Shown here one piece after another: positions 1 to 64,000 of a DNA stretch of 64,000 nucleotides; the stretch's first letter is position 1; every line of letters begins with the position of its first letter. The translations under genes and the position numbers were made by a program. This DNA is from Burkholderiales bacterium (GTDB lineage: Bacteria; Pseudomonadota; Gammaproteobacteria; Burkholderiales; SG8-39), in the NCBI GenBank assembly GCA_014860445.1, contig JACZJT010000023.1:1-64000 (forward strand). Direction: 5' to 3'. The notes beneath the pieces were generated by a model that saw nothing but the letters and a program-made list of their open reading frames with translations, searched no databases and was not told the origin of the DNA.

Positions 1-205
1 GAAGCCGGATCGCGACCGCAGCGAGCATGCGTCGTTCCGCTTCATCGCTTGGATTCGTTTCGGCGCGCATCTTGGCAATGATGGCGTCGGCACCAAGACC
101 CGGATATTTCTTGGCCATCTCGCGCGCCACCAAACGCGCAATCATCGGCGTCATCAGGCGTACAAGCCAGGGCGGCGCCTGGGTGGTTTTCTTGTCAGGG
201 AGCAT
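1..205 (-). CDS. Hypothetical protein, 5' part only (runs off the left edge)
   Basis: An open frame begins at an ATG at 205 and runs leftward off the window, giving 68 visible residues starting MLPDKKTTQAPPWLVRLMTP. The visible part is basic and amphipathic, with no signal peptide, membrane segment or motif I recognise. A run of methionine, arginine and alanine around residues 17-30 could form a helix. It is divergent from ttcA, with 210 bases between them. The frame stays open to the edge, which supports a real gene, but the function is unknown. Confidence 0.5.
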   Translation of the reverse strand, partial: MLPDKKTTQAPPWLVRLMTPMIARLVAREMAKKYPGLGADAIIAKMRAETNPSDEAERRMLAAVAIRL

Positions 206-415
206 GGAGGGAAATCCGCCGTCAACCGTCCTTGCCGGAATTGTCCGGGATAACGCGGTCCGGTACACCGCCAAGCATAATACACGGGGAAGCTTGGGCC
301 GGCCCCGACGGCTCTCTTGGCGGGGCCGCGGGCTTGCGACGCGGGCTATTGCGCGTTATCGTGGCCCACCTTCATCTGCGTCGCAGCCTGACGTGCCCAA
401 CCTTTTCGAATCCGC

Positions 416-1318
416 ATGAACGCCCCCGACCACAAGCGCCTGGAGAAACAGCGCATAGACGCGAACAAGCTGGAGAAACGCCTGTGCCGTCTTGCCGGTC
501 AGGCGATCGCGGATTTCGACATGATCGGCGCTGGCGAGCGCGTCATGGTCTGCCTCTCCGGCGGCAAGGACAGCTACGGCCTGCTCGACGTGCTGCTGAA
601 ATTGCGTCAGCGTGCACCGATAGATTTCGACATCGTAGCGGTCAATCTCGATCAGAAGCATCCGGGCTATCCCGCGCAGGTGCTGCCCGAATACCTAGAG
701 TCGCTGGGAATTGAATACCGCATCGTCGAGCAGGACACCTATTCCGTGGTCAAGCGCCTGGTGCCGGAAGGCAAGACCATGTGCTCCGTCTGTTCGCGTC
801 TGCGCCGCGGCGTGCTTTACCGCGTGGCGGGCGAGCTGGGTGCGACGCGAATTGCGCTGGGGCACCATCGCGACGACATCCTGGAAACGTTTTTCCTGAA
901 CCTGTTTTTCGGCGGCAGGCTGAAGGCCATGCCGCCGAAGCTGGGGTCGGACGACGGCAAGCACGTGGTCATACGTCCGCTTGCGTACGTGAAGGAAAAA
1001 GACCTCGCACGCTATGCGGAGGTGCGCGCTTTCCCCATCATTCCCTGCGACCTTTGCGGTTCACAGGACCAGCTGCAGCGCAAGCAGGTGAAGCTGCTGA
1101 TGCGCCAATGGGAACAGGAATTTCCGGGCCGGGTTGAAACCATATTCAACAGTCTGCAGCGGGTGGCGCCTTCGCATCTGCTGGATCGGAATTTGTTCGA
1201 TTTTCCCGCAGTCACGGCTAGCGGGATCGCGCCGGAGGATGGGGATAAAGCCTTTGATGCGGAAGACTTTTCCCCGGGTTTGGCGCCCTGGCCCGGGGGC
1301 GCTATCAAACCCCAATAA
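416..1318 (+). CDS. ttcA: tRNA 2-thiocytidine(32) synthetase TtcA
   Basis: TtcA thiolates C32 of certain tRNAs in the cytoplasm, using ATP to activate the base and an Fe-S cluster to deliver sulfur. The 300-residue product has the PP-loop ATP-binding motif SGGKDS at residues 48-53. A CSVC pair lies at 123-126 and a CDLC pair at 211-214, consistent with the cluster-ligand cysteines of the family. The ALGHHRDD stretch at about 147-154 is also typical. Length matches the family (about 300). The ATG at 416 gives a standard N-terminus. The gene stands alone, with a strong promoter for the next gene just after its stop. Confidence 0.96.
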
Positions 1319-1336
1319 ATCGAAATCAATCGCATT

Positions 1337-1365
1337 TTGTCAAACTGAGTTTGCCATGCTAGAAT
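1337..1365 (+). promoter_or_regulatory. Near-consensus sigma-70 promoter for the HTH-aminotransferase frame
   Basis: The -35 box TTGTCA lies at 1337-1342 and the -10 box TAGAAT at 1360-1365, with a 17-base spacer. A start site about 7 bases beyond the -10 box would fall at 1371-1373, on or beside the ATG of the HTH frame. Transcripts would then be leaderless for the HTH start, or carry a leader of about 260 bases to the ATG at 1634. The boxes are read directly; activity is inferred. Confidence 0.7.
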
Positions 1366-1372
1366 TTCGGGC

Positions 1373-2890
1373 ATGAATTGCGCTGAACGATTGGTTTCGA
1401 TTTTTGGCAGCCAGGCCGAGGTGGCCCGGCGCTTGCGCCTGGATCGGGCGGTCGTCAATAACTGGGTGAAATCCGGTTATGTGCCTGCGCGCTGGGCGAT
1501 GGAGGTCGAGCACGCGACGGAAGGCAAAGTCGCCGCAGTCGAAGTGCTCAACGAAGCCAATGCCAAGAAACCGGTCCGAGTTAAATCGCGACCCGACGAT
1601 CTGTTCGGGTCGCATCTTCCAGGGAGTGACGCAATGAGTGATTTCGCACCAGCGAAAAGGATTTTTTCCTTCCACCCGCCGCAGCGCACGCTGATGGGGC
1701 CGGGGCCTTCTGAAATCAACCCGCGCGTGATGGCGGCCATGGGCCTGCCGGCGATCGGCTATCTCGACCCGATTTTCGTCGACATGATGGAGGAGCTCAA
1801 GTCGCTGCTGCGTTACACCTACCAGACGAAGAACGCGCTCACCTTCCCCATTTCCGGCCCCGGGTCGGTCGGCATGGAGTATTGCTTCGTGAACCTGGTC
1901 GCCCCCGGTGACAAGGTCGTCGTGTGCAGAAACGGCGTGTTTGGCGGGCGCATGATCGAGAACGTGGAGCGAGCAGGCGGCACGGCCATCGTCGTCGAGG
2001 ATGCATGGGGTGAGGCGGTGGATCCGCAGAAGCTCGAGGACGCGCTGAAGAAAAACAAAGACGCCCGCCTGGTTGCGTTCGTGCATGCGGAGACCTCGAC
2101 CGGGGTGCAGTCGGACGTCAAGGCGCTGGTGGAGGTTGCGCACCGGCACAAAGCGCTCACGATCGTCGACGCCGTGACCTCCCTGGGCGGCACGCCGGTA
2201 CTGGTCGACGAATGGAAGGTCGATGCGATCTACTCCGCAAGCCAGAAATGCCTGTCGTGCACGCCGGGCCTGTCGCCGGTTTCCTTCAGCGACCGTGTGG
2301 TCGAACACGTCAAGGCGCGCAAGGACAAGATCCACTCCTGGTTCATGGACATGAACCTGCTGCTCGGCTACTGGGGCGAGACCACCCGCACCTACCACCA
2401 CACCGCGCCGACCAACAGCCTGTATGCGCTGCACGAGGCGCTGTTGATACTCAAGGAAGAGGGCATCGAAAACGCCTGGGCGCGGCATACGCGCCATCAC
2501 CTTGCGCTCAAAGCCGGCCTCGAGGCCATGGGGCTGAAATTCCTGGTGAAGGAAGAGTCGCAATTGCCGCAGATGAACGCGGTGTACATCCCCGAAGCGG
2601 TCAAGGCGCGCGAAGCCGAAGTGCGCAAGACCCTGCTTACCGAATTCAACCTCGAAATCGGCGCAGGCCTGGGACCGCTTGCCGGCAAGATCTGGCGCAT
2701 AGGCCTCATGGGCTATTCGTGCAAACCCGAGAATGTGATGCTGTGCCTGTCGGCACTCGGTTCGGTGCTCTCGGACATGGGCCTGCCGATACACGTGGGC
2801 GACGCCGAAGCGGCAGCGCACGGCGCTTATGCGGCGCTGCACGCAACGGCGGCGAAACAAAAGCAGCAGCAGAAAAAACGCGCGGCCTGA
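1373..2890 (+). CDS. Cro-like HTH domain continuous with a class V aminotransferase (serine/alanine-glyoxylate type)
   Basis: One open frame of 505 codons joins two parts. Residues 1-50 hold a Cro/YdaS-like helix-turn-helix (SQAEVARRLRLDRAVVNNWV, about 13-32). From residue 88 the protein is a complete PLP-dependent class V aminotransferase with MGPGPSEI near its start and the Schiff-base lysine in SASQKCLS (residue 292, or 205 counted from the second start). The family uses serine or alanine with glyoxylate, in glyoxylate and one-carbon metabolism. An in-frame ATG at 1634 with AGGGAG upstream gives a normal-length enzyme of 418 residues. So either a regulator-enzyme fusion is made from 1373, or the enzyme starts at 1634 and the HTH part is a leader or separate product. 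The enzyme call is firm; the start is not. A hairpin terminator follows. Confidence 0.85.
   Translation: MNCAERLVSIFGSQAEVARRLRLDRAVVNNWVKSGYVPARWAMEVEHATEGKVAAVEVLNEANAKKPVRVKSRPDDLFGSHLPGSDAMSDFAPAKRIFSFHPPQRTLMGPGPSEINPRVMAAMGLPAIGYLDPIFVDMMEELKSLLRYTYQTKNALTFPISGPGSVGMEYCFVNLVAPGDKVVVCRNGVFGGRMIENVERAGGTAIVVEDAWGEAVDPQKLEDALKKNKDARLVAFVHAETSTGVQSDVKALVEVAHRHKALTIVDAVTSLGGTPVLVDEWKVDAIYSASQKCLSCTPGLSPVSFSDRVVEHVKARKDKIHSWFMDMNLLLGYWGETTRTYHHTAPTNSLYALHEALLILKEEGIENAWARHTRHHLALKAGLEAMGLKFLVKEESQLPQMNAVYIPEAVKAREAEVRKTLLTEFNLEIGAGLGPLAGKIWRIGLMGYSCKPENVMLCLSALGSVLSDMGLPIHVGDAEAAAHGAYAALHATAAKQKQQQKKRAA
1621..1636 (+). promoter_or_regulatory. Internal ribosome binding site and alternative start of the aminotransferase
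   Basis: AGGGAG at 1621-1626 sits 7 bases before an in-frame ATG at 1634. This is a better Shine-Dalgarno arrangement than anything ahead of the ATG at 1373. A start here removes 87 residues and leaves an aminotransferase of ordinary length, so this site decides whether the HTH domain is part of the enzyme. Confidence 0.65.
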
Positions 2891-2919
2891 TCGCGCGTCT
2901 CCAGAGCGGAGGCAAAATC

Positions 2920-2946
2920 AAACGGCGGCCCCGGGCCGCCGTTTTG
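2920..2946 (+). terminator. Rho-independent terminator after the aminotransferase
   Basis: The GC-rich inverted repeat AACGGCGGC/GCCGCCGTT with a five-base loop is followed by TTTTGCTTT. It lies 30 bases after the aminotransferase stop and upstream of cysK, separating the two transcription units. Confidence 0.85.
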
Positions 2947-3019
2947 CTTTGTATTGCACGCGCGTCCTTGGATGCCGATTGTTGCTAGTATTCCACCCTC
3001 GTATGCAAAGGGAGGGAAC

Positions 3020-3952
<933 letters not shown>

Positions 3953-4320
3953 TCCAGCCGGACTGAACCGCGCGGATGCGCGGGGTCGCCCGCGCATCGG
4001 CGGCAACTCTCCGCCCCTGCGGACACGATAGACATGAAGCGCCGGCCGAGTGCCATTCCGTATTGTGAAACGCGCTTGAGCGCGTGTTTCGCCCGAAATA
4101 TTGCGCTCGGTCAATGCTCCCCGATAGCAAAGCCTGTATCAAGTTAACCTGAGCTTTCAGACGAGGCCAGTGGGTGCGGGGAATTGCGCGTTGCGATTCC
4201 GTTTGCGCCGCTGCAACTGCTTGAACAAACCCCGGATCTGAACTGCACAGGGACCGATACCGCGATCCGGTTTCGATACTCCCGACCATTTTTCTACACG
4301 ACAGGAATAAGGAGTTTCTT
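3953..4320. other. Intergenic stretch of 368 bases with no recognised gene
   Basis: No frame here resembles a known protein. An imperfect inverted repeat around GAAACGCGC/GCGCGTGTTTC sits near 4067-4092. The last 15 bases carry AAGGAG, six bases before the ATG of the next gene. A promoter for the downstream reductase is presumably here, but I could not pick convincing -35 and -10 boxes. Confidence 0.5.
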
Positions 4321-5388
4321 ATGGGTACCACCTACAAAATTCTGATCATGGGCGCGTCCTACGGTTCGCTGCTGGGAACCAAGCTGGCGCTCGCCGGCCA
4401 CACGGTGAAGCTGGTCTGCCTTCCCGCGGAAGCCGACTTGATCAACAACGAAGGCGCAATCGTGCGCCTGCCGGTCAAAGGTCGCGAAGGCCTGGTGGAA
4501 ATCAATTCCAAGAAACTGTCCGGACAGATGTCCGCGGGCGGGACCACGGCTTTCAACCCGGCGGATTTCGATCTGGTCGCCTTGGCCATGCAGGAGCCCC
4601 AGTATCGCTCACCGGGTGTGCGCGAACTGCTGGAGTCGGTTGCGAAAGCCAAAGTTCCCTGCATGTCGATTATGAACATACCGCCCCTACCTTATCTTGC
4701 GCGCATTCCGGGCATCGATGCGGCAGCGTGCAGAGCCTGCTATACCGATGCAAGCGTGTGGGACAGTTTCGACCCGAAGCTGGTGACCCTGTGCAGTCCG
4801 GATCCGCAGGCATTTCGCCCGCCGGAGGAAAAAGTCAACGTGCTGCAGGTCAGGCTGCCGACTAATTTCAAATCGGCCCGTTTCGATTCGGAAGCGCACA
4901 CCGCCATCCTGCGCCAGCTCGAAGCAGACATCGAAGCGGTGCGTTTCGATACGGGCGATGCGAAAATCGAACTGCCGGTCAAACTCAAGGTGCACGACTC
5001 CATTTTCGTGCCGCTGGCCAAATGGAGCATGCTGCTCGCCGGAAACTATCGTTGCGTGCAGAAGGACGGGATGATACCCATCAAGGATGCGGTGCACGGC
5101 GACATCGAAGCGTCGCGTTCCGTATACAACTGGGTGGTGAAACTGTGCGTGTCCCTGGGGGCGGCCGAGAAGGACCTGGTGCCGTTCGAGAAGTACGCCG
5201 ATGCCGCGCAATCGCTGGGGAGCCCATCGTCCGCGGCGCGCGCTCTGGCTGCGGGCGCGACCAATATCGAGCGGACCGACCGTCTGGTGCAGATGCTGGG
5301 CGCGCAGAAAGGTATGCAGTCCGATGTGGTCGATCGCACGGTCGCCCTGGTCGACGGCTGGCTGGAGAAGAATCGGAAGAAAGCCTGA
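4321..5388 (+). CDS. Ketopantoate-reductase-like NAD(P)-binding protein
   Basis: The 355-residue protein starts with a Rossmann strand and glycine loop (ILIMGASYGSLLGTKLALAG, residues 7-26), as in the ApbA/PanE ketopantoate reductase superfamily. A helical C-terminal half follows, with a conserved-looking KLKVHDSIFVPLAKWSML segment at about 221-238. True PanE is usually shorter (about 300), so pantothenate synthesis is not assured. Members of this wider family act as reductases on diverse 2-oxo acids. AAGGAG six bases before the ATG supports the start. No pantothenate gene is nearby, so the substrate is unknown. Confidence 0.7.
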   Translation: MGTTYKILIMGASYGSLLGTKLALAGHTVKLVCLPAEADLINNEGAIVRLPVKGREGLVEINSKKLSGQMSAGGTTAFNPADFDLVALAMQEPQYRSPGVRELLESVAKAKVPCMSIMNIPPLPYLARIPGIDAAACRACYTDASVWDSFDPKLVTLCSPDPQAFRPPEEKVNVLQVRLPTNFKSARFDSEAHTAILRQLEADIEAVRFDTGDAKIELPVKLKVHDSIFVPLAKWSMLLAGNYRCVQKDGMIPIKDAVHGDIEASRSVYNWVVKLCVSLGAAEKDLVPFEKYADAAQSLGSPSSAARALAAGATNIERTDRLVQMLGAQKGMQSDVVDRTVALVDGWLEKNRKKA

Positions 5389-5451
5389 GGTCCAGAGGGC
5401 TTAGGCCTGGGAACTCGCGCCGGGACCGCGTTCAATGACCCGGCGCGGGAT

Positions 5452-6102
5452 TCAACGCCGCGCTGGCGGCTTGTGAAGGCGCAACGTGTGCGCCTCGCGC
5501 TCCAGCGCATCGCGCAGGCGCAGCAGCTTGGATTGTCGTTTCGTGATCAGAGGGTAATGCCGCGCCGTATCCAGCGCCCAGCCCACATCCCAGCAGTTTT
5601 TTTTCTGCGACACCCAGGTCTTCGGGTCCAGTCGGCGCATGTCAAATGCGATCGAGTAGCTGCGCAGCGTCTTCTGGTGGCGCTTGTTGCAGTATTCGTG
5701 GAAATAGGACATCGCGAGTTCGCGCAGGCTGCGGTATACCGGATCGCGCCAGCGCAGCACCGCGTGGTTGGTCTTGGAGATCGCCCCCCAGCAGCCGTTG
5801 CGGCGAAACAGCGTCAAAATATGGTCGTAGTCGCGCGTTGCTTTCAGGTCCATCAGCAGCGGCGGTTCGCCATTCACCCATAGTGCCGCAGCGGCGAACA
5901 TCGCGCCCTCAATGCACATCGCGCGGCGCTGGCCCAGGACTTCGCGCACCGACAGGCAGGTTTCGCCGCCGATCTCGAAATTCTGCGGAATCGCATCGAC
6001 GTAGGCCTGGATTTTTTCCGGAGTGTTGAGGCGTCTGAGTACCGCAAACTCGGCTTTTCTCAGTCCCAGATCCTCGCGCGTGGCGTAGCGCCGTTTGTTC
6101 AT
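5452..6102 (-). CDS. Conserved hypothetical protein, transglutaminase-like fold suspected
   Basis: The 216-residue protein has no signal peptide or membrane segment. A cysteine in RRAMCIEGAMFAAAAL (about residues 59-74) followed by a histidine in ATRDYDHILTLF (about 88-99) matches the Cys-His spacing of transglutaminase-like cysteine peptidases. I infer the fold from this pattern only, and the third catalytic residue is not clear. Its start overlaps the stop of the TfoX-like gene by four bases (ATGA), so the two are probably translated together. The C-terminal half is rich in basic and aromatic residues. Function unknown. Confidence 0.6.
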   Translation of the reverse strand: MNKRRYATREDLGLRKAEFAVLRRLNTPEKIQAYVDAIPQNFEIGGETCLSVREVLGQRRAMCIEGAMFAAAALWVNGEPPLLMDLKATRDYDHILTLFRRNGCWGAISKTNHAVLRWRDPVYRSLRELAMSYFHEYCNKRHQKTLRSYSIAFDMRRLDPKTWVSQKKNCWDVGWALDTARHYPLITKRQSKLLRLRDALEREAHTLRLHKPPARR

Positions 6103-6581
6103 CTCGCCCTCTTGCCGCGCTTGAGCGGTTTTGCCGGGCGTTTAACTTTTTTTGCGGCCGGCGCAGCCTTCGCGGACTTACCCGGCTGCGCCTTCGTCGC
6201 CTGGACCGCGCGCGCGATCTTCCTGGCGGCCTGCGCCTGGCCGGCAGCCTGCTTTTTCGCGTTTGCGCGCAAGGCCGCGGCATAGGCGGTGCGCGCCCAG
6301 GGCAGCATCAGCTCAGGGGACTCCATCGCATCCTCGGGTGCACGGAAAAAGTTGAGCGTGGCGCGCCTGCCTTTGCGCGCGTAGCCGAAAACTTCGCAGC
6401 CGGCCTGCGCGAACTCGACGCGGTTCATCTCGTCCGCCTTCAGATAGAGCGTGTCGCCGGAGATGATGGCGAACATCAGTCCGTCCAGATAGACGCCGTG
6501 GCCTCCGAACATGCGTCGCGACACCACCGTGCCGAATGGGCCGAACAACTCCATTACATAGTCGACGAAATCATCAGACAT
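6099..6581 (-). CDS. TfoX/Sxy N-terminal-domain protein with basic tail
   Basis: Residues 1-100 match the TfoX N-terminal domain: VDYVMELFGPFGTVVSRRMF, GGHGVYLDGLMFAIIS and LYLKADEMNR are characteristic. The C-terminal domain of Sxy is absent. In its place is a tail of about 60 residues very rich in lysine, alanine and arginine, resembling histone-like tails. Full-length Sxy regulates competence with CRP; single-domain members like this have no settled role. The ATG at 6581 begins MSDDFVDY, the usual start. It is first in a two-gene unit with the downstream transglutaminase-like protein. Confidence 0.8.
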   Translation of the reverse strand: MSDDFVDYVMELFGPFGTVVSRRMFGGHGVYLDGLMFAIISGDTLYLKADEMNRVEFAQAGCEVFGYARKGRRATLNFFRAPEDAMESPELMLPWARTAYAAALRANAKKQAAGQAQAARKIARAVQATKAQPGKSAKAAPAAKKVKRPAKPLKRGKRAR

Positions 6582-6740
6582 CGTCAAAACCCGCCAGTGG
6601 TTGAATTCCTGCCGCGGATTGTAGGGCCTGGCGCGCTCCCAGCCAAGCGGCGCCGGCCGCTTCCCCACCCCTAAGGTCGGATAGCGGGTCCGCTGCAATC
6701 GCGCCCTCGCCTGGCCGCAGCGGCGCGCGCGAGGCCATGC

Positions 6741-7955
6741 CTACAACCAGCGCTGCATTGAATAGCCGCCGATGAACGGCCGCTGCATGGCGGCGCGGAA
6801 TATCTGCCGGCCCCAGTTGAATTCCTTGTACAGCACGACGAAACGCCACATGTCCCGCAACACCTTGGCGCGGTCGCGCCATGGGAGGGCCATCAGCGCC
6901 GCCGGAAAGTCGGCTTCGTGCGGGCGATCGAAAGCGATCTTGAGCGGATTCCACTGGTCCGTCGTGCGGCGAACCTCCGAGGCGATCATGCGGCGGTACA
7001 TCTCCTGCACCGGACGATTGCGTGCGCGCGCTTCCACCACCGCCTCGCCGGAAATCGCGCCCGAGTGCAGCGCGCAACTCATGCCTTCGCCTATCATGTT
7101 GAGGAAACCCGCGGCCTGGCCGGTGATCAGTACATTGCCCTTGCCGAACACGTAGCGGTTGATCAGCGACGGCCCGAAGTTCTCGCCGCAGCCCTCGTCC
7201 TCCGTGTGCGGTTGCAGGCGCACGCCGTGTTTTTCGGCCAGGTAGTTCACCACGTTTTCATGCTTCTTGGCGAAGTTGTCGCCGCGCTTGAAACCGACAC
7301 CGACGATCTGCCGCCCGTCGCGGGCGTGGCTCCAGGTGTAATGGCCCAGGCCGGGATGAAACCAGAAATGAAAATAGTCCGCGCTCAGCGGGCAGTCGAT
7401 GATGTCGTGAAACTTCTGCCCGACGAAAAACCAGGGGATCGACTGCGGGTAATCCGGATAGATCGAGCGGATGACCAGCGAGCTCGGGCCGTCGGCGCCG
7501 ATCGCCTGGCGCGCGCGGTATTCGACCGGCTCGCCTTGCTTGCGCGCATGCACCAGCACGTGATCGCCCTTGTCCTCGAGACCGGCGAACGAGGTGCGGT
7601 CGTGCACCTCGGCGCCGCTGCGCTTGATCGCCCAGTAGTCGGAATACTTGCGGTGCAGATGCGGTGTGCTGCCGCCGAAAAAATCCATTTCCAGCGACAC
7701 CATGCTCGGGAAATGAAAGGTCACGCCGCGGCAGGAGGTCGGCTCGTGCAGCGCCTCGCGCGGCAGCGGGCCGAAGTTCTCCAGCAGGAAACGATGCCCG
7801 CGCGGCGACAGGATGCCGCTGCAGATCTTGTGGCGCGGCAGCTCCTTCCTTTCCAGGACGATGGTTTCGAGGCCGGCATCCACCAGGCGTTTCGCCGCCG
7901 CAGCGGCCGACAGGCTGGCGCCGACTATGATTACATCAACTGTGCGCGTGGTCAT
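6741..7955 (-). CDS. Geranylgeranyl-reductase-family FAD-dependent oxidoreductase
   Basis: The 404-residue flavoprotein has an N-terminal Rossmann fold (VDVIIVGASLSAAAAAKRL, residues 6-24), the PRHKICSG motif near residue 40 and GADGPSS near 153. A second FAD segment VLITGQAAGFLNMIGEGM near 275 fits the geranylgeranyl reductase/UbiH-like group. Family members reduce isoprenoid double bonds or hydroxylate aromatics. The usual GxGxxG is altered to GASLSA, so one FAD-binding glycine is replaced by serine. No bacteriochlorophyll or carotenoid gene is nearby, so the substrate is open. The gene is preceded by a palindromic repeat rather than a partner gene. Confidence 0.8.
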   Translation of the reverse strand: MTTRTVDVIIVGASLSAAAAAKRLVDAGLETIVLERKELPRHKICSGILSPRGHRFLLENFGPLPREALHEPTSCRGVTFHFPSMVSLEMDFFGGSTPHLHRKYSDYWAIKRSGAEVHDRTSFAGLEDKGDHVLVHARKQGEPVEYRARQAIGADGPSSLVIRSIYPDYPQSIPWFFVGQKFHDIIDCPLSADYFHFWFHPGLGHYTWSHARDGRQIVGVGFKRGDNFAKKHENVVNYLAEKHGVRLQPHTEDEGCGENFGPSLINRYVFGKGNVLITGQAAGFLNMIGEGMSCALHSGAISGEAVVEARARNRPVQEMYRRMIASEVRRTTDQWNPLKIAFDRPHEADFPAALMALPWRDRAKVLRDMWRFVVLYKEFNWGRQIFRAAMQRPFIGGYSMQRWL

Positions 7956-7979
7956 TTGTAGATCATCAACAAAATAGTG

Positions 7980-8056
7980 GTCATTCCGAGCGCAGCGAGG
8001 AATCTGCTTTTGAACCGATCAACAGCAGATTCCTCGGGCTTTGCCCTCGGAATGAC
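7980..8056. repeat. REP-like palindromic intergenic element
   Basis: Two long arms face each other. Both share the outer block GTCATTCCGAG and the inner block AGGAATCTGCT, joined by different short GC cores. The whole can fold into a cruciform or RNA hairpin. It fills the gap between the FeS gene and the GGR-like gene. A diverged half copy lies at 44998-45036. This is typical of bacterial REP/MITE-like intergenic repeats; no transposase is seen. Confidence 0.75.
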
Positions 8057-8075
8057 GGCTTCGAGCATTTCATTC

Positions 8076-9074
8076 CTAAGATGCCCCATCATCCGCCAAA
8101 TCGGCGAGGTGCACCACCGGAAGCGCGCTTATCCCCTCGAACGCTGCATGGTCTTCCACGCCTTCCACCACGATGCGCGTGACTTTTCGCCCCTGCATTA
8201 TCCAGCGCAACTGCACGCCATCGTCTATCGTTTCCAGCCCCAGACGCTGCGGCAGGCTGCGCGCGGTGGCCGGTACGGCGATGCGCTGCAAATCGAGGTT
8301 GAATGCGCAGCCACTGGCGGCGCGCAAGGCATCGTAATGGCGGACCAGCCTTTGGTAGTCACCATGGTAGGCGCGCGGCTCGATCACATACAGGTCGCCG
8401 GCACGCAGCGCGCCGCGCACGGCGTCGAGACGGCTCAATGCTTCGCCCAGGCTGATGAGCGCCGCGCCCGGCAGCAATGGCCGCAGATGGCGCAGCAACA
8501 GCCCCTCGGCAATGACCATCTGCTTCAGCGCGCGCAGCGGGCGCAGAAACTGCTCCATGCGTCGCGACGCAATCGTGCTTCCCGCCTCCAGCGCCAGAGC
8601 GATATCTGCGCCATCGTCGTCGGCGAGCCGGATACTGCCTGTGCCTCCCAGTAGCGCGACTGCACGTTCCATGGTGTCGGGGCGCCCGCGCAGTGCCGGC
8701 CCGGGCAGCAGCGCACGCACCGGCCCGGAGCGCGGCGATGGTTCGTGTCCGGCCTGCGCTTCCATCCGCGTGCGCAGTTCCTGCACGGCGGCGGGCTGGG
8801 GCATTTGACGGCGCAGATCCAGGGTCATCGCAATCAGGGGAATTTCCTCTGGACACACCGGCTCACACGCGCCGCACAGCGTGCAACCCTGTATCGATTC
8901 GGCCAGGTCGGCGGCGGCCGCGCCATGTTGCAGCGCCTTGGCGCGCCCGTGCGGCGTCAGCGCAAAGTCGTGCGTGCGGCGCCATACCGGGCACACCAGC
9001 AGGCACAGATTGCAGCCGCTGCAGGAAGCGAAATTCCTGGGCCTGGCTTGTGTGTTTCTGTCCGGACCGAGCAT
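8076..9074 (-). CDS. Ferredoxin-type 2[4Fe-4S] protein, partner of the FAD oxidase
   Basis: The 332-residue protein has two 4Fe-4S motifs at its N-terminus, CSGCNLCLLVCP (18-29) and CTLCGACEPVCP (64-75). GlcF/LutA-type subunits have these too. The remaining roughly 250 residues contain almost no cysteine and lack the CCG repeats of GlcF, so this is not a standard glycolate oxidase FeS subunit. The ATG at 9074 lies two bases after the stop of the FAD gene, implying a translated pair. Likely role: taking electrons from the flavoprotein to a carrier. The function of the C-terminal domain is unknown. Confidence 0.7.
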   Translation of the reverse strand: MLGPDRNTQARPRNFASCSGCNLCLLVCPVWRRTHDFALTPHGRAKALQHGAAAADLAESIQGCTLCGACEPVCPEEIPLIAMTLDLRRQMPQPAAVQELRTRMEAQAGHEPSPRSGPVRALLPGPALRGRPDTMERAVALLGGTGSIRLADDDGADIALALEAGSTIASRRMEQFLRPLRALKQMVIAEGLLLRHLRPLLPGAALISLGEALSRLDAVRGALRAGDLYVIEPRAYHGDYQRLVRHYDALRAASGCAFNLDLQRIAVPATARSLPQRLGLETIDDGVQLRWIMQGRKVTRIVVEGVEDHAAFEGISALPVVHLADLADDGAS

Positions 9075-9076
9075 GT

Positions 9077-10693
9077 CTAGAAGATCACGTGGCGATTGAG
9101 GATCATGGCCGGATCGGCCTTGCGCTTCATTTCCAGGTGGCGGTCCACCATGGCGTCGCCGAACACGCGGCGAATATAGCCTTTCATCATGCCGCCAAAG
9201 CGGTAGTAGCTCGCACCCATGTCCACGCCGATGTCGTAGATCTCGTTCTTGAAGGACTGCAGGGTGTCGCGGCTGTAGACGCCGGCGTCCATCATCGGTT
9301 CGAATTCGCAGCCGTAGGCCCAGCCCTCGGCATCCGGGGGAACGCAGGACATCTCGTAATGCGCACGGTGCTCGGGCCGCAATTTGATTCCGACCAGATA
9401 TAGCGTGTAATGCGGGAAGTACTTGCGGCACACGGCATTGCCGCGTTCCACGGCTTCGACGAATTTTTCCGCCGAGGTCGCCAGATCGGGTATCACCATC
9501 TGCCGGCTGCCCCAGAATTTCCACACCGCACGCGAAAACACCACGCTGCGATCGAACATGGTCCCATCGCGCATGTATTCCGGGCGCTGCAGTTCGGGAA
9601 AAAGTTCGCGCTTGCGCTGCAAGAGATACCAGGCCTCGCCCAGTTTCCACGGACGCAGAAGATAGTGGGCCAGCGTGCGCAGGCCGAAACCGAGTTCGCC
9701 GTAGCCGCGCAGGCGCGGCCGCCAGTCGGCGATGAACGCCGTCTCGCGCCCGAGCGAGTCGAAGGCGACGAGCACGTTCACCGCACAATCCATGATGGTG
9801 AGTATTCCGGAATAGTCGCTGGCTTCGTTGCGGTCGAGCAATTGCAGATCTTCGATCGCAGTGCGCAAGGACGCATAGTAGAAATAGTGCATGCGCAGCG
9901 GCGTATAGGGACGCACGCGCAGCGTCGCTTCGGTGATGACGCCGAACTGGCCGTAGCCCAGAATCACGCGCTGAAACAGCTCCGCGTTCTCGGTGTCGGA
10001 GCATTCGACGATGTCGCCGGTGGGCGTGACTACCTGGAGCGCCAGCGCCTGGTCGGCGCTGCAGCCCAGTCGCGCCGAATTCACGTCGATTCCGCCCACG
10101 CCCAGTGTGCCGCCGACCGACGATGTGAGGTTGAGCGGCGCCGATAGATAATCCAGGTTCTGACGGCGCAATTCCTCGGCCAGGCTGTGCCAGAAGATTC
10201 CGGCCTCGGTACGCACCGTCAGCGCCGCCGCATCGATCGCAAGCACCCGGCTCATTCCGGTCATGTCCAGCAGCACGCCTCCGAACGCGACGGATTCGCC
10301 CTCGGTGGTCAGGCCGCCGCCGCTAACCGTGACCGGAACGCGGTGGGTTTGTGCACATTTGAGTAGCAGCGCCACCTGTTCGGTGCTGCGCGCGATCACC
10401 ACGCCGTGCGCAAGGCCGTAGGCGGTGCCGCCGGCATCGGTGGCGAAGGCGGCGCGGGCAGCGGCGGTCTCGCGCACTTCGATCCCCTGCGATCGCAGTG
10501 CGGCGGAAAACGCCGCCCAGTTGGGGCCGTTCCAGCGTGCCGGGTTGGTCTGCTGGCGCTTGATCCCCTGCAGGGCGTCGGGCGCAACCGGGCAGGGTCC
10601 GACGGTGCCGGGTTCAATATCCGTAAGCTGCAAGCAGGGACTCCAGTTGATGTAATGGCCAGCTGTGCAGGTGCACGCCGGCCGGGGTGGCAT
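9077..10693 (-). CDS. FAD-linked oxidase, cytokinin-dehydrogenase-like (PCMH fold)
   Basis: The 538-residue protein has a PCMH-type FAD domain from about residue 80. The segments LLDMTGMSRVLAID, SSVGGTLGVGGID and VILGYGQFGVITEATL resemble plant-type cytokinin dehydrogenases. In those enzymes a histidine in the GHS motif carries FAD covalently; here that place reads GGGLTTEGES, so a covalent link there is unlikely. The C-terminal half has several aromatic-rich segments that probably form the substrate pocket. The first 50 residues are low-quality and the true start may be an alternative codon inside. It sits between a LysR gene (75 bases upstream) and an FeS partner (two bases downstream). The substrate is unknown. 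Confidence 0.75.
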   Translation of the reverse strand: MPPRPACTCTAGHYINWSPCLQLTDIEPGTVGPCPVAPDALQGIKRQQTNPARWNGPNWAAFSAALRSQGIEVRETAAARAAFATDAGGTAYGLAHGVVIARSTEQVALLLKCAQTHRVPVTVSGGGLTTEGESVAFGGVLLDMTGMSRVLAIDAAALTVRTEAGIFWHSLAEELRRQNLDYLSAPLNLTSSVGGTLGVGGIDVNSARLGCSADQALALQVVTPTGDIVECSDTENAELFQRVILGYGQFGVITEATLRVRPYTPLRMHYFYYASLRTAIEDLQLLDRNEASDYSGILTIMDCAVNVLVAFDSLGRETAFIADWRPRLRGYGELGFGLRTLAHYLLRPWKLGEAWYLLQRKRELFPELQRPEYMRDGTMFDRSVVFSRAVWKFWGSRQMVIPDLATSAEKFVEAVERGNAVCRKYFPHYTLYLVGIKLRPEHRAHYEMSCVPPDAEGWAYGCEFEPMMDAGVYSRDTLQSFKNEIYDIGVDMGASYYRFGGMMKGYIRRVFGDAMVDRHLEMKRKADPAMILNRHVIF

Positions 10694-10767
10694 TGTGTGG
10701 CGGGCCCATATTGTACGCCGTGGCGCGCGGCGCGACCGTCGCGGCAGGCGGCATATTGACGGGATTC

Positions 10768-11658
10768 CTATAGCCTGGCGCGCGCCGCAATGAGGTTATA
10801 CAGCGACTGTGCCGCCGGGGACAGCCTGGAATTCTTTCGTGATACGAGTTTCAAGGTTCGATAGACCGCAGGATCAATCAGGGAAATCAATCTGATTCTT
10901 GGATGTGTGCCGCGTTGCATCGAGAGCTTCGGCACCACCGCGGCGGCGACGCCCGCGAATACAAGCCCCACCGCCGTCGAACTCCGCTGCACTTCATAGA
11001 ATGCTTGAAGGTTAATATTTTTTGATTGCAACGCCGCATCCAAGAATGGGCGATTGGAATTTGCGTGGCCCGCAAAGATTAGCGGGAATCCATCCAACTG
11101 CTTCCAGCGCAGACGTTTTCGCCCTGCCAATGGATGGTCATCCCGACAAATCAGGACAAATTGATCCTCGAGAAGCGGGGTGCTTTGCAACTCGGCATGG
11201 TGTGTCTCGTCCAGATTGATTCCGAACTCGGCTTCCCTTCTTGCCACTGCTTCAGCTACCCCGATTGAAGAATGGTCGAGGATCTTTATGCGATTATTTG
11301 GATATCTCGCGGAGTATTCCTGAATGATTGCGGGCAGGTATTGAACTCCTGCGGTTGGCACGCACGCGATACAGACATCGCCTCGCTCCGCCCTCCCGGT
11401 CTCCACAATTTCAGTCAGTGCGTTACCCAATTCGGAAAGCAGCCTTTCGGCCTGCGGCAGAAAATTCCGGCCGGTTTCGGTCAGGCCGATTGATCGCGTT
11501 GTCCGTTCGATCAACCTGACGCCAAGGTAGTCCTCGAACTTCTGCAATCTTCGTGTCAATGCAGTCTGCGTCAGGAACAAATTGTTCGCCGCTTTCTGAA
11601 AACCTCCGCACTTTGCAATTGCGACAAACGCTTGCACGCCGAGCGTATCGAGTTTCAT
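10768..11658 (-). CDS. LysR-family transcriptional regulator
   Basis: The 296-residue protein has the LysR winged helix at residues 1-60 (FVAIAKCGGFQKAANNLF, then LTQTALTRRLQKFEDYLG) and an effector-binding domain from about 90, with PLLEDQFVLICRDDHPLAG. It is divergent from a small ORF and the chromate transporter genes, and on the same strand as the FAD/FeS pair 75 bases downstream. It could regulate either set. LysR proteins usually control the divergent gene, which favours the chromate unit. Its ligand is not predictable from sequence. Confidence 0.92.
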   Translation of the reverse strand: MKLDTLGVQAFVAIAKCGGFQKAANNLFLTQTALTRRLQKFEDYLGVRLIERTTRSIGLTETGRNFLPQAERLLSELGNALTEIVETGRAERGDVCIACVPTAGVQYLPAIIQEYSARYPNNRIKILDHSSIGVAEAVARREAEFGINLDETHHAELQSTPLLEDQFVLICRDDHPLAGRKRLRWKQLDGFPLIFAGHANSNRPFLDAALQSKNINLQAFYEVQRSSTAVGLVFAGVAAAVVPKLSMQRGTHPRIRLISLIDPAVYRTLKLVSRKNSRLSPAAQSLYNLIAARARL

Positions 11659-11750
11659 GCCTATAAATCATCAATCAATGCAATATATACATTTTACTCA
11701 AATATCTCCTTCGTTTGATACTGTCGATGCATGAATTTTAAGGAGCACGA
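11659..11750. promoter_or_regulatory. AT-rich divergent promoter region, probable LysR operator
   Basis: This 92-base gap between the divergent LysR and small-ORF starts is much richer in A and T than its surroundings. It contains the partial dyad AATGCAATATATACATT, of the kind LysR proteins bind. AAGGAG lies upstream of the ATG at 11751. The operator role is inferred from position and composition. Confidence 0.5.
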
Positions 11751-11993
11751 ATGGCAACCCCGAATGAGCATCTGACGCTGCAGATGATGGAATGGATTGT
11801 CGAGCAACCGCGTCCGTACCGCGACGTCGTCGAGGCGTGGAAGACAAGCTGTCCGCGCCTTGCCATTTGGGAAGATGCGTGCGCCGCAGGCCTGATCGAT
11901 GTGAACCCCCAAACAACGCTGGTTTCTCTCAGTAGAGCGGGTCACAAGCTATTGCGCCACCAGCTTCTCGCTTGCCAACCGGGCCCACGCTGA
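11751..11993 (+). CDS. Small conserved hypothetical protein, winged-helix-like
   Basis: The 80-residue protein begins MATPNEHLTLQMMEWI and has the pattern helix, helix, beta-wing, helix (RDVVEAWKTSCPRLAIWEDA, then LIDV, then VSLSRAGHKLL). This resembles a small winged helix. AAGGAG precedes the ATG. It is first in a plus-strand run with the two chromate transporter genes and divergent from LysR, so a regulatory or accessory role in that unit is plausible but unproven. Confidence 0.65.
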   Translation: MATPNEHLTLQMMEWIVEQPRPYRDVVEAWKTSCPRLAIWEDACAAGLIDVNPQTTLVSLSRAGHKLLRHQLLACQPGPR

Positions 11994-12020
11994 TCAGCTG
12001 CCCGTAGCCATAGGCCTAAC

Positions 12021-12623
12021 ATGTCTGAATCCATTTACCAGGATAACGTCGGGACGCACCTGGCGCAGACCCATCCTGGAAACTGGCGGATCTTCTACGT
12101 ATTCTCCAAAATGGCCCTACAAGGGTTTGGCGGGGTCATGCCTTTTGCATATCGCGCAATGGTTGAGCAGGAACGCTGGCTCTCTGCGACGGAATTTGCC
12201 GAACTTCTGGGTATTTGCCAGATTTTTCCAGGTCCGACGATTTGCAATATTGCGGTTTTCGTCGGAAGACGCCTTGGGGGCGGCACAGGGGTGGCATCCG
12301 CTGTTTCGGGATTGCTTGTCCTTCCATTTCTCATCGCAATCGCGTTGGGTGCCGCGTATCAACGCTTCGGTGACTTCCCTATCTTCAGATCGGCTTTGAA
12401 CGGCATGGCGGCGGTCGCCGCCGGTCTCATTCTGGCTACCGCTCTAAAGATGGCGCGAGGGTTGCTCAAGAAACAGGTCGGTCTTCCGGGAATTCTGTTC
12501 AAGACAATCATGCTCGCGTGTGCTTTCGCATGCCTCGGACTGCTCAAGTGGCGTCTGCTGACCGTTTTCATGCTTTTCGCGCCCGTTGCAGTCATAGCCG
12601 CCTATTTGCTGGACCGCAGATGA
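12021..12623 (+). CDS. Chromate transporter, short-chain ChrA-type, first half
   Basis: The 200-residue membrane protein is one CHR domain. FSKMALQGFGGVMPFAYRAM, a WLSATEFAELLGICQIFPGP segment and about five hydrophobic spans are typical. Short-chain CHR proteins work as pairs with opposite topology; the partner overlaps its 3' end by four bases (ATGA). The family exports chromate or moves related oxyanions. Neither chromate reductase nor ChrB is next to it, so chromate as substrate comes from the family only. The start at 12021 is preceded by a poor ribosome site. Confidence 0.85.
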   Translation: MSESIYQDNVGTHLAQTHPGNWRIFYVFSKMALQGFGGVMPFAYRAMVEQERWLSATEFAELLGICQIFPGPTICNIAVFVGRRLGGGTGVASAVSGLLVLPFLIAIALGAAYQRFGDFPIFRSALNGMAAVAAGLILATALKMARGLLKKQVGLPGILFKTIMLACAFACLGLLKWRLLTVFMLFAPVAVIAAYLLDRR

Positions 12624-13153
12624 TTGCGCTCGGCGAATTGCTTGGGCTTTGCTGGCATCTGGCAATACTGTCGCTGATGGCGATTGGTGGTGGCCTTATC
12701 ATGATTGCGCCAGAGGTACATCAGTACGTAGTCACGGAAGGTCGCTGGATTACCAGTGAGCAGTTTGCGGCGGTCTTTGCAATCGCGCAGACCGCTCCCG
12801 GCCCCAATCTTCTGTTCATATCGTTGGTAGGATGGCTGATCGCGGGTTGGGCAGGTGCGATCGGCGTCACTGCCGCCGTTATCGTTCCATCGACGATATT
12901 GACCTTCCTGATAGCCCGATACTCGGCAAACGCCGCGGATAGCCGGTTCTACCGTGCGCTTCGCGACGGTTTTGCGCCGATCTCAGTAGGGCTAATGAGC
13001 GGGACAGGATGGCTTTTCATGCAAGTCTCGAACGAATCGTGGCGGGCCGATGTCTTGACGGTATTGTCTGTGTTATTGGTCGTCAAGACAAAAATCAATC
13101 CCGTATTCCTGATTCTGGTCGGGGCGATTGCCGGGATGGCGCAATGGGTGTAA
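12620..13153 (+). CDS. Chromate transporter, short-chain ChrA-type, second half
   Basis: The 177-residue protein is the second CHR domain: LSLMAIGGGLIMIAPEVHQY, WITSEQFAAVFAIAQTAPGP and several hydrophobic spans. The ATG at 12620 overlaps the TGA of the first half, a translational coupling expected for a heterodimer. Together they correspond to the two halves of long-chain ChrA. About 200 bases without a recognised gene follow before the convergent AhpD-like gene. Confidence 0.85.
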   Translation: MIALGELLGLCWHLAILSLMAIGGGLIMIAPEVHQYVVTEGRWITSEQFAAVFAIAQTAPGPNLLFISLVGWLIAGWAGAIGVTAAVIVPSTILTFLIARYSANAADSRFYRALRDGFAPISVGLMSGTGWLFMQVSNESWRADVLTVLSVLLVVKTKINPVFLILVGAIAGMAQWV

Positions 13154-13351
13154 TCCGAGACGCGACACTCAGGCGCCTCGCGCGTGCGGTTCACGCCGAA
13201 GTGTGTGAGACGGAATAGATTGCCCAGGACTCGCTTTTCGCGCCCGGCGGCGCGGGCGCAGCAAAAGCCGGTGTTATCTGTGGAGGATTGGTATTGTCAT
13301 CATAAGACTCAACGTCGATAGTCGGCGGCCGCCGAATCTTGTCCGCGGCAT

Positions 13352-13909
13352 TTAGGGGCGGACCCAGCTTGGGAAGTGCGGAGCGAATGTTTCATGCTGA
13401 ACGCCGGTTGCGTTGACCATAAACGACACAGCGTGATAGAGGCCGGCCAGCATAACCAACTCCACCAATTGCTCCTCTTTGAAGTGGGTCGCTAAATCGC
13501 CCCATAGCGCTTCATCCACCTGCGCGGTGCCGTGAAGCTGGTCAGCGAGCCGAATAACCAGCCGGTCTTCCTTGTTCCAGCAAGCATCCTCCGCCCCGCC
13601 ATGAACGCTTGAATATATCTGTTCTTTCGACCATTCAGCTTTGCCGCCAAACGCCGCAATATGAACGCCCCATTCATATTCTGCGCCGCACTTCGCCGTC
13701 GTGCGAAGAATCATAAGCTCCCGACTGCGGATTGAAATACTGCCTCGATCCAAAAGGCCGCCAGCCAGCATTCGTTGCAGCACTCTGGGATTCCTTGCCA
13801 CCGTCCGAAATAGGAGAAGCGGCGGCTGACCTCGCATGAGCTTATCGAAGTCCGCCTGCATTTCCGGGGAATAGGGCGGGTCAACGGGATTGATGCGTGC
13901 TGCTGTCAT
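13352..13909 (-). CDS. Carboxymuconolactone decarboxylase / AhpD-like protein
   Basis: The 185-residue protein has the AhpD-like core with RSRELMILRTTAKCGAEYEW followed by GVH (about residues 60-82). This is the YEWGVH form of the family, which has one cysteine and a nearby histidine rather than the CxxC of AhpD itself. Members range from lactone decarboxylases to peroxidase-like enzymes. The start overlaps the end of the upstream cupin gene by four bases, so they are probably made together. It is the last gene of a five-gene minus-strand cluster. The substrate is unknown. Confidence 0.8.
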   Translation of the reverse strand: MTAARINPVDPPYSPEMQADFDKLMRGQPPLLLFRTVARNPRVLQRMLAGGLLDRGSISIRSRELMILRTTAKCGAEYEWGVHIAAFGGKAEWSKEQIYSSVHGGAEDACWNKEDRLVIRLADQLHGTAQVDEALWGDLATHFKEEQLVELVMLAGLYHAVSFMVNATGVQHETFAPHFPSWVRP

Positions 13910-14424
13910 TCGCCTTCCCAGTAGTTGAGCGAATGGCCCTCGCGCCCGACGAAGACGAACCGCTTCGGTCTGCCATCGTCATAAGCGGGAAGCTCGGCAA
14001 GCACCCCAAATTTCCCCGAGTCAGGATAATCAACGACTTCAGGGGACAGTTTCGTGCTCACCGCGAGATATCGCAGCTCCTCCGCGCCTGTGTTGACGAT
14101 TTTGTGCGCTCTTTCCTTTCCGCCGGGAGGACACGCGACCACATCGCCGACGCGAATAGAGTAGCTGTCTTCTCCAATTCGCACCTCTCCTGAACCTTGC
14201 ACAATGAAAAACATCTCTTCGTTGGCATGATGATTATGCAGTGGGAAGGCGCTTTTTCCGGGTGGCACGGCAGTAATGTTGTACCCGAGCTTCTGCGCAC
14301 CGATTCGAGGCGCGATGAACCCCATTCTCGCTTCGTAGCGTTCTTCGGCCTTCCCGGAGAGTCCAGAGCCGGGTGGCCATGGCTCAAGCGCGACATCTGC
14401 GATATTGATGATTGGTTTAGGCAT
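13906..14424 (-). CDS. Cupin-domain protein
   Basis: The 172-residue protein is a single cupin barrel. PLHNHHANEEMFFIVQGSGE (about 62-81) gives the HxH...E metal ligands, and a later ERAHKIVN gives the fourth histidine. ATG codons at 14436, 14430 and 14424 are in frame; 14424 (MPKPIINI) was chosen because GGAG lies six bases before it. It overlaps the downstream AhpD-like gene by four bases. It could be an isomerase, dioxygenase or small-molecule binder; nothing here decides. Confidence 0.75.
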   Translation of the reverse strand: MPKPIINIADVALEPWPPGSGLSGKAEERYEARMGFIAPRIGAQKLGYNITAVPPGKSAFPLHNHHANEEMFFIVQGSGEVRIGEDSYSIRVGDVVACPPGGKERAHKIVNTGAEELRYLAVSTKLSPEVVDYPDSGKFGVLAELPAYDDGRPKRFVFVGREGHSLNYWEGE

Positions 14425-14518
14425 ATGCATCTCCATGTAACCGCTAGTACGGCTAACGGTGCGTTTCATTCGTTACGCGCAATTGATAAGGTCGCGTGCT
14501 ACCTTGGCGCGCATCAGG

Positions 14519-15340
14519 TCACGCCTTCATCCCGACACCGATCCACGCGCGCGAAGTCAAGATGGTCGGCAGGTGGATGAGTCTTGCCCTGAGGTGCTCC
14601 AGCATAATCGTGCGCTTTTCGGCCCAGACTACTTCGCTGAGCGAGCTCTTCAGCAGGGTGATCGGCGCGCTTCCCCTCACCATGGAATCGAAGAACACCT
14701 CAACATCCGCCACCGGCCAGTCCCCGTCGAATGGCGTGATCGATACGTCCACAAAACCAGCCTGCTGCATTTCGCGCCGGAAGTTGCCCGGATCTTCGAG
14801 GGTGAGCACTTTGGCGCTGTCCGCTTCCGGCCGCCTGGGGAACGCAGCCTGCATCGCGCCGAACATCGCCTGCATTGCAGTCGAGTCGGAAACGGGGGCC
14901 CACGCGGTAACCGCCGCGCGGCCACCGGGCCTGAGCGTGCGCAGCATTTCGCGAAATCCGCGCTGCCGGTCGGGAAAGAACATCAGTCCGAAGATGGAAA
15001 ACGCCCAGTCGAAGCTGTCGTCTGCGAATTCCAGATTCTGACCGTCCATCCGATAGGTCGTGATGTTGGCGATACCGCGCCGGGCGATCTCCCGGTCGAA
15101 ACACGCCAGCATGCCGGGCGCGAAGTCGATGGCGTGCACCTCTCGCGCTTCCCGCTGTATGAGCAGCGATAGCGTGCCCGGCCCGCATGCGACATCAAGC
15201 ACCGTTCCTGCGCCCTTGAAGCCCGCTACTTCTAGCGCCTCGCGGCAATACTGCGCGAACGCCGGCTGCGATTCGGTGACATATCCTTCCGCCACCAGGC
15301 TCCACGGTTCGGGCATCGACATCGGGTTCTGGCTCGGCAT
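14519..15340 (-). CDS. Class I SAM-dependent methyltransferase
   Basis: The 273-residue protein has the SAM-binding motif VLDVACGPGTLS (about 44-55), the acidic loop VHAIDFAPGML and a post-motif LRPGGRAAVTAW. The ATG at 15340 follows GGAGAAC and starts MPSQNPMSMPEP. The C-terminal third should set the substrate but is not recognisable. It lies in a minus-strand run with a SnoaL-like protein and a second methyltransferase, an arrangement common in small tailoring or degradation clusters. Confidence 0.85.
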   Translation of the reverse strand: MPSQNPMSMPEPWSLVAEGYVTESQPAFAQYCREALEVAGFKGAGTVLDVACGPGTLSLLIQREAREVHAIDFAPGMLACFDREIARRGIANITTYRMDGQNLEFADDSFDWAFSIFGLMFFPDRQRGFREMLRTLRPGGRAAVTAWAPVSDSTAMQAMFGAMQAAFPRRPEADSAKVLTLEDPGNFRREMQQAGFVDVSITPFDGDWPVADVEVFFDSMVRGSAPITLLKSSLSEVVWAEKRTIMLEHLRARLIHLPTILTSRAWIGVGMKA

Positions 15341-15528
15341 GAAGTTCTCCGTTTTTCGATCCGTGTTGCGCTCAGGCCGGCGCATCAGCGCCTTGCGCGG
15401 ACGCATCGCGGGATCGAACAAAACACGCGTCTGGCAAACTGCATTGTCCACCTCCTTTTTGGTCGCTCTGTGGATGGGGCTACGCGAATATATCGGATTC
15501 CTATCCGCGTGGCACCGTGTTGTTGTAG

Positions 15529-15960
15529 TTACGCAGGAACCGAATCGGCGCGTATCGCGCTCGCCGACATCCGCTGCAGCGGTGAACTGAATGAAATGGA
15601 CTGCCGCAGAAACCTGTCGCCCTTGCATATGAAGGTGTCGGTTCCGAACGGGAAGACGAGGCCCTTGGACTCCGCATGCCACGTGATGAACAGCAACTCG
15701 TCGCGCACGTGCATCGTATCTACCCACAGCCCGGGAGAATCGCCGCGATCGATGTTGCCGAACTCGGCGAGGAGCCCGTCGTATACGGTGCGGATCTGCT
15801 CGATGCCCTGAAATACGCCGTCGGGTGTGACGACAACCGAGTTTTCGCCGAAGTCGCGCAGTACGCTCTCGATATTTCCGGATTTGAAAGCCGCGAAGTG
15901 ACGCTCGAAGAGAGCGAGCGCGTTTTGCTCCTGCCTTGTGTGTTTTTTTTGATCTGACAT
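15529..15960 (-). CDS. SnoaL-like / NTF2-fold protein
   Basis: The 143-residue protein has the cone-shaped NTF2-like pattern: an N-terminal helix (ALALFERHFAAFKSGNIESV), then VTPDGVFQGIEQIRTVYDGL and a beta-sheet half ending in FICKGDRFLRQSISF. SnoaL-like proteins are polyketide cyclases, dehydratases or binding proteins. Catalytic residues are not certain here. It lies between two methyltransferase genes on the same strand and 188 bases before the downstream one. Confidence 0.75.
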   Translation of the reverse strand: MSDQKKHTRQEQNALALFERHFAAFKSGNIESVLRDFGENSVVVTPDGVFQGIEQIRTVYDGLLAEFGNIDRGDSPGLWVDTMHVRDELLFITWHAESKGLVFPFGTDTFICKGDRFLRQSISFSSPLQRMSASAIRADSVPA

Positions 15961-16015
15961 GTCAATGGTTCCTCTAAAAAGCTTGAAAGGGTGCTATGCG
16001 AGTGCCGTCGCGCGG

Positions 16016-16879
16016 CTATTTCCGCGTGATCACGATCTCGAGATACTCGCCCGGAATTACCAGTGAGTTCGTCCCGCCGACATTGCGACGCTCCAGCAGG
16101 GACGTGATGTCCGTGGTAAGACGCGCCTGGCGATCGGCGGTAAGGGCCGCGTACGCTTTGTGCACAGGCCCGTAGAAGCTGCGGAACACTTCGATCCAGT
16201 GTGCGGGGGAGCGAAACCGGAAGTTGAACATGCGTCGCTCGCAGCGGATGTCTGCAGCGTTGGGCCCGAAAAGCTCCACGATGCGCGGTTCGCTGCCCCA
16301 GAGCACCGGTGATGGCACACCGGCCGGTGGCGCCGTGTAGCCGCCGACTACGCGAAACAGGTCGCCGAGAAATCCCTCCGGCGTCCAGTTGGCCATGCCA
16401 ATGCGCCCGCCGCTGCGCACGACGCGGGCCAACTCGGCTGCGGCCTTCAGAGGCTGGGGCGTAAACATGACGCCGAACGTGGACAGCGCGACGTCGAACG
16501 ATCCGTCGGTGTAAGGCAGCGCCTCCGCGTCCGCGATTTCGAAGCGGATATCGAGCCCCTCGGCCCGCGCGCGCGCCGCGCCGTTCTCCAGAAGTGCCGG
16601 CACGTAATCCGTCGACGTCACGCTGGCAAACCGGCGTGCCGCGGCGAGCGTGACATTTCCGTTCCCCGCGGCGATGTCGAGCACCTTTTCATCCGCGCGC
16701 AGGTCGACGGCTTCGGCCAGTGTTTCGCCGACTATCTGCAATCGCATCCCTACGATGCCGTAGTCGCCGCTCGCCCATGTCGCCTGCTGCCTGTGCTTGA
16801 TCGCGTCGAAATCAGGTTGCGGATGCGCCTCGGATACTGGCTGCTGTGGTGTGATCTGTGTGTTCTGATGCACGTGCAT
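16016..16879 (-). CDS. Class I SAM-dependent methyltransferase (UbiE/MenG-like)
   Basis: The 287-residue protein has the SAM motif VLDIAAGNGNVTLAAAR (about 65-81), an acidic DYVPALLENG loop, and IADAEALPYTDGSFDVAL, which is typical of UbiE-type enzymes. It is the first gene of the minus-strand cluster and divergent from an AraC regulator, 176 bases away. It is longer than UbiE itself, so quinone synthesis is not implied. Substrate unknown. Confidence 0.85.
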   Translation of the reverse strand: MHVHQNTQITPQQPVSEAHPQPDFDAIKHRQQATWASGDYGIVGMRLQIVGETLAEAVDLRADEKVLDIAAGNGNVTLAAARRFASVTSTDYVPALLENGAARARAEGLDIRFEIADAEALPYTDGSFDVALSTFGVMFTPQPLKAAAELARVVRSGGRIGMANWTPEGFLGDLFRVVGGYTAPPAGVPSPVLWGSEPRIVELFGPNAADIRCERRMFNFRFRSPAHWIEVFRSFYGPVHKAYAALTADRQARLTTDITSLLERRNVGGTNSLVIPGEYLEIVITRK

Positions 16880-17055
16880 TTTGACTCTCCTTATACGGGT
16901 TGATGTGGAACAGCGGAGCGGCGATTATGTAGGGGTGACCGGCATTGACACTTCTCCGGGCGTCGGGTAAATATGCTCGATCGTCCGGAAAGCGCATGGC
17001 GACTTGATTGCGAGTCCACACCGCTTGACCGCCCGTCCACAACGCTGGATTTGTC

Positions 17056-18057
17056 ATGAGTCGCGATCCACTGTCAGACTTGCTCCGAAGCGTGCGTGTG
17101 CGCGGCGCGGTGTTCTATTACGTGAGCGGCGGGCAGCCCTGGTCGGTGCAGGCTCCGCCGGCGGGCGAAATTGCAGAAGCGGTCATGCCCGGCTGCGAAC
17201 ACGTAATGGAATATCACATGATTGTGAAAGGCAACGGCTGGGCGGCGATCGCGGGCCAGTCGCCGGTGAAGCTCACCGCGGGCGATGTAGTCATGTTTCC
17301 GCAGGGCGACAGCCACGTTATTTCGAGCGCGCCGGATGCGAGCCCGCCGCGGTGGACTGCTGAAATGGTGCACGATATGCGCGATGTTCCCAAGCCCATG
17401 CCGGTGACGCTACACAAGGGAACGCTGGTGCCCGGAGCACCGCTGTCGGCGGAGAACGCGGACGCCGTCATAGTGTGCGGCTTCATCGGATGCGACCTGC
17501 GCCCTTTCAATCCGCTCATCGCGGCGCTGCCCCGCTTGCTTCATCTTTCCGCCGCGCGGGCGGGCGACATGGTCGCGCGCGTGATCGAGCAGGCCGCGAC
17601 CGAATCGAGCCACCCGCGTCCGGGCGGGGATGCCGTACTCGAACAGTTGGCGGAGATAATGTTCGTCTACACAGCACGCCGATTTCTGGATGACCTGCCC
17701 GAAGGCGCCTCCGGCTGGCTCGCGGGCTTGCGCGATCGGTACGTCGGAAAGGCGTTGATCCTCATGCACGAGCGGCCGGAGCAGGCGTGGACCGTTGAGG
17801 AACTTGCGCAGCAGGTCGCATTGTCGCGTTCGGCGCTGTATGAGCGTTTCGTGCAATACCTCGGCATGCCGCCGATTCAGTACCTCGCAAACTGGCGCAT
17901 CCAGCTCGGCGCGCGGTGGCTGCGCGAATCGAATCGCACCGTTGCCACCATCGCGCAGGAAGTCGGGTACGACTCTGAATCCGCTTTCTCGCGCGCGTTT
18001 CGGCGGCTGGTCGGAATGCCCCCGGCGGCGTGGCGCAGGGAGCAGAATCGCCGCTAG
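17056..18057 (+). CDS. AraC-family regulator with N-terminal cupin domain
   Basis: The 333-residue protein has an N-terminal AraC-type cupin (cupin_6-like) with EYHMIVKGNGWAAI and VVMFPQGDSHVIS, then two AraC helix-turn-helix units. The first is WTVEELAQQVALSRSALYERF (about 240-260, one residue omitted in places), the second IAQEVGYDSESAFSRAFRR near 300. It is divergent from the methyltransferase cluster and is the natural candidate to control it. AraC proteins with this cupin usually sense a small molecule. It converges on the TPR gene, ending 71 bases before it. Confidence 0.9.
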   Translation: MSRDPLSDLLRSVRVRGAVFYYVSGGQPWSVQAPPAGEIAEAVMPGCEHVMEYHMIVKGNGWAAIAGQSPVKLTAGDVVMFPQGDSHVISSAPDASPPRWTAEMVHDMRDVPKPMPVTLHKGTLVPGAPLSAENADAVIVCGFIGCDLRPFNPLIAALPRLLHLSAARAGDMVARVIEQAATESSHPRPGGDAVLEQLAEIMFVYTARRFLDDLPEGASGWLAGLRDRYVGKALILMHERPEQAWTVEELAQQVALSRSALYERFVQYLGMPPIQYLANWRIQLGARWLRESNRTVATIAQEVGYDSESAFSRAFRRLVGMPPAAWRREQNRR

Positions 18058-18127
18058 CTCGAAGTCGTCTCGCAGAAATAACGTTCTGCGAATGGATCGG
18101 TGCCGCAGAAAGTCTTCAATCGGTCTA

Positions 18128-19453
18128 CTATCCCGCGGCTGCCTCGGCCCGCAGCGTAAGCGCGCGATTGACGACGCTTCCCGGCTTGAGGGCGGTACGC
18201 TCGGCGGCGAGCGCGCGCGCGAGGCGCATCTGACGATCGCGCAGTGCGGCCTCGATCAGGGTCAGGTGGAGGGCATCCCGCTGCGCGTGGCTGCCGCTGA
18301 GTTGCTCCATAACGCGCACCCTGCCCAGCCGCTCGATCGCGGCACCGTAGTCTCCATTTCCGAACGCGGCGAGCGACTCGGCAATCGGCAGCGACATTTC
18401 GCGCACCCGCTGCGCACCCGGATCATCGCCGGCGGCGCGATCACGCAGCGCCCGGAGCGACTGCTCGACCCGCTTCGAATCCCCCGCTCTGATAAACGCG
18501 ACCAAGGCGTGAAGATCGTGGAAGGGGAAGCCGCCGCTCAAGCGCTTCGCGGCCCACCGTCGGGCTAGCTCGTGCCAGCGTTCGCGGAGGGAGAGCCCGC
18601 GGAGGTGGAGACGCCACAGAAGCGCCGAGGCGTCCACGAGCGCGGACAAGGACATCCGCGGCCCAGCGACGATGTGCGTGTCGTAGATGTCGAGCGCGTT
18701 CTCCACTTCATTGAGATCGAAATGAAAGAGCGCGAGATGCCACCAGTGGTGCGTCGCCGCCCCGTCGCGCCGGTCCCACTGCGAGGCCGTTCCGTTAAGC
18801 CAGGCTATCCCTTCGCGCTGCCTCCCCTGCATCTCCATGACATGCGCGATCGCGTGAATGGCACCCGGATTGGACCGCTCGATCTCAAGCGCGCGCCGCG
18901 CCGTGTCCTCGGCTTGTTCATAGTGTGCCGTTTCTTCCAGGCCGAAAGCATACATGGCCAGGATATAGCCATAGCCTGGCACGCCTTGGTCCCAATAAGG
19001 CAGCACCTGCGCGACCCGGTCGCGCAGCATCCCGCGCTGCCCGAGATGGAAGTCGCCGAAGTGGGCGATGCGCAGAGCGAGCCGGTCGCGCGGATAGTCG
19101 ATCAGCATCTCTCCGTACATCCGGATCGCCTGCGCAAAGTCGCGCTCCAGCCAGGCGCGCGCCGCTGCGATGTGCCGGCGTTCACGGTCGTTGGCGCGAG
19201 GTGCGAGCGCGTCGGTCGCTGTGAGGCACTCGCGCAGCGCCGGTTCATTCGCCTCGTCGGTAGACATGATCAGAACGGCGGCGCGCAAACAATACCCCAT
19301 CACGAATTGCGGATGTTCGGCGAGCGCCGCTGCAACCTCCGCTTGGGGATCGCCGGTCCGGCCGAGCAGCATTCCGACCGCCGCTTCGTAGCGGTCGATC
19401 GAAGCCCGGTTTCCGGTCGAAATCGGTACACCGCAGGCATCAAAGAGATTCAT
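18128..19453 (-). CDS. TTC38-like tetratricopeptide repeat protein
   Basis: The 441-residue soluble protein is built of degenerate TPR helices. The middle segment resembles the TTC38 family: DRLALRIAHFGDFHLGQ, VLPYWDQGVPGYGY, MYAFGLEETAHYEQAE, IHAIAHVMEMQG, and HHWWHLALFHFDL followed by YDTHI. No signal peptide is seen. The biochemical role of this family is not known to me. Neighbours are an AraC gene (convergent) and glpB, with no evident link. The start MNLFDACGVP at 19453 is the first ATG of the frame. Confidence 0.8.
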   Translation of the reverse strand: MNLFDACGVPISTGNRASIDRYEAAVGMLLGRTGDPQAEVAAALAEHPQFVMGYCLRAAVLIMSTDEANEPALRECLTATDALAPRANDRERRHIAAARAWLERDFAQAIRMYGEMLIDYPRDRLALRIAHFGDFHLGQRGMLRDRVAQVLPYWDQGVPGYGYILAMYAFGLEETAHYEQAEDTARRALEIERSNPGAIHAIAHVMEMQGRQREGIAWLNGTASQWDRRDGAATHHWWHLALFHFDLNEVENALDIYDTHIVAGPRMSLSALVDASALLWRLHLRGLSLRERWHELARRWAAKRLSGGFPFHDLHALVAFIRAGDSKRVEQSLRALRDRAAGDDPGAQRVREMSLPIAESLAAFGNGDYGAAIERLGRVRVMEQLSGSHAQRDALHLTLIEAALRDRQMRLARALAAERTALKPGSVVNRALTLRAEAAAG

Positions 19454-19870
19454 GATTGCTCCATAGAATGGAGCGAATGATGCCGCCGAAGGGCGCCGCC
19501 TGGCTTTACCGCGATGCCATGTTTCTTGCGCTGCCGTCCGGTTTTAGTCGCGGGACTTCACGCCTGCCGGCTCCCTGCCTGCGACTAGCGGCTGACGGCA
19601 TACGCTGCAGCTACAGACAGGGCATCTATGGTGTTTCGGGCCAGGATCGCGGGGTTTTAGCCGGGCCACGATGGCAGATGGCAATGATATTAGCAGCCTT
19701 CGTTGTGCCGGAAAATTTCCATCCAATCGACAAGGAGTACCGAAGTGTTCGCAGTCCTTTCCGCTTTCTCCGTCGCCATCGACCCCGCCGCGGTGGAGTC
19801 GCGCCGGCGGCCGCCGTCCGGGTCGACTATCGGGAGCCGAAGCTGCGCTTCCGGAATGTTCCGCCGACCT
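19454..19870. other. Intergenic stretch of 417 bases with no recognised gene
   Basis: Short frames exist on both strands but none resembles a known protein or has convincing coding character. An AAGGAG followed by GTG occurs near 19735, but its frame runs antisense into glpB and looks accidental. The stretch lies between the TPR gene start and the glpB stop, so it may hold the TPR promoter and the glp terminator; I could not identify either. Confidence 0.45.
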
Positions 19871-21154
19871 TTATCCGCTTCGCGCGGCCTGCGTCGCGGC
19901 ATCCACCGCTTTGTATGCGGTGGCGATGGCGACGCCGGCGCCGCAACGTTGCCTGATCCAATCCTGGTGCGCCAGCAGGCTGCCGGCGGCGAACAAACGT
20001 GGATGCGCCGGCTTGCCCGTGGCATCCAGCGGCCGCCATTGTTCGTCAACCATTACCCCCGACCGGTTGATGGCGTGGCCGCGCGGATCGAAGTAGTCCG
20101 GACGGTACCAGTGCGCGCGACCCTCGGGCTGGCTCACCGCGAGGTTCACCAGGGTCTCGCGGATCGCGTTGGGATCGGCCCGCAAGCCTCCGGAGGTGAA
20201 GCGCCCGGTCGCGAGCACGGCCGCGGCGGCCTCGATCGTGACCTCCCCGTAAGCGTCTTCCAGATGCGCGGTGACGCCTTGTGTGTGTAGCTCGAGTCGC
20301 TTGACCCTGTGCTGAGGCTCGAGCGCAACGCCGCATTGCGGCAGCCGGGTCTCGAACAATTCGCGCAGACGCACGCCCGGCACGGCGGGAGGCATGGTGG
20401 GGATTTCGAACACAGGAACACCCAGCAGGGACTGCAGCTCGCGATGCACATGGTCCGGTCTGTGCACACCGAGAATCGCCGGCAGGCCCAGCGCCTGCGC
20501 GCTGCCGAGCAGCGGGCCGATGCGTTCGGCCAGGAGCTGCCGGGTGGCGGGCACTTCCAGGGCGCGCGCCAACACTTCGGCGTACACCTCGGCGCCGCTG
20601 TCCATATCCGGAAATCCGATGCGAGCGGCGCGCAGGCCCGGCCATCGCTGCGACAGGTTCGCCACCACCTCGCGTGCACTGAAACCGTTGAGGCCGGTGA
20701 AGTCGACAATGAGGGTGTCGAGGCCAGCAGCCATCGCCGCGATTGCGGGTTGCATGGTGAGGGGCAGCGAGAGCGTGGGCTTGAGGGTGCCCGCCGGCGT
20801 CAGCGCAAGCACGTTGTGCGCTCCGGGTGCGGTATAGCCCAGTCCCATCTCGGTGAGACTCTGCGTGAAACTCGTGAACGCGGCGCGGATGTCGTTTTCG
20901 GTGACGTTCGCCAGAGGGTGACGGGGCTCGTCCTCGCGCAGCCGGATCAGGGCCTGCCACGGATCGTCGACAAAGCCCCGCTCGTCGTGGCCCAGCAGGT
21001 CCAGGTAACCGGTGGTAAAGGCGATCACGCCGCTGTTGCCAACTTGCGCGACACTCACACCGCGCGCCAGCGCGAACAGGCTCGCCGCCATGCCGGCCAG
21101 CCCGGAGCCGATCACCAGCAGCTCCGCCTGATGGCGACGCGGCTCCTTGATCAT
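19871..21154 (-). CDS. glpB: Anaerobic glycerol-3-phosphate dehydrogenase subunit B
   Basis: GlpB is the flavin-containing middle subunit of the anaerobic GlpABC dehydrogenase. The 427-residue product has an N-terminal dinucleotide fold (LLVIGSGLAGMAASLFALAR, residues 12-31), the family segment VAQVGNSGVIAFTTGYLDLL, and a C-terminal RLFAAGSLLAHQDWIRQRCG with GAGVAIATAY. It overlaps glpA by four bases. Length is near the family norm (about 420). It is last in the operon, so the order here is glpC-glpA-glpB rather than glpABC as in E. coli. Confidence 0.88.
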   Translation of the reverse strand: MIKEPRRHQAELLVIGSGLAGMAASLFALARGVSVAQVGNSGVIAFTTGYLDLLGHDERGFVDDPWQALIRLREDEPRHPLANVTENDIRAAFTSFTQSLTEMGLGYTAPGAHNVLALTPAGTLKPTLSLPLTMQPAIAAMAAGLDTLIVDFTGLNGFSAREVVANLSQRWPGLRAARIGFPDMDSGAEVYAEVLARALEVPATRQLLAERIGPLLGSAQALGLPAILGVHRPDHVHRELQSLLGVPVFEIPTMPPAVPGVRLRELFETRLPQCGVALEPQHRVKRLELHTQGVTAHLEDAYGEVTIEAAAAVLATGRFTSGGLRADPNAIRETLVNLAVSQPEGRAHWYRPDYFDPRGHAINRSGVMVDEQWRPLDATGKPAHPRLFAAGSLLAHQDWIRQRCGAGVAIATAYKAVDAATQAARSG

Positions 21155-22782
21155 GGAACCCGCCCGCCGGTCGTCGGAGACTGCAGGCCGTCATCTGTCA
21201 GCTGGTCCAGACCGAGCAATGCGCAGTGCAGCGCCTCGGCCAGCTCCAGCTGCGGCAGGTGTTCGCCCCAGGCCACCGGGGCGACGCCCTTGAAACGCTG
21301 GGCCACGAAGTCGCGTGTATTGCGCAAGCCCAGTGGCGAGTCGTACACCTGCCGGTCGTACAGATGCGATGTCACCCGCAGGCTGCAGAACGCGCCCTGA
21401 CAAGTGCCTTTGCCCACGCGGCTGCGTACGGCGATTGCGTTGAGGCTCATCTGCAATTCCGCACCCGGAGCATTCTCGACAATAGCGTCGATCGCCGATG
21501 TCGGCACCATTTCGCATTCGCACAGGATCAGGTCGCCCGGCTCTCGCCGCGCGGCCCAGTAGCGGGCTGCGAACCCCGGCTCGGTCCAGCGTATGGCATC
21601 CCCGGAAGGCAGCGGCGTGGTCGCTGTCTTGCACGGCTCGCTGTTGCCCAGCCGCCGCGCGACCAGATCCCCGGTCTTCTCGGCCATCAGGCGGAAGGTG
21701 GTGAGCTTGCCGCCGGCCACCGTGGCGAAGTTGGCGAGGCCTTCGGACTCGTGGTCGAACAAGGAGAACCCGCGGCTGGCCTTGCGCCCGTCGGTTTCGG
21801 CACCGCGCGCCATCAGCAGCGGGCGCACGCCGGAGAACGCGCGGATGAAGCGCGTATGGGCGATTTGCGGCACCAGTGCACACCCTTCGGCGACCAGACG
21901 GTCCACCTCGGCAACGCTGGGATGAATGTCGTCCAGGTTCTCGACTGTTTGCGAAGTGGTGCCGAGCAGCGACACCGTACCGCCTGGCACCAGGATGTCG
22001 CCGTCGCCGGGTGGACGCAGGCGATTGATTACGCGCCGGCCGATGCGTGCATTGCTGATGATCAGGGTGCCTTTGGAATAGAGCAGCTGGACGCCTGAGC
22101 ATCCTGCCAGGCGCGCCACCTGCATGGCCCACGCGCCGGCGGCGTTGACCACCTGGCGCGCGCGTATGGTCAGCGTGTCGCCGCTACGCGTATCGCGGCA
22201 GATTGCGCTGCGGATGGTGCCCTCTTCGACGATGAAGCGCTCGAGTTCCGTGTGCGCAAGAAAGATGCTTTGCGTCAGTTGCCGCGCGTGGTTGACGTTC
22301 TCGAGCGTGATGCGAAACGGGTCGATGGTCGCATCGGGCACTTTATACGCGGCGTACACCTTTTCGCTCAGGCAAGGCTCGAGCTCCCGCGCTTCGGCCG
22401 GCGTGATGGCGCTGCATTCGATGCCGGCCGAGCGGCAGTGTTCGGGAAATCGGGCGGCGAATTCCGGGTCGTCGCCCTCGACCGCGACAAACAGCCCGCC
22501 GCAGGCATCGATGCATTCGGGTGCGACCGCCTTGAGGATGTCGCCCTCGCGCCGGCATTCGGCGGCCGTGTCCGCATCGCCCGCCGCATATCTGCCGCCA
22601 CTGTGCAGCAGGCCGTGGTTGCCCCCGGAGGCCCCCGCATTGAGGTCGCGTTGATCGATGAGCAGGCAATGGATGCCGCGCAGCGCCAGATCGCGCATCA
22701 CGCCGGTGCCGGTGGTGCCGCCACCGATGATCAGCACCTCGGTTTCGAACACAGGTCCCGGGGATGTCGGACGCGCGCTCAT
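21151..22782 (-). CDS. glpA: Anaerobic glycerol-3-phosphate dehydrogenase subunit A
   Basis: GlpA oxidises glycerol-3-phosphate to dihydroxyacetone phosphate. The 543-residue protein has an FAD fold (VLIIGGGTTGTGVMRDLALR, about 12-31), GASGGNHGLLHSGGRYA as in DAO-family G3P dehydrogenases, and a C-terminal BFD-like [2Fe-2S] domain with CECEM and GTCQGAFC cysteines. That last domain separates GlpA from the aerobic GlpD. It overlaps glpC by four bases upstream and glpB by four downstream, indicating tight coupling. Confidence 0.92.
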   Translation of the reverse strand: MSARPTSPGPVFETEVLIIGGGTTGTGVMRDLALRGIHCLLIDQRDLNAGASGGNHGLLHSGGRYAAGDADTAAECRREGDILKAVAPECIDACGGLFVAVEGDDPEFAARFPEHCRSAGIECSAITPAEARELEPCLSEKVYAAYKVPDATIDPFRITLENVNHARQLTQSIFLAHTELERFIVEEGTIRSAICRDTRSGDTLTIRARQVVNAAGAWAMQVARLAGCSGVQLLYSKGTLIISNARIGRRVINRLRPPGDGDILVPGGTVSLLGTTSQTVENLDDIHPSVAEVDRLVAEGCALVPQIAHTRFIRAFSGVRPLLMARGAETDGRKASRGFSLFDHESEGLANFATVAGGKLTTFRLMAEKTGDLVARRLGNSEPCKTATTPLPSGDAIRWTEPGFAARYWAARREPGDLILCECEMVPTSAIDAIVENAPGAELQMSLNAIAVRSRVGKGTCQGAFCSLRVTSHLYDRQVYDSPLGLRNTRDFVAQRFKGVAPVAWGEHLPQLELAEALHCALLGLDQLTDDGLQSPTTGGRVP

Positions 22783-24074
22783 GCCCCGAGTCCCAGCCGC
22801 GCGAGATCGGGACCCAGGTACTTGCGCTCGTGCTCGCCCAGCATGCCGAGCGACAGGCAGATCAGGGTCCAGAAATGCACGACGCGGTAGCCGCCGTGGA
22901 AATGCCGGGCCAGGTCTTCGATCTGCGAGTGGCAGTTATGGCAGGGCGTGAGCACATAGTCCGCCTGGGTGCTTGTGATCTGGTCGAATTTGCGCTTGCC
23001 GTAGGCCCAGCGCTGCTCCTTCATCCCGGCCTGCAGGAATCCGCCGCCGCCGCCGCAGCAGTAGTTGGCGCTGCGACTGGGCGCCATGTCGATGAAGTTC
23101 TCCTCGCCCACGAGCATGCGCGCGACGTAGCGTATGTCGTCTGCCATCGTATCGCCCAGCGACTTGCGCACCAGCTGGCAGGGATCTTGCACGGTGAACT
23201 TGATGCCCTGTGTGTTCCATTCCGCGTTGACCGGCAGGCGGCCTTCGCGGATCCAGCGCGCGTAGTAGCTCACCAGGCTGGCTGGCTCGAAGTCCGCTTT
23301 GAGACCGAAGCGCTCGACGCCCTTCCAGACGGTGTAGAACGAGTGCCCGCACTCGGTGTTGAGCCACACCTTGCAACCCAACCGGTTGACGGCCGCTACG
23401 CGCTGCTCGACCATCTTGCGCCAGGCCTGGTCGTCGCCGGTGAACATGCAGAAGTTCTCGGCCGCCCACCCCGTCGATGAATAGGTCCAGTCCGCGCCCA
23501 CATAGTCGAAGATCTTCCACAGCGGCCCCATCTCTTCGGGTTCGGTGGCCGGCTCGCGCGAGTTCTGGTTGACGAAGAAATGCGCCCCCTGCCTGTCGAT
23601 GGGCGCCTCGAGGCGCGCGAATCGATCGCCCTGTCCGCGCACCGATGCCACCGTCTCCTCGACGGTCTCTACGAAATCTTCCTCTTGCAGCCCCATCGCG
23701 CTGGTCCCCGGGAAGCGCAGCTGCGCCTCGCAGGAGCGCACGATCCCGCTGGGTTTTTTCTCGGTGGGCCAGGCGCCCCGGGCCAGGCCCACCAGCACTG
23801 CGACGTCGATGCTCATCGGGCAGACGTACTTGCAGCGCTGGCATTGGGTACAGGTCCAGATCCACGGCGTGGTGGACAGTTCCTCGTTCATGCCCAGCAT
23901 GGCCATGCGGATGAAGCGGCGCGGGTCCATGCCCTCTAGGCCGGAGGCGGGGCAGCCTGCGGAACACAGACCGCAGCTCAGACAGGCGTCGTAACTGGCG
24001 CCGGGGGGCAGCAGATCGCGCGCGGCGGCCTTGAAGTCGATCGTATGGGTGGCGATCGGGGAGGCAGTGTTCAT
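22779..24074 (-). CDS. glpC: Anaerobic glycerol-3-phosphate dehydrogenase subunit C (Fe-S, membrane anchor type)
   Basis: GlpC passes electrons from GlpAB to the menaquinone or ubiquinone pool at the membrane. The 431-residue protein has two 4Fe-4S motifs, CLSCGLCSAGCP (about 31-42) and CTQCQRCKYVCP (about 75-86), then CCG-type domains with DPCQLVRK, YCCGGGGGF and PCHNCHSQ. These C-terminal repeats are shared with HdrB/HdrD, so a heterodisulfide-reductase-like role was considered; the glpA and glpB partners favour GlpC. It is first in the operon. No transmembrane helix is obvious beyond a short hydrophobic stretch near the C-terminus. Confidence 0.8.
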   Translation of the reverse strand: MNTASPIATHTIDFKAAARDLLPPGASYDACLSCGLCSAGCPASGLEGMDPRRFIRMAMLGMNEELSTTPWIWTCTQCQRCKYVCPMSIDVAVLVGLARGAWPTEKKPSGIVRSCEAQLRFPGTSAMGLQEEDFVETVEETVASVRGQGDRFARLEAPIDRQGAHFFVNQNSREPATEPEEMGPLWKIFDYVGADWTYSSTGWAAENFCMFTGDDQAWRKMVEQRVAAVNRLGCKVWLNTECGHSFYTVWKGVERFGLKADFEPASLVSYYARWIREGRLPVNAEWNTQGIKFTVQDPCQLVRKSLGDTMADDIRYVARMLVGEENFIDMAPSRSANYCCGGGGGFLQAGMKEQRWAYGKRKFDQITSTQADYVLTPCHNCHSQIEDLARHFHGGYRVVHFWTLICLSLGMLGEHERKYLGPDLARLGLGA

Positions 24075-24164
24075 CAGCCTGCTATGTGTGGCGTCTTGTA
24101 GCGCCTAATTGTTCTATAGCTCAGCCGGCTGCATATTGATTGAAGTCATATCCACGACTACTTG

Positions 24165-24281
24165 ATAACCCGAGCCCTTGCGCCACCATTACGATGGCAT
24201 TCGTTCGAGCTACAGCCCGAGCCGTTGTACCGCTATTACGATGGCATCCGTTCGGGCTACAGCCCGAGCCGTTGCCATACG
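24165..24281. repeat. 47-bp tandem repeat (two full units plus a partial) crossing the metF stop
   Basis: Unit A is 24188-24234 and unit B 24235-24281. Both begin ATTACGATGGCAT and contain CTACAGCCCGAGCCGTTG. They differ by a few bases, mostly in the last eight. A weaker partial copy lies at 24165-24187. Unit B overlaps the last codons and stop of metF, so the array looks like duplication of the metF 3' end into the gap before glpC. Confidence 0.85.
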
Positions 24282-25102
24282 GTCGACACCAGCCCGGCCT
24301 GGTTCATCGTATAGAAATGCAGGCCTGGCGCGCCCTGCGACAGCAGTCTGTCGCACAGCTCGGTGATCACGTCCAGACCGAAACTGCGGATCGACGCGAC
24401 GTCGTCCGCGTAGCTCTGCAGCCGCAGCCGCAGCCAGCGCGGGATCTCCGCGCCGCATGCGTCCGAAAACCGTGCGAGCTGCGAGAAGTTGGCGATGGGC
24501 ATGATGCCCGGCACGATCGGCAGGTCCATGCCCAGCGCTTCGCAGTCGTCGATGAAGCGGAAGTAGGCGTCGGCATTGAAAAAATACTGGGTGATCGCCG
24601 CATTCGCGCCTGCGTCCACCTTGCGTTTGAACGCGCGCAGATCTTCGTGAGCCGAGCGCGCCTGCGGGTGGAACTCCGGATAGCCCGCAACTTCGATGTG
24701 AAAATGATCGCCTGTGGCCTCACGGATGAATTGCACCAGTTCGTTGGCATAGCGCAGTTCGCCTGCGCCGGCCGAACCCGAAGGCAAGTCGCCGCGCAAT
24801 GCGACGATATGGCGCAGGCCGTGCGACTTGTACAGGGCCAGCGTTGCGGCAAGGTCGTCGCGCGACGAACCGATGCAGGAAAGGTGCGGCGCCGCTGCGC
24901 CGCCGTCTTTCTGAATCTCGAGCACCGCTTCCAGCGTGCGGTCGCGGGTCGAACCGCCGGCGCCGTAGGTGACCGAGAAAAACCTGGGTTTGAGCTGTAT
25001 CAGCTGCCTCCAGGTGGCGCGCAGCTTCTCCATGCCTTCCGGCGTTTTCGGCGGGAAGAACTCGAAGCTGAACGTCGCGGGATATTTTTTTTGTGTTTCC
25101 AT
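24257..25102 (-). CDS. metF: 5,10-methylenetetrahydrofolate reductase
   Basis: MetF reduces methylene-THF to methyl-THF, the methyl donor for methionine synthesis. The 281-residue TIM-barrel flavoprotein has FSFEFFPPKTPEGMEKL (about 12-28), the SVTYGAGGSTRDRT motif (about 43-56), GDLPSG at about 105-110, and ITQYFFNADAYFRF near 180. Length matches bacterial MetF. It starts 57 bases after the ahcY stop on the same strand, and is probably in the ahcY transcript under the riboswitch. Its last codons lie in a tandem repeat, giving a C-terminus WQRLGL. Confidence 0.94.
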   Translation of the reverse strand: METQKKYPATFSFEFFPPKTPEGMEKLRATWRQLIQLKPRFFSVTYGAGGSTRDRTLEAVLEIQKDGGAAAPHLSCIGSSRDDLAATLALYKSHGLRHIVALRGDLPSGSAGAGELRYANELVQFIREATGDHFHIEVAGYPEFHPQARSAHEDLRAFKRKVDAGANAAITQYFFNADAYFRFIDDCEALGMDLPIVPGIMPIANFSQLARFSDACGAEIPRWLRLRLQSYADDVASIRSFGLDVITELCDRLLSQGAPGLHFYTMNQAGLVSTVWQRLGL

Positions 25103-25159
25103 GTCGTGGCGCGCGGCGGCAGGGGGCCAGCCATCGCCCCCCGATTCGCGCGCCGTTCC

Positions 25160-26590
<1,431 letters not shown>

Positions 26591-26620
26591 CACGCGCTCC
26601 TTTCGTTTGAGAAAAAAGTT

Positions 26621-26692
26621 CGTGAGCGCCGTTGCGGTGGTGTACACCCCGAGCCTGGCGGATGGTGAAATCCGTCGCAACGCTCCTCGGGG
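26621..26692 (-). promoter_or_regulatory. S-adenosylhomocysteine (SAH) riboswitch
   Basis: Read on the minus strand, the leader contains CCGAGGAGCG, then a short hairpin (GCGACGGATTTCACCATCCGC), then CCAGGCTCGG, and finally AACGGCGCTCAC. These are the conserved blocks of the SAH riboswitch: CCGAG pairs with CTCGG, and GAGCG pairs with CGCTC to form the pseudoknot-like long-range helix. It ends 30 bases before the ahcY ATG, ahead of its ribosome site. This class turns expression on when SAH accumulates. Confidence 0.92.
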
Positions 26693-26785
26693 GACGCGCA
26701 TTTTACCGCAACTAGCACCTTGGGCGCCAGCCTTGGCCGCGATTAGGGCTTGGGAAGACGTGTTTCAGCGCTTGTTTCAAAATGG

Positions 26786-26839
26786 GTGGACACGCCCCGA
26801 AGGAAGTCCCCTTGGGGGACCTCCCCTCACGCTCCCCTA
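26786..26839. repeat. Dispersed intergenic repeat, copy 1 (palindromic core)
   Basis: This segment contains ACGCCCCGAAGGAAGTCCCC, a TTGGGGGACCTCCCCTC palindromic part and GCTCCCCT. It matches the reverse complement of 42901-42954 over nearly its whole length with a few differences. It lies between ahcY and dctM. The core AGTCCCC/GGGGGAC can pair. It is not coding. Confidence 0.85.
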
Positions 26840-26845
26840 AATTGT

Positions 26846-26871
26846 CCGTTGCAAAATTCATTTTGCAACGG
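26846..26871 (-). terminator. Possible terminator hairpin after dctM
   Basis: The arms CCGTTGCAAAA and TTTTGCAACGG form a perfect 11-bp stem around a four-base loop. It begins four bases after the dctM stop codon. The T-run after the stem on the minus strand is weak, so it may stabilise the mRNA end or work in both directions rather than act as a full intrinsic terminator. Confidence 0.5.
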
Positions 26872-26875
26872 GAAT

Positions 26876-28180
26876 TTAGCCCATATGCATGGTGTGCGGC
26901 AGCCAGAGGACGATTTGCGGGAATGCGAGGAATAAGGACAGGGTGATCACGTCGGCGACAAAAAAGGGTGCGATTCCGCGAAATATGTCGCTGAGCGGTA
27001 TGTCCGGCCGCACACCGTTCACCACGAAACAGTTGAGTCCGATCGGCGGTGTGATCAGGCAGATTTCGCACATCTTGACCACCACGATGCCGAACCAGAT
27101 CGAGTCGAAGCCCAGGGCGATCACCGCGGGATAGACCACCGGCAAGGTCAGCAACATCATTCCGATCGCATCCATGAACATGCCCAGCACGGTGTAGAAC
27201 AGCAGGATGCAAATCATGATCATGATCGGCGACAACGGCAGCGTGACCACCCACTTGGCGAAGGCCTCGGGCAGTCCGGCAAAGCCGAGGAAGCGCACGA
27301 ACATCAGTACGCCCCAGATGATGGAGAAAATCATGACGGTGAGCTTGGCCGTCTCCAGCAGCGCCTCGCGCAGGCTCTTCCAGCGCATGCCGTGGGCGAG
27401 CGCGAGCAGGAATACGACGCCCGCGCCCAAGGCGCCGGCTTCCGTCGGCGTGGCCCAGCCGAAATACATGGCGCTGAAGATGATGATCACGACGGCGAAG
27501 ATCGGCAGCGTCCCGGGAAGCGAGCGCCAGCGTTGTCTCCAGGTGAAACCGGTGAGCGGCCGTCCCAGCTTCGGATTGATGGCACACATGATGATGATGA
27601 TTGTCATGTAGACCAGCGCCGAAACGACGCCCGGCAGAAAACCGGCAACCAGCAGCGCGCCCACGGATTCCTCGACGATGATGGCGTAGATGACCAGCAG
27701 CGCGCTCGGCGGAATCAACGAAGCGAGCGTGCCGCCGGCCGCCACCACGCCTGCGGCGAGCCGCCGGTCGTAGCCGAACTTGAGCATGTCGGGAATGGCC
27801 ACGCGTGCAAATACGGCCGCAGTGGCGGTACTCGCGCCCGATACGGCCGCGAATCCGGTCGCAGCCATGACCGTCGCGACCGCGAGCCCGCCCGGCACCC
27901 AGCCCAGCCATTTGCGCCCGGCGTCGAACAGCGACTCGGTGATGCCGGCGTGAAAGGCGAGATAGCCGATGAGTATGAACATCGGCAGCACGCTCAGCGT
28001 ATAAGTGACCGTCTTGGAATGCGGAATCGTTCCGGCCATGCCCGCACCGGCTTCCCAGCCGACCATGCTGACCAGGCCGAGCATGCCGACCAGCGCGGCT
28101 GCGTAGAACACGCGCACACCGAGGAATACCATGACCACTAGTGCAACCGTACCGATGATGCCGATGGTGAATGGATCCAA
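26876..28180 (-). CDS. dctM: TRAP transporter large permease (DctM type)
   Basis: The 434-residue inner-membrane protein is the sodium-coupled transport subunit of a TRAP carrier. It has about 12 hydrophobic spans and the DctM family segments FAAVSGASTATAAVFARVAIP and GTLASLIPPSALLVIYAIIVE (each about 20 residues). Its first codon is TTG at 28180, overlapping nothing but following the dctQ stop by one base, with AAGGGG six bases upstream; there is no better ATG nearby. It is last in the dctPQM unit. Confidence 0.93.
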   Translation of the reverse strand: MDPFTIGIIGTVALVVMVFLGVRVFYAAALVGMLGLVSMVGWEAGAGMAGTIPHSKTVTYTLSVLPMFILIGYLAFHAGITESLFDAGRKWLGWVPGGLAVATVMAATGFAAVSGASTATAAVFARVAIPDMLKFGYDRRLAAGVVAAGGTLASLIPPSALLVIYAIIVEESVGALLVAGFLPGVVSALVYMTIIIIMCAINPKLGRPLTGFTWRQRWRSLPGTLPIFAVVIIIFSAMYFGWATPTEAGALGAGVVFLLALAHGMRWKSLREALLETAKLTVMIFSIIWGVLMFVRFLGFAGLPEAFAKWVVTLPLSPIMIMICILLFYTVLGMFMDAIGMMLLTLPVVYPAVIALGFDSIWFGIVVVKMCEICLITPPIGLNCFVVNGVRPDIPLSDIFRGIAPFFVADVITLSLFLAFPQIVLWLPHTMHMG

Positions 28181-28181
28181 T

Positions 28182-28805
28182 TCAGCCCCTTAGTGCGCTT
28201 TCTTCGATTTCCTGGGCTGCCAGCTCCTCGGCCGTCATCACCCGGGGCACCGCCACGGATTCAGCCAACGGGTCCAGCCACAAGCGCCCGTATCCCGCCA
28301 GCTGCACCAGCAGGCGCAGCCAAAGCAGCGCGAATGAGACCGGCACCACCAGTTTGGAGGGCCACACCGGCAGTTCCGCATCGATGGTGCTGTCGCCGAG
28401 CTGGTAGGCGCGCAGGAAATGTTCGAAGCTGTACCAGACGAGCACGCCGATGACGAACAGGCCGACGAGTGTGCCCGCGACCTCCATGGCGAATTGCAGA
28501 CGTCCCTTCGCCATGTTCAGGAACAGCTCCATGCGCACGTGACCGCCTACGCGCTGGCAGTAGGCCACGCCGAGGAAGGCGAAGGTAGAGATCGAGATCT
28601 CGACGAAATCGATGTAGCCGTTTATCGGCATATTGAACAGGGTGCGTCCCAGCACCTGCGCCACGCCGAGCAGCATCAGACCGAAAATGAACAGCGCCGC
28701 GACAAGATTGAAGAAGGTCTCGACCTTGCCGAGGAGCAGGTGAAAGCGGCTGAGCTTCGGTGCCGCCGCGCTGGGTGCGTCGTCGCGATCTGGATTCATG
28801 CTCAT
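28182..28805 (-). CDS. dctQ: TRAP transporter small permease (DctQ type)
   Basis: The 207-residue membrane protein has four hydrophobic spans, the standard topology of DctQ. It includes VETFFNLVAALFIFGLMLLG, GVAQVLGRTLFNMPINGYID and YCQRVGGHVRMELF segments typical of the family. It pairs with DctM in the membrane. The N-terminal 25 residues are hydrophilic. It is separated from dctP by 46 bases and from dctM by one base. Confidence 0.88.
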   Translation of the reverse strand: MSMNPDRDDAPSAAAPKLSRFHLLLGKVETFFNLVAALFIFGLMLLGVAQVLGRTLFNMPINGYIDFVEISISTFAFLGVAYCQRVGGHVRMELFLNMAKGRLQFAMEVAGTLVGLFVIGVLVWYSFEHFLRAYQLGDSTIDAELPVWPSKLVVPVSFALLWLRLLVQLAGYGRLWLDPLAESVAVPRVMTAEELAAQEIEESALRG

Positions 28806-28851
28806 GAGGATGAGCCGGGGGCGCCGGGCCCCCGGAGCGCGCTATTGCGGG

Positions 28852-29883
28852 CTATTCGCCGGCAGTCTTGAAGACCAGATCGAGCACGCCCTGCGCGTCG
28901 AACTTGCCCTTGTTGTCCGCCACCCACTTGTCCCAGACCGGCTTGCCGGCTATGCGGCGGAAGTCCTTGAGCTGGCCCTCGGAATATTTCACCGGTATGA
29001 GGAATTTGTGCAGCATCGGCAGGTTCTTTTTGTCGATGTCTATGTAAGCCTGGATCTGCACCTTGTTGACTTCATCCTTGGCGTCCGTCACGATCTTCTT
29101 GTACTGCTCGGGCAGTTTGGCCCAGGAGGTCTTGTTGAACGCTATCGGGCAATCCGAGGTGCCGGGCGACATATTGGTGGTGAACCAGTCGGCAACTTCG
29201 GGGATCTTGTAGGCCACCTGCGCGTAAGTGTAGGGGAGCGAGACCGCGTCCATGGTGCCGCGCTGCATCGAGGTGTAGGTTTCGGTCGCGGTGGTGGTGG
29301 TCTTGATTGCGCCCAGCACCACCATTGCATCTCCCAGCCCGCCGCCCGCCCGCACGCGCAGTCCCTTCCAGTCGGTGAGTTTGTGCGGGGGCTTGCCCCT
29401 GCCCAGGAACTCATACTGCGGCAGCAGGGTCGAGGCGTAGATCATGGCGTTCCAGTTATCCATGTCGGCCATCAGCGCAGGGTGCTTGTACAGGGTTTCG
29501 CGCACCTTGAGCGAGACGTCCCAGTCGCCCAGCGGCAGGAAGGGCAGCGAGAACACCATAAAGGCGGGGTTCTTGCCTGGATGGTAGAAATTGCAGAAAT
29601 GCGCGCCGTCGATGGCATTGATCTTGATGCTGTCGAGATTCTCTTTCGCCTTCGACAGCGCTTCGCCATAGGCCACGCGGATGGTGAAGTTGCCGCCGGT
29701 TTTCGCGCTGACGATCGCGGCCAGCCTTTCGATGCCTGCCTGAAAAGCGCGCGGGTTGCCCCAAGTCGAGAATTTCCACTGGATTTTGGGGCCGTTCACC
29801 TCGGCTGCCAGCGCCGTACCGGAAACTGCGGCGAAAGCGGTTAGACATGCTGCGGCGACGATACGCCGTACAGGGCTTTTCAT
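28852..29883 (-). CDS. dctP: TRAP transporter solute-binding protein (DctP type)
   Basis: The 343-residue periplasmic protein starts with a signal peptide (KSPVRRIVAAACLTAFAAVS, ending near ALA-AEV at about residue 27). It then has the DctP fold: KFSTWGNPRAFQAGIERLA, and a central GLRVRAGGGLGDAMVVLGA containing the arginine that binds the substrate carboxylate in this family. The ligand is likely an organic acid but not identifiable. AAGGAGG lies nine bases before the ATG. It begins the dctPQM unit, after a 255-base gap that holds the metK terminator. Confidence 0.92.
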   Translation of the reverse strand: MKSPVRRIVAAACLTAFAAVSGTALAAEVNGPKIQWKFSTWGNPRAFQAGIERLAAIVSAKTGGNFTIRVAYGEALSKAKENLDSIKINAIDGAHFCNFYHPGKNPAFMVFSLPFLPLGDWDVSLKVRETLYKHPALMADMDNWNAMIYASTLLPQYEFLGRGKPPHKLTDWKGLRVRAGGGLGDAMVVLGAIKTTTTATETYTSMQRGTMDAVSLPYTYAQVAYKIPEVADWFTTNMSPGTSDCPIAFNKTSWAKLPEQYKKIVTDAKDEVNKVQIQAYIDIDKKNLPMLHKFLIPVKYSEGQLKDFRRIAGKPVWDKWVADNKGKFDAQGVLDLVFKTAGE

Positions 29884-30079
29884 GGTTTGGTCCTCCTTCG
29901 GTAGAAAATCAACGGGGGAGTGTGTCCCCTCTATATTCGTTGCAGTTCACTTTGGCAGCGCGCTTCGATCGCCGGTGGCGAACTGCGCTGCAGGTGATGA
30001 CCCGCACGATTCGACCATAACACGGCAACCGGAGGCTGACAACCGCGAGCGCCTCGTTGAAATGTGCTGCAACGCGGAC

Positions 30080-30111
30080 CAAAAGAAACGGGCGGCCCTA
30101 GGCCGCCCGTT
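30080..30111 (-). terminator. Rho-independent terminator of metK
   Basis: The arms AACGGGCGGCC and GGCCGCCCGTT surround a three-base loop. On the minus strand the stem is followed by TCTTTTGG. It lies 28 bases after the metK stop, ending the metK transcript before the TRAP unit. Confidence 0.85.
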
Positions 30112-30138
30112 GATGTGTCGACGACTGCGAAGAATGCC

Positions 30139-31323
30139 TCAGGCCGGCATGGCCGCCAAATTGATTCCGGCATCCGCAGCAAGAGCCTGCGCCTTGTCGG
30201 TCGCTTCCCAGGTGAACTCCGGCTCGTCGCGGCCGAAGTGGCCGTAGGCCGCCGTCTTCTCGTAGATTGGACGCAGCAGGTCGAGCATTTGCACGATGCC
30301 CTTGGGACGCAGGTCGAAATGCTTGCGCACGAGTTCGGACAGTTTTTCGTCGGAAACCTTGCCCGTGCCGAAGGTCGTGACCATGACGCTGGTAGGACGC
30401 GCCACGCCGATCGCGTAGGACACCTGGATCTGGCACTTGCTCGCCAGTCCGGCGGCAACGACGTTCTTGGCCACGTAGCGCGCCGCATAGGCTGCGGAGC
30501 GGTCGACCTTGGAGGGATCCTTGCCCGAGAATGCGCCGCCGCCGTGCGGCGAAGATCCGCCATAGGTGTCGACGATGATCTTGCGCCCCGTCAGGCCGCA
30601 GTCACCCTTGGGGCCGCCGATCTCGAAGGCGCCGGTCGGGTTGACGAGGTACTTGATTTTGCCGTCGATCAGATGCTTGGGCAGGATCGGCTTGATGATT
30701 TGCTCGATCACGGCTTCTTCGATCTGCTTGTGCGTTATGCCCGGTGCATGCTGCGTGGACAGGACGACGGTGTCGATCATCTGCGGCTTGCCGTCGGCGT
30801 AGCGCACGGTCACCTGCGATTTGGCGTCGGGGCGCAACCATGGCAGGCGCCCGTCGCGCCTCAACTCGGACTGGCGTTCGACCAGACGGTGGGAAAGATG
30901 GATCGGCAGCGGCATCAATTGCGGCGTTTCGTCGCAGGCGTAGCCGAACATCAGCCCCTGGTCCCCGGCGCCCTGGTCCAGATCCAGCCCCTTGCCTTCA
31001 TCCACGCCCTGGGCGATGTCCTTGGACTGCTCGCCGTAGGCCACGATCACGGTGCAGGTGTGCGTGTCGAAGCCGATTGCCGGGTCGTCGTAGCCGATGC
31101 GCTTGATGGTCTTGCGCGCGACTTCGCTGTAGTTGACTCGCGCGCCGGTGGTGACTTCGCCGGCCAGCACGACCAGATTGTCCTTGACCAGGGTTTCGGC
31201 CGCGACTCTGGAGGTTTTGTCCTGGGCTAAAATAGCGTCCAGAACCGCATCGGAGATCTGGTCGGCGACTTTGTCCGGATGGCCTTCGGAGACCGATTCC
31301 GAGGTGAAAAGGAAAGAACTCAT
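30139..31323 (-). CDS. metK: S-adenosylmethionine synthetase
   Basis: MetK makes SAM from methionine and ATP. The 394-residue protein has [20 protein letters not shown] at residues 5-24, [12 protein letters not shown] near 120, the P-loop-like [16 protein letters not shown] near 265 and [10 protein letters not shown] in the middle. Length is typical (384-400). The ATG at 31323 begins MSSFLFTSE. It is divergent from the lauroyl acyltransferase gene with 71 bases between starts. No SAM riboswitch was recognised in that gap. Confidence 0.96.
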
Positions 31324-31394
31324 TTTGGATTCTGTCTGGTTAAAAACGGGTTGCAAGGATAGCACGTCTTGATTCAATGCCAAAGTGACGCGGT

Positions 31395-32255
31395 GTGCTG
31401 CTCCTGCTAGCGCGCCTGCTTGCCACGCTTCCGCTGTCCGTTTTGCACGGTCTGGGTGCAATGTGCGGATGGATTGTCTACCTCGTCTCGCCGCGTTACC
31501 GCCGTTGCCTGTCGACCAATTTGCGCACGGCGGGCTTCGGACAGGCCGCATTGCTGCGCCAGGCGATCGCCGAAGCGGGCAAGAGCCTGCTGGAATTGCC
31601 GGCGATCTGGCTGCGACCGCTGGATTCGGTAGCGGGCAGGGTGGTGCAGGTTTCGGACTGGCAACTGGTCGATGACGCATTGGCGCGGCGCCGCGGAATC
31701 ATTTTCCTGACGCCGCACCTGGGATGCTTCGAGATTACGGCGCAATACTACGCGCAGCGCGCGCCCGCACACGCCCCGCTCACGGCGCTTTACCGGCCGC
31801 CGAAAATAAAAGCGGTGGAGGCGCTGATGCTCCTCGGGCGCGATCGTCCCCAACTGCATCTGGCCAGCGCCGATCTCAAGGGCGTGCGCACGCTGTTTCG
31901 CGCGCTCAAGCGCGGCGAGGCGATCGGCATACTGCCCGATCAGGCGCCGGGCGTGGGCGAAGGCGAGTGGGCGGAATTTTTCGGGCGCCCGGCTTACACC
32001 ATGACATTGGCCGGGAGACTCGCCGCAAGTTCCGGCGCGCAGGTCGTGCTGGCCTGCGCAGAGCGCCTGCCGCGCGGCCGCGGTTATCACCTGCATCTTG
32101 TGCCCATGCCCGCGCCGCTCGTAGGCGAATCGCCGGAGCGCAGGCTGAACCGCGCGCTTGAGAACCTGATACGCCTGTGCCCCGCACAGTATGGCTGGGG
32201 CTATAACCGCTACAAGGTTCCGGCCGGCGCGAAAGCGCCGTCTAACCCATGCTGA
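31395..32255 (+). CDS. Lysophospholipid/lipid A acyltransferase, LpxL (HtrB) family
   Basis: The 286-residue inner-membrane protein has an N-terminal hydrophobic helix and the acyltransferase motif HLGCFE (H...E, about 107-112), plus [13 protein letters not shown] as the second conserved block (about 175-187). The family adds secondary laurate or myristate to Kdo-lipid IVA. The start is a GTG at 31395; an ATG further up is closed by a stop. It overlaps the second acyltransferase gene by seven bases. Which acyl chain or position it uses cannot be told. Confidence 0.88.
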
Positions 32256-33118
32256 CCCGGATTGCGCTTGCCTTCATGTGGCTGCTGCAGCTGCTGCCCC
32301 TGTCGCTGCTCGCTGCAATCGGCAACGGCTTTGGCACGCTGCTCTATGCATTCGGCCGCGCGCGCCGCCGCGTCTGCCTGATCAATCTCGCGCATTGCAT
32401 GCCGGAACTTTCGGAAGGCGCGCGCGTTGCGCTCGCCCGGCGCCATTTCCAGGCTTTCGCGCGCACGTTTCTCGAGCGCGCCATCCTCTGGTGGGGATCG
32501 CCCGAACGCATCCGGCGCCTGGTGCGCATCGAAGGCATGGAGCATTTCGACGCCGTGCGCGCCGGGCCGCTGATCCTGCTCGCTCCGCATTTCGTCGGCC
32601 TGGACATGGGCGGGGTGCGCCTGACGCTGGACATCGACATGGTGTCGATCTACTCGAAGCAGAAGAACGCCCGCTTCGACGCGGTGCTCTACGCCGGGCG
32701 CATGCGCTTCGGCCGGCTGAAACTGCTGTCGCGCCAGGACGGCGTGCGTCCGGCGCTGCGCGCGATGCAGGCGGGGCTGCCTTTCTACTATTTGCCGGAC
32801 ATGGACTACGGTCAGAGCGAATCCATTTTTGTGCCGTTCTTCGGCGTCGATACCGCCACTATTACCGGCGTGTCGCGCATGGCGCGCCTCGCCGGCGCGC
32901 GCGTGCTGCCCTGCATCACCCGCATGCTCCCCGGCGGGGCGGGATATGTGCTGCGCTTTCTCCCCGCATGGGAGGATTACCCCGGCGAGAGCGTCGAGGC
33001 CGACACGCAGCGCATGAACGCGTTCATAGAAGAGCAGGTGCGCCAGATGCCGGAGCAATATCTATGGGTGCACAAGCGCTTCAAGACGCGCCCCGCGGGA
33101 GAGGCTTCCTGGTATTGA
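32249..33118 (+). CDS. Lipid A acyltransferase, second LpxL/LpxM-family member
   Basis: The 289-residue membrane protein has a hydrophobic N-terminus (IALAFMWLLQLLPLSLLAAI), the HFVGLD acyltransferase motif (H...D, about 116-121) and a YYLPDMDYGQSES block (about 183-195). It shares the family fold with the upstream gene and is likely the partner that adds the second acyloxyacyl chain. The two overlap by seven bases. Its stop is followed by a CoA-binding protein gene rather than the dapF expected here. Confidence 0.88.
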   Translation: MLTRIALAFMWLLQLLPLSLLAAIGNGFGTLLYAFGRARRRVCLINLAHCMPELSEGARVALARRHFQAFARTFLERAILWWGSPERIRRLVRIEGMEHFDAVRAGPLILLAPHFVGLDMGGVRLTLDIDMVSIYSKQKNARFDAVLYAGRMRFGRLKLLSRQDGVRPALRAMQAGLPFYYLPDMDYGQSESIFVPFFGVDTATITGVSRMARLAGARVLPCITRMLPGGAGYVLRFLPAWEDYPGESVEADTQRMNAFIEEQVRQMPEQYLWVHKRFKTRPAGEASWY

Positions 33119-33189
33119 TCCTGGAAACGCGGGCCCACAAGTATCGGCTGCCGGCGTTTCGCCGCGCGCTTTGCGGTTAAAATCGAAGC

Positions 33190-33618
33190 ATGTCATCCAC
33201 TGCGTTCGCCAACCCGGAGCCCGAGCAGATCAGGGCCTTGCTGCGCAGCGTGAAGACAATCGCGGTGGTGGGCTATTCGCCCAAGCCCGGTCGCGCCAGC
33301 CACAATATCGCCTTGCGCATGCAGCAGTTCGGTTTTCGCATCATCCCGGTACGGCCCGGAATCAGCGAGGGTTTGGGGGAAACGGCCTACCCGAATCTGG
33401 AATCGGTGCCGGACACCATCGATCTGGCGAACGTATTCAGATCCGGAAAATACATACCCGAAGTGCTCGACCAGTGCCTGCGCAAGGGCATCACCAGGCT
33501 TTGGATGCAGGAAGGCGCGGAGCACGAGGAATCGGCCCTGCGCGCGCGCGCGGCCGGCATGACCGTGGTCATGGGGCGGTGCATCATGCGCGACTATACG
33601 AGGCTGTGCCTTGATTGA
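33190..33618 (+). CDS. CoA-binding domain protein (YccU-like)
   Basis: The 142-residue protein is a single Rossmann-like CoA-binding domain: IAVVGYSPKPGRASHNIALR (about 24-43), a middle RIIPVRPG, then GITRLWMQEGAEHEESALR and CIMRDYTRL. It matches the small standalone YccU type. The function is not settled beyond CoA binding. It starts 71 bases after the acyltransferase, with TTAAAAT just upstream, and overlaps the GNAT gene by eight bases. Confidence 0.85.
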   Translation: MSSTAFANPEPEQIRALLRSVKTIAVVGYSPKPGRASHNIALRMQQFGFRIIPVRPGISEGLGETAYPNLESVPDTIDLANVFRSGKYIPEVLDQCLRKGITRLWMQEGAEHEESALRARAAGMTVVMGRCIMRDYTRLCLD

Positions 33619-34111
33619 GGAATTGAAGATCGCGCCGCTGGCCGAGGCCGATATCCCCGCGCTCATCGAACTCGCGGGACTCATCTGGCGCCGCCACTAT
33701 CCGGGCATCATCAGCATGCAGCAGATCGATTACATGCTGGCGCAGCGCTATACGCCTGCGATCATCCGAGCGCAAATGCAAAGCGGCAGCGCCTGGTGGG
33801 ACCAGGCCCTGGTCGATGGCAGCATGATCGGATTCGCGCAGTACGAATTGCACGGGCGCTCGATGAAGCTCGATAAACTCTATGTTCACCCGGATTTTCA
33901 GCGGCGGGGCTACGGCGCCCGCATGCTCGCGCATATCGAGGACGGGGCGCGTGCGCGCGGTGCCCTCGCGGTGAGGTTGAACGTCAACAAGCATAATCTC
34001 AAGTCCATCGCCGCCTACCGCAAAAGCGGCTACGAGGTCGTGGACGAGGTGGTCGCCGACATCGGCGAAGGCTATGTCATGGACGATTTCGTCATGGAAA
34101 AGAAACTGTGA
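33611..34111 (+). CDS. GNAT-family N-acetyltransferase
   Basis: The 166-residue protein has the GNAT acetyl-CoA loop in HPDFQRRGYGARMLAHIED (about 97-115), preceded by KLDKLYVHP and followed by LNVNKHNLKSIAAYRKSGYE, all standard. The first codon is TTG at 33611, inside the end of the CoA-binding gene, with AGG seven bases upstream; no ATG gives the full domain. Its TGA overlaps the GTG of the dapF remnant. The substrate is unknown. Confidence 0.85.
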   Translation: MIEELKIAPLAEADIPALIELAGLIWRRHYPGIISMQQIDYMLAQRYTPAIIRAQMQSGSAWWDQALVDGSMIGFAQYELHGRSMKLDKLYVHPDFQRRGYGARMLAHIEDGARARGALAVRLNVNKHNLKSIAAYRKSGYEVVDEVVADIGEGYVMDDFVMEKKL

Positions 34112-34277
34112 AACCCGCGTTCGACAAGGTGCAAGCTGCGGGAACCGATTGTGTCGTGCACGAAGGCGCCCGGCGCTGCGCACTGGCGCGGGCGATTTGA
34201 CGATACGCCGGGAAGACGCGGACAATCCGGTGTGGATGACCGGTCCTGCGGTCAACGAAATCGAAGGAGAAATGTAA
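34108..34277 (+). pseudogene. dapF: dapF (diaminopimelate epimerase) remnant with the middle deleted
   Basis: A GTG at 34108, overlapping the GNAT stop, starts a frame reading VKPAFDKVQAAGTDCVV. This resembles the DapF N-terminus (K..F.K.....G.DFVV). That frame stops at 34198-34200. In another frame from about 34180 to the TAA at 34275-34277 the sequence reads GDLTIRREDADNPVWMTGPA followed by VNEIEGEM, resembling the DapF C-terminus (PVWMTGPA.....EGE). A normal dapF has about 275 codons; only about 57 codons of length remain, in two frames, and both catalytic cysteines are gone. dapF commonly occupies this place, before DUF484 and xerC, in betaproteobacteria. Confidence 0.75.
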
Positions 34278-34281
34278 ATCA

Positions 34282-34923
34282 ATGAATGCTGATGAAGTCG
34301 TACGCTACCTGCAGGACAATCCCGGATTTTTCGAGGAGTACGCCGAACTGCTGGCGCAGATCTACATTCCCCACCCGCACGGCGGCCGCGCCATTCCGAT
34401 CGCGGAGCGCCAGATTCTCACGCTGCGCGAAAAGAGCAGAATGCTCGAAGGCAAGCTCGCCGAGCTGATCCAGTTCGGCGAGGAAAACGACGCGATCGGC
34501 GAAAAAATGCACCGGCTGTGCCTTGCTCTGCTGCCCGCCGCTGACCTGCAAGCCATGCTGCAGGCGCTGTATTACAACCTGCGCGAGGACTTCGCCGTGC
34601 CGCATACGGCGCTGCGCGTCTGGCGTGGCGCGGCAGAGGGCACCGAATTTGCACACCCCGGCGACGAAGTACGCCAGTACGCGGCAGGGCTCGAGCGTCC
34701 TTTCTGCGGTCCCGACGCCAATCCGGAGGTGCTGTCCTGGTTCGGCGAGACGGCGGCGCAGCTGCGCTCGATTGCCTGCATGACTCTGCGCGACGGCGGG
34801 GAGTGCTTCGGCATGCTGGCGCTCGCCAGCGAAGATCCGAAGCGCTTTTACCCGGAGATGGGCACGCTCTACCTCCAGCGCCTGAGCGAACTTCTGAGCG
34901 CGGCGCTGCGGCGCTACGTGTAG
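34282..34923 (+). CDS. DUF484 family protein
   Basis: The 213-residue protein has the DUF484 features: an N-terminal VVRYLQDNPGFFEEYAELLA (about 6-25), a short PHPHGGRAIPIAERQI, a coiled-coil-prone helix, then a GAF-like C-terminal half with SIACMTLRDGGECFGMLALA and DPKRFYPEMGTLYLQRL. The family often lies between dapF and xerC; its role is not established. Its ATG is five bases after the dapF remnant stop, with GGAG upstream, and it ends three bases before xerC. Confidence 0.9.
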   Translation: MNADEVVRYLQDNPGFFEEYAELLAQIYIPHPHGGRAIPIAERQILTLREKSRMLEGKLAELIQFGEENDAIGEKMHRLCLALLPAADLQAMLQALYYNLREDFAVPHTALRVWRGAAEGTEFAHPGDEVRQYAAGLERPFCGPDANPEVLSWFGETAAQLRSIACMTLRDGGECFGMLALASEDPKRFYPEMGTLYLQRLSELLSAALRRYV

Positions 34924-34925
34924 CC

Positions 34926-35849
34926 ATGCCGGTGGATCAGGCTAGCGCAACGCCGCCCGATCCCCGCCGCGAGCTGCTGACGGCCTACCTCGCGCACCTG
35001 TCGCATCAGCGGCATCTCGCCGCGGGCACGCGCCGCAACTACGAGAAGGACATCGAAGCGCTGTTCGAACTTCATCCAGGCGTGGAACTCGCGCGCATGC
35101 AGCCGCAGCACATCCGCCGCAGCGTCGCGCAGCTGCATGCGCGCGGCCTCACGGGGCGCACCATCGCCCACATGCTTTCGGCCTGGCGCGGCCTGTTTGC
35201 CTGGCTCGCGCGTCACCGCGGCTATAGCGCCAACCCCTGCCTGGGCTTGCGCGCACCCAAATCCGCCAGGGGTTTGCCCAAGGCGCTCTCGCCCGAGGCG
35301 GCGGGACAGCTGCTGGATGCGCCCGCCGAAACGCCTGCGGACATCCGCGACAAAGCCATGTTCGAGCTCGCCTATTCCTCCGGCCTGCGTCTGGCCGAAC
35401 TCGTCAGCCTGGATCTCGCGCATGCGGACGTGATCCGCCGCGAGGCCGAAGTGACGGTGACCGGCAAGGGCGGCAAGACGCGCAGCGTGCCGGTGGGCGC
35501 GAACGCGCGCGCGGCAATCGAAACCTGGCTGGGCACGCGCTCCCTGCTTGCGCGGGCCGAAGAGCCGGCGCTGTTCGTCGGTGCGCGCGGCGAGCGCATC
35601 GCCGCGGGCGTGGTGCGCGCGCGCCTCGCGCAGTGGGCCATCCGCGCGGGCCTGCCGGTGCACGTCCATCCCCACGTATTGCGCCACTCCTTTGCGACGC
35701 ACGTGCTGCAGTCCTCAGGCGACCTGCGCGCGGTGCAGGAAATGCTGGGTCATTCGAGCATCTCGACGACGCAGGTGTACACGCACCTGGATTTCCAGTA
35801 CCTGGCCAAGGCCTACGACGCCGCGCATCCGCGGGCGAAGAAGAAATAG
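34926..35849 (+). CDS. xerC: Tyrosine recombinase XerC
   Basis: XerC with XerD resolves chromosome dimers at dif. The 307-residue product has an N-terminal SAM-like DNA-binding domain (LLTAYLAHLSHQRHLAAGTR) and the catalytic set: R in SSGLRLAELV, HPHVLRHSFATH giving H and R, then HSSISTTQVYTHL giving H and the nucleophile Y. It starts three bases after DUF484. Position and length identify it as XerC rather than a phage integrase, and no attachment site was seen. Confidence 0.93.
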   Translation: MPVDQASATPPDPRRELLTAYLAHLSHQRHLAAGTRRNYEKDIEALFELHPGVELARMQPQHIRRSVAQLHARGLTGRTIAHMLSAWRGLFAWLARHRGYSANPCLGLRAPKSARGLPKALSPEAAGQLLDAPAETPADIRDKAMFELAYSSGLRLAELVSLDLAHADVIRREAEVTVTGKGGKTRSVPVGANARAAIETWLGTRSLLARAEEPALFVGARGERIAAGVVRARLAQWAIRAGLPVHVHPHVLRHSFATHVLQSSGDLRAVQEMLGHSSISTTQVYTHLDFQYLAKAYDAAHPRAKKK

Positions 35850-35944
35850 CCGGCATCCCCGCGGCGCCTTTTCTGTGGTTCCGATCGACAAGGGGCGGTA
35901 TTCTTCTGACGCGGAAAGCAAGGCCGCGCAAATGCGGATCCGGC

Positions 35945-38185
35945 TCAGGCCGCCCTGCTCGCGCCCGTCAGGGGTAATTGCAGGCTGACGCGGGTACCCG
36001 CGTTGACCTTGCTTTCAATCGAGACCGTGCCGCCGTGTAGCTCGACCGCCTTTTTCACGACGGCGAGGCCGAGACCGGCACCCTGCCGGTTGTCGACATT
36101 CGATGCGCGATGAAACGTTTCGAACAACCGCGCCTGGTCTTCGACCGGTATGCCTATACCCTGGTCGCAGACCTCGATGACGGCATGGCCGTCGCGCTCC
36201 GCCACGGCCAGGGACACGGCGCTTCCGGCCCGGGAAAACTTAACCGCGTTGGAGAGCAGGTTGCCGAGAATGCGGCGCAGCAGCGTCCCGTCGAGGTTCA
36301 CGCTGCCGCGGTCGAAGTTGCGCTCGAAACTTATTGCGTATTGCGCGCCGACATCCTTGCGCAAATCCTCGACTGCTTTTTCACAGATTTGCGCCAGGTC
36401 CACCGCTGTCGGTGCGAATTTCAGCGTGCCGGCCTCGGCTTTGCCGATCATGAGTACGTTGTCGATGAGCGCGTCCATGCGCTTTACCCCGGACTGGATG
36501 CCGTGCAGCATTGCCAGCCTGTCCCCCGCGCTCAGGCTGACTGCGTAATGTTCGAGCAACTCGGCCGAAGACAGGATGGTTGACAGCGGCGTGCGAAATT
36601 CGTGTTGCGTGAGCATGGCGAACCGGGATTTTCTCTCGGACAACTCTTTCTCGAGCCTCAGCGCGGAGAGCAGCTCCGCTTCGGCGAGCTTGCGCTGGCT
36701 GATGTCCATGTTGGTTCCCGCCACGCGCATCACCCTGCGGTCCCGGGCACGCTCGACCACGCGACCGTGGCTCAATATCCAGACCCATTCTCCGTTCACC
36801 GTCTTGAGGCGGTGTTCGACGTTATACACGGGCGCCAAGCCCTTGAAGCATTCGTCCTGCGCTTGACGCATCATGGCGACATCGTCCGGGTGTACCAGCA
36901 GCGCCATTTCCTCCAAGGTGAGCCAGCGTTCGTGCGGCTCGTCGCCGGTCATCTGCGCCAGGCCTGCATCCAGATAAATCGTGCCGCGAGCGGCGTCCCA
37001 CTCCCAGATCGAGATGGCGGAGGATTGCATCGCGAGATCGAGTCTTTCCTTGGTTCGATGCAGCGCCTCCTCGGCAAGCTTGCGTTCGGTGATATCGCCG
37101 ATACCAATAATGACCCCGGCCTTGGGATTGGCCGGATTGATTGCGCGACTATCGGCGAAAACCCAGATCAGGCTGCCGTCTTTCCTGCGCAGATGAAGTT
37201 CCGAGGAATCGTTCTGACGCTCGCTCATGCGCGCATTGGCAAGGCTGTCGGCAATCAGGAAATCCTCTTCGGACTGGAACCACACGCGCGTATCCTGGCC
37301 CGGCATGTCCTCCTTCTCATAGCCGAGAATCTCCGCGAACCGGCTGTTGCATTTCACCACCGTTCTCTGGCTGATGAATGCGATGCCGACGGCCGCCGTG
37401 TCGAAGATCGTTTCCTGTTCAGTCAGTGCCGCAATCAGGGATTTCTCGGCAACGCGCAAGTCTTCCAGCAGCACGGTGTTCCTGTTGCCGTAGGCCAGGG
37501 TGTCGAGCAACGCCAGATGGTTCGAAACATACATGGCCGCCACCACGCCTGCCAGCACCAGCATGAGCATCGCGGTAGACGTATGCGACCCGCCGCCAAA
37601 GGCCATTAACATCGCGACCTCGGGCGCAAGCACGGCTACGATATAGCTGATGAAGGCCTTGGGGCTGGGCGCCAGCGATGATGGCAGCCCCATGGCGATA
37701 CTGGCGATCAGGAATGTGACAATGAGATCCTGTGGGCTCGTCGGCGAGAGGCCGATGTAGGTCAGCATCACACCCCAAACCGCGCCGACCAGCGCGCTGC
37801 ACAGGCAGAAATAGTTTTCCCACTTGGCTGCGTCATCTGAAGCGGGCTGCCGCCGCCTGTAGATCCACGCCATGGTGTATCGGACCATGCTCGCCACGCC
37901 CAGGCAGACAAACCATAAAGCGATCAAATTGCCGTCGACATTTCCCCATAGTGCGAACGAAGTAACCCCGACTGCGAAAAAGATGATCGGGACGTCGGTA
38001 CCGCACAGGCGGTACAGCATCGATACGCGTTCGGGCAGGAACGCAGCCGAGGTCACGATTGCCAGCCGGCGGCGCAATTTCGTCAAAAATTTCAGTGGAG
38101 TCTCCCTCTGCGCGGCTTTTCTTGGAAGCGCTTGTCGCTTGTTCACGCGAACCCGCTTATTACCATCCTTCCGACAGCGAGACAA
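35945..38185 (-). CDS. Membrane-bound PAS sensor histidine kinase (no adjacent response regulator)
   Basis: The 746-residue protein has about six hydrophobic segments in residues 60-235. Two PAS/PAC domains follow (IFDTAAVGIAFISQRTVVKC with MPGQDTRVWF; and SAISIWEWDAARGTIYLDAG with VMRVAGTNMDISQRKLA). The kinase core has the H-box LTQHEFRTPLSTI (phospho-acceptor histidine), N-box RRILGNLLSNAVKF, G1 CDQGIGIP and G2 GAGLGLAVV. No receiver domain or response regulator gene is next to it, so its partner lies elsewhere. The first 35 residues are basic and the start may be further in. Signal unknown. Confidence 0.88.
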   Translation of the reverse strand: MSRCRKDGNKRVRVNKRQALPRKAAQRETPLKFLTKLRRRLAIVTSAAFLPERVSMLYRLCGTDVPIIFFAVGVTSFALWGNVDGNLIALWFVCLGVASMVRYTMAWIYRRRQPASDDAAKWENYFCLCSALVGAVWGVMLTYIGLSPTSPQDLIVTFLIASIAMGLPSSLAPSPKAFISYIVAVLAPEVAMLMAFGGGSHTSTAMLMLVLAGVVAAMYVSNHLALLDTLAYGNRNTVLLEDLRVAEKSLIAALTEQETIFDTAAVGIAFISQRTVVKCNSRFAEILGYEKEDMPGQDTRVWFQSEEDFLIADSLANARMSERQNDSSELHLRRKDGSLIWVFADSRAINPANPKAGVIIGIGDITERKLAEEALHRTKERLDLAMQSSAISIWEWDAARGTIYLDAGLAQMTGDEPHERWLTLEEMALLVHPDDVAMMRQAQDECFKGLAPVYNVEHRLKTVNGEWVWILSHGRVVERARDRRVMRVAGTNMDISQRKLAEAELLSALRLEKELSERKSRFAMLTQHEFRTPLSTILSSAELLEHYAVSLSAGDRLAMLHGIQSGVKRMDALIDNVLMIGKAEAGTLKFAPTAVDLAQICEKAVEDLRKDVGAQYAISFERNFDRGSVNLDGTLLRRILGNLLSNAVKFSRAGSAVSLAVAERDGHAVIEVCDQGIGIPVEDQARLFETFHRASNVDNRQGAGLGLAVVKKAVELHGGTVSIESKVNAGTRVSLQLPLTGASRAA

Positions 38186-38340
38186 CCCTGTCTTCGGCCG
38201 CCAGCACGTTCATGCGGCCGCGTATCGTTGACTGGCGAAATTGCTGCGCCCTCCGGGTTAATCCCGGCCGCGGCGTTGGCGACGACGCATCGCGCCACGG
38301 CAGACCGCAGATCCCGGTACCTGGACTTTCAAGGGCCAGC

Positions 38341-38361
38341 CCCATTTCGCGATGAAATGGG
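38341..38361. promoter_or_regulatory. Inverted repeat upstream of rlmI
   Basis: CCCATTTC and GAAATGGG form an eight-base-pair stem around a GCGAT loop, 16 bases before the rlmI ATG. The lack of a T-run argues against a terminator in the plus direction. It could be an operator or an RNA hairpin influencing translation of rlmI; nothing else supports either. Confidence 0.4.
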
Positions 38362-38377
38362 CTTATGATGCCGGCCG

Positions 38378-39565
38378 ATGAAGCTACTGATCCTGAAACC
38401 CGGACGCGAGAAGTCGCTCCTGCGTCGCCATCCCTGGATATTCTCCGGCGCGGTCGCGCGCGTGCAGGGCGATCCCGGACCGGGCGACACCGTGGCGGTG
38501 CGTGCCGGTGGCGGTGAATTTCTCGCCTGGGCGGCCTACAGCCCGGCCTCGCAGATTCGCGCCCGTGTGTGGAGTTGGGACGAGGGCACGCCCGTAGACG
38601 GTGATTTGCTGCGCGCGCGTATGCGACTGGCGATCGCGGCGCGCGAGCGGCTGCTGCTGCCGGAGGAGAGCGACGCCTTGCGTCTGGTGCACGGCGAGTC
38701 CGACGCCCTGCCCGGCGTCGTCGTCGATCGCTACGGCGAGGTCGCCGTGCTGCAGGTGCTCAATGCTGGCGCCGAGCGCTGGCGTGGCGAACTCGCCGAC
38801 GCGGTGCGCGAACTCACCGGCTGCGCTTGCGTGTACGAACGTTCCGATGCCGATGTGCGCGGGCTCGAAGGCCTGGCCGTGCGCAGCGGCCTGCTCCACG
38901 GCACTCTGCCAGCCGCCGGCGCGCAGATGCGCGAACACGGCATCGTATACGGCGTGGACGTGGCCGCGGGGCACAAGACGGGCTTTTACCTGGATCAGCG
39001 CGACAACCGCAAACGCGTCGGTGCGCTGGCGCGAGGGCGCGATGTGCTCAACTGTTTCTGCTATACCGGCGGCTTTACGCTGAATGCGCTTGCGGGCGGC
39101 GCGAACTCCGTACTCTCGGTGGACAGTTCGGCCGAGGCGCTGGCGCTGGCGCGGGATAATCTGCAGCGCAACGATCTCGAGGCCGCGCGCGCCGAATGGC
39201 AGGACGCTGACGTGTTCAAGCAGCTGCGCGTCCTGCGCGACCAGGGGCGCAGCTTCGACCTCATCGTGCTCGATCCGCCGAAGTTCGCACCCACGGCGGC
39301 GTTCGTGGAAAAGGCCGCGCGCGGCTACAAGGACATCAATCTGCTTGCGCTGAAACTGCTGCGACCGGACGGGCTGCTCGCCAGTTTTTCCTGTTCCGGC
39401 GGGGTGTCGCCGGACCTGTTCCAGAAAATCGTCGCAGGCGCGGCGCTGGACGCCGGGGTGGATGCCTCCATCGTCGGGCGCTTTGAAGGCGCCGCAGACC
39501 ACCCGGTGCTGTTATCCTTCCCCGAGGGGGAATACCTCAAAGGGCTGTTGCTCAGGCGTGCTTAA
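38378..39565 (+). CDS. rlmI: 23S rRNA (cytosine-1962-C5)-methyltransferase
   Basis: RlmI methylates C1962 of 23S rRNA. The 395-residue protein has an N-terminal PUA domain (residues 1-80: LKPGREKSLLRRHPWIFSGA), and a Rossmann methyltransferase domain with HKTGFYLDQRDNR (about 197-209), VLNCFCYTGGFTLNAL (SAM site), VLDPPKF and SFSCSGGVSPDLF holding the catalytic cysteine. All are diagnostic of the RlmI/YccW group. The gene is monocistronic. Confidence 0.93.
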   Translation: MKLLILKPGREKSLLRRHPWIFSGAVARVQGDPGPGDTVAVRAGGGEFLAWAAYSPASQIRARVWSWDEGTPVDGDLLRARMRLAIAARERLLLPEESDALRLVHGESDALPGVVVDRYGEVAVLQVLNAGAERWRGELADAVRELTGCACVYERSDADVRGLEGLAVRSGLLHGTLPAAGAQMREHGIVYGVDVAAGHKTGFYLDQRDNRKRVGALARGRDVLNCFCYTGGFTLNALAGGANSVLSVDSSAEALALARDNLQRNDLEAARAEWQDADVFKQLRVLRDQGRSFDLIVLDPPKFAPTAAFVEKAARGYKDINLLALKLLRPDGLLASFSCSGGVSPDLFQKIVAGAALDAGVDASIVGRFEGAADHPVLLSFPEGEYLKGLLLRRA

Positions 39566-39576
39566 GCAACAATTCA

Positions 39577-39605
39577 TGGCGCATGCCGAAACCGCATATG
39601 CGCCA
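39577..39605. repeat. Inverted repeat after rlmI
   Basis: TGGCGCAT and ATGCGCCA pair across a 13-base spacer, 12 bases past the rlmI stop. No T-run follows directly, so it is only a weak candidate for a transcript end. Confidence 0.35.
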
Positions 39606-39713
39606 ATAATGTTTAACTTTTAAAACCATTATCTTCAAGCGGCACCTTATCTGTAGCCGGATCAAAGTGCCAAAAATGGCAAGTAAGCCGGATAGGCTCT
39701 AACAGGACAGACG

Positions 39714-40697
39714 ATGAATCCACAGAACATGGTGCCGGTCACCATACTTACCGGTTTTCTGGGCAGCGGCAAAACCACCTTGCTGAACCGCATACTCCAG
39801 GAGCAGCACGGCAGCCGCATCGCCGTCATCGAAAACGAGTTCGGCGAAGTCGGCATCGACAACGAGCTGCTGATGCACGATACCGGTGAACAGATCATCG
39901 AGATGAACAACGGCTGCATCTGCTGCACCGTGCGCGGCGATCTGGTGCGCATACTGGGGGAATTGCAGACCAAACGCGAGGCGAAGCAGCTGGACTTCGA
40001 ACGCGTCATCATCGAAACCACCGGCATGGCCGACCCCGGACCCGTGGCGCAGACTTTTTTCATGGACGAGGACATCGGCGGCTATTACCTGCTCGACTCC
40101 ATCGTCACGGTGGTCGACGCCAAGCACGCGGACCAGCAGCTGGACGATTTTCGCGAGGCGCAGGAGCAGGTGGGCTTTGCCGACCGCATCCTGCTGTCCA
40201 AGACCGACCTCATCAGCGCAGCGGAACAGGACCAGCTGAAATCGCGCCTGGTCAAAATCAATCCGCGCGCGCCCATCAAGCCGGTGCATTTCGGCAATAC
40301 GCCGCTCGCTGACATACTCGACATCCGCGGCTTCAACCTGAACGCGATCCTGGACATCGAACCCGGCTTCCTGGAGGAAGAACACCACGAGCACGACGAC
40401 GCGGTGCATTCGTTCGTGTTCCGCGCGGACCAGCCATTCGACGGCGTGAAGCTGGAGGAATTTCTCTCCGGCATGATCCAGGTCTACGGCCCGGACCTGC
40501 TGCGTTACAAAGGGGTGCTGTGGCTGGACCAGAACGAAAACCGCGTGGTGTTCCAGGGCGTGCACATGCTCATGGGCGGGGATGTGGGCAAACCCTGGGG
40601 GCACGAGGAAAAGCGCGGCAGCGTGATGGTGTTCATCGGCAGGAAGCTCCCCGAGGATTTGTTCGTGCAAGGGCTGAAACAGTGCCTGGTCGCCTGA
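39714..40697 (+). CDS. COG0523 (CobW/P47K) GTPase, metal chaperone type
   Basis: The 327-residue protein has a P-loop (GFLGSGKTTLLNR, about 14-26), the metal-binding CxCC motif in NNGCICCTVRGDL (about 65-77), the switch ETTGMADPGP and the NKxD-like SKTD. The C-terminal CobW domain starts near 235 (HSFVFRADQPFDG). A histidine- and acid-rich loop, EEEHHEHDD, lies just before it, typical of zinc-handling members. Neither cobalamin nor nitrile hydratase genes are near, so zinc or another metal is the inference. Confidence 0.9.
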   Translation: MNPQNMVPVTILTGFLGSGKTTLLNRILQEQHGSRIAVIENEFGEVGIDNELLMHDTGEQIIEMNNGCICCTVRGDLVRILGELQTKREAKQLDFERVIIETTGMADPGPVAQTFFMDEDIGGYYLLDSIVTVVDAKHADQQLDDFREAQEQVGFADRILLSKTDLISAAEQDQLKSRLVKINPRAPIKPVHFGNTPLADILDIRGFNLNAILDIEPGFLEEEHHEHDDAVHSFVFRADQPFDGVKLEEFLSGMIQVYGPDLLRYKGVLWLDQNENRVVFQGVHMLMGGDVGKPWGHEEKRGSVMVFIGRKLPEDLFVQGLKQCLVA

Positions 40698-40873
40698 TGG
40701 GCGTCGCAAAACCTAGGTAATAGGCGCGAGGGCGGCGGGCTCGCCGGCCCCAAGTCTCTGTCCTGAAATGGATTTTTACCCGATACCGCGGGCTGTGCGC
40801 GGTCAAGTCGGGCAACTCGCCTTTGGCTGGTCGGTAAGCGCAGTCCCGCCCGCCAGCCTGGGCGTACGGTCGG

Positions 40874-40901
40874 GTTGATTCCCGAAAATATGCCCCAATA
40901 T
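40874..40901 (+). promoter_or_regulatory. Candidate sigma-32 heat-shock promoter of hslVU
   Basis: GTTGATT at 40874-40880 and CCCCAATAT at 40893-40901, separated by 12 bases, resemble the sigma-32 elements CTTGAA and CCCCAT. They lie 30 bases before the hslV ATG. hslVU is a heat-shock operon in other proteobacteria. The -35 match is imperfect. Confidence 0.55.
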
Positions 40902-40930
40902 CCATGCATTGAGCGTACCGGACCCGAAAA

Positions 40931-41470
40931 ATGGAACAATTCCGCGGTACTACCATCCTGTCCGCCCGCCGCGGCAGTAGCGTTGCGCTGGGCGGAGACG
41001 GCCAGGTGACCCTGGGCAATATCGTGATCAAATCCGGCGCGCGCAAGGTGCGGCGCCTGTATCACGACCGCATCCTGGCCGGATTTGCCGGCGGCACGGC
41101 CGATGCCTTTACGCTGTTCGAGCGCTTTGAGGCCAAACTCGAGAAGCATCAGGGAAACTTGCTGCGCTCGGCGGTGGAACTGGCGAAGGACTGGCGCACC
41201 GACCGCATCCTGCGTCGCCTGGAGGCGATGCTGGCCGTGGCGGACAGCGAAAGCTCGCTGATTATCACCGGCATGGGCGATGTACTCGAACCCGAACTGG
41301 GCCTGCTGGCCATCGGCTCGGGCGGTCCCTACGCGCAGTCTGCCGCGCGTGCCCTGCTGGAAAACACCGAATTGACGCCCAAGGAGATCGTTGCCAAGTC
41401 CCTGGGTATCGCCGCCGACATTTGCATCTATACCAATCAGCAGCTTGTGATCGAAACGCTGGAAGGATGA
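40931..41470 (+). CDS. hslV: ATP-dependent protease HslVU, peptidase subunit HslV
   Basis: HslV is a proteasome-like threonine peptidase in the cytoplasm. The 179-residue product begins [15 protein letters not shown], where a six-residue propeptide precedes the catalytic threonine. [33 protein letters not shown] and the C-terminal [13 protein letters not shown] are diagnostic. It is followed after 45 bases by hslU. A heat-shock-type promoter lies upstream. Confidence 0.96.
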
Positions 41471-41515
41471 ACCGAATTGAAACCGGCGCTGTCCAAGCCC
41501 TTTAGGCCATAAGCC

Positions 41516-42856
41516 ATGTCGCACATGACTCCGCAGGAGATCGTCCACGAACTGGACAAACACATCATCGGCCAGGACCGCGCCAAGCGCGCGGTTGCGA
41601 TCGCGCTCAGAAACCGCTGGCGGCGTCAGCAGGTGGCCGAACCCCTGCGCCACGAGATCACGCCGAAAAACATACTCATGATCGGACCGACCGGCGTGGG
41701 CAAGACAGAGATCGCACGGCGCCTGGCGAAACTCGCGGACGCGCCGTTCATCAAAGTCGAGGCGAGCAAATTCACGGAAGTGGGCTACGTCGGCCGCGAC
41801 GTCGACACCATCGTGCGCGACCTGGTCGAGATCAGCTTCAAGCAGACACGCGAACAGGCGGTGCGCCAAGTGCGCACCCGCGCGGAGGACGCTGCCGAAG
41901 AGCGCATCCTCGACGCGCTGCTGCCTCCCGCGCGCGCCGCGGTCGGTTTCGAGCGGCAGGAGGCCGATGGCGGCGAGACCTCGGCGACGCGGCAGAAGTT
42001 CAGGAAAAAACTGCGCGAGGGCGAGCTCGACGACAAGGAAATCGAAATCGAATTGTCCGCTTCGGCCGCGCAAATGGAAATCTTCGCCCCGCCCGGGATG
42101 GAGGAGCTCACCACGCAGATTCAGGGCATGTTCCAGAACCTGTCCGGCAGCCGCAAGAAAACGCGCAAGCTGAAAATCCGCGAGGCCCTGAAGCTCACTG
42201 CCGAAGAGGAAGCCGGGCGCATGATCAACGACGAGGATATCAAGACCGGCGCGCTCGCCAACGCCGAGCAGAACGGCATCGTGTTCATCGACGAGATCGA
42301 CAAGATCGCCAGCCGTTCCGAGATGTCCGGCGCCGACGTGTCGCGCCAGGGGGTGCAGCGCGATCTGCTGCCGCTGGTGGAAGGCACCACGGTCACCACC
42401 AAGTACGGCATGGTCAAGACCGATCACATCCTGTTCATCGCCAGCGGCGCGTTCCACCTGGCCAAACCTTCCGATCTGATTCCGGAGCTGCAGGGAAGGC
42501 TGCCGATACGCGTCGAACTCGACTCGCTGTCCGCGGCCGATTTCGAGAACATTCTCACGCAGACCGACGCCTGCCTCACGCGACAGTATCAGGCGCTGCT
42601 CGAGACCGAGGGCGTGACCTTGCAGTTCAAGGCGGACGGCGTCAAGCGGCTGGCGGAGATCGCTTTTGCCGTCAACGAGAAAACCGAGAACATCGGCGCG
42701 CGGCGTCTGTATACGGTGATGGAAAAGCTGCTGGAGGAAATATCGTTCGATGCGGGCAAGCGTGATGCCGAAGTGATTATCATCGACGCCCCCTACGTAG
42801 ACGCGCGGCTGAAAGAGTTGGCGCAATCCGAAGATCTGGCGCGTTACGTTCTGTAG
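41516..42856 (+). CDS. hslU: ATP-dependent protease ATPase subunit HslU
   Basis: HslU unfolds substrates and feeds HslV. The 446-residue AAA+ protein has Walker [16 protein letters not shown] (about 59-73), Walker [14 protein letters not shown] (about 254-266), the I-domain between them, and the C-terminal LARYVL that docks into HslV. Length matches the family. It is the second gene of the hslVU unit. The following gap contains an inverted repeat (42868-42892) and a dispersed repeat. Confidence 0.97.
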
Positions 42857-42900
42857 TTACATTGAATCCGCAGCAGGAGTCATTTGCTGCGGTCTGAATC

Positions 42901-42954
42901 AGGGGAGCACGAGGGGAGGTCCCCCAGGGGGACTTCCTTCGGGGCGTATCCCCT
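42901..42954. repeat. Dispersed intergenic repeat, copy 2 (inverted relative to copy 1)
   Basis: The block GAGGGGAGGTCCCCCAGGGG, then GACTTCCTTCGGGGCGT and CCCCTC, is the near-perfect reverse complement of 26786-26839. The core GGTCCCCC/GGGGGACT is palindromic. It lies between hslU and the copper chaperone gene and is not coding, although frames run through it. Confidence 0.85.
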
Positions 42955-42985
42955 CGTATTGTTGCAGACACTTATGGAGACAAAC

Positions 42986-43453
42986 ATGAAACATTCCACA
43001 CGGGCCGTACTGTTCGGTTCAATCGGCTTGGTGCTGGGTGGCGGGCTTCCGACCAGCGTGGTGCATGCGCAGGAGGTGACCATTCGCGAACCCTGGGTAC
43101 GCGGCACCGTGCGCGGGCAAAAGGCGACCGGCGCGTTCATGCAGCTGACGGCGACCGAGTCGGCGACCCTGGTCGCCGTGGAAAGCCCGGTCGCAGGCTC
43201 GGTGCAGATCCACGAGATGAAAATGGAGAACGACATCATGCAGATGCGCGCCATCTCCAGGCTGGACCTGCCCGCGGGCAAAGCGGTCGACCTGAAACCC
43301 GGCGGCTATCACGTCATGCTGATGGACTTGAAGCAGCCGCTGAAAAAAGGCGTGGCCGTGCCGATCCGGCTGCGTTTCGAGGCCAAGGACAAGACCTTCA
43401 AGACCATCGAGATCCAGGCGCAGGTGCGCGAACTCGGTGCGGTCGCAAAATAG
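42986..43453 (+). CDS. Periplasmic copper chaperone PCu(A)C (DUF461)
   Basis: The 155-residue protein has a signal peptide ending near VVHA-QE (residue 28) and the PCuAC copper site: HEMKMENDIMQMR with histidine and methionines, then GGYHVMLMDLKQPL. The family delivers Cu(I) to the CuA site of cytochrome oxidase in the periplasm. That fits with the coxB gene in the window at 57.9 kb, though it is not adjacent. The ATG at 42986 begins MKHSTRAV. It follows a dispersed repeat. Confidence 0.9.
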   Translation: MKHSTRAVLFGSIGLVLGGGLPTSVVHAQEVTIREPWVRGTVRGQKATGAFMQLTATESATLVAVESPVAGSVQIHEMKMENDIMQMRAISRLDLPAGKAVDLKPGGYHVMLMDLKQPLKKGVAVPIRLRFEAKDKTFKTIEIQAQVRELGAVAK

Positions 43454-43473
43454 TCAGCTCTTGAACCCCGGCT

Positions 43474-43501
43474 CTTGAAACCCGCACTGCTCCCCCCATA
43501 T
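43474..43501 (+). promoter_or_regulatory. Sigma-32 heat-shock promoter of hsp20
   Basis: CTTGAAA at 43474-43480 and CCCCATAT at 43494-43501, with a 13-base spacer, match the sigma-32 consensus closely. They lie about 55 bases before the Hsp20 ATG, leaving room for a leader with AAGGAG. Confidence 0.8.
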
Positions 43502-43555
43502 TTAGTCTACCGGTCGACAGACCGCAAACCGACAAATTTTGGAAGGAGCATGATC

Positions 43556-43993
43556 ATGGCAAACATTTCGCGTTATGACCCCTTCACGGACGTATTCGAC
43601 GACCTGCTGAAGGGCTTTTTCGTGCGACCGATGGCCTACGAGGGACAGGCGGGCCAGGCGGTGGCAGCCGGGCGGATCAAGATCGACGTGACCGAAAAAG
43701 ACGGCGCCTACGTCGTACACGCCGATATTCCCGGCGTGAAGAAGGAAGACATCCAGGTCAACATCGATGGCGACCAGGTGTCGATCAGCGCCGAGGTGCG
43801 CAATGAAAAGGAAACCAAGGAAGGCGAGCGCGTATTGCACCGCGAGCGTTACTACGGCAAGGTTGCACGCGTGTTCCGTCTGGGATCGGACATCGACCAG
43901 ACGGCTGCCAACGCGAAATTCGCGGACGGCGTGCTCGAGTTGACCCTGCCGAAGAAGGCGGATGTGGCCGGGCGCCAGCTGACGATTCAGTAA
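43556..43993 (+). CDS. Small heat-shock protein Hsp20 family
   Basis: The 145-residue protein has an alpha-crystallin domain: IKIDVTEKDGAYVVHADIPG (about 39-58), VKKEDIQVNIDGDQVSISAE, and the C-terminal GVLELTLPKK with a late LTIQ in place of the usual IXI anchor. It is an ATP-independent holdase in the cytoplasm. Two ATG codons are close; 43556 was chosen because AAGGAG is seven bases before it. A sigma-32 promoter is upstream and a strong terminator downstream, so it is a single-gene heat-shock unit. Confidence 0.92.
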   Translation: MANISRYDPFTDVFDDLLKGFFVRPMAYEGQAGQAVAAGRIKIDVTEKDGAYVVHADIPGVKKEDIQVNIDGDQVSISAEVRNEKETKEGERVLHRERYYGKVARVFRLGSDIDQTAANAKFADGVLELTLPKKADVAGRQLTIQ

Positions 43994-44002
43994 GGTTCAT
44001 AA

Positions 44003-44968
<966 letters not shown>

Positions 44969-44971
<3 letters not shown>

Positions 44972-44999
44972 TTCTGTCGGGCATGGCCCGACAGAATCA
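44969..44999 (+). terminator. Perfect hairpin starting at the argB stop codon
   Basis: TGATTCTGTCGGGC, loop ATG, and GCCCGACAGAATCA form a 14-bp perfect stem whose first three bases are the argB TGA. No T-run follows; a REP-like half copy does. It probably ends or protects the argB transcript, but the class is uncertain. Confidence 0.6.
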
Positions 45000-45036
45000 T
45001 CCCGAGGCGCGCAGCGCCGAGGGATCTGCTTTTTGT
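44998..45036. repeat. REP-like half copy, related to 7980-8056
   Basis: ATCCCGAGGCGCGCAGCGCC, then GAGGGATCTGCTTTTTG, matches the outer arm of the element at 7980 (ATTCCGAG CGCAGCG AGGAATCTGCTTTTG) with small insertions in the core. Only one arm is clear here. It lies between argB and the M15 peptidase gene. Confidence 0.6.
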
Positions 45037-45075
45037 TGTGTGATGCGCGCAGCCCGGGAAGATCCGCTTTATGCT

Positions 45076-45534
45076 CTACGCGATCTCTTTCCCGCCCTTG
45101 TCGCGCAAGCCATCGAGATAGCCGGCCTTGGGATCGTAAATCGTCAGCAGCTTGCCGCGGGGCTCCTTGCTGAACGATAGATGCACCCATCTTCCGTACT
45201 CCAGGATGCACTGGTCGAATTTGATGCCGGCCTCGCGGATGGCTTTGATAATATCCACGGGTGATCCGAATTCGGCGCAGGTGAAATCTGCGGCCAGCCC
45301 CAGTGTGTGCTGCGAAGTTTTGGCGCCGCCCACACGCCGGTTGAGTTCCGGGCACCTGTAGCCGCTGGAGATTGCCAAAGGAAATCCGGTCAGGGCCTGC
45401 ACTTTCTCCAGGCCCTTGGCGAGCAGCCGCAGGTTTTTGACGATGTCCGGGGCGGGCGCGTTGTCTATGCCTACGCGCAGCGCGGTTTCGGAGAAGATCA
45501 GTTGCTCGAGTGAGAAGTTTCGCGTGAGCCGCAT
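45076..45534 (-). CDS. Peptidase M15-family protein (D-Ala-D-Ala carboxypeptidase/endolysin-like)
   Basis: The 152-residue protein has the M15 zinc site: SSGYRCPELNRRVGGAKTSQ followed by HTLGLAADF, giving SxHxxGxAxD, and the third ligand in GRWVHLSF. It resembles the M15_3 group found both in phage endolysins and as chromosomal genes. No signal peptide is visible, which leaves export unclear. It is convergent with argB and divergent from the nucleotidase gene. No other phage genes are near, so this is not evidence of a prophage by itself. Confidence 0.85.
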   Translation of the reverse strand: MRLTRNFSLEQLIFSETALRVGIDNAPAPDIVKNLRLLAKGLEKVQALTGFPLAISSGYRCPELNRRVGGAKTSQHTLGLAADFTCAEFGSPVDIIKAIREAGIKFDQCILEYGRWVHLSFSKEPRGKLLTIYDPKAGYLDGLRDKGGKEIA

Positions 45535-45562
45535 GCGGCGATTCTAGATGGGACTGGCGGCC

Positions 45563-46210
45563 ATGCCAACAAGACTTACCTGGATTTTCGATCTGGACAA
45601 CACGCTGCACAATGCGTCGCCGCATATCTTCCCGCATATCAATCGCAGCATGACCGCGTATCTGCAACAGCATCTGCAGCTGACGGAGGAGGATGCCGGC
45701 AAACTGCGGGCACAGTACTGGCTCAGCTACGGCGCAACGCTGCTGGGCATGATGCGCCACCATGGCACGGATCCGGAACATTTCCTGCGCGAAACGCATG
45801 CGTTTCCGGACCTGAACAATATGGTCGTGTACGAACGCGGACTCGCCGCCATGCTGCGCCGGCTCCCCGGCCGCAAGCTGGTGTTGTCGAACGCGCCGCG
45901 GCAATACGCCAGTGCCGTGTTGCAGCTGATGGGCGTGGAGAGCCACTTCGACGCCCTGCATTGCATCGAGTCGACCGGCTATCAGCCCAAGCCTTCGCTC
46001 GCCGCTTTTCACAGCCTGGTGCGCGCCCACGGCCTCATCGCGTCGCGTTGCGTCATGGTCGAGGACAGCCGCCTGAATCTGCGTCCGGCGAAGCGCCTGG
46101 GCATGAAAACGGTGTGGATCACGCGCGAGCCGCGCGCACCCGCCTATGTCGATGTCAAGACGGCTTCGGTACTCGCATTGCCGCGCTTGCTGGGACGCCT
46201 GGCGCCATAA
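45563..46210 (+). CDS. HAD-family pyrimidine 5'-nucleotidase
   Basis: The 215-residue protein has the HAD motif I FDLDNTLHNAS (about 8-18), motif II LVLSNAPRQYA, motif III lysine in TGYQPKPSL and the acidic motif IV VMVEDSRLNL. This is the SDT1-like pyrimidine 5'-nucleotidase type. An in-frame ATG at 45548 would add five residues (MGLAA); 45563 gives the common N-terminus. The order argB, this gene, slmA is common in betaproteobacteria. Confidence 0.88.
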   Translation: MPTRLTWIFDLDNTLHNASPHIFPHINRSMTAYLQQHLQLTEEDAGKLRAQYWLSYGATLLGMMRHHGTDPEHFLRETHAFPDLNNMVVYERGLAAMLRRLPGRKLVLSNAPRQYASAVLQLMGVESHFDALHCIESTGYQPKPSLAAFHSLVRAHGLIASRCVMVEDSRLNLRPAKRLGMKTVWITREPRAPAYVDVKTASVLALPRLLGRLAP

Positions 46211-46274
46211 AGGGTTAGCGCTTACCAACCGCATGGTCTAGAATCGGTGCAGTTCCGCATTCAGAGAGGCGAGC

Positions 46275-46850
46275 ATGGCGACCCGGTCCGGCGAACGCAA
46301 GAACCAGATTCTGCAGGTGCTGGCAGAGATGCTGCAAGCACCCAAGAGCGAGAAGATCACGACCGCCGCGCTTGCGGCCAGGCTCGACGTATCCGAAGCC
46401 GCGCTCTACCGGCATTTCGCCAGCAAGGCGCAAATGTACGAGGGCCTGATCGGCTTCGTCGAAGAGACGGTGTTCGGCCTGATCAACAAGATCAGCGCTG
46501 AGCAGGAAAGCGGATTGAAGCAGACTCATGCGATCGCCGCCATGCTGCTGTCCTTCGCCGAGAAGAATCCGGGCATGACGCGCGTCCTGATCGGCGATGC
46601 CCTGGTCAACGAAAACGAAAGGCTGCAGGCGCGCATCAACCAGTTGCACGACCGGCTGGAGGCGACGCTAAAGCAATCGTTGCGCCTGGCCGCGACGCAG
46701 TCCGAGATCGACAAGGACGCCGACGTAACCGCCCAGGCCAACCTGATCCTCGCCTACATCATTGGGCGCTGGCATCAATTTGCGAAGAGCGGCTTCAAGC
46801 GCATGCCGACGGAACTGTGGCAGAAACAGGGGCCGATGTTGCTGGGTTAG
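46275..46850 (+). CDS. slmA: Nucleoid occlusion factor SlmA (TetR-fold)
   Basis: SlmA binds DNA and blocks FtsZ assembly over the nucleoid. The 191-residue protein has the TetR helix-turn-helix KITTAALAARLDVSEAALYR followed by HFASKAQMYEGLI (about 26-58), and a C-terminal helical domain ending IIGRWHQFAKSGFKRMPTEL. It begins with ATG after GAGAGGCGAGC. The last 22 codons lie in the first copy of a 70-bp direct repeat. The gene converges on moeB. Confidence 0.9.
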   Translation: MATRSGERKNQILQVLAEMLQAPKSEKITTAALAARLDVSEAALYRHFASKAQMYEGLIGFVEETVFGLINKISAEQESGLKQTHAIAAMLLSFAEKNPGMTRVLIGDALVNENERLQARINQLHDRLEATLKQSLRLAATQSEIDKDADVTAQANLILAYIIGRWHQFAKSGFKRMPTELWQKQGPMLLG

Positions 46851-46852
46851 GC
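46783..46852. repeat. 70-bp direct repeat, copy 1 (inside the slmA 3' end)
   Basis: This copy starts CGAAGAGCGGCTTC and ends GCTGGGTTAGGC, including the slmA stop. It is identical over all 70 bases to 46909-46978; flanking bases differ on both sides. The offset is 126 bases. Confidence 0.97.
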
Positions 46853-46875
46853 GAAGCCGCTGACTTGGGGGATAT

Positions 46876-46898
46876 ATAAGGGGGCGTAGCCCCCTTAT
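46876..46898. terminator. Hairpin between the two 70-bp copies
   Basis: ATAAGGGGGC and GCCCCCTTAT form a ten-base-pair stem with loop GTA, followed by TCGTT on the plus strand. It could terminate slmA, or moeB from the other side. It lies inside the 56-base segment between the repeat copies. Confidence 0.6.
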
Positions 46899-46908
46899 TC
46901 GTTCCAGC

Positions 46909-46978
46909 CGAAGAGCGGCTTCAAGCGCATGCCGACGGAACTGTGGCAGAAACAGGGGCCGATGTTGCTGGGTTAGGC
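46909..46978. repeat. 70-bp direct repeat, copy 2 (supplies the moeB stop)
   Basis: Identical to 46783-46852. The moeB stop codon (46973-46975, minus strand) and its last alanine codon lie in this copy, where slmA's own TAG would be in the other direction. This suggests the two genes originally converged and overlapped here before the duplication. Confidence 0.97.
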
Positions 46979-47719
46979 CCCGCACACTTTGCACGCCGTG
47001 TCTTTCGATAGCCTGATGGAACGCCAGTCCATGGCGAGGCAATCGAGCAGCAGCAGGCGGCCGTTGAGCGATTCACCGACGCCGCAGAGCAACTTCAGGG
47101 CCTCGGCCGCCTGCACCGTTCCGATGATCCCGGTCAGCGGCGCGAACACGCCCATCACGGCGCAGCGGGTTTCCTCGGCTTCCATGTCTTCCGGAAACAG
47201 GCAGTTGTAGCAGGGCGCCCCGGGCTGGCGCAGGTCGAATACGCTGACCTGGCCGTCGAAGCGCACACCCGCCCCCGACACCAGCGGCTTGCGATGCAGG
47301 ACGCAAGCACGGTTGACCGCATGGCGGGTGGCAAAATTGTCGCTGCAATCGAGCACGACATCGGCACTCGCGACCAACTGCGCCAGTCGCTCGCCTTCCA
47401 ACCGCTCCGGGATGGCGGTCACCTCGATCTGCGGGTTCATCTGCGCCAGGGTGTCCTTGCCGGAATAGGCTTTTGCGCGTCCTACCGCGGCGGTGGTATG
47501 CATGATCTGGCGCTGAAGATTGGTGAGATCGACCGAATCGCCGTCGGCCAGCGAAATGCGCCCTACGCCGCCGGAGGCAAGATACATCGCCGCGGGAGAG
47601 CCCAAACCGCCGGCGCCTATGATCAGTGCGTGGGCCGCAAGCAACTTTTCCTGCCCTTCGATGCCCATTTCGGGGAGCAGGATATGCCTGCTATAGCGCA
47701 GTAGCTGATCGTCGTTCAT
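46973..47719 (-). CDS. moeB: Molybdopterin-synthase adenylyltransferase MoeB / ThiF family
   Basis: The enzyme adenylates the C-terminal glycine of a sulfur-carrier protein (MoaD or ThiS). The 248-residue product has RYSRHILLPEMGIEGQEKLL, the nucleotide-binding IIGAGGLGSPAAMYLASGG (about 33-51), DLTNLQRQI, DCSDNF, and zinc cysteines CYNCLF and CKVCGA at the C-terminus. MoeB and ThiF cannot be told apart from this alone. It follows ctpA on the same strand. Its last codons lie in a duplicated segment. Confidence 0.88.
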   Translation of the reverse strand: MNDDQLLRYSRHILLPEMGIEGQEKLLAAHALIIGAGGLGSPAAMYLASGGVGRISLADGDSVDLTNLQRQIMHTTAAVGRAKAYSGKDTLAQMNPQIEVTAIPERLEGERLAQLVASADVVLDCSDNFATRHAVNRACVLHRKPLVSGAGVRFDGQVSVFDLRQPGAPCYNCLFPEDMEAEETRCAVMGVFAPLTGIIGTVQAAEALKLLCGVGESLNGRLLLLDCLAMDWRSIRLSKDTACKVCGA

Positions 47720-47791
47720 TGGGTGCGGAAGACAGGAAGCCGGATGCCGGGTGCGAACCGAGGGCGTTCCCCGAGCGGTTCACGCCGGCGG

Positions 47792-49171
47792 TTAATTCTT
47801 CTGAATGATCTGCAGGCCTTTCAGCATGTTGAGTGCCTGCGTCAACTGATAGTCCTTGTCCGAACCGAACTCGACGGGCTTGGACGGCGCCTCGCCGTTC
47901 TCGCTCTTGGGTTTGCCGTTCGGCTCCGCTGCAGGCTTGTCCGAACTGGCCGCCGTATCCTTGTCGTTGGACAGATGCTTGTTGAGGTCGGCTTCGCGCA
48001 GGAACACACGCGTATCGACGCCCGGTTCCTCGACCACGATGTCCGGCGTGATGCCCTTGGCCTGGATCGAGCGACCGCTGGGCGTGTAGTACCGCGCCGT
48101 GGTCAGTTTGATGGCGGTGTTGTTGCCCAGGGGCATGATGGTCTGCACCGAACCTTTGCCGAAGGTTTGGGTTCCCATGATCAATGCACGCTTGTGGTCC
48201 TGCAGCGCACCGGCAACGATTTCGGAGGCCGAGGCCGAGCCGCCGTTGACCAGCACCACCATGGGCACGGTCTTGATCGCGGTCGGCAGTTTTTTCAGAT
48301 AGTCCTCGCGGCCGCCGCGCAGATAGTCCTCGGTGCTGGCGAGATACTTGCGCTTGGCATCCTCGGTGCGGCCGTCGGTCGTGACCACGATGGATTGGGG
48401 CGGCAGGAATGCAGCCGATATGCCGACCGCGCCGTTGAGCAGTCCGCCCGGATCATTGCGCAGGTCCAGCACCAGGCCTTTCAGCTCACCGCCTTTGTAT
48501 AGCGTGTTGATGTGCCTGACCATGTTCTCGCCGGAACGCTCCTGGAACTGCACCACCCGCAGGTAACCGTAGCCCGGCTCCACCAGCTTGGATTTGACGC
48601 TCTGCACCTTGATCACATCGCGCACCAAGGTGATCTCCATCGGCTTGGGCTCGCCTTTGCGCAGCACCGTGAGCTTGATCGACGTGCGGGGCTTGCCGCG
48701 CATGCGCTTGACCGCGTCGTTCAGGCTCATGCCTTTCACCGGCGTGTCGTCCAGTCTGATGATCAAATCACCCGACTTGATGCCGGCGCGGTAGGCGGGC
48801 GTGTCTTCGATCGGGGAGACCACCTTGACGAACCCGTCCTCCATGCCCACTTCGATACCCAGTCCGCCGAACTGCCCTTGCGTGCCCACCTGCAATTCGC
48901 GGAAGGCGTCACGGTCGAGGTAGGCGGAGTGCGGATCCAGCCCGGTGAGCATGCCGTTGATGGCTTCGGAGATGAGTTTCTTGTCCTCCACATCTTCGAC
49001 GTAGTTGCTCTTGATGGCGCCGAATACTTCCGCGAAGGAGCGCAACTCTTCCACCGGAAGCGGGGAGCGTGCCTCCTCTTTCTGGGCCACTGCCGAGTAA
49101 TTGAGTGACAGGAACACGCCCGCCATCGCGCCCAGCAGAATCAGGCCCAGCTTCTGGAATTTGTTTTTCAT
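47792..49171 (-). CDS. ctpA: Carboxyl-terminal processing protease CtpA (S41A)
   Basis: The 459-residue periplasmic serine protease has an N-terminal hydrophobic signal (LGLILLGAMAGVFLSLNYSA), a PDZ domain at about 100-180 (GLGIEVGMEDGFVKVVSPIE), and the S41 catalytic domain with NGGSASASEIVAGALQD (Ser) and GTQTFGKGSVQT (Lys dyad). The C-terminal 60 residues are charged and low-complexity. ATG at 49171 was preferred over GTG codons just upstream. It follows envC after 16 bases; family members process periplasmic proteins and cell-wall enzymes. Confidence 0.93.
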   Translation of the reverse strand: MKNKFQKLGLILLGAMAGVFLSLNYSAVAQKEEARSPLPVEELRSFAEVFGAIKSNYVEDVEDKKLISEAINGMLTGLDPHSAYLDRDAFRELQVGTQGQFGGLGIEVGMEDGFVKVVSPIEDTPAYRAGIKSGDLIIRLDDTPVKGMSLNDAVKRMRGKPRTSIKLTVLRKGEPKPMEITLVRDVIKVQSVKSKLVEPGYGYLRVVQFQERSGENMVRHINTLYKGGELKGLVLDLRNDPGGLLNGAVGISAAFLPPQSIVVTTDGRTEDAKRKYLASTEDYLRGGREDYLKKLPTAIKTVPMVVLVNGGSASASEIVAGALQDHKRALIMGTQTFGKGSVQTIMPLGNNTAIKLTTARYYTPSGRSIQAKGITPDIVVEEPGVDTRVFLREADLNKHLSNDKDTAASSDKPAAEPNGKPKSENGEAPSKPVEFGSDKDYQLTQALNMLKGLQIIQKN

Positions 49172-49187
49172 GTCAGGCACCACCCTT

Positions 49188-50414
49188 CTACTTCAAAGAT
49201 ACCCAGCGCAACGGATCGAAGGCTTTGCCTTGATAGCGGATTTCGAAGTATAAACCCGAATCCGGGTTACCGCCGCTGTTGCCGACCGTCGCGACCGCGT
49301 CTCCGGTCGCGACCGTATCGCCCACCTGTTTCAGCAGCGCCTCGTTGTTGCCATAAATCGTCAGGTAGCTTTGGCCGTGGTCGATGATCATCAGGTTGCC
49401 GAAGCCGCGCATCCAGTCGGCGAACACCACCCGGCCGACCGCGACCGCGCGCACTTCCTGCCCGCTGGGGCCGCGTATGAACAAACCCTTCCAGCTCAGC
49501 CCGCTCTCCTTACGTGGACTGCCAAAACGGTTGATTAGTTCCCCGCGGGTCGGCAGTCTGAGCTTGCCTTTGAGCGAGGCGAACGCCTTTCCGGCGCCTC
49601 CGGATTCGGGCAGCCTGTCGTTGCGCAGCCCGTGCGCGCCGGGCGCGATGGCTTTTCCGAGTTCCTCGACCAGGCGTGACAGGCGCGCTTCGTCGCGCTG
49701 CAGGGATTTGATCTCACGACGTTGCGAACGGATCTGCGTCGCAAGTTTGGCGAGCACGCGGCGCCGTTCCTTATGTTGCGCGAGCAATTCCTTGCGGCCT
49801 TCGCGCTGGCGCGCTTCCAGTTCCGCGAGTTCAGCGCTTTTTCCGCGTGCTTCGTCCGCGAGCTGCGCCAGCGCGGCGAGATTGGCGCGCAGCGAGCGGA
49901 TGAAATCGGCCTGGGCGCGGGAGATGTAGCCGTAATAATAGAGCTCGCGCGCGGTCTGGTTCGGATCGCGCCCGGACAGCAGAAGTTTCAGGTAGTCCTG
50001 ATGGCCCGAAACCTGGCGCACCGCGAGCAACTGCCCGAGTTCCTGCTGCTGCGCGGCGATGGCAGCCTCCAGCTTGCTCGATTGTTCGGCGAATCGCCCG
50101 AGGTCGGCGTGCGCCGCGCGCTGTCGCGCTCCGATGTTGCGCAGCTTGCGATTCGCCTCGGAGACGCCGCGCTCGGATTCACGCAGCGCGTCGCTCGCCT
50201 CCGTTCGGTTTTCCTCGGCGCCGCTGAGATTCTTTTTCAGCGTTTCGATGCGGCCGCGCAGCGCATCGAGATCGGCTTCATCGGCGGCCCATGCCGGATG
50301 CGCGACCAGCAGCGCCAGCAGCAGAATGCATTCTTTGCTGCAGCAGGCACGCGCGGTGCGGAGGAGTGGCGCGAATTCCCTCCGCGTCGCATGCCTCCAC
50401 TGCGGCAAATTCAA
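49188..50414 (-). CDS. envC: Murein hydrolase activator EnvC-like (coiled coil plus degenerate LytM/M23)
   Basis: The protein of about 408 residues has a hydrophobic signal ([14 protein letters not shown]) ending at ADEADL, then a coiled coil to about residue 270, then a LytM domain ([36 protein letters not shown]). The first zinc-binding histidine and aspartate and the His of the LHFE motif are missing (GLFIRG and LYFE), as in EnvC, which activates amidases rather than cutting. No ATG fits; TTG at 50414, overlapping the gpmA stop, is my choice, with another TTG two codons in. Confidence 0.82.
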
Positions 50415-51160
50415 GCCTTCGCCTTGCCCTGGTTGGCTACCGCCTGCATTGCTTTTTCGACTTCGGCGGCATCGCCAAGGTAGTAGTGGCGCAGAGGCTT
50501 GAGCGTGTCGTCCAGTTCGTACACCAGCGGCACCCCGGTGGGAATGTTGAGGCCGACGATGTCCTCGTCGCTCACCTTGTCCAGGTACTTCACCAGGGCG
50601 CGGATGGAATTTCCGTGCGCTGCGATGAGTACGCGCTTGCCAGCGCGTATGTCCGGCGCGATCGCCTGGTTCCAGTATGGAAGCACCCGCGCCACAGTAT
50701 CCTTGAGGCATTCGGTCAGCGGCACCTGGGCGGGCGCGAGGCCGCGGTAGCGCGGATCCTTGCCCGGGTAACGTTCGTCGTCCTGGGACAGGGCCGGCGG
50801 CGGGATATCGTAGCTGCGGCGCCAGGTGAGCACCTGCGCGTCGCCGAACTTGGCAGCCGTTTCCGCCTTGTTCAGGCCTTGCAGCGCGCCGTAGTGCCGC
50901 TCGTTCAGGCGCCACGAGTGCAGCACAGGTATCCACATCAGGTCCATACGCTCCAGCGCCAGCCACAGGGTCTTGATCGCGCGCCTGAGCACGGAGGTGT
51001 GCACCACATCGAACACGAATCCCGCCTCCTGCATCAGTTCTCCCGCCTTTTTCGCTTCTTCCACGCCTTTGTCGGTCAAATCGACGTCTGTCCACCCGGT
51101 GAACCGGTTTTCCTTGTTCCAGGCGGACTCGCCATGTCTGAGCAGGATGATTTTTTTCAT
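50411..51160 (-). CDS. gpmA: 2,3-bisphosphoglycerate-dependent phosphoglycerate mutase
   Basis: GpmA interconverts 3- and 2-phosphoglycerate in glycolysis. The 249-residue product has the phospho-histidine [10 protein letters not shown] (about 6-15), [12 protein letters not shown], and the second histidine in [14 protein letters not shown]. The central [12 protein letters not shown] is typical of the dPGM type. It is first in the gpmA-envC-ctpA-moeB run and divergent from the rhodanese gene with 199 bases between. Confidence 0.96.
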
Positions 51161-51359
51161 GAAGGTCTCTTTTTGCCGTACGGTAGGCCTGCGAATATTT
51201 TATAATATTCCCGTGCCGGAAACCGTAAGCGGCTTGTTTCGGTGCGAGATATTTTCGATAGGGCCAATATACAAGGTTCTACACAAGGGTCGGTGGGGCG
51301 GGCCCCTCCATTTCCCGCCCGAATCCCCCCCATTTCGCAATGACCTGCTGGGAGTACGC

Positions 51360-51767
51360 GTGAAATTTGTAATGGATAATATTTTTCTGGTCGCAATCGC
51401 GTTGCTGAGCGGTTCGATGCTGGTGTGGCCGCTGTTGCGGCGTGGTGCCGGCGGACCTTCGGTTTCCACGCTCGAGGCGACGCAGATGATCAACCGGCAG
51501 GATGCGCTGATGCTCGACGTGCGCGAACAGGCCGAATACGCACAGGCGCACATCCTCAATGCGCGTGGACTGCCGCTGTCACAACTGGAGGCGCGCATTG
51601 GCGACCTCGAGAAGTTCAAGGACAAGCCGCTGATCGTCTATTGCGCCACAGACAATCGTTCGAGCACCGCGGTCGCAACACTCAAGAAACGCGGATTTTC
51701 CAACGTATTCAGCTTGAGCGGCGGATTCGCCGCCTGGCAGAGCGCCGGTCTGCCGGTACAGAAATAA
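51360..51767 (+). CDS. Membrane-anchored rhodanese-domain protein
   Basis: The 135-residue protein has an N-terminal transmembrane anchor (NIFLVAIALLSGSMLVWPLL) and a rhodanese domain with MLDVREQAEYAQAHI and the active-site cysteine in VYCATDNRSS (about 97). GTG at 51360 was chosen because GGGAG lies just upstream and it gives the family N-terminus; an ATG four codons in is the alternative. It leads a run with grxC and secB, a common betaproteobacterial order. Confidence 0.88.
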   Translation: MKFVMDNIFLVAIALLSGSMLVWPLLRRGAGGPSVSTLEATQMINRQDALMLDVREQAEYAQAHILNARGLPLSQLEARIGDLEKFKDKPLIVYCATDNRSSTAVATLKKRGFSNVFSLSGGFAAWQSAGLPVQK

Positions 51768-51843
51768 CGGGTATCCCCTCATTTTGAAATGAACTCTTAG
51801 GAAAGCGCGGGGGCCGACTCTCCGCCTATCGAAAAGGTTACGC

Positions 51844-52107
51844 ATGGCCAATGTCCGCATGTACAGCACCGCCTTCTGTCCGTATTGCCAGCGCGCGGAA
51901 ATGCTGCTCAAGTCCAAGGGCGTCGCGGAAATCGAGAAAATCCGTATCGATGTCGATCCTGCGCGGCGCGATGAGATGATGAAAATGACCGGCCGGCGCA
52001 CAGTGCCGCAGATTTACATAGACGAGCACCATGTCGGCGGATTCGACGATCTGGCGGCGCTCGATCGCGCTGGCAAGCTCGATCCGCTGCTGCGCGGCGA
52101 GACCTGA
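51844..52107 (+). CDS. grxC: Glutaredoxin 3
   Basis: The 87-residue glutathione-dependent disulfide reductase has the dithiol active site CPYC at 12-15, GRRTVPQIYID with the cis-proline, and GGFDDLAALDRAGKLD. Length and motifs match GrxC. It lies 76 bases after the rhodanese gene and 36 bases before secB. Confidence 0.95.
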   Translation: MANVRMYSTAFCPYCQRAEMLLKSKGVAEIEKIRIDVDPARRDEMMKMTGRRTVPQIYIDEHHVGGFDDLAALDRAGKLDPLLRGET

Positions 52108-52143
52108 AGCCGTCAGAACTTAATTTCAATAACTGGAACCACC

Positions 52144-52611
52144 ATGAACGAACCGGAACAGCAGCCGACATTCGGCATCGAAAAGATCTACGTCAAAGAT
52201 CTATCCCTGGAGATTCCGCACGCCCCGGAGGTATTTCTTTCCGGTGATCAGCCCCAGGTGGATGTGCAACTGCATAACGAGGGCGCCTCCATCTCCGACG
52301 GTCTGTACCAGGTCGTGCTCACGGTTACGGTGACGGCGAAGGCCGGCGAAAAGACCATGTTTCTGGTGGAGGCTGCGCAGGCCGGCATTTTTCAGATTCG
52401 CAACGTGCCGGAAGCGGATCTGGAGCCGCTGTTGGCAACCGCCTGCCCGAATATCCTGTTTCCCTATGCGAGAGAGACGGTTTCGGACGTCATCGCCCGC
52501 GCCGGTTTTCCTCCCGTGTATCTGGCGCCGGTGAATTTCGAGGCAATCTACCTGCAACGGCTGCAGCAGGCGCAGGAGCAAGCCGAACCGAAGATCGAAA
52601 TCGCGCATTGA
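52144..52611 (+). CDS. secB: Protein-export chaperone SecB
   Basis: SecB holds preproteins unfolded and passes them to SecA. The 155-residue product has [20 protein letters not shown] at 11-30, the [20 protein letters not shown] strand and [20 protein letters not shown], all diagnostic. It follows grxC and precedes a periplasmic SH3-type protein gene. Confidence 0.96.
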
Positions 52612-52627
52612 CCCGCAGGGCAAGGGA

Positions 52628-53062
52628 ATGCACCGCCTCGTTTTCCTGTTTTTGCTGATGGCCGCCCCGGCCGCTTCGGCGGGGGAGTTCCGTTCGATAG
52701 GCGAGAATGCCGTGCCCATGTATGACGCGCCTTCCGCCAAAGCGAACGCGCTGTTTGTGGCGAGCAGATTGTATCCGGTGGAAATCATCGTCCAGGTCGA
52801 CAACTGGACCAAGGTGCGCGACGCGGCCGGCGACCTCACCTGGGTCGAGAAGAAAAGCCTTTCGGATAAGCGCACAGTCGTCGTATTGGTGCCGCTCGCG
52901 GATGTGCGCCAGAAAGCGGAGGATGATGCGCCGCTGGTATTCCAGGCACGTCAAGGCGTCGCGCTGGAAGTCGTGGAACTGGGCGTGGGGCCCTGGGTCA
53001 AGGTGCTGCATAGCGGCGGTCAGTCCGGGTTCGTGCGCGCGAACCAGGTCTGGGGGCTGTAG
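52628..53062 (+). CDS. Periplasmic SH3-domain protein (bacterial SH3-like)
   Basis: The 144-residue protein has a signal peptide (HRLVFLFLLMAAPAASA, cut near 18). Two SH3-like beta segments follow: NAVPMYDAPSAKANALFVAS then YPVEIIVQVDNWTKVRD and TWVEKKSL; and VALEVVELGVGPWVKVLHSG with SGFVRANQVWGL. The family lies between secB and gpsA in many betaproteobacteria. Ligand unknown; peptidoglycan or a periplasmic protein is a guess. Confidence 0.85.
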   Translation: MHRLVFLFLLMAAPAASAGEFRSIGENAVPMYDAPSAKANALFVASRLYPVEIIVQVDNWTKVRDAAGDLTWVEKKSLSDKRTVVVLVPLADVRQKAEDDAPLVFQARQGVALEVVELGVGPWVKVLHSGGQSGFVRANQVWGL

Positions 53063-53090
53063 CGCCCGCGGCGCCGGCGCCGGCCCGACG

Positions 53091-54083
53091 ATGAAGATTT
53101 CCGTACTCGGCGCCGGAGCCTGGGGAACGGCGATGGCCGCCATCCTCAGCGCGAGACATGAGACGGTCCTCTGGGGGCGCGACCCCGGCCAATGCAGGGA
53201 CGTCTCCGCGCTCAGGCGCAATCGGCGCTATCTTCCTGAAATCGAGCTGCCGCCGCAACTCACCATAGAGCCCGAGTTTGAGCGCGCGCTCAGCGCCGCG
53301 GAACTGGTGCTGGTGGCGACGCCGACCGCGGCGCTGCGCGACATGCTGGTCCGTCTCGCGCCAAAGCGAAAGCCGGTTCTGTGGTTGTGCAAAGGGTTCG
53401 ATCCGCAAAGCGCCGAATTGCCGCATCAAATCGCCGCGCAAGTGCTGGAGCCCGGGAGCGTGTATGGGGCCTTGTCCGGGCCCAGCTTTTCTCTGGAGGT
53501 CGCACGCGGATTGCCGACCGCGCTCACGCTTGCCTCGACGGACGCGGGATTTAGCCGTGCAGCCGCGCGCGAGTTGCACGCCTCGCGTTTGCGTGTTTAC
53601 TTCAGCAGCGATCTGGTCGGGGTGGAAATCGGCGGCGCGGTAAAGAACGTCATGGCCATCGCGACCGGCATCGCGGACGGCCTGGAACTGGGCGCCAACG
53701 CGCGTGCCGCCCTGATCACCCGAGGCTTGGCGGAAATGACGCGCTTCGGGGTGAAACTCGGCGGTCGGGCCGAGACGTTCACAGGACTGACGGGTGCCGG
53801 CGACCTGATACTGACCTGCACTGGCGAGCTGTCGCGTAACCGGCGCGTCGGACTAAGCCTGGCGCGAGGCAGGAAGCTCGAGGAAGTCCTGGGCGAACTC
53901 GGGCATGTGGCAGAGGGCGTGCATACCGCTGCGGCGGTGGAAAGGCGTGCACTGGAACTCGGCGTCGACATGCCGATCACCGCCTCGGTGTGCGATGTCT
54001 TGTTCCGCGAGGTGTCACCGCGCGAGGCGGTCGAACAGCTTTTGTCGCGCGATCCGAAAGAGGAAACCCAGGCGCGCGCTTGA
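53091..54083 (+). CDS. gpsA: Glycerol-3-phosphate dehydrogenase [NAD(P)+]
   Basis: GpsA makes sn-glycerol-3-phosphate from dihydroxyacetone phosphate for phospholipid synthesis. The 330-residue product has the Rossmann loop VLGAGAWGTAMAAIL (about 5-19), LWLCKGFDP, GALSGPSFSLEVA, and the catalytic lysine in GGAVKNVMAIATG, followed by GLTGAGDLILTCTG. ATG at 53091 is 29 bases after the SH3 gene. Its reaction runs opposite to GlpABC at 20-24 kb. Confidence 0.95.
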   Translation: MKISVLGAGAWGTAMAAILSARHETVLWGRDPGQCRDVSALRRNRRYLPEIELPPQLTIEPEFERALSAAELVLVATPTAALRDMLVRLAPKRKPVLWLCKGFDPQSAELPHQIAAQVLEPGSVYGALSGPSFSLEVARGLPTALTLASTDAGFSRAAARELHASRLRVYFSSDLVGVEIGGAVKNVMAIATGIADGLELGANARAALITRGLAEMTRFGVKLGGRAETFTGLTGAGDLILTCTGELSRNRRVGLSLARGRKLEEVLGELGHVAEGVHTAAAVERRALELGVDMPITASVCDVLFREVSPREAVEQLLSRDPKEETQARA

Positions 54084-54113
54084 AATCCGCTTGATCGGAT
54101 TGCAAGCGCCCCG

Positions 54114-54578
54114 CTATTTCGCGCCGGCAAAGCCCAGCTGGCGCCAGGCTTCATACACCGCCACGGCGACCGCATTGGAAAGATTCAGGCTGCGATTGCC
54201 GGGTCGCAGAGGCAGACGCAGGCGTTGCGCCTGCGGCACGGCGTCGAATATTTCCGGCGGAAGGCCGCGGGTTTCCGGCCCGAACACGAGCACATCATCT
54301 TCCCTGTATTCGGGTTCGGTGTATGGACGCAGTGCGTGCGTGGAAAAAGCAAACAGGCGCCGGCCCTGCAGGTATTCGCAGGCCGTCCGCCAGTCCTTGT
54401 GCACGATGAGGCTGGCGTACTCGTGATAGTCGAGGCCGGCACGCTTCAATTCGCGGTCCTCGAGCTGGAAACCCAGCGGTTCAACCAGATGCAGCGCGGC
54501 GCCGGTGTTGGCGGCGAGCCGGATGATGTTGCCCGTATTGGGCGGAATCTCCGGCTGGTAAAGAACGATATCAATCAC
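54114..54578 (-). CDS. trmL: tRNA (cytidine(34)-2'-O)-methyltransferase TrmL
   Basis: TrmL methylates the wobble ribose of some leucine tRNAs. The 154-residue SPOUT protein has IVLYQPEIPPNTGNIIRLAA at 4-23, FGPETRGLPPEIF (about 97-109) and NRSLNLSNAVAVAVYE, the knot residues. It overlaps comF by eight bases and converges on gpsA. Confidence 0.94.
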   Translation of the reverse strand: MIDIVLYQPEIPPNTGNIIRLAANTGAALHLVEPLGFQLEDRELKRAGLDYHEYASLIVHKDWRTACEYLQGRRLFAFSTHALRPYTEPEYREDDVLVFGPETRGLPPEIFDAVPQAQRLRLPLRPGNRSLNLSNAVAVAVYEAWRQLGFAGAK

Positions 54579-55296
54579 CGCGCGGCGTCCGCGCGACCAC
54601 CCAGTTCGCGACCCGCGACGCGCCGCTGCGCTTGAGGGAGCGCGCGAACTCGTCCAGCGTCGCGCCGGTGGTCATCACATCGTCCACCACCGCGATATTC
54701 AAGCCTGAAATGTCGCGATCGCAGGCAAAGGCCCCGCGCATGTTGGCCGCGCGTTCGCGCCACGGCAGCTGCGCCTGCGGCGCGGTGTTGCGCACACGCC
54801 GCGCAAGCTGCGCATCCATGGCAACGCCGCAAAGGCGCGACAGCGCCTTGGCGATCTCGGCGGACTGGTTGAAGCCGCGCTCGGCCAGGCGCAGGGGGTG
54901 CAGGGGCAGGGGCAGGATCAGATCGGTGTCGTTCGCGCCGCCGATGCACTGGTGTATCGCCTGCGCGAACATTCCGGCGAGAGCCAGCTGCCCGCCATAC
55001 TTGAGGGCTTGAATCAGCGCATCCACCGGGTAGGTGTAGAGGAATGCAGCGCAGCTGGCGTCGTAATGCGGCGGTTCGGCAATGCAGGCTCCGCATTCAT
55101 GGTTGTCGGCGACGGCCAGCGCGCAACGCGGGCAGGCGGGCCCAGTCAATGGAAGCTCGCGTGCGCAGGCCGCGCACAGCAGCTGCGTGCCGCTCGCTGC
55201 CTGGCATAGCAGACAGTCCTGGGCGAGCACGGATTGTCCAATTCGGGCGCCGACATTCAGCAATGAACGCAAGGAAATTGACAAGTGGAAATGCAT
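54571..55296 (-). CDS. comF: ComF-family double zinc ribbon phosphoribosyltransferase-like protein
   Basis: The 241-residue protein has four cysteine pairs in its N-terminus (CLLC, CAAC, CPRC, CGAC), forming a zinc ribbon, then a PRTase domain with NIAVVDDVMTTGATLDEFAR (about 195-214), and LPLPLHPLRLAERGFNQS. ComF is needed for DNA uptake in transformable bacteria; whether this cell takes up DNA is unknown. ATG at 55296 gives MHFHLSIS. It is upstream of trmL on the minus strand, with an amidase gene divergent. Confidence 0.85.
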   Translation of the reverse strand: MHFHLSISLRSLLNVGARIGQSVLAQDCLLCQAASGTQLLCAACARELPLTGPACPRCALAVADNHECGACIAEPPHYDASCAAFLYTYPVDALIQALKYGGQLALAGMFAQAIHQCIGGANDTDLILPLPLHPLRLAERGFNQSAEIAKALSRLCGVAMDAQLARRVRNTAPQAQLPWRERAANMRGAFACDRDISGLNIAVVDDVMTTGATLDEFARSLKRSGASRVANWVVARTPRGD

Positions 55297-55427
55297 CCCC
55301 GAAGATGGACTGGCCGCGCAAGCGAGAAGAGAGTAACCATGAACTCCGGGATGGTCAAATCCGGCGCCGCGATCGCATTGCGCTTGCGCCGATTGCCCGG
55401 TTCGATACACCTATCCACGAGGCGACG

Positions 55428-56771
55428 ATGAAAACAATATTGGCACTCGCAGGCGAGCTGGCCGCGGGCAAGACCACCAGTCAGAAATTGATCGAGAATG
55501 CGCTCGTGCGTATCGCCGCACCCGCCGGAGAGGGCGCGCGCGTGTTCCTGCGCACGCATCGCGATTCGGCGCTGGCTGAAGCCAAAGCCAGCGATACGCT
55601 GCGCGCGCACGGTATCGTGCCCTCGCCGCTGGCGGGCATTCCGGTGTCGGTGAAGGACCTGTTCGATGTCGCCGGCGACATCACGCGCGCCGGATCGAAG
55701 GCGCTCGCCGATTCCACCCCGGCAAGCCGTGACGCTTTCGTGGTGCGGCGCCTGCGCCAGGCGGGGGCGATCGTAATCGGGCGCACCAATATGGTCGAAT
55801 TTGCCTTCTCGGGATTGGGCCTCAATCCGCATTACGGCACGCCGAAGAATCCCTGGGACCGCGCCACCGGCCGTATCCCGGGCGGCTCTTCTTCAGGCGC
55901 GGCGGTATCGGTAACGGACGGCATGGCCGCGATGGGCCTGGGCACGGACACCGGCGGCTCGGTGCGCATTCCCGCAGCGCTATGCGGACTTGCCGGTTTC
56001 AAGCCCACTGCCAGACGCATATCCAGGGACGGGACATTTCCACTTTCGAGCACGCTCGATTCGATCGGCCCGATCGCACCGAGCGTCGCTTGTTGCGCCC
56101 TCGTTGACAGCCTGCTCGCCGGCGATGGGCCCGAGGTACCGGTGGCGCTGCCGCTGAAGGGCCTGCGTCTCGCCGTGGTGCAGGATTACGTTCTGGACGG
56201 CCTGGACAGCGCCGTGGCCGACGCCTTCGAAAAAGCGCTCGCACGGCTGTCGCGCGCCGGCGCGAGCGTAAGCGAGGTGCGTTTTCCATCACTGCTGCAA
56301 TTGCCGCAGATCAATCACAAGGGCGGCCTGGTGGTGGCCGAGGCCTACGCGGTGCATCGCGAGTTGATTGCAAAGCGCAAGGACCAGTACGACCCGCGCG
56401 TCGTCTCGCGGACCCTGCGCGGCGCCGACATGAGCGCCGACGAATACATCGAAGTGCTGAACCGGCGTGCCGCCATGATAGCCGAGAGCGCGCGCCTGGC
56501 AGCGCCCTACGACGCATTGCTGATGCCGACGGTCATCATGGTCGCCCCCGCGATCGCGCCCCTGGAGGCGGACGATCAGCTCTATGGCAAGACCAATCTC
56601 GCCGTGCTGCGCAATTGCAGCGTGGTGAATTTTTTGGACGGCTGCGCGCTTTCCATCCCTTGTCATGAGCCGGAGTCGGCGCCGGTGGGCCTGATGGTGG
56701 TCGGACAAAGCGGCGGAGACCGGCGCCTGCTTGCCGTGGGCCTGGCGCTGGAGTCGGCGTTGCGCGCGTGA
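55428..56771 (+). CDS. Amidase-signature-family hydrolase
   Basis: The 447-residue protein has the Ser-cisSer-Lys triad of the amidase signature family: K76 in GIPVSVKDLFD, S154 in PGGSSSG (152-157) and the nucleophile S178 in GTDTGGSVRIPA. The family hydrolyses many amides; GatA is one member, but gatB and gatC are absent here and the N-terminus differs, so this is not a clear GatA. The start MKTILALAGELAAG at 55428 follows ACGAGGCGACG. It sits between comF and bioC, which are often adjacent. Confidence 0.88.
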   Translation: MKTILALAGELAAGKTTSQKLIENALVRIAAPAGEGARVFLRTHRDSALAEAKASDTLRAHGIVPSPLAGIPVSVKDLFDVAGDITRAGSKALADSTPASRDAFVVRRLRQAGAIVIGRTNMVEFAFSGLGLNPHYGTPKNPWDRATGRIPGGSSSGAAVSVTDGMAAMGLGTDTGGSVRIPAALCGLAGFKPTARRISRDGTFPLSSTLDSIGPIAPSVACCALVDSLLAGDGPEVPVALPLKGLRLAVVQDYVLDGLDSAVADAFEKALARLSRAGASVSEVRFPSLLQLPQINHKGGLVVAEAYAVHRELIAKRKDQYDPRVVSRTLRGADMSADEYIEVLNRRAAMIAESARLAAPYDALLMPTVIMVAPAIAPLEADDQLYGKTNLAVLRNCSVVNFLDGCALSIPCHEPESAPVGLMVVGQSGGDRRLLAVGLALESALRA

Positions 56772-56796
56772 ATGCAGAGGTCCGATTGAAGGCGGG

Positions 56797-57684
56797 GTGG
56801 TCCTGGAAGCGCCATTGATTGACCGCCGCGCCGTGCGACGCGCGAGTGCCCGTGCGGCGGGAGGTTATGCTGCCGCGGCCGTGCTCGCGCGCGAAGTGCA
56901 GGCGCGCATGCTGGAGCGCCTGCAGTACATCAAGCTGGCGCCTGCGCGCATTCTGGATGCGGGCGGCGGCGTAGGCGCCGGCGCCGCGGATCTGGCAGGC
57001 ATCTATTCCGAGGCGCACGTGCTGGGGCTGGATTTTGCGTTCCCGATGCTGCAGGCCGCGCGCAGCCGCGATCCCTGGCTGCGCAGAATTCTCAAGCGCT
57101 CGCACGTCGATTTTCTGTGCGCCGATTTCGCCGCCGTGCCTTTGCCCGCGGCCAGCGTCGATCTCGTATGGTCGAATCTGGCGCTGCATTGCGCTGGAGA
57201 CCCGCAGCCGGCATTGAAGGAACTTTACCGGGTGCTCAAGGTGGGCGGACTGCTGATGTTCAGCTGCTACGGCCCCGATACCCTGAAAGAGCTCGGCAGT
57301 GCGTTTGCCGCGAATGACGCCGCAGCGCACGTGCACGGGTTCATCGACATGCACGATCTGGGCGACATGCTGTCCGCGTGCGGATACGCCGAACCCGTGA
57401 TGGACATGGAGCTCATTACGCTGACCTATGCCGACGTCGACGCTCTGCTCTCCGACCTGCGCGCGACCGGCCAGGTCAATGCGCTCGCCGGGCGCAGGCG
57501 CGGACTCACGGGCAGGGGCGTGTTCAGCGCCATGCGCGCGGCATACGAGAAGTTTCGATGCGAAGGCAGGCTGCCAGCGAGTTTCGAAATTGTCTACGGC
57601 CACGCATGGAAGCCGCAGCAGCGCGTGACCGATGAAGGTCACGCCATCGTCAGGCTCGATCTGCCGCGCGCCAAGCGGACTTGA
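56797..57684 (+). CDS. bioC: Malonyl-ACP O-methyltransferase BioC
   Basis: BioC methylates malonyl-ACP at the start of biotin synthesis. The product of about 295 residues has RRAVRRASARAAGGYAAAAV at the N-terminus, the SAM motif ILDAGGGVGAGAADLA (about 52-67), VDLVWSNLALHCAGDP and LKVGGLLMFSCYGPDTLKEL, all as in betaproteobacterial BioC. The start is uncertain: GTG at 56797 after AAGGCGG, or TTG at 56815. It lies 25 bases after the amidase stop. No other bio gene is in the window. Confidence 0.85.
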   Translation: MVLEAPLIDRRAVRRASARAAGGYAAAAVLAREVQARMLERLQYIKLAPARILDAGGGVGAGAADLAGIYSEAHVLGLDFAFPMLQAARSRDPWLRRILKRSHVDFLCADFAAVPLPAASVDLVWSNLALHCAGDPQPALKELYRVLKVGGLLMFSCYGPDTLKELGSAFAANDAAAHVHGFIDMHDLGDMLSACGYAEPVMDMELITLTYADVDALLSDLRATGQVNALAGRRRGLTGRGVFSAMRAAYEKFRCEGRLPASFEIVYGHAWKPQQRVTDEGHAIVRLDLPRAKRT

Positions 57685-57967
57685 ACCGGCGTCTTGAATT
57701 GCGCATCGCTTGTCGAAATTTGAAAAGCTTGATTAAGCCTCTTGCCTATGCTAGCTTACCGGACTTTTTTTGGCTGGGCGCTTGCGCGGACGTGACGTCG
57801 GACCGCGGGTGCTCTGAAAGGGCGGCGCATGCCGCGGGAGAGACCGGGACAGGCTGGGACAATAGCGCGAACGAACGCGACACCAGCGCATCCAGCAATA
57901 TAGTATGTGGCTGGCTGCGCCAATGCTGCAACACCGGCAACCGGGATTTTGAGGTGAAGAGGAAATC

Positions 57968-59095
57968 ATGAACAACAAACTGGGACGACTGACGGGCGGC
58001 CTGCTGCTGGCGCTCTACGCGGAATTGGCGTCTGCCGCCTATCAGCTCAATTTTCAGGCGCCGGTGACGCGGATCGCGAGCGAGATCTACGATCTGCACA
58101 TGCTGATGATGTACGTCATCCTGGTGATTTTCTGTGTTGTATTCGGCGTGATGTTCTACTCCATCTATGCCCACCGCAAATCGGTCGGCCACAAGGCGGA
58201 GCAGTTCCACGAGAACACCACGGTGGAAATCATCTGGACCGTGATCCCCTTCCTGATCCTCATCGGAATGGCCTGGCCCGCGACCAAGACCCTGATCGCG
58301 TTCAAGGACACGGCGAACCCGGATCTGACCATCAAGGCCACCGGCTACCAGTGGAAATGGGGTTACGATTACATCAAGGGCGAGGGCGAGGGCGTGGCCT
58401 TCCTGTCCGCGCTCTCCACGCCGCAGGATCAGATTCACAATCAGAAACCCAAAGGCGAGAACTACCTGCTCGAGGTGGACAATCCGCTGGTGGTGCCGGT
58501 GGGCAAGAAAGTGCGCATACTCACCACCGCCAACGACGTCATTCACTCTTTTTGGGTGCCGGCCTTCGGCATCAAGCAGGACGCCATTCCGGGTTTCGTG
58601 CGCGACACCTGGTTCAAGGCGGACAAGGAAGGCACCTACCGCGGCCAATGCGCCGAGCTGTGCGGCAAGGACCACGGCTTCATGCCCATCGTGGTCGAGG
58701 TCGTCTCGGCGGAGAAATACACGCAGTGGGTCGCCGAGCAGAAGAAGAAAACGGCTGCGGCCGCAGAGGACCCGAACAAGCAATGGACTGCGGGCGAGCT
58801 GATAGCCAAGGGCGAGAAAGTGTATGCGGCCAGCTGCGCCGCCTGCCACCAGCCGACCGGGAAAGGGCTGCCGCCGGCATTCCCGGCCCTGGACGGTTCC
58901 AAGATCGCAACGGGCGACAAGAACGCGCACATCGACATCGTGCTGAACGGCAAGACCGGAACCGCGATGACCGCTTTTGGCAAACAGCTCTCGGATACCG
59001 ACATCGCGGCGGTCATCACCTATGAGCGCAACGCCTGGGGCAACAAGAAGGGCGACGCGGTGCAGCCGGCCGAAGTCAAAGCGGCGCGCAAGTAA
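57968..59095 (+). CDS. coxB: Cytochrome c oxidase subunit II with C-terminal cytochrome c domain
   Basis: The 375-residue protein has a signal peptide, two transmembrane helices (MLMMYVILVIFCVVFGVMFY; VEIIWTVIPFLILIGMAWPA), the CuA site (VIHSFW, GQCAELCGKDHGFM) and a C-terminal heme-c motif CAACH with a later methionine ligand. It is the caa3-type form of subunit II. The 283-base gap upstream carries no gene and should hold the promoter. It leads the cox cluster, with GAAGAGGAAATC ahead of the ATG. Confidence 0.96.
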   Translation: MNNKLGRLTGGLLLALYAELASAAYQLNFQAPVTRIASEIYDLHMLMMYVILVIFCVVFGVMFYSIYAHRKSVGHKAEQFHENTTVEIIWTVIPFLILIGMAWPATKTLIAFKDTANPDLTIKATGYQWKWGYDYIKGEGEGVAFLSALSTPQDQIHNQKPKGENYLLEVDNPLVVPVGKKVRILTTANDVIHSFWVPAFGIKQDAIPGFVRDTWFKADKEGTYRGQCAELCGKDHGFMPIVVEVVSAEKYTQWVAEQKKKTAAAAEDPNKQWTAGELIAKGEKVYAASCAACHQPTGKGLPPAFPALDGSKIATGDKNAHIDIVLNGKTGTAMTAFGKQLSDTDIAAVITYERNAWGNKKGDAVQPAEVKAARK

Positions 59096-59119
59096 CAATA
59101 CGAATTCCAGGAGACAAGC

Positions 59120-60718
59120 ATGAGCGCAGTCATCGATACTCACGGTCACGCAGATCACGACGGCCATGGCTATCAGCCCTCGGGGCTGATGCGCTGGGTG
59201 ACCACCACCAACCACAAGGACATCGGCACGATGTACCTGTGGTTCTCGTTCACCATGCTGCTGCTGGGCGGGGTGCTGGCGCTGACGCTGCGCCTGGAGC
59301 TGTTTCGGCCGGGCATCCAGATCGTCAACCCGGAGTTCTTCAACCAGCTCACCACCATGCACGGCCTGATCATGGTGTTCGGCGCGATCATGCCGGCCTT
59401 CGTCGGTTTCGCCAACTGGCAGATACCGATGATGATAGGCGCGCCCGACATGGCGTTCGCGCGCATGAACAACTGGAGTTTCTGGCTGCTGCCGGTGGCA
59501 GCCTCGCTGCTGGTGATTTCGTTTTTCGTTCCGGGCGGCGCGCCCGCGGCCGGCTGGACCATCTATGCGCCGCTTTCGACGCAGATGGGCCCGGGCATGG
59601 ACCTCGGGATTTTCGCGCTGCACATCATGGGCGCCTCCAGCATCATGGGCTCCATCAACATTGTCACCACCATCCTCAACATGCGCGCGCCGGGGATGAC
59701 GCTGATGAAAATGCCGATGTTCGTGTGGACCTGGCTGATCACGGCTTACCTGCTGATCGCGGTGATGCCGGTGCTCGCCGGCGCGATCACCATGGTGCTC
59801 GCCGACCGCCATTTCGGCACCTCCTTCTTCAACGCCGCGGGCGGCGGCGACCCGGTGATGTTCCAGCACATCTTCTGGTTCTTCGGCCACCCCGAGGTGT
59901 ACATCATGATCCTGCCGGCCTTCGGCATCATCAGTCAGGTGATCCCGACCTTCGCGCGCAAGCCCCTGTTCGGCTATGCCTCGATGGTGTACGCGACCTC
60001 GTCGATCGCGATTCTTTCCTTCATCGTCTGGGCGCACCATATGTTTACCGTGGGGATGCCCACCGCGGGCCTGCTGTTCTTCATGTATGCCACGATGCTG
60101 ATCGCCGTGCCCACCGGGGTGAAGGTGTTCAACTGGCTGGCCACCATGTGGAAGGGCTCGATGACCTTCGAGACGCCGATGCTGTTCGCGGTCGGATTCA
60201 TATTCGTGTTCACCATGGGCGGTTTCACCGGCCTGATGCTGGCGATCATGCCGGTGGACGTGCAGCTGCAGGACACCTACTACGTCGTGGCGCACTTCCA
60301 CTATGTGCTGGTGGCCGGCTCGCTTTACGCGATTTTCGCCGGCACCTATTTCTGGATTCCCAAGTGGACCGGCCGCATGTACGACGAGACGCTGGGCGAG
60401 TGGCATTTCTGGCTGTCGCTGGTGTTCTTCAATATCACCTTCTTCCCGATGCACTTCCTCGGGCTGGCGGGCATGCCGCGGCGCATCCCCGACTACGCCA
60501 GCCAGTTCACCGAATTCAACCAGATCGCCACCGTCGGCGCGTTCGGTTTCGGCCTGTCCCAGCTCCTGTTTCTTTACATCGTGCTCAAGGTAAGCGTGTT
60601 CGCCAAGGGCGAGAAAGCGCCGGCCAAACCATGGGAAGGCGCAGACACCCTGGAGTGGACGCACCTGCCCAGCCCCGCGCCCTATCACAGCTTCCACGAG
60701 GCGCCTGAGGTCAAATGA
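59120..60718 (+). CDS. ctaD: Cytochrome c oxidase subunit I
   Basis: The 532-residue integral protein of the heme-copper oxidase has 12 predicted spans. Key residues are seen: [10 protein letters not shown] (heme a ligand His), [14 protein letters not shown] (CuB His and the cross-linked Tyr), [10 protein letters not shown] (CuB histidines) and [12 protein letters not shown] (heme a3/a ligands). It follows coxB by 24 bases and overlaps a 40-codon ORF. Aerobic proton-pumping oxidase. Confidence 0.97.
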
Positions 60719-60837
60719 TGTCCGGGACCAGCATGATCCGGGAACAACCGCAGAACAAAAGGACCGCGCTGGTCCTGGCGGCGGTTGCGCTCGCGTTCTT
60801 CCTGGCGATCGTGCTCAAGTACTGGATGGCTGAATGA
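60715..60837 (+). CDS. Cytochrome oxidase small assembly-type protein (40 residues)
   Basis: This 40-codon ORF starts ATGATG overlapping the ctaD TGA by four bases and ends overlapping the ctaG ATG by four bases. It reads [16 protein letters not shown], then one transmembrane helix ([20 protein letters not shown]) and WMAE. Small proteins of this size and shape occur at this place in betaproteobacterial cox clusters. A structural or assembly role is inferred from position. Confidence 0.8.
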
Positions 60838-61397
60838 ACGCGCCCGCCGCGGGTTCGGTGTCCAACCGGCGCATGCTGAAGAAGCTGCTCGTCGTGGCCC
60901 TGGGCATGTTCGGTTTCGGCTTCGCCCTGGTGCCCCTGTACAACAAGGTGTGCGAGGTCGCGGGCCTGCGCAATGTATGGCAGCCCGGCCAGTCCGAGGC
61001 GGCGGCGGCAAACACCCAGGTGGACCGAAGCCGCACGGTGACCATCGAGTTCGATTCCAACACGCGCAAGCTGCCGTGGACGTTCAAGCCGATGGCCTCG
61101 AGCGTGGCAATCCACCCGGGCGAACTGACACAGGTGATGTACGAGGTGAGGAACACGCTGGACGAGCCGGTCACCGGGCAGGCGGTGGCGAGCTACGGGC
61201 CCAGGCTCGCTGCGCAGTATTTCAGGAAGCTGGATTGTTTTTGCTTCACCCAGCAGACGCTGGCGGCGGGTGAGGTGCGGCAGATGCCGGTGGTGTTCGT
61301 GATCGATCCGAGCCTGCCGAGCGACGTCAATACCATTACGCTTTCCTATACGTTCTTCCGCGTCGACGGCGCGAACGTGAAGGCGGCGAAGGGATGA
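60834..61397 (+). CDS. ctaG: Cytochrome c oxidase assembly protein CtaG (Cox11)
   Basis: CtaG inserts copper into the CuB site of subunit I. The 187-residue protein has an N-terminal membrane anchor (LLVVALGMFGFGFALVPLYN), YNKVCEVAGL, and the copper-binding FRKLDCFCFTQQTL (about 133-146), then MPVVFVIDPSLP. All match Cox11. It overlaps the small ORF upstream and the DUF2970 gene downstream, each by four bases. Confidence 0.95.
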   Translation: MNAPAAGSVSNRRMLKKLLVVALGMFGFGFALVPLYNKVCEVAGLRNVWQPGQSEAAAANTQVDRSRTVTIEFDSNTRKLPWTFKPMASSVAIHPGELTQVMYEVRNTLDEPVTGQAVASYGPRLAAQYFRKLDCFCFTQQTLAAGEVRQMPVVFVIDPSLPSDVNTITLSYTFFRVDGANVKAAKG

Positions 61398-61612
61398 CGG
61401 CGGTGGCGCAGGCGCAGAAAAAGGCGTCGGCTTTGCAGGTGGCCAAGGCCGTTTTCTGGTCGTTCCTCGGCATACGCAAGCGCCGCGATTACGATGCAGA
61501 CAGTGTGCAGTTGAAACCGCAGCAGGTGATTGTTGCAGGTTTGATCGGGGCGGCGTTTCTTGTTTTGGGTTTGATACTGCTGGTGCGTTTCGTCATCGGC
61601 AACCTGGCGTAA
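61394..61612 (+). CDS. DUF2970 family small membrane protein
   Basis: The 72-residue protein has an amphipathic N-terminus ending FLGIRKRRDYDADSV and one C-terminal transmembrane helix (VIVAGLIGAAFLVLGLILLV). DUF2970 proteins are typical of betaproteobacterial cox clusters. Role unknown. It overlaps ctaG by four bases and ends 15 bases before coxC. Confidence 0.88.
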   Translation: MTAVAQAQKKASALQVAKAVFWSFLGIRKRRDYDADSVQLKPQQVIVAGLIGAAFLVLGLILLVRFVIGNLA

Positions 61613-61627
61613 ATGGAGGAGAAGAAC

Positions 61628-62479
61628 ATGAGCGACCATGCTCAACATTATTTCGTGCCGCAGCCGTCACACTGGATGATCGTCGGTTCGTTCGCGCTTC
61701 TGTTCATGGCAGGTGGTGCGGTGTTGTGGTTCAACGGCGCGGATTTCGGCCGCTACAGCGTACTGGTCGGCTTCGCGCTGCTCGTGTTGATGATGTTTCG
61801 CTGGTTCGGCGATGTCGTGCGCGAATCCGAGGGCGGCAAGTACGGCAAGCGCGAGGACGTTTCGTTTCGCTGGGGAATGAGCTGGTTCATATTCTCCGAA
61901 GTCATGTTTTTTGCGGCGTTTTTCGGGGCGCTCTTTTATGCCAGGGTGCTGGCAGTGCCCGATCTGGGCAGCCTTGCAAGCAGGGAATTGTTGTGGCCGG
62001 ATTTCAGCGGCCAGTGGCCCAGCGCGGGACCGGGCTTCACCGATCCGTTCACGCCGATGGCGGCCTGGGGCGTTCCCGCGTTGAATACGCTGTTGCTGCT
62101 CACCTCGGGCGTGACGCTGACGGTTGCCCATTTCGGCATGATCGAGGGCAATCGCTTCAAGCTCAAGCTGTGGTTGTTCCTGACAATCGCGCTGGGTGTC
62201 ACTTTCCTCGGTTTCCAGATTTACGAATATTCGCATGCCTATTCCGAACTCAACCTCAAGCTGAGCACCGGCATCTACGGCACGACGTTTTTCATGCTCA
62301 CGGGCTTTCACGGGTTTCACGTGACCATCGGCGTGATCATGCTCACGACCATGCTGTTCCGATCGATCGCCGGCCACTTCAAGCCGCACAACCATTTCGC
62401 TTTCGAGGCGGTGGCCTGGTACTGGCATTTCGTCGACGTGGTCTGGCTGTTGCTGTTCATTTTCGTCTACTGGGTGTAG
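61628..62479 (+). CDS. ctaE: Cytochrome c oxidase subunit III
   Basis: The 283-residue membrane protein has about seven spans. Diagnostic segments are WGMSWFIFSEVMFFAAFFGA (conserved Glu), GFHGFHVTIGVIML and FEAVAWYWHFVDVVWLLLFI. ATG at 61628 follows GGAGAAGAAC; an ATG five codons earlier is possible but would place the ribosome site inside the gene. It is followed by a strong terminator, ending the cox transcript. Confidence 0.95.
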   Translation: MSDHAQHYFVPQPSHWMIVGSFALLFMAGGAVLWFNGADFGRYSVLVGFALLVLMMFRWFGDVVRESEGGKYGKREDVSFRWGMSWFIFSEVMFFAAFFGALFYARVLAVPDLGSLASRELLWPDFSGQWPSAGPGFTDPFTPMAAWGVPALNTLLLLTSGVTLTVAHFGMIEGNRFKLKLWLFLTIALGVTFLGFQIYEYSHAYSELNLKLSTGIYGTTFFMLTGFHGFHVTIGVIMLTTMLFRSIAGHFKPHNHFAFEAVAWYWHFVDVVWLLLFIFVYWV

Positions 62480-62556
62480 CCCGGACGACGCGAACCGACG
62501 CAGTTCGAGGAAAAAAGGACTAAGAGGAGGCAGGAGAACCCCGCAGAGGGCTTTGA

Positions 62557-62587
62557 ACGCGCCGCACACTGTGCGGCGCGCTTTTTT
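62557..62587 (+). terminator. Rho-independent terminator after ctaE
   Basis: GCGCCGCAC, loop ACT, GTGCGGCGC, then GCTTTTTT: a strong stem with a T-run, 78 bases after the ctaE stop. Confidence 0.93.
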
Positions 62588-62626
62588 GGAAATCAGGAAC
62601 CTGTTTCGGGAGCGCCGTGGCGGTAT

Positions 62627-62824
62627 TCAGGAAATCTTTCCCGGTATCAAGCCGAAATAGTATCCCGCCATCAAGAGCAGAAACAGGCTTACCGACAGGC
62701 CGACGCGCAGGGCCAGAGCGGTGACGGTACGTTTGGACTGGCCGCGATCGCTGACCAGAAAGAACAGCGCCGAGCCGAGACTGGCGAGGATCAGCAGCAG
62801 GAATAGGATGACGATGATTTTCAT
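62627..62824 (-). CDS. Twin-transmembrane DUF2909 protein
   Basis: The 65-residue protein has two hydrophobic helices (IIVILFLLLILASLGSALFF and VGLSVSLFLLLMAGYYFGLI) joined by a basic loop SDRGQSKRT. It is the DUF2909 type usually found reversed between coxC and SURF1. Function unknown. Confidence 0.9.
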   Translation of the reverse strand: MKIIVILFLLLILASLGSALFFLVSDRGQSKRTVTALALRVGLSVSLFLLLMAGYYFGLIPGKIS

Positions 62825-62982
62825 TGCGTACGCCGGCGGAAAGGTCTTAAGTAGTACCCTATGCGAAATGGGTTTTGCAAGGGTTCGGTCAAGGAGAACG
62901 TGAGGAGAGCGATCACCTCATATCGAAATATGGTCCAAGTGTATCCCAGTCGAACCGGTCTTACTAGAATAGCTGCGCCCTC

Positions 62983-63690
62983 ATGTTAGCCAGGCGACGC
63001 TTCCGTCCCGCGTTCATGCCCGGCGTCGCCGCGCTTGCGGGAATTGCGCTCACCGTGTCGCTCGGAAACTGGCAGACGCACCGAGCCGAGGAAAAGCTGG
63101 CCCGCGGGCACAGTCTCGACGATGCCGCGCGCCGCGTGGAACGTGCCCTGCCGTCCAGCCCGGTCGAGGTGCGCGACTACGAATTTGCGCGCGTCAGCGC
63201 GCGCGGTGAGTATTCGGCCAGGTACACGGTTCTGCTCGACAACAAGGTGCTGCACGGCACCCCCGGCTATCAGGTGCTGGCGCCGCTGAAGCTGGCCGGG
63301 GGCGAGCGCTATGTGCTGGTCAACCGCGGCTGGGTTGCCGCGGGCACGCGGCGCGACATCCTTCCCGAGATCCGCACCCCCGCCGGTATGGTGACGGTCG
63401 AGGGAATAGCGGTTGTTCCCAGCAGCCATATTTTCGAACTGGATACGAAAACCGAGGAAGGTATCGTGTGGCAGAACCTGGTGCTTGCGCGCTATGCCAA
63501 ATGGTCCGGACTCAAGCTGCAGCCGGTCGTGCTGCAGCAGACCAGCGATACCGCCGACGGCCTTTTGCGCGTCTGGACGCGGCCCGACACCGGCGCCGAC
63601 AAGCACCGCGGTTACGCCTTTCAATGGTATTCACTTGCAACCGCCATACTGATCTCCTATGTCGCATTCAGCTTCAAACGCACAGCCTGA
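62983..63690 (+). CDS. SURF1-family cytochrome oxidase assembly protein
   Basis: The 235-residue protein has two transmembrane ends (FMPGVAALAGIALTVSLGNW; AFQWYSLATAILISYVAFSF) and the SURF1 core: LGNWQ, GYQVLAPLKL, VLVNRGWVAAG and the C-terminal HRGYAFQWYS. SURF1 helps heme a insertion into subunit I. Its last 32 bases overlap the next gene. Confidence 0.92.
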   Translation: MLARRRFRPAFMPGVAALAGIALTVSLGNWQTHRAEEKLARGHSLDDAARRVERALPSSPVEVRDYEFARVSARGEYSARYTVLLDNKVLHGTPGYQVLAPLKLAGGERYVLVNRGWVAAGTRRDILPEIRTPAGMVTVEGIAVVPSSHIFELDTKTEEGIVWQNLVLARYAKWSGLKLQPVVLQQTSDTADGLLRVWTRPDTGADKHRGYAFQWYSLATAILISYVAFSFKRTA

Positions 63691-64000
63691 TCCGCGCCCC
63701 GGGCGCAGAAAGATGCTCGCAATCGCGGCGCTGTGCCTCGCGCCGTTTATCGCCGCGTTGATCGCCTACTTTTACTGGCAGCCGCAAGGGGGCATGAACT
63801 ATGGCGAGCTCATTCCGGCTCACCCGCTGATCGACCCGCCGCTGCGCCACCTCGATCAGCGGGCGGTCAGACTGTCCGCGTTCAAGGGCAAGTGGATACT
63901 GCTGCAGCTGGATCAGGCCGATTGCGCCGAGCCCTGCCGCGCCAAGCTGTACAACATGCGCCAGGTGCGCCTCGCGCAGGGGCGCGAGATGGAGCGCGTC
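63659..64000 (+). CDS. Membrane-anchored thioredoxin-like/Sco-like protein, 5' part only
   Basis: The frame opens at ATG 63659 inside surf1 and runs off the right edge (114 visible residues). It has a basic N-terminus, a transmembrane anchor (MLAIAALCLAPFIAALIAYF), then KGKWILLQLDQADCAEPCRA with a CxxxC pair as in Sco copper chaperones. An alternative start is the ATG at 63713. Such a gene commonly follows SURF1 in betaproteobacterial cox clusters. A copper or thiol role in oxidase assembly is inferred. Confidence 0.75.
   Translation, partial: MSHSASNAQPDPRPGRRKMLAIAALCLAPFIAALIAYFYWQPQGGMNYGELIPAHPLIDPPLRHLDQRAVRLSAFKGKWILLQLDQADCAEPCRAKLYNMRQVRLAQGREMERV

Follow-up and report, generated by a model that had tools for sequence, protein, structure and literature searches.

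The window (the whole stretch of DNA analysed, 64,000 nucleotides of contig JACZJT010000023.1 from a Burkholderiales bacterium) carries, between a GNAT acetyltransferase gene and a DUF484 gene, a fragment of dapF, a gene of lysine and cell-wall synthesis. The fragment is confirmed as a dead dapF left in its ancestral slot. The features of the slot, all on the forward strand, are:

33190..33618, + strand: CoA-binding protein gene (PF13380), by family search
33611..34111, + strand: GNAT acetyltransferase gene whose stop overlaps the dapF start, by reading frame and family search
34108..34277, + strand: dapF pseudogene, with both DapF ends in different frames, about 650 bases missing inside and a TAA at its end
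34108..34180, + strand: surviving dapF 5' end, about codons 1-25, from a GTG, by DapF match and slot position
34181..34277, + strand: surviving dapF 3' end in a shifted frame with an early TAA, by match to the DapF of sister genome G002 (E = 7e-12)
34197..34226, + strand: promoter-like TTGACG-N18-GACAAT in the dapF 3' end (one found, 0.4 expected)
34282..34923, + strand: DUF484 gene (PF04340), downstream of the remnant, by family search
34927..35849, + strand: tyrosine recombinase gene, a reading frame that we take to be xerC-like, as in the sequence-only reading

The dapF remnant and its slot across the genus

All genomes compared here are draft assemblies and the evidence is their assembled sequence. 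The remnant's GTG (34108) shares bases with the GNAT stop codon (TGA, 34109-34111), and the same overlap is seen for the dapF of G002, whose DapF served as the query. The 5' piece of the remnant in the window's own genome (G000) matches residues 1-30 of G002 DapF at 53% identity; this match is weak (E = 0.04) and is taken as firm because it sits at the GNAT/dapF overlap. The 3' piece matches residues 218-279 (E = 7e-12) in a frame other than that of the 5' piece. Comparison of the slot with G002 by blastn gives 4e-44 for the 3' piece and 1e-26 for the 5' piece, the latter including 40 bases of GNAT, which upholds the two fragments as dapF ends rather than chance matches. From the dapF start to the DUF484 start there are 174 bases, compared with 837 for an intact dapF; about 170 of the 837 bases remain and the slot holds no full-length open dapF frame. 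Single-deletion fits against four intact genes place the loss at 652-655 bases, and the junction can be placed no more exactly than about 34157-34186, given later changes in the remnant. An earlier, sequence-only reading of this DNA had proposed an N-terminus starting at a GTG between GNAT and DUF484, a C-terminus after a frame change, some 170 of about 830 bases left, and an internal deletion with a frame change in the ancestral slot; each of these is borne out by the measurements above and by alignment with the four relatives that keep dapF at this place (G002, G004, G007 and G011).

The slot was located in the genus sample of 14 genomes (G000-G013) by dapF and DUF484 searches. A collapsed dapF occupies it in six genomes (G000, G001, G005, G006, G010 and G012) and a full-length dapF in four (G002, G004, G007 and G011). 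The dapF of G009 is matched over 194 codons before the contig ends, the G013 contig carries the last 38 codons only, and in G003 and G008, where DUF484 had no match, the slot was not located. Gene order is GNAT-dapF-DUF484 in G002 and G004 and dapF-DUF484 in G007 and G011; in G005, G007 and G011 the search placed no GNAT next to dapF. The suggestion that GNAT came to this interval with the collapse does not hold, given that it already adjoins dapF where that gene is intact (G002, G004) or open up to a contig end (G009), and the two intact cases also rule out insertion of GNAT as the cause of the collapse.

Fits of a single deletion give losses of 652-653 bases in G005, 630 in G010, 546-547 in G001 and 454 in G012, and in G006 the deletion extends into GNAT. 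One deletion common to all collapsed genomes was rejected, as the sizes differ (630, 547, 454, and larger in G006); the nearly equal deletions of G000 and G005 (652-655) may reflect a single event or a hotspot. Often a junction can be placed only to within a few bases, the pattern left by deletions between short repeats. In the DUF484 tree, in which few forks are well supported, collapsed and intact states are intermixed and at least three state changes are required, which is no firm count of losses. An artefact of assembly or binning, with a complete dapF in the genome that the contig has lost at the slot, is very improbable: the remnant lies on a single 170-kb contig, five other assemblies of the genus are collapsed at the same slot, several with other junctions, and no full dapF is found elsewhere in a genome of 99.5% stated completeness.

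Elsewhere in the window an SAH riboswitch (RF01057, 66 bits) lies on the minus strand at 26617-26694, where a frame of that strand begins; this frame (25160-26701) is presumably an adenosylhomocysteinase gene and is followed by a frame (24257-25102) that we take to be metF-like.

A promoter-like site in the 3' end of dapF

The TTGACG/GACAAT pair recurs at equal spacing in 14 of 14 aligned sequences, 11 from the genus and 3 from other genera. Among 28 intact dapF genes, a relaxed version of the pattern occurs in 10 of the 14 that belong to the family and in none of the 14 others, and is therefore not general to dapF. The -35 box includes Leu codon 249, which is TTG in 13 of 14 family genes against a 10% background. 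Among 133 conserved columns this codon is the strongest outlier (p = 1.8e-12, the next being 1.2e-5), although such p values ignore the relatedness of the genes, which makes the rank the better measure; it still ranks first over all 28 genes (16/27). On the right-hand side each of the six deletions ends upstream of the promoter box, in G005 by only a few bases, a position that proves little because the box is near the gene end and an upstream breakpoint is often expected by chance.

From its motif and conservation we infer that the site is an active promoter, and it is probably the promoter of DUF484-xerC; the 3' remnant would then persist because this predicted promoter lies in the last 100 bases of dapF. 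At the 5' side the overlap with the GNAT stop may limit deletions. Protection of GNAT does not explain the survival of the 5' end in general, since the G006 deletion cut GNAT and in G005, G007 and G011 no GNAT stands by dapF. That the remnant is instead a working small gene, for example one for a short fused peptide, is highly improbable: its ends are joined in frame in G010 (about 68 codons) but out of frame in G000, G001, G005 and G012, and what is conserved in the 14 aligned sequences is the promoter-like pair at one spacing.

A second DAP cassette and the decay of the ancestral genes

The sequence-only reading had argued that a genome with a dead dapF needs a second dapF or another route to meso-DAP. 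Such a route is found on a contig other than that of the window, where a cassette, lysA2 / murE2-dapF*-dapL (G000:C60:101441-106660), encodes DapL together with a diverged DapF homologue (DapF*) that is the sole PF01678 match in the genome. The cassette proteins score 282 bits for the LysA-like protein (cut-off 298), 518 for MurE (476) and 621 for DapL (364.7, TIGR03542). DapL is over its cut-off in 9 of the 14 genus genomes, and contig ends cut the copies of G002 and G013. DAP dehydrogenase (ddh, PF16654), the other route that had been raised, has no match in any of the 14 genomes and is ruled out as a bypass.

The loss of dapF stands, but it is not limited to dapF, for dapD, dapE and the ancestral lysA are also gone or decaying. 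Family searches of the window's own genome found no dapD, canonical dapE, ancestral lysA or DAP dehydrogenase; TIGR01048 matches lysA2 alone, and the usual neighbours of the ancestral lysA are absent from the window and from three other stretches of this genome that were compared. Across the genus dapD is over cut-off only in G009, present as fragments in seven genomes and without a match in six, as against 43 of 46 genomes of other genera with dapD over cut-off. The corresponding count for dapE is 8 of 14, the own genome not among them and the G010 copy short at its start. Ancestral lysA reaches its cut-off in 5 of 14, with fragments in G001, G003, G008, G010 and G012, partial matches in G002 and G006 and none in G000 and G007. 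The murE type that sits among other mur genes (dcw-type) is over cut-off in 12 of 14 and remains in the own genome.

The cassette sits after the place of the old dapC-dapD-pilT-dapE-prmB-FAH genes, FAH being a weak fumarylacetoacetate-hydrolase match (21 bits against 24). In G009 these genes are intact, and a nitrilase-family gene comes next before the contig ends. In the own genome pilT, prmB and FAH are kept; dapD and dapE are gone from the operon, as is dapC save for one stretch that matches the query's upstream extension. Of the 14 genomes 13 show at least a part of the cassette, the exception being G009, a 59%-complete bin with ancestral genes. The contigs of G002, G005 and G006 break within the cassette, and all that G005 and G006 show of it is lysA2-like sequence where a contig ends. 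No DapF*-type match was found in the 46 genomes of other genera, and the same cassette partners occur in three Acidobacteria MAGs at 68-73% identity, one of them (L130) without murE2; murE2 is also absent beside dapF* in G001. Given its absence from the sampled relatives and its presence in Acidobacteria, the cassette appears to have been transferred into the genus.

Several local features of these loci were also observed. In G001 an insert of about 1 kb (L067, 1597-2740) separates dapF* from dapL, with a second dapF* tail before dapL, and by eye contains an ArsR-like gene and a HicBA-like pair. G004 has a full dapF* (L068, 3582-4604) without an intact dapL after it, and on a separate contig a dapF* tail (L110, 8693-8854) directly before dapL. 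One acidobacterial cassette (L129, CTSoil_012) is followed, after dapL, by what is by eye a dapD-like gene (5848-6804). On G009 contig C153 (L002, L232) there is a divergent lysA-dapF-DUF484 with a DUF484 of 36% identity; with this contig beside genus-like ones and its 59% completeness, G009 is probably a mixed bin. An Rfam scan of the 20-kb cassette locus gave no family at the gathering score.

DapF* and the probable replacement of a pathway branch

DapF*, encoded at G000:C60:104384-105412, scores 62.4 bits against PF01678, over the gathering score of 34.7, and falls below the NCBIfam equivalog TIGR00652 (77.6 against 114.65), as do four relatives (63-79); the Chlamydia-type bifunctional model NF038284 matches weakly. 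Relatives were collected by a scan of named genomes, and the best 80 of 162 comprise 9 betaproteobacterial MAGs, 3 Acidobacteria MAGs and 68 Pseudomonas and relatives. Both DapF cysteine positions are serine in all of these best 80 of 162. A joint alignment (A2) of 76 rows was made from 50 DapF* sequences (the own protein and 49 others, chosen by similarity thinning among the 78 of 80 that a check for stops and frame had cleared) and 26 canonical DapF (from 30 loci, with a match longer than 250 residues and no stop). Within it DapF* is 21-28% identical to canonical DapF. Both have the DapF fold family, substrate-binding residues and DAP-synthesis gene context in common, but DapF* is longer (342 residues compared with about 279) and has Ser99/Ser284 in 50 of 50 rows in place of Cys/Cys in 26 of 26. 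N12, N90, N205, N257, E275 and R276, which we take to be substrate-binding residues of DapF, are invariant across all 76 rows. Cys51, Cys208 and Cys252 are invariant in the 50 DapF* rows and missing from the 26 canonical ones; the solved DapF 9mro also carries a cysteine at the Cys208 position.

An AlphaFold2 model of DapF* from the 76-row alignment has a pLDDT of 92.2 and a pTM of 0.89, although the 26 canonical DapF in that alignment may pull it towards their fold; an earlier model from 9 near-identical sequences (pLDDT 35) was discarded. Both serines lie just ahead of helices (100-112 and 285-297). The best solved matches are DapF-type enzymes, with O-ureidoserine racemase and DapF on top: Foldseek gives E = 5e-20 to 2q9h (TM 0.59/0.72, superposition rmsd near 6) and VIA gives Z of 26-28 for the top ten (rmsd near 3). 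DapF* is thus predicted to have the DapF fold. Pairwise dN/dS is 0.150-0.256 for DapF* (36 pairs) and 0.121-0.213 for canonical dapF (6 pairs), indicating purifying selection.

DapF* is intact in 9 of the 14 genus genomes (G000, G001, G003, G004, G008 and G010-G013). G004 and G011 have both genes intact, and G007 presents the opposite loss: its canonical dapF is intact, and of DapF* about 37 codons are left, flanked by murE2 and dapL in the interior of a contig. Of seven genomes in which both loci can be read, four have DapF* only, two have both, one has the canonical gene only and none is without both; this is an argument from need and not a statistical one, seven being too few for a test. 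G005 and G006, with contigs that run out in lysA2-like sequence, have a collapsed dapF, and the searches gave no DapF* and no DapL over cut-off for them. DapF* is the only PF01678 match in two of the three cassette-bearing Acidobacteria (MAGs of unstated completeness) and the third has both types; in the acidobacterial family of G062 (n = 11) eight have canonical DapF, G062 has DapF* only and two are without a match. The betaproteobacterium of L121 carries both, as do six of six gammaproteobacterial genomes searched (five Pseudomonas), and because canonical dapF coexists with the relative in all six, the DapF* family there would do something else or something extra. The Ser/Ser relatives from Pseudomonas and its kin (L132-L199) are 45-50% identical and the DNA fetched around them is without cassette genes; homologues of an MFS-like gene of L181 occur at 58 of the 68 loci and of an amidohydrolase-like gene at 61 (names by eye).

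Within the genus it is most likely, judging from gene content and conservation, that DapF* turns LL-DAP into meso-DAP and replaces DapF. A fuller proposal is offered tentatively: that DapF* would be the sole DAP epimerase, inverting the alpha carbon with its Ser/Ser pair or with moved cysteines (Cys208 and Cys252 being invariant), in a swap whose stages (before, both, reversed and after) may be traced within one genus. We know of no precedent for either chemistry in the DapF superfamily. Against an epimerase role of DapF* speaks a related racemase, whose single Cys-to-Ser mutants are reported to have greatly reduced turnover (PMC11602996). The alternative, that dapF is dead and the cassette provides LL-DAP but DapF* is no epimerase, with an unrecognised racemase at work or an LL-DAP wall accepted by LysA2 and MurE, is unlikely; in its favour are the Ser/Ser positions in all of the best 80 of 162 relatives, the score under the TIGR00652 cut-off, the company of lysA2 and murE2, and the Pseudomonas relatives that coexist with canonical dapF. 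Against it stand the retention of the six other DapF residues, the purifying selection on DapF* and the opposite loss in G007. Moreover, G001 lacks murE2 and none was found next to the DapF* gene of L130, and the DNPR motif, which we take to be linked to meso-DAP in MurE, is present in both MurE types.

On the observed remnant, gene losses, cassette, Ser/Ser positions and conserved promoter-like site, it is probable that the dapF pseudogene is a leftover of the replacement of a pathway branch by an acquired cassette, with DapF* as the likely epimerase, and the genus pattern looks like a pathway swap in progress. An ancestor in this betaproteobacterial genus would have gained lysA2 / murE2-dapF*-dapL, whose nearest relatives outside the genus were found in Acidobacteria, beside its own dapC-dapD-pilT-dapE-prmB. 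DapL would yield LL-diaminopimelate in one step, making dapC, dapD and dapE dispensable because LL-DAP is then made directly; LysA2 would take over from LysA, and DapF*, a Ser/Ser protein of predicted DapF fold, from DapF. The old genes would then decay lineage by lineage, often through internal deletions. This would leave the own genome as it is found, with dapC and dapD out of the operon, dapE and the ancestral lysA not found, dapF dead and the dcw-type murE kept, the dapF 3' end being retained for the predicted DUF484-xerC promoter.

Parts of this scheme have known counterparts. A review (PMC4176475) describes DapL as bypassing DapC, DapD and DapE, and reports that in Treponema azotonutricum dapL lies in a cluster with five further DAP/lysine genes, dapF not among them. 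The DapL of the genus cassette would make the same bypass; the arrangement differs, being lysA2 / murE2-dapF*-dapL, beside decaying succinylase genes and with a Ser/Ser epimerase candidate. Among the open-access papers listed by literature searches, none was seen to describe this case, whether as dapF loss, a second dapF, a DapF with Ser/Ser or a cluster of dapL, murE and dapF.

The proline racemase superfamily, a two-base fold family like that of DapF*, has members in which one catalytic cysteine is replaced (Ser/Cys and Cys/Thr pairs), and the catalytic cysteine may change; the variants known so far keep at least one cysteine, whereas DapF* keeps neither. That acquired analogues take over and resident genes decay is a general process, but here the change takes in an entire branch, and the stages before, with both, reversed and after are all seen within a single genus.

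If DapF* works as proposed, an essential step of cell-wall and lysine synthesis runs without the cysteine pair that is basic to DapF chemistry. The genus would then provide a series of states for replacing an essential branch without a lethal gap, from the old genes of G009, through both epimerases in G004 and G011 and the old dapF kept with the new one lost in G007, to the almost complete swap of the window's own genome. The embedded promoter, as predicted, would be a simple reason for a dead gene to leave its 3' end behind.
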